Assembly: GCA_013151555.1 (NCBI GenBank)
Contig: JAADIA010000057.1
Coordinates: 1-12,500 of the forward strand
From: Nitrospirota bacterium
GTDB taxonomy: Bacteria; NPL-UPA2; JAADIA01
Length of the DNA: 12,500 bases
Direction: 5' to 3'
Position numbers and translations under genes: made by a program. Positions 1 to 12,500 of this stretch are shown here, piece by piece; within the stretch, counting starts at the first letter, position 1, and each line of letters opens with the position of its first letter. Below the pieces are notes generated by a model that had not been told where the DNA came from, did not search any database, and was given only the letters and a program-made list of their open reading frames with translations.

Positions 1-1
1 C

Positions 2-745
2 AGGACTTTAGCTGAGTTTCTCTTCGGTGATGAGGAAGCTATGATCCGCCTGGATATGTCCGAGTATATGGAACGTTTCTCCGTTTCCCGTCTGGTAGGC
101 GCTCCGCCCGGTTATGTAGGGTACGAGGAGGGAGGCCAGCTTACCGAGAGGGTGCGGCGAAAGCCTTATTCCGTGGTTCTCCTTGATGAGATTGAGAAGG
201 CTCATCCGGATGTTTTTAATATCCTCCTCCAGGTTTTGGAAGATGGAAGGCTGACCGATAGTCTTAACCGCACCATTGATTTCCGCAATGTAGTGCTTAT
301 TATGACCTCAAATGTAGGGGCTCCCACCTTGAAAAAGACCTTAGGATTTGGGGCGGGAGATGAAGAAAGTTCTTATGAGGCAATGAAAGGTAAGCTCCTG
401 GGGGACTTGAAGAAGGTCTTCCGTCCGGAATTTCTCAATCGCATCGATGAAACTATCGTTTTTCGTTCTCTCACCCGGGAAGAGCTGAAACAGATAGTTG
501 AATTAATGCTTGAAGAGGTCCGGGAACGTCTCGCGGGTCTCGCGGAGAAGAAAGTAAAAATAGAGGTTAGTCCCCAGGCAAAAGAGTTTCTCATTGATAA
601 GGGTTATGACCCCTCCTTTGGAGCCCGGCCTTTGAGAAGAGCTATTCAGCGTTACCTGGAGAATCCTCTTGCGGAGGAAATCTTAAAAGGTAATCTGAAG
701 GAAGGCTCAGTCGTCAAAGCCGGGATCAAGAAAGTTGAGTTTTAA
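2..745 (+). CDS. clpC: ClpC-type AAA+ unfoldase, C-terminal part (5' truncated by window)
   Basis: ATP-driven Hsp100 unfoldase that feeds substrates to the ClpP protease in the cytoplasm. Only the last 247 codons are present; the frame is open from base 2, so the N-domain, first AAA module and second Walker A lie upstream of the window. What is visible is the second AAA module: pore loop GYVGY (about nt 110-124), Walker [12 protein letters not shown] (DE at nt 185-190), sensor-1 MTSN (about nt 302-313), arginine-finger region [10 protein letters not shown] (about nt 422-451), and the C-terminal small domain with sensor-2 GARPLRR followed by a short tail ending in KKVEF. The phrase [17 protein letters not shown] is closer to ClpC (DGRLTDSQGRTVDF) than to ClpB (DGRVTDGQGRTVDF), which is why ClpC is preferred; ClpB remains possible because the diagnostic middle region is missing. 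It is unrelated to the lpx genes downstream. Confidence 0.88.
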
Positions 746-762
746 ATAAATTAAAAATGATC

Positions 763-815
763 CAGACATTAGACTTTAGACATCAGACTAAAAAATCTTT
801 TGGTCTCTTGTCTGA
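763..815. repeat. Spacer word repeat, CAGACATTAGAC family (copy 1)
   Basis: Low-complexity spacer after clpC. Variants of the word cagacattagac / agactttagac / catcagac occupy the left part (763-788), then an A/T tract, then the inverse words ggtct (802-806) and gtctg (810-814), so the RNA could form an imperfect hairpin. The 10-mer gactttagac at 772-781 recurs as its reverse complement at 8244-8253 in the spacer before lpxB, which makes this a dispersed family and not chance composition. Confidence 0.7.
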
Positions 816-831
816 AGGAAGCATAATAATT

Positions 832-943
832 GGAAATTCGAAGCCCGAAATACGAATAATCGAAACAATGTTTCGGATTTTGAAAATTAGTATTTCGTAT
901 TTGTTTCGAGTTTCGGATTTAGTATTTAGTATTTCGGATTTCT
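832..943. repeat. Spacer word repeat, CGAAATACGAA family
   Basis: The left half carries cgaaatacgaa and related words (gaaattcgaag, aatcgaaac) and the right half carries their inverse (tttcgtatttgtttcg, tttcggattt). Perfect inverted pieces are aaatacgaa 848-856 with ttcgtattt 894-902, and a tight hairpin cgaaac 861-866 / gtttcg 870-875 with a 3-nt loop. The block sits directly upstream of bamA and contains no credible gene; the short open frame through it is only the translation of the repeat. Confidence 0.7.
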
Positions 944-975
944 CTAAACTCTGCGCCTATTAAATAGAAAGGGCT

Positions 976-3249
976 ATGCTGGTGAAAACTAAAAGAATAA
1001 TCTTATTTTTATCCTTAGCTCTCAGTTTTATGTCATCGATAGTCTGGGCGGAGGAAGGAAAAGAGATAAAAGCCCTGGACGTAAGCGGCAACAGTCGGGT
1101 AAGCACTTTAATTATTTTATCCAATATTAAAACCAAAGTGGGAGACAACTTTTCCTCTTTGGTGATTCGGGAAGATGTGAAGCGTCTTTACGGCTTGGGT
1201 TATTTCTCTGATGTAGAGGTAGATGTAACTGACTATAAAGGAGGAGTGAAAGTAACCTTCATTGTTAAAGAAGAGTTTCTGATTAAAAAGATAAACCTGG
1301 TTGGAATCAAGGCTCTCAAGGAAAAAACCCTGAGAGAAGTGATGGTTCTTACTACCGGCGATGTCTTCAACAAGCGCTTGTTGAATGAAGATGTAAAGAA
1401 GATTACCTCTTTATATCAAGAGAAGGGGTACTATTTGGTTAAAGTGAAGGCGGAAGTCGAACGGCTGAATAAAGAGCAGAAAGTCATTATTAACATTACT
1501 ATTGAAGAAGGGGTGGGCGTAAGAGTTAAGGAGATTAAAATAGAGGGCAACCATTCCTTTCCGGGGAAGAGAATAAAGAAGATAATGGCTACGCGTGTTG
1601 CCGGGTTCTTCACGCGAGGGGTATTCAAAGAGGAAGACTTTCAGGGAGATTTGGAAAGGATTATTTCCTTCTATCAGAACCAGGGTTTTATCAAAGCCAG
1701 GATCGTGGATACGCAGAAGCGTCTGGATAAATCAAAAGGAAGGATTTATCTAACGATAAAAATTGAGGAAGGTCCCAGGTTTGAAGTGGGCAAGATAAAC
1801 TTAAAAGGAAACGCTCTTTTTTCTGATAAAAAGTTAAGGAATGAATTGAAAATGCTGGAGGGAGATATTTATAGTCCGGAAGGCCTGAAGCAGGATGTGG
1901 CAAGAATCAAGGTTTATTATGCCCATAAGGGCTATATATTTGCCAAGGTAGATGGGGAGACGAATGTAGAAGAAAAGGAAAAGAAAGTCAACATAACTTA
2001 TCAGATAGTTGAGGATGGGTTGGTCTATATTGAAATGATAGAGATTAAGGGCAATACGAAGACAAAAGATAAGGTTTTAAGACGCGAATTAACCATCAAA
2101 CCAGGAGATATTTTCGATGCCCGGAAGATTGAGCGCAGCCGGCAGAAGCTTTATAACTTAGGCTATTTCGATGAGGTCAGTTACTATATCACCCCGGGAA
2201 GTGTTCCCAATAAGAAAAACCTGGTTTTCGAAGTAGGGGAGCGGAAGACAGGGTCCTTCATGTTTGGATTCGGATATAGCAGCGTGGACAATTTCATCGG
2301 TTTCATTGAACTCTCCCAGAACAACTTTGATATTAAGAATCCTCCCACCTTCACCGGGGGAGGGCAGAAAGTGAGGATAAGAGCTCAACTGGGAACAGAG
2401 AAAACAGATTATGATTTAAGTTTCACCGAGCCCTGGTTATTCGACCGGCCCCTATCCTTCGGTTTCGATATCTACAATACTACCCGGAAGTGGACAGATT
2501 ATGATGAAGGAAGACAAGGGGGAAGGTTGCGGTTGAGCTACCCTCTGGGAGAATTTACCCGCGGCTCTTTGGCCTACAAACTCGAAGATGTAGGAATCTC
2601 CCGTGTGGATAAAGATGCTTCCAGCCAGATTAAACAGGAGGAGGGAACCTTTACCACCAGCAGTTTAAAGATGGGACTGATTAAAGATACGCGGGATAAC
2701 GTTCTCGATCCTACAAATGGATACAAGAACAGTATCTCGGCCGAGATAGCGGGAGGGCTTTTTGGAGGGGATAGGGACTTTACTAAGTATATCGGGGAAA
2801 CAAGCTGGTATTTCAAAACATTCAAGAGGTGGGAAAAACTAATCCTGAACCTGAGGCTTAAAGGAGGATTGGTGGAAGAATATGGTGATACGGACTATGT
2901 TCCTATCTATGAGCGTTTCTACCTGGGAGGGGCCAATTCCATTCGAGGATACGCTTATCGGGATATTGGTCCCAAAGACGAGAAAGGAGAACCGCTTGGA
3001 GGGAAAACTTTCCTGCAGTTTAATGCCGAGTATACTTATCCTATAGTGAGAAATATCAAAGGAGCAATCTTCTTTGATAGTGGTGGAGTCTGGGCAGATG
3101 CCTGGAGTTTCGATTCAAGCGGTATAGAGTCAGGAGTGGGTATCGGGCTGCGACTGAATCTTCCCATCGGGCCAATTCGCTTGGACTATGGTTACGGGAT
3201 AAACAGGGGAAAGGGCCGGGTGCATTTTACCGGAGGATGGAATTTTTAA
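976..3249 (+). CDS. bamA: BamA, outer-membrane protein assembly factor
   Basis: Core Omp85 protein of the BAM complex, which folds and inserts beta-barrel proteins into the outer membrane. The 757 residues begin with a signal peptide (hydrophobic stretch about 8-23, likely cleavage after VWA at residue 25). Five POTRA domains follow at about 31-100, 101-179, 180-266, 267-347 and 348-425, each with the expected beta-alpha-alpha-beta-beta pattern and a central GNxx / GYF-type turn. The C-terminal barrel spans about 426-757, contains the loop-6 motif SIRGY at 655-659 (family consensus V/I-R-G-F/Y) and ends in GGWNF with the terminal Phe of a beta-signal. Length is slightly below the roughly 800 of E. 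coli BamA. The ATG at 976 is preceded by agaaagg. It heads the run followed by skp and the lpx genes, a common arrangement for outer-membrane biogenesis operons. Confidence 0.96.
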   Translation: MLVKTKRIILFLSLALSFMSSIVWAEEGKEIKALDVSGNSRVSTLIILSNIKTKVGDNFSSLVIREDVKRLYGLGYFSDVEVDVTDYKGGVKVTFIVKEEFLIKKINLVGIKALKEKTLREVMVLTTGDVFNKRLLNEDVKKITSLYQEKGYYLVKVKAEVERLNKEQKVIINITIEEGVGVRVKEIKIEGNHSFPGKRIKKIMATRVAGFFTRGVFKEEDFQGDLERIISFYQNQGFIKARIVDTQKRLDKSKGRIYLTIKIEEGPRFEVGKINLKGNALFSDKKLRNELKMLEGDIYSPEGLKQDVARIKVYYAHKGYIFAKVDGETNVEEKEKKVNITYQIVEDGLVYIEMIEIKGNTKTKDKVLRRELTIKPGDIFDARKIERSRQKLYNLGYFDEVSYYITPGSVPNKKNLVFEVGERKTGSFMFGFGYSSVDNFIGFIELSQNNFDIKNPPTFTGGGQKVRIRAQLGTEKTDYDLSFTEPWLFDRPLSFGFDIYNTTRKWTDYDEGRQGGRLRLSYPLGEFTRGSLAYKLEDVGISRVDKDASSQIKQEEGTFTTSSLKMGLIKDTRDNVLDPTNGYKNSISAEIAGGLFGGDRDFTKYIGETSWYFKTFKRWEKLILNLRLKGGLVEEYGDTDYVPIYERFYLGGANSIRGYAYRDIGPKDEKGEPLGGKTFLQFNAEYTYPIVRNIKGAIFFDSGGVWADAWSFDSSGIESGVGIGLRLNLPIGPIRLDYGYGINRGKGRVHFTGGWNF

Positions 3250-3250
3250 A

Positions 3251-3350
3251 CAGGGTTCAAGGGGTCAAGGATTCAAGGGGCCAAGGGGCCAGGGGTTCAA
3301 GTGAAAAACTTTAGAAAGCAAATCCTCAAACCCTCGCATCTTTGAACCCT
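3251..3350. repeat. Spacer word repeat, GGTTCAAGG family (copy 1)
   Basis: This region fills the bamA-skp spacer. The left part repeats gggttcaagg / ggtcaagg / attcaagg / ggccaagg. The right part carries the inverse (cctcaaaccct, ttgaaccct). agggttcaa at 3252-3260 is perfectly complementary to ttgaaccct at 3342-3350. The same words return in the next spacer (3936-4030). Confidence 0.72.
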
Positions 3351-3371
3351 ATTTTTGAGAGGAGGAAGGCG

Positions 3372-3923
3372 ATGAGAAAGGTTATAGCTTTTTTTATGGT
3401 GGTGAGCTTATTAGGTCTGGGTTTAACTTATCGGGCAGAGGCAGGAGCGAAATCTTCGGATGCATCTTCGCTCAAGATCGGCTCTGTGGATATGGGAAAG
3501 GTCATTGGCCAGTATTATAAGGCGAAAGAGATTGAAGAAACCTTGCAGAAAAAGCAAGAGGCAAAGCAAAAGGAGATAGAAGGTAAGCGAGAGGAAATAA
3601 ATAAGTTGACGGAGGAGCTAAAGACTCAGGGGTCCGTCTTGAAAGCGGAAGAGAAGAAGAAAAAGGCTAAGATAATTGAAGAGAAAAAGAAAATGCTGGG
3701 ACAGCTTTTTCGGGCATACGATTCGGAAATGAGAAGTAACGTTATGCAGAAGCAGAAAGAGATACTTGAAGATATCCAGGCAGCTATAGAATCGTTTGGA
3801 AAGAAAAACGGTTATACGCTTATTCTTGATGCCAGACAGGTTTTATACAGCTCCAAAGCAGACCTGGATGTAACCGGAGAGATTATAAAGCTACTTAACA
3901 AGACGAAAAAAACAGCAAATTAG
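3372..3923 (+). CDS. skp: OmpH/Skp-family periplasmic chaperone
   Basis: Periplasmic holdase chaperone that binds unfolded outer-membrane proteins on their way to BamA. The 183 residues open with a signal peptide (MRKVIAFFMVVSLLGLGL..., likely cleaved after AEA near residue 24). A short N-terminal beta segment with the family-typical KIGSVDMGKVI follows. Next is a long Lys/Glu-rich coiled coil at about residues 50-125 (the tentacle arms of the trimer), and then a C-terminal segment NGYTLILDARQVLYSS that completes the body domain. The ATG at 3372 is chosen because a strong ribosome binding site (gaggagg) lies about 6 nt upstream and the signal peptide starts right there. An in-frame TTG at 3342 would place ten extra residues in front of the signal peptide and has no such site. 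It lies between bamA and lpxC, as in many diderms, but the usual lpxD neighbour is absent. Confidence 0.93.
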   Translation: MRKVIAFFMVVSLLGLGLTYRAEAGAKSSDASSLKIGSVDMGKVIGQYYKAKEIEETLQKKQEAKQKEIEGKREEINKLTEELKTQGSVLKAEEKKKKAKIIEEKKKMLGQLFRAYDSEMRSNVMQKQKEILEDIQAAIESFGKKNGYTLILDARQVLYSSKADLDVTGEIIKLLNKTKKTAN

Positions 3924-3935
3924 TTCAAATAAATA

Positions 3936-4030
3936 GGGTCTGAGGGTTCAAGGGTTCGAGGATTCAAGTGTTTATTCTTTTAAAGATTTTCACTCGATCC
4001 CTTGAGCACTTGGCTCTCTGAATCCTGGGG
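3936..4030. repeat. Spacer word repeat, GGTTCAAGG family (copy 2)
   Basis: This region fills the skp-lpxC spacer with agggttcaagggttcgagg and ggattcaag words, followed by the inverse words. ttcaagggttcgag at 3947-3960 pairs with ctcgatcccttgag at 3993-4006 at 12 of 14 positions. The word is shared with the preceding spacer (3251-3350). Confidence 0.7.
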
Positions 4031-4037
4031 AGAAGCG

Positions 4038-5348
4038 ATGGATTGCCAGAAGACAATTAGTAAAGAAACAAGTTATACCGGAGTTGGTCTCCACACAGGT
4101 AATAAAACCACCGTCAATTTTAAGCCTGCTCCGGTTAATAGTGGGGTAAGATTTGTGCGAACAGACCTTCCCGGGAAGCCAGGGATAACAGCTAACATCC
4201 TGGCAGCAGTAGATGCTCCTCGCCGTACTACCCTCAGGAGTGGGGAAGTTGAGGTACATACGGTGGAACATATCTTAGCTGCCTTAGCCGGCTTGGGCCT
4301 GGATAATCTGATTATTGAGGTTAATGCTAATGAAGTCCCGGAAATTGATGGAAGTTCTCTTCCTTTCACCCGGATGCTTGCCGACTGTGGAATTGTCGAA
4401 CAGGAGGAAGCGAAAAGATACGGGCAGATAACCAAACCCATCTACATCTCGGAGAACGGTACTTATATAGCGGCTTTTCCCGCCGATGAATTCAGGATAT
4501 CCTTCACTATCGATTACGACCACTCCTATCTCCAAACTCAGTTTGCTTCTTTCTCCATAACTCCGGATATTTTTGAAAAAGAGATTGCCGGGGCCAGAAC
4601 CTTCTGTCTGGAACGGGAATCTAAAGCTCTCCAAGCTCAGGGATTAGGCAAGGGAGCCAGCTTCCAGAATACGGTAGTCGTTGGGGACAAAGGAGTTGTT
4701 AAAGGAGAATTGAGATTCAAGAACGAGTTTGTTCGTCACAAGATACTGGACTTAATGGGAGACCTGTTTCTTCTCGGGAGTCCTCTCAAGGCTCAGATCA
4801 TTGCCTCCCGGTCGGGGCACTCCCTCAATATCAAATTAGTCCAGAAGATTAAAGAGGCGATAAAGGACAGCCGAAAGGCCCACTTAACCCTTCCTTCTCA
4901 ACCGGATTCAGGAGAAGAACTTCTGGATATAGAAGATATTCAGAAGATTCTCCCGCACCGTTACCCTTTTCTCCTGGTAGATAAGATTGTAGAGATAGAG
5001 GAGAACAAGAGGATTGTAGGGATTAAGAATGTGACCATTAATGAACCCTTCTTTTCCGGACATTTCCCGGGAAGACCAATTATGCCCGGGGTCCTCATTA
5101 TCGAAGCTTTAGCGCAGGCGGCCGGGGTGCTGATGCTGAAAAAGACGGAGAACCGGGGAAAGTTAGCTTACCTTGCCGCCATTAATAAAGTTAAACTAAG
5201 AAAGCCTGTCGTTCCCGGCGATCAGTTAAGGTTGGACATAAAAGTAAGTAAACTCCGAAGCAAGACCGGGAAAATAGAGAGTCGAGCTTTAGTGAAAGGA
5301 AAAGTAGTCGCAGAAGCAGAGTTGATCTTCTCTTTAGTGGAAGCATAA
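4038..5348 (+). CDS. lpxC/fabZ: Bifunctional LpxC-FabZ: lipid A deacetylase fused to 3-hydroxyacyl-ACP dehydratase
   Basis: Two enzymes in one 436-residue chain. Residues 1 to about 275 are LpxC, the Zn-dependent deacetylase of UDP-3-O-acyl-GlcNAc and committed step of lipid A synthesis. Its active site is visible as VEH at 76-78 (base E77, zinc ligand H78), [10 protein letters not shown] with zinc ligands H234 and D238, and SGH with H261. Residues about 297-436 are FabZ, the hotdog-fold dehydratase of fatty-acid elongation, with [18 protein letters not shown] (catalytic H342) and EALAQ (catalytic E356). A linker of about 20 residues joins them and both catalytic sets look intact. The ATG at 4038 follows ggggagaag and begins with the normal LpxC N-terminus; an in-frame TTG at 4002 would add 12 residues translated from repeat DNA. 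Such fusions are known from Bacteroidetes and some other diderm phyla. The two activities draw on the same 3-hydroxyacyl pool as LpxA downstream. Confidence 0.95.
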
Positions 5349-5350
5349 AT

Positions 5351-5428
5351 CACAGAGGACAGAATACAGAAATCAGAAGAGAAGAGGTTTTTTCTGTTCT
5401 CTATCTTCTGTTCTCTGCCTTCTATCAC
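5351..5428. repeat. Spacer word repeat, GAGGACAGAAG family (copy 1)
   Basis: This region fills the lpxC-lpxA spacer. The left half has cagaggacagaa, atacagaa and atcagaag; the right half has the inverse words (tctgttctct, atcttctgttctctg). The 12-mer cagaggacagaa at 5353-5364 recurs at 9495-9506 at the end of lpxB, in the same orientation relative to transcription. Confidence 0.7.
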
Positions 5429-5444
5429 ATTAGAGGATTTTTAA

Positions 5445-6239
5445 ATGAGTATTCATCCTACAGCTATTATTCATCCCGATGCCCGGATTGCCGAAGATGT
5501 AGAGATTGGTCCTTATGCTTCCGTGGGAGAAAATGTTTCCATTGGTCGGGGAACGGTAATTGGGAACTACGCTTTCATCAGCGGTTGGACGGTTATTGGG
5601 GAAGGGAATAAGATTTCCCCCGGGGTAGTAATCGGTACCGAACCTCAAGATTTGAAGTATAAGGGGGAGGAAACAACTCTTGAGATAGGCGCCAATAATG
5701 TCATTCGAGAGTATGTAACCATCAATCGGGGCACGGTGGGAGGCGGGGGCAAAACTTCTGTTGGAAACAACTGTCTGCTTATGTCTTATACTCACATTGC
5801 CCACGATTGCCATATCGGAAACAATGTAGTCATGTCCAATTTAGCTACTCTGGGAGGACATGTAATTATCCAGGACGGAGTTTGGGTCGGAGGATTAGTA
5901 GGTATTCACCATTTTGTGACTATAGGCCGGTTAGCCTTCCTCGGCGGATATTCAAAGATAGTTAAAGATGTCCCTCCTTTTATGTTAACTGATGGGCAGC
6001 CGGCGACTGTAAAAGGACTGAATCTGGTTGGGTTGAGAAGAGCAAATATTTCTAAAGAGGAGATTGCCTCCATAAAGAAAACTTATCAGATTCTCTACCG
6101 TTCCCGGCTCAATACCTCTCAGGCGATTGCCAGGGTAGAGGAAGAAATTGATGTTACTAAAGAAGTGAGTTGCCTCATAGAATTTATCAAAAGAACCGCC
6201 CGGGGAAAGATGGGAAGAGCTAACGAATCAAGAATGTAA
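5445..6239 (+). CDS. lpxA: LpxA, acyl-ACP--UDP-N-acetylglucosamine O-acyltransferase
   Basis: Cytoplasmic enzyme that transfers a 3-hydroxyacyl chain from ACP to UDP-GlcNAc, the first step of lipid A synthesis. The 264 residues match the family length (E. coli 262). Residues about 1-190 form the left-handed beta-helix of hexapeptide repeats (HPTAIIHPDARI..., IGxxxxI spacing). The active-site motif SYTHIAHDC gives catalytic H120 (E. coli H125) with H117 beside it, and NRGTV and QDLKY are conserved. The C-terminal helical region starts near DGQPATVKGLNLVGLRR. The position equivalent to the E. coli acyl-length ruler G173 is G168 (FLGGYS), so a long chain in the C14 range is plausible, though other residues also matter. 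The ATG is preceded by agagga with 6 nt spacing. It follows lpxC/fabZ by 96 nt, the gap being filled by word repeats. Confidence 0.96.
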   Translation: MSIHPTAIIHPDARIAEDVEIGPYASVGENVSIGRGTVIGNYAFISGWTVIGEGNKISPGVVIGTEPQDLKYKGEETTLEIGANNVIREYVTINRGTVGGGGKTSVGNNCLLMSYTHIAHDCHIGNNVVMSNLATLGGHVIIQDGVWVGGLVGIHHFVTIGRLAFLGGYSKIVKDVPPFMLTDGQPATVKGLNLVGLRRANISKEEIASIKKTYQILYRSRLNTSQAIARVEEEIDVTKEVSCLIEFIKRTARGKMGRANESRM

Positions 6240-6241
6240 AA

Positions 6242-6327
6242 GATTAAGAATTAAGAATTAAGTATTAAGTATTAAGTATTAAGAAGGACTTAATCCTTAT
6301 AACTTACTACTTAATTCTGTTTTTTAA
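6242..6327. repeat. Spacer word repeat, TTAAGAATTAAG family (copy 1), with hairpin and T-run
   Basis: AT-rich spacer between lpxA and lpxI made of attaagaattaag and attaagtattaag words, followed by inverse words (cttaatcctt, acttaattct). agaattaagta at 6254-6264 is perfectly complementary to tacttaattct at 6308-6318, and the right arm is followed at once by T6 (6320-6325), as in a weak terminator. The terminal 19 nt (6309-6327) recur with one change at 7211-7229. Confidence 0.72.
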
Positions 6328-6340
6328 TGGGGGGAGAAAG

Positions 6341-7138
6341 TTGGAAAAGCTTGGCCTTATAGCCGGAAGCGGTCCTTTACCTTTGATTTCTGCCCGGGAA
6401 GCGAAGAGAGAGACAAGTGTCGTTGCTGTTGCCTTGTCCGGATATACTTCCCCGGAATTGGAAAATTTAGTTGATAAAATCTGCTGGGTTAAGCTGGGAG
6501 AGCTTGAGAGGGCAATAAAGTTTTTCCTCTCCGAAGGGGTCAAGCGGGCAGTAATGATCGGGAAAATACCCCAGTCGGTATTACTTAGCCGGACAGGATT
6601 CACTAAAGAGGCCGATTCCCTTTTAGCCAGACTTATTAGTAAACAAACGGAATCGGTCCTCAGGGCGGTGGCTAAAGAATTGGGAGAGAGAGGAATCGAG
6701 CTGGTCGATGGCCGGAAATATTTCTCGACCGGCCTGGCAGCGAAAGGAACCTTGACGCAACGCCAACCCACGAACGAAGAGCTTAAAGATATTGAATTCG
6801 GGAAGATACTGGTCAAAGAGATCGGTCGTCTGGATATTGGGCAAGCAGTAGTAGTTAAAAGAGGCATTGTTTTAGCGGTGGAAGCCATTGAGGGAACCGA
6901 TGAAGCTATTAAGCGGGGAGCGGCCCTGGGAGGAGAAGGGGTAATAGTGGTAAAAATGAGTAAACCCCAGCAGGACATGCGTTTCGATATCCCCGTGATC
7001 GGGAAAGAAACCCTGCAACTCCTCAAGGAAGTCAAAGCAGCCGTTTTAGCTATCGAAGCAGAAAGAACGGTGATTCTTGACAAGGAAGAATCTCTCAAAA
7101 TAGCCGAAGAGGCAGGGATTTGTGTAGTAGCTTTATAA
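6341..7138 (+). CDS. lpxI: LpxI, UDP-2,3-diacylglucosamine pyrophosphatase (DUF1009 family)
   Basis: Peripheral enzyme that splits UDP-2,3-diacylglucosamine into lipid X and UMP, the fourth lipid A step. It is the unrelated replacement for LpxH found in alphaproteobacteria and many other phyla. The 265 residues begin with KLGLIAGSGPLP, the typical N-terminal signature of the family. The C-terminal catalytic domain has VLAVEAIEGTDEAI (about 178-190), KRGAALGGEGVIVVKMSKPQQDMRFDIPVIG (about 191-221) with D212 and D216, and the end LAIEAERTVILDKEE. In Caulobacter LpxI the essential Asp225 lies in this last acidic motif; I infer, without an alignment, that D212 or D216 is its counterpart. The start is TTG at 6341, with ggggag just upstream. 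The nearby ATG at 6327 is out of frame and later in-frame starts would remove the conserved N-terminus. It is followed by the oxidoreductase and lpxB, its pathway successor. Confidence 0.93.
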   Translation: MEKLGLIAGSGPLPLISAREAKRETSVVAVALSGYTSPELENLVDKICWVKLGELERAIKFFLSEGVKRAVMIGKIPQSVLLSRTGFTKEADSLLARLISKQTESVLRAVAKELGERGIELVDGRKYFSTGLAAKGTLTQRQPTNEELKDIEFGKILVKEIGRLDIGQAVVVKRGIVLAVEAIEGTDEAIKRGAALGGEGVIVVKMSKPQQDMRFDIPVIGKETLQLLKEVKAAVLAIEAERTVILDKEESLKIAEEAGICVVAL

Positions 7139-7144
7139 AAGTAT

Positions 7145-7229
7145 AGGATTAAGAATTAAGACGCTCACTTCGTTCGCTCTAAGAATTAAGTATTTTGCTT
7201 AATCCTTACCACTTAATCCTGTTTTTTAA
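7145..7229. repeat. Spacer word repeat, TTAAGAATTAAG family (copy 2), with a 19-nt insert
   Basis: This spacer lies between lpxI and the oxidoreductase. aggattaag at 7145-7153 is complementary to cttaatcct at both 7198-7206 and 7212-7220. The second is followed by T6 (7222-7227), as in copy 1. In the middle, the 11-mer taagaattaag occurs twice (7150-7160 and 7180-7190), separated by a composition-foreign piece acgctcacttcgttcgctc (7161-7179). Confidence 0.72.
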
Positions 7230-7278
7230 CTTAATGCCTTGGTGCTGTTTGTATGCCTGTCTTTGATTTGGAGAGAGG

Positions 7279-8214
7279 ATGAAAAAAATTAAAGTAGGAG
7301 TAGTCGGAGTAGGACGTTTGGGGAAGGAGCATGCCCGTCTTTATTCTCTCCTCCCTGATGTTGACCTGACCGGTGTGGTTGATATCGACCATCGAAGAGC
7401 TCAAGAGGTAGCGGTTCAGTGCCAAACTGTTGGCTACCGGGACTATAAGGAGCTCTATGAAAGAGTAGAAGCTATAAGCATTGCTGTTCCTACTGATCTC
7501 CATTTTCCCATAGCCCGGGATTTCCTCAAAAGAGGCATTCATCTTCTTCTGGAGAAACCCATTACCCGGACAACGGAAGAAGCAGAGGAACTGATCAAGC
7601 TTGCTGACCGTGACAAATTGGTCTTCCAGGTCGGTCATATAGAAAGGTATAACGCCGCCATCAGGGAAGTAGAAGGGCTTGTTGATTCTCCCCGTTTTAT
7701 CGAGTCCCATCGTTTAGCTCCCTATCAGCCGCGAGGCACGGAGGTAGGAGTAGTTCTTGACCTGATGATTCATGACCTGGACATTATCCTGCATTTGGTG
7801 GATTCCCCCCTTAAACGAATCGAGGCTGTCGGGGTAGCCGTCCTCTCCCAGCATGAAGATATTGCCAATGTCCGCCTTCTCTTTCAGAATGGCTGTGTAG
7901 CCAATGTAACGTCCAGCCGTCTTAGCCGGGAGAAAATGCGGAAGCTGAGAATTTTTCAGAGCGATAGTTATATTTCTTTAGACTTCTTGACTCAGAAAAT
8001 TGACCTCTATCGAGAGAAAGAGGGCACCATTTCCGGGGAAAAGATTTCTCCCCCGAAACTTGAGCCGCTGGGATTGGAAATCAAGGATTTTGTCGAATGT
8101 GTGGTCAAGAAACGAAGTCCTTTAGTCTCGGGAGAAGAGGGAAAAGAAGTCCTGAAAGTGGCCCTGGAGATTGAGAGACAAATATATAATCAGACATTAG
8201 CCCATAGACATTAG
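7279..8214 (+). CDS. Gfo/Idh/MocA-family NAD(P)-dependent oxidoreductase in the lpx cluster
   Basis: Predicted soluble sugar dehydrogenase of 311 residues. The N-terminal Rossmann fold starts with KIKVGVVGVGRLGKEHA (GxGxxG at residues 10-15). The family signature EKP lies at 92-94 (LLLEKPITRT), followed by QVGHIERYN at 117-125 and DLMIHDLDI at 161-169, which supplies the conserved His/Asp near the active site; the C-terminal half is the mixed alpha/beta substrate domain. The ATG at 7279 follows ggagag. Genes of this family sit between lpxI or lpxA and lpxB in many diderms. One characterised member in lipid A clusters, GnnA, oxidises UDP-GlcNAc at C3 so that the aminotransferase GnnB can make a 2,3-diamino sugar; no GnnB-like gene is in this window, so that role is a hypothesis and the substrate is unknown. 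The last seven or so residues (QTLAHRH) are encoded by the spacer word repeat cagacattag. Confidence 0.88.
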   Translation: MKKIKVGVVGVGRLGKEHARLYSLLPDVDLTGVVDIDHRRAQEVAVQCQTVGYRDYKELYERVEAISIAVPTDLHFPIARDFLKRGIHLLLEKPITRTTEEAEELIKLADRDKLVFQVGHIERYNAAIREVEGLVDSPRFIESHRLAPYQPRGTEVGVVLDLMIHDLDIILHLVDSPLKRIEAVGVAVLSQHEDIANVRLLFQNGCVANVTSSRLSREKMRKLRIFQSDSYISLDFLTQKIDLYREKEGTISGEKISPPKLEPLGLEIKDFVECVVKKRSPLVSGEEGKEVLKVALEIERQIYNQTLAHRH

Positions 8215-8300
8215 CCCTCAGACTTTTTTTTTGCCATCTTTTAGTCTAAAGTCCATAGTCCATAGTCTGTATTTTATGGTCTGAAGTCCGGTGTCTGAAT
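8191..8300. repeat. Spacer word repeat, CAGACATTAGAC family (copy 2)
   Basis: The repeat starts inside the end of the oxidoreductase gene (cagacattagcccatagac...) and continues to just before lpxB. The left part has cagacattag, catagacattag and ctcagac; a T-run follows (8224-8232), then the inverse words tagtctaaagtccatagtc, catagtctg and gtgtctg. gtctaaagtc at 8244-8253 is the reverse complement of gactttagac at 772-781 in the clpC-bamA spacer. Confidence 0.72.
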
Positions 8301-8341
8301 TGCAAAAGCAGGTTCAGGAATTTGTGTAAGCGAGAGTAGAG

Positions 8342-9553
8342 ATGGGTAAAAAGGTAATGATTGTTGCCGGGGAAGCTTCCGGGGATTTGCATGGAGCCAA
8401 CCTGGTGAAGGCTCTCCGACACCTCTCTCCCGATTTAGAAATTGTGGGTATCGGCGGGGAGAAGATGAAAGCAGCGGGAGTTGAAATTCTTTTCGATATC
8501 AGCCAGATGGCTATTGTCGGATTTACGGAAGTCCTTTCCCAATTTAAAAAACTGAGACGGATTTTTCTTAAAACCTGCCGGGTTATAAAGACCGAGGAAT
8601 TAGCGGCCCTTATCCTTATTGACTACCCGGGATTCAACCTCCGCTTGGCCGCTCATGTCAAGAAACACAAGCTGGAAATACCGGTCATTTACTATATCAG
8701 TCCCCAGGTCTGGGCCTGGGGAAAAGGCCGGGTGAAAAGAATAGCCGAATTGGTTGATAAGATGATCGTTGTTTTTCCTTTCGAGCGGGAGATTTACCGG
8801 AATGAAGGGCTCCCGGTGGAATTTGTCGGTCATCCGCTTCTGGATGTCATCGGAGAAAGAGAATCGGAAGAGAAAACAGCCACGGATTTAAACGTTTCTT
8901 TGGATAATCCTATCGTTGGACTTCTCCCGGGAAGCCGGCGGCAAGAGATAAACAGGTTGTTGCCCCTTATGTTAAAGGCAGCTAAATTAATGAGAAAAGA
9001 GATGCCAACTCTCCGGTTTATTCTGCCCCGTGCCTCTACCGTCTCCTCTCCGGAGATAGGGAATCTTCTTCCCCCGGATTTAGAAGTGAGCGTAGTTACA
9101 GATAAAACCTACAAAGTAATGGCCTTAGCCGACCTTCTCCTGGTGGCCTCGGGAACGGCTACCCTGGAAGCTGCTTGCGTAGGAACACCGATGATAATCG
9201 TCTATAAAGTATCTCTCCTGAATTGGCTTTTGGCTAAATCCTTAATCAAAATTCCTCACCTCGGGTTGGTAAATGTAGTCGCGGGCCGGAAAGTGGTTCC
9301 GGAATTTCTCCAATTCGAAGCAGAGCCGCGAAGGCTTGCCTCTGCAGCTTTAAGTTTATTGGAGGATCGGGACAAACAAGAATTAATGAAAAAAGATTTA
9401 AAAGCGGTAAAGGCTCAATTAGGCCGGCCGGGAGCCAGCCGGAGGGCTGCTCACCTGGTGCTGGAGATGACGGAAGACAGAGAACGGAAGACAGCAGAGG
9501 ACAGAAGACAGAGAACAGAGGACAGAGAACAGAAGACTGAGGACAGAAGATAG
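8342..9553 (+). CDS. lpxB: LpxB, lipid-A-disaccharide synthase, with a repeat-encoded C-terminal tail
   Basis: Membrane-associated glycosyltransferase (GT19) that joins UDP-2,3-diacylglucosamine and lipid X into the lipid A disaccharide. Family landmarks in the 403 residues are GEASGDLHG (10-18), IGGEKM, AIVGFTEVL (57-65), DYPGFN (94-99), YYISPQVWAWGKGR (117-130), FVGHPL (161-166), LLPGSRRQEI (194-203) and the donor-binding segment ASGTATLEAA (269-278). Core homology ends near LVLEM (372-376), close to the usual length of about 380. Residues 377-403 are an extra, highly charged tail with a period of about seven (TEDRERK, TAEDRRQ, RTEDREQ, KTEDRR), read through spacer-type repeat DNA; I infer it is not part of the enzyme fold. 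The ATG at 8342 is preceded only by a weak gagag purine stretch. It is the last lipid A gene of the run. Confidence 0.94.
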   Translation: MGKKVMIVAGEASGDLHGANLVKALRHLSPDLEIVGIGGEKMKAAGVEILFDISQMAIVGFTEVLSQFKKLRRIFLKTCRVIKTEELAALILIDYPGFNLRLAAHVKKHKLEIPVIYYISPQVWAWGKGRVKRIAELVDKMIVVFPFEREIYRNEGLPVEFVGHPLLDVIGERESEEKTATDLNVSLDNPIVGLLPGSRRQEINRLLPLMLKAAKLMRKEMPTLRFILPRASTVSSPEIGNLLPPDLEVSVVTDKTYKVMALADLLLVASGTATLEAACVGTPMIIVYKVSLLNWLLAKSLIKIPHLGLVNVVAGRKVVPEFLQFEAEPRRLASAALSLLEDRDKQELMKKDLKAVKAQLGRPGASRRAAHLVLEMTEDRERKTAEDRRQRTEDREQKTEDRR

Positions 9554-9577
9554 AGAAAGCCTGACTTCTGTCCTCTG
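9470..9577. repeat. GAGGACAGAAG-family word repeat (copy 2) overlapping the 3' end of lpxB
   Basis: Variants of gacagagaac / gaggacagaag run from codon 377 of lpxB past its stop. The inverse word cttctgtcctctg at 9565-9577 pairs perfectly with cagaggacagaag at 9495-9507 (13 bp). It also pairs more tightly with gaggacagaag at 9539-9549 (11 bp, 15-nt loop). No T-run follows, so it is not a classical terminator, but a hairpin at the mRNA 3' end is likely. Confidence 0.72.
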
Positions 9578-9959
9578 GGGTTACGAGTTCCTCAAGGGGG
9601 GGATTACCCGGGGGCGCATCAGGTTATTATGGAATGATTATCGACGGTAAACAAGATAGGAAATTATAGGAAGAAGATAGATTTCAAAAAAAGACAAAAA
9701 GAACTTGACAAGGGAAAAGGAGTATGGTAAAAAGATAGACAAGTGTAGAAGCTTATCTATTGAGTTGTTTAAGCACCATCAGTAACTTCAAGTTTGGCCG
9801 GAAAGGAGGGTAGAATTTTAAGCCGCGAAGTTATGCGAGAATGGTGTTCATATAGATAGTAACTCTCAGTTCGTTCTGAAACGAGCTGATAAAAGGCCAT
9901 GTTTTATTTTATGGGGGACATGGTAAATAGATGGAAAAGAAGGAATGGAGGAGTAAATA
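9554..9959 (+). other. 406-nt gene-free region: end of the lpx run and porin 5' leader
   Basis: No supported gene is seen here. From left to right it holds the right arm of the lpxB 3' hairpin (to 9577), a G-rich stretch (about 9595-9616) with no clear role, a sigma70-like promoter (9705-9733) and a leader of about 220 nt. The leader has a 10-bp stem tcagttcgtt / aacgagctga (9866-9875 / 9880-9889, one G-U, 4-nt loop) and a 6-bp stem ccatgt / acatgg (9897-9902 / 9918-9923) close to the ribosome binding site ggaggag (9947-9953). The few very short open frames here have no ribosome binding site at a useful distance. I recognise no known riboswitch. Confidence 0.6.
9705..9733 (+). promoter_or_regulatory. 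Predicted sigma70-type promoter of the porin gene
   Basis: A perfect -35 TTGACA lies at 9705-9710, with a 17-nt spacer and a -10 TAAAAA at 9728-9733 (4 of 6 to TATAAT). Transcription would start near 9740 and give a 5' leader of about 220 nt. The -10 is imperfect; the -35, the spacing and the position after the last lpx gene support it. Confidence 0.55.
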
Positions 9960-11225
9960 ATGAGATATCTAATAGGAATGTTCGCCTTGGTTCTGGCGCT
10001 GGGAGTTAGTGTCTCGGCTCAGGCTGAAGTGCAGAATGTAAAAGTTGGAGGTGATATCCAGATTCGTGGTATCACCCGCAGTAACTATAACCTGGTAGAT
10101 AAAGTCTTGGACGCATCCTGGTACGATTCCGCCGTGCGACTTCAGATAAGCGCTGACTTGTCTAACGATGTCGGAGCGGTTGTCCGGCTCATCAACGAAA
10201 GAGACTGGAATGCGACTGCTGGTGGTGATGGTACCGGCAAAGAAGATATCGCGTTGGATCTGGGTTACATTACCCTGGACAACATGTTCGGCTATCCGGT
10301 AAAGGCTACTTTAGGTCGGCAGGATATTCTCTTTGGAGAAGGTTTCCTGATTGGTGATGGTTTTAATGGAGTTTCCAATTCGAATCTCTATTATGGCAGT
10401 ACCGAGAGCATCCGCACGGCCTTCGATGCCCTGAGGGTTACCTACAGTGCCGCTCCTTACACCGTGGACCTTTTCACCGCCAAGATTCATGAGGGATTTG
10501 CTTCCTCTCTCAATGGAGATACTAATCTTAGCGGAGTCAATGTCAACTATGCTTACCTGGATATCGCTACCTTTGATTTAGGTTACTTCGTCAAGCTGGA
10601 TGGAAATACGGGATCTACCAAGGATAACAATACCAAGGCTCTCAGCCTGAGAGGCGAGGGTGAGATTCCTTCCATTCCCGGATTGACGGTTAAAGGCGAG
10701 TATGTTTGGGAAACTGGAAAGGTAATCACCTCCAGCAATACCCAGGATCGTGATGCTAACGGCTGGTATCTGGGAGCGGAGTATGCTCTTCAGGATAATA
10801 CCTATCAGCCTTACTTCGGAGCTACCTACGTCTTCTTGAGTGGGGAAGATACCACCACTAACGACCGTGAGCAGTTTGATGCTCTCTATTCGGACTATCA
10901 GGATTTTGGCACCATTGCCAGCTTGAAGGGTTTAAACGACACTAACCTGAAGGCCTGGAAACTGACGGCTGGATTGAAGCCCACCGAGGCCCTGTCCCTG
11001 GACATAGCTTATGCTATCCTCAACAAGGATGAGACAGCTGCCACCATAGATGATCATATTGCGAATGAACTGGATGCTACTCTCACCTATGATTACACCG
11101 AGGATGTTCAGTTCGGTCTCTCTGCGGCCTGGTTTGACTCTGGTCAGTATTATACTGATACCTACGGAGCAACCTATGACAAGACGGCTACTCAGGTCGT
11201 CGGATCGGTCAAAGTCAGCTTCTAA
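9960..11225 (+). CDS. Outer-membrane beta-barrel porin, alginate-export (AlgE)-like
   Basis: Predicted outer-membrane channel of 421 residues. The signal peptide (hydrophobic about 4-19) is likely cleaved after AQA at residue 22. The rest consists of alternating amphipathic beta strands with no cytoplasmic-type domain, and it ends in VKVSF, a typical barrel C-terminus with terminal Phe recognised by BamA. Segments such as KVGGDIQIRGI, ATLGRQDILFGEGFLIGD and AFDALRVTYSAAPYTVDLFTAKI resemble the alginate-export porin group (as in Pseudomonas AlgE), where LGRQ(D)..G.G and FDALR recur. The actual substrate cannot be read from the sequence. A strong ribosome binding site ggaggag lies 6 nt before the ATG, the gene has its own promoter and a strong terminator, and its codon use is richer in C/G-ending codons (ACC, CTG, GCC) than the neighbours'. 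All of this suggests high expression as a major porin. A general porin of another family is the alternative. Confidence 0.8.
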   Translation: MRYLIGMFALVLALGVSVSAQAEVQNVKVGGDIQIRGITRSNYNLVDKVLDASWYDSAVRLQISADLSNDVGAVVRLINERDWNATAGGDGTGKEDIALDLGYITLDNMFGYPVKATLGRQDILFGEGFLIGDGFNGVSNSNLYYGSTESIRTAFDALRVTYSAAPYTVDLFTAKIHEGFASSLNGDTNLSGVNVNYAYLDIATFDLGYFVKLDGNTGSTKDNNTKALSLRGEGEIPSIPGLTVKGEYVWETGKVITSSNTQDRDANGWYLGAEYALQDNTYQPYFGATYVFLSGEDTTTNDREQFDALYSDYQDFGTIASLKGLNDTNLKAWKLTAGLKPTEALSLDIAYAILNKDETAATIDDHIANELDATLTYDYTEDVQFGLSAAWFDSGQYYTDTYGATYDKTATQVVGSVKVSF

Positions 11226-11244
11226 GACTGTTATTTGAATACTT

Positions 11245-11280
11245 AAAAGCCCCCGGGTTAAAGCCCGGGGGCTTTTCTTT
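11245..11280 (+). terminator. Intrinsic terminator of the porin gene
   Basis: Perfect 13-bp stem aaaagcccccggg (11245-11257) / cccgggggctttt (11264-11276) with a 6-nt loop, continuing into cttt. It begins 19 nt after the porin stop codon and separates the porin transcript from the rRNA operon. Confidence 0.95.
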
Positions 11281-11357
11281 ACAGTTCAACAGTAAACCGG
11301 GAAGACCGGAAGATAAGTTGAAAAAGTGTGAAAAAACTGAGAAAGTTACGGAAAGTC

Positions 11358-11386
11358 TTGACAGGAAAAAGTAGTAGTGGTATAAT
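11358..11386 (+). promoter_or_regulatory. Consensus sigma70-type rRNA promoter
   Basis: TTGACA (11358-11363), a 17-nt spacer and TATAAT (11381-11386): both hexamers and the spacing are perfect. A/T-rich DNA lies upstream. The start would be near 11393, about 255 nt before the 16S gene. Confidence 0.92.
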
Positions 11387-11482
11387 TCGCATAGATGGAA
11401 AAATCAAAGGTTTATTATCGGTATTTAATTGGAGTTGGAATACCTTAGGGGAAACAGCGAAATTCAGGTCCTCTTATTAGAG

Positions 11483-11506
11483 AGGCGGGGTTTTCGCACC
11501 CCGCCT
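11483..11506 (+). promoter_or_regulatory. GC hairpin in the rRNA leader (boxB-like or attenuator)
   Basis: 8-bp perfect stem aggcgggg (11483-11490) / ccccgcct (11499-11506) with loop ttttcgca, followed by tttattgttctt. It lies directly upstream of boxA, the position of the boxB hairpin in E. coli rrn leaders. The T-rich tail also makes it terminator-like, so it could be a site that boxA-loaded polymerase reads through. Confidence 0.65.
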
Positions 11507-11510
11507 TTAT

Positions 11511-11523
11511 TGTTCTTTGACAA
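11511..11523 (+). promoter_or_regulatory. boxA rRNA antitermination site
   Basis: TGTTCTTTGACAA matches the E. coli rrn boxA (TGCTCTTTAACAA) at 11 of 13 positions. It sits between the promoter and the 16S gene, immediately after a hairpin. BoxA RNA binds NusB/NusE (S10) and prevents early termination in rRNA operons. Confidence 0.75.
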
Positions 11524-11648
11524 CTAAACAGGATACATTGCTTGAAAAGCTGAACCGTCAAGATCATGAAGAAACTCAGTTATTCAATTTCAGTTTCGGG
11601 AAGAATTTTTAGCCGGGAACTGATAAAAAGGTAACTGATAATCTTTAA

Positions 11649-12500
<852 letters not shown>

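Follow-up and report, generated by a model that had tools for sequence, protein, structure and literature searches.

Several described systems come close to the sequences reported here. The REPIN/RAYT system consists of short non-coding hairpins in many intergenic copies, and a link to a Y1 transposase is a possible further point in common (Bertels and Rainey, 2011, PMC3116915). The short tandemly repeated repetitive (STRR) heptamers and the P6b stem of the cyanobacterial tRNA-Leu intron are, by their description, degenerate 7-nt repeats whose halves base-pair into a hairpin and which vary in copy number (PMC3488679). The TAACTGA heptamers of Beggiatoaceae, Cyanobacteria and Bacteroidetes form intergenic arrays with a patchy distribution and an apparently horizontal spread (MacGregor, 2015, PMC4679880), and the GGGAATC and GGGGAYT repeats of Xanthomonas and Nostoc are intergenic heptamer arrays, some of them inverted, whose length and sequence vary among closely related species (PMC4692102). 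Among the heptanucleotide elements of Geobacter metallireducens, class 3, with the consensus MTYCTGA, comprises five tandem heptamers (PMC2700814); on our own reading, the inverse of the GACAGA/TCAGAAG word fits this consensus. According to work cited in PMC4679880 and PMC4692102, heptanucleotide repeats are over-represented in many bacteria and polymerase slippage is implicated. A literature search with the word sequences, with most subscription papers outside its scope, found no earlier description.

The window is the whole stretch of DNA that was analysed, 12,500 nucleotides of the genome called G000 here. Its spacers probably hold mobile hairpin elements that are small (about 60-170 bp), non-coding and non-autonomous, belong to several families, have heptamer arms and lie at gene 3' ends. 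The observations behind this reading are dispersed homologous families, homology across phyla, whole-unit differences at orthologous junctions, different families at the same site, a position at gene 3' ends, avoidance of divergent spacers, a purine-first order and coupled arms.

Word hairpins of the clpC-lpxB spacers

The window encodes, on the forward strand, the 3' part of clpC (positions 2-745; Pfam AAA_2 and ClpB_D2-small), bamA (976-3249; POTRA and Omp85), ompH/skp (3372-3923; PF03938), an lpxC-fabZ fusion (4038-5348; PF03331 and PF07977), then lpxA (5445-6239), lpxI (6341-7138) and the Gfo/Idh/MocA oxidoreductase gene gfo (7279-8214), all three assigned by domain search, and lpxB (8342-9553; Pfam LpxB), whose C-terminal tail is encoded by words. 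Genes were called with a simple in-house caller, and the start positions are approximate. On direct reading, all junctions of the clpC-lpxB run, the lpxB end included, consist of short words followed by the inverse of the same words, as a sequence-only reading of the window had claimed. Spacers were compared with dinucleotide-preserving shuffles for direct words, inverted words and 7/14-nt periodicity, with a cut-off of p<0.05. Significance was reached at 746-975, 3250-3371, 5349-5444, 6240-6340, 7139-7278 and 8215-8341, while 3924-4037 was borderline (inverted words p=0.0498, periodicity p=0.053); seven of the eight spacers, the borderline one included, thus exceed the shuffles. Spacer 9554-9959 was not significant alone because its forward words (9474-9552) sit in the lpxB reading frame. 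Most words are heptamers (GACAGAN, ATTAAGN, NAGACNT), and GGTTCAAGG has 8-9 nt.

The reuse of words in paired spacers, also part of the sequence-only reading, was confirmed for TAGAC, GGTTCAAGG, GACAGA and ATTAAG, each present twice. A TAGAC-word hairpin (CAGACATTAGACTTTAGACATCAGAC ... GGTCTCTTGTCTG) lies downstream of clpC at 763-815, in a blastn cluster with spacer 8215-8341 and other G000 copies; its counterpart at 8191-8300 covers the gfo 3' end and the gfo-lpxB spacer, the last codons of gfo (8191-8214) being word sequence that encodes the final seven residues, QTLAHRH. Hairpins of GGTTCAAGG words occupy the bamA/ompH junction (3253-3352), with further copies known from the genome search, and the ompH/lpxC-fabZ junction (3943-4025; borderline, p about 0.05). 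The GACAGA word, which recurs across phyla, forms a hairpin at the lpxC-fabZ/lpxA junction (5353-5426), where the genes of relatives overlap or abut, and an array within the lpxB 3' end with its inverse past the stop codon (9474-9577). LpxB consequently carries about 25-30 mostly word-encoded residues past the Pfam domain, which stops at residue 373 of 403; alignments with LpxB of relatives stop at about residue 375-380. ATTAAG-word hairpins are found at the lpxA/lpxI junction (6242-6327), followed by a T-tract (CTGTTTTTTAAT), and at the lpxI/gfo junction (7147-7229), the latter with an internal GACGCTCACTTCGTTCGCTC palindrome common to other copies. This small palindrome was located inside ATTAAG hairpins at window 7162-7181, L061:7345, L072:16483 and L075:12131, and several copies have it. 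Upstream of bamA, positions 832-950 are a CGAAA-family element, a member of a cross-phylum family, aligned with other G000 copies and with eight other genomes. Same-phylum relatives have lpx genes that overlap or are separated by only a few bases, with tight junctions free of inserts in G001, G003, G004 and G008; the window has 96-140 bp there.

Dispersed families within the genome and across phyla

Dispersed intergenic inverted repeats capable of hairpin folding are present genome-wide in G000. Among 142 spacers of a 285-kb sample, 391 exact 8-mer inverse pairs were observed against 87 expected, and spacer self-matches peaked at lags of 7, 14 and 21. In a sample of about 630 kb, 65 of 313 spacers held a significant hairpin (above the 1% null), with about 3 expected. 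Both the excess of pairing over shuffles and the extension of the pattern beyond the window, proposed as checks when the window was first read, were borne out. Tandem degenerate 7-nt words between genes were likewise confirmed, with a period of 7 in 18 of 28 periodic arms.

Among the significant G000 hairpins, the purine-rich arm is 5' in 56 and 3' in 7 (p about 1e-10); the best hairpins of non-significant spacers divide 131:106 into purine-first and not. Since a purine-first hairpin reads purine-first on both strands, this order is a property of the element and is silent on gene direction. The earlier claim that the forward word lies next to the upstream stop codon and the inverse nearer the next gene holds for the 5'/3' order in every case, but for the same reason carries no information on the direction of the genes. 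In a word-by-word test no significant order emerged for TCAAGG in G000 or for the majority of words in G145, a genome introduced below, and TCGAAA, which is nearly self-complementary, is poorly suited to this test. Hairpins occur in 63 of 276 co-directional spacers of G000 and in 2 of 37 convergent or divergent ones (p=0.016).

A blastn comparison among the 313 spacers gave families of 23, 13, 13, 12, 10, 9 and 9 members with about 80% identity. In the CGAAA cluster, to which window 832-950 belongs, a core of about 125 bp with a non-repetitive centre is conserved, and ATTAAG copies have an internal palindrome in common and resemble one another at the right end. Judged by their sequences, the hairpins are dispersed element families rather than independent products of slippage. 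The 12-member family is another sequence type, with palindromes ATTCGCACTTATCATCCGCC and GGGGAAATTCTC at L074:11268, L075:9835, L116:3687 and nine further G000 spacers. In G006, of the same phylum, the spacers of L086 between 12694 and 19603 are filled by other palindromes (GGGGTCAAGTCTTGCATTATAACAT..., GTCATTCCCGCG...).

The families were also sought in other genomes, which are mostly metagenome assemblies; phylum statements on the G-numbered genomes rest on the kinship assignment of the set. Matches to the CGAAA core were obtained in 20 of 289 other genomes, the best being 84% identity over 128 bp in G227, of a different phylum, and a dinucleotide-shuffled CGAAA query matches 1 of 290, at 7.9e-5. 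The ACAGGAT family has matches in 15 of 289 other genomes, and the ATTAAG family in 16, mostly weak. Three GACAGA words in tandem match 15 of 145 genomes, most strongly G000, G121, G002 and G123; control matches were few. Among GTDB species, 97 stretches drawn from about eleven phyla contain the exact GACAGA hairpin, where our own estimate under uniform composition predicts about 0.03. Carriers of this hairpin include Nitrospinota, several Proteobacteria, Desulfobacterota, Planctomycetota, Omnitrophota and Bacteroidota, as well as Chloroflexota, Acidobacteriota, one cyanobacterium, one Bacillota genome and Streptomyces relatives. The suggestion that PVC-related genomes carry such spacers is right for Planctomycetota and Omnitrophota, but too narrow, as about nine other phyla carry them as well. 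Word families co-occur in the same genomes beyond chance (p about 0.0005-0.003), and the degeneracy of the arms precludes a conventional phylogeny of the copies.

Many GACAGA hits in Streptomyces and Kitasatospora were set aside as near-invariant palindromes, probably a different thing and perhaps an operator. The palindrome GACAGATGACAGAT(T/A)TTSAAATCTGTCATCTGTC is near-invariant at L132, L133, L141 and about 30 more loci of these genera, which is operator-like and distinct from a degenerate hairpin.

Outside the Streptomyces group, the 27 intergenic GACAGA hairpins lie in 18 co-directional, 9 convergent and 0 divergent spacers, against a background of 110:24:27, and in other phyla most start at a distance of up to about 30 nt from a stop codon. 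Another 20 cases fall within called genes, many near the called start, and these are probably miscalled genes. The outer flanks of the hairpins pair better with their own partner than with the partners of other genomes (16.1 versus 12.4, p=0.0002); for distant flanks of GACAGA hairpins the corresponding values are 10.1 and 9.5 (p=0.04).

Turnover at orthologous junctions

G121 and G145 are two species of one genus, in a phylum other than that of the window; both were partly sampled, and their median protein identity is 93%. Of their 57 orthologous junctions, 23 are co-directional and carry a significant hairpin in one species or both. At five of these 23 the genes are tightly spaced in the other species, at 9 its sequence is unrelated and at 9 it is homologous; among spacers without a hairpin, 10 are homologous and 2 unrelated. 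In all five hairpin-versus-tight differences the hairpin is in G121 and the tight junction in G145, and these can be read as gain or as loss, since a search of G146 did not turn up the junctions. At 3 of the 9 unrelated junctions each species has a significant hairpin, the words differing between the two, which is the word replacement at homologous spacers that the sequence-only reading had proposed to look for; for example, L235:2877 carries GACAGA words and L283:18137 carries TTCAAGATT, beside the same flank. Near-exact empty sites were found for L301:1971 (272 bp versus 1 bp, with the same stop and start codons on either side) and L301:843 (93 versus 12 bp). At filled sites the insertion comes after the stop codon or replaces it, and the filled and empty sites compared had no consistent target-site duplication and no constant terminal sequence. 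Within L301:1971-2242, a CATTGCGAGC...GCAATGACA palindrome is nested in a GACAGA hairpin; elements insert into one another.

The likeliest alternative, though itself judged unlikely, is local neutral generation, in which slippage expands 7-nt words, template switching in quasi-palindromes makes or repairs the inverse arm, and recurrence reflects slippage-prone purine heptamers. The heptamer periodicity of the G000 spacers, the better pairing of arms with their own partner than with same-family arms of other genomes, and the slippage-linked abundance of heptanucleotide repeats cited in PMC4679880 and PMC4692102 speak for it. Periodicity and partner matching are consistent with slippage accompanied by inverted copying, or with arms selected to pair; the recurrent layout and a common generating process, as first proposed for the window, are supported. 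Local generation alone is insufficient, because homologous cores recur within the genome and across phyla, whole hairpins are present or absent as units, and different words stand at one junction. The loops and cores common to copies and phyla are conserved and non-repetitive, and the cross-genome matches, with the real CGAAA core so far above its shuffled control, already strain this explanation.

RNA roles were tested separately. Intrinsic terminators were rejected, since terminator-like sites number 8 and shuffles give 10.3; a T-tract follows 10 of 65 hairpins and is seen in ATTAAG copies. The 3'-end hairpin role suggested from the window is not supported as far as a canonical terminator is meant. 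For the CGAAA family, a conserved RNA fold was rejected, as RNAalifold gives no pairs, and so were known RNA families: at the Rfam gathering score no spacer matched, and 16S rRNA was the sole match.

Functional RNA hairpins under selection at operon junctions, for instance guarding the upstream mRNA 3' end or setting translational coupling, are a quite improbable explanation. If only the hairpin matters, the word is replaceable, which would suit the three clear cases of different-word hairpins at the same junction of sister species; the position just past stop codons, the purine arm coming first and an arm coupling that exceeds the family consensus also point this way. However, the lpx operon of relatives runs without hairpins, five junctions with a hairpin in one species are tight in its sister, the CGAAA family has neither consensus fold nor covariation, and the hairpins are not terminator-like.

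Possible mobilisation and relation to known systems

Mobile hairpin elements are the preferred reading; no mobilising gene was found for the word hairpins. Y1_Tnp matches are present in 7 of 8 element-bearing genomes and also in 5 of 14 control genomes; G121 has 4, and G145 (92% complete) carries elements without any Y1 transposase match. In G000, a RAYT-like Y1 transposase gene at about 6200-6930 of L111 (G000:C1) is flanked by GGGGACAGGCTACTTT ... AAAGTAGCCTGTCCCC, a classical REP layout apart from the word hairpins. A tie between this gene and the word hairpins was rejected in the one genome examined, its flanks bearing a different palindrome. That the hairpins are REPINs proper, moved by RAYT transposases, is improbable too: dispersed hairpin units, the frequency of Y1_Tnp matches and the presence of all five hairpin-versus-tight cases in G121, with its Y1 matches, and their absence in G145, with none found, favour it, but the RAYT-like gene of G000 adjoins GGGGACAGGCTACTTT repeats instead of words, G145 has elements and no Y1 match, control genomes match Y1_Tnp too, and conserved REP 16-mer ends are lacking.

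A CGAAA query against plasmids gave no match, and IMG/VR viral contigs yielded one GACAGA hairpin and three CGAAA fragments, with zero for controls. No vehicle was seen, given the lack of a plasmid match for CGAAA and the great rarity of the elements in viral contigs. On viral contigs L349, L350 and L351, CGAAA-family fragments adjoin CGTCGCTCGTCGCTCG words. In comparison with MITEs, inverted arms are present, and a partial search saw no autonomous element with the same ends.

Each element consists of degenerate tandem words, mostly of 7 nt, in a purine-rich array, followed by a loop and the inverse array. We infer that new copies arise by insertion of the whole unit at gene 3' ends, by a transposase or another enzyme acting in trans on the hairpin, with a RAYT-like Y1 transposase as a candidate only. 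Slippage in steps of 7 nt and arm-to-arm copying may afterwards alter the number of words while the arms stay complementary, and insertions would persist mainly in the stretch from the stop codon to the following ribosome-binding site, presumably the least harmful place for them. More tentatively, such hairpins could form a superfamily of non-coding mobile elements without an earlier name: purine-first heptamer-word hairpins, with word families across about eleven phyla, that insert at gene 3' ends, replace one another at junctions within a genus and are moved by a putative enzyme.

If this is true, mobile hairpin DNA would account for much of the intergenic sequence in some uncultured bacteria, crossing phyla, turning over within a genus and parting operon genes that abut or overlap in relatives. 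It would also open a testable path toward a candidate mobiliser, advise caution in annotating operons, regulatory sites and C-termini of such genomes, and give scattered reports of bacterial heptamer repeats a shared frame.

The closest known kinds are REPIN/MITE elements and the cyanobacterial heptamer repeats. A REPIN is built on one conserved REP (PMC3116915), whereas the arms here are degenerate tandem heptamers, with several families per genome, families common across phyla and a RAYT-like gene without adjoining words. TAACTGA heptamers are almost only direct repeats just upstream of start codons, in contrast to a word with its inverse past stop codons (PMC4679880). The G. metallireducens elements are reported as putative regulator-binding sites of one genome (PMC2700814), and the GGGAATC and GGGGAYT repeats are G-quadruplex-type words with one family described per genome (PMC4692102). 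Unlike the STRR heptamers and the intron P6b stem (PMC3488679), the word hairpins are intergenic elements of general occurrence: they comprise many word families, several phyla carry them, and they are seen as whole-unit differences between genomes.
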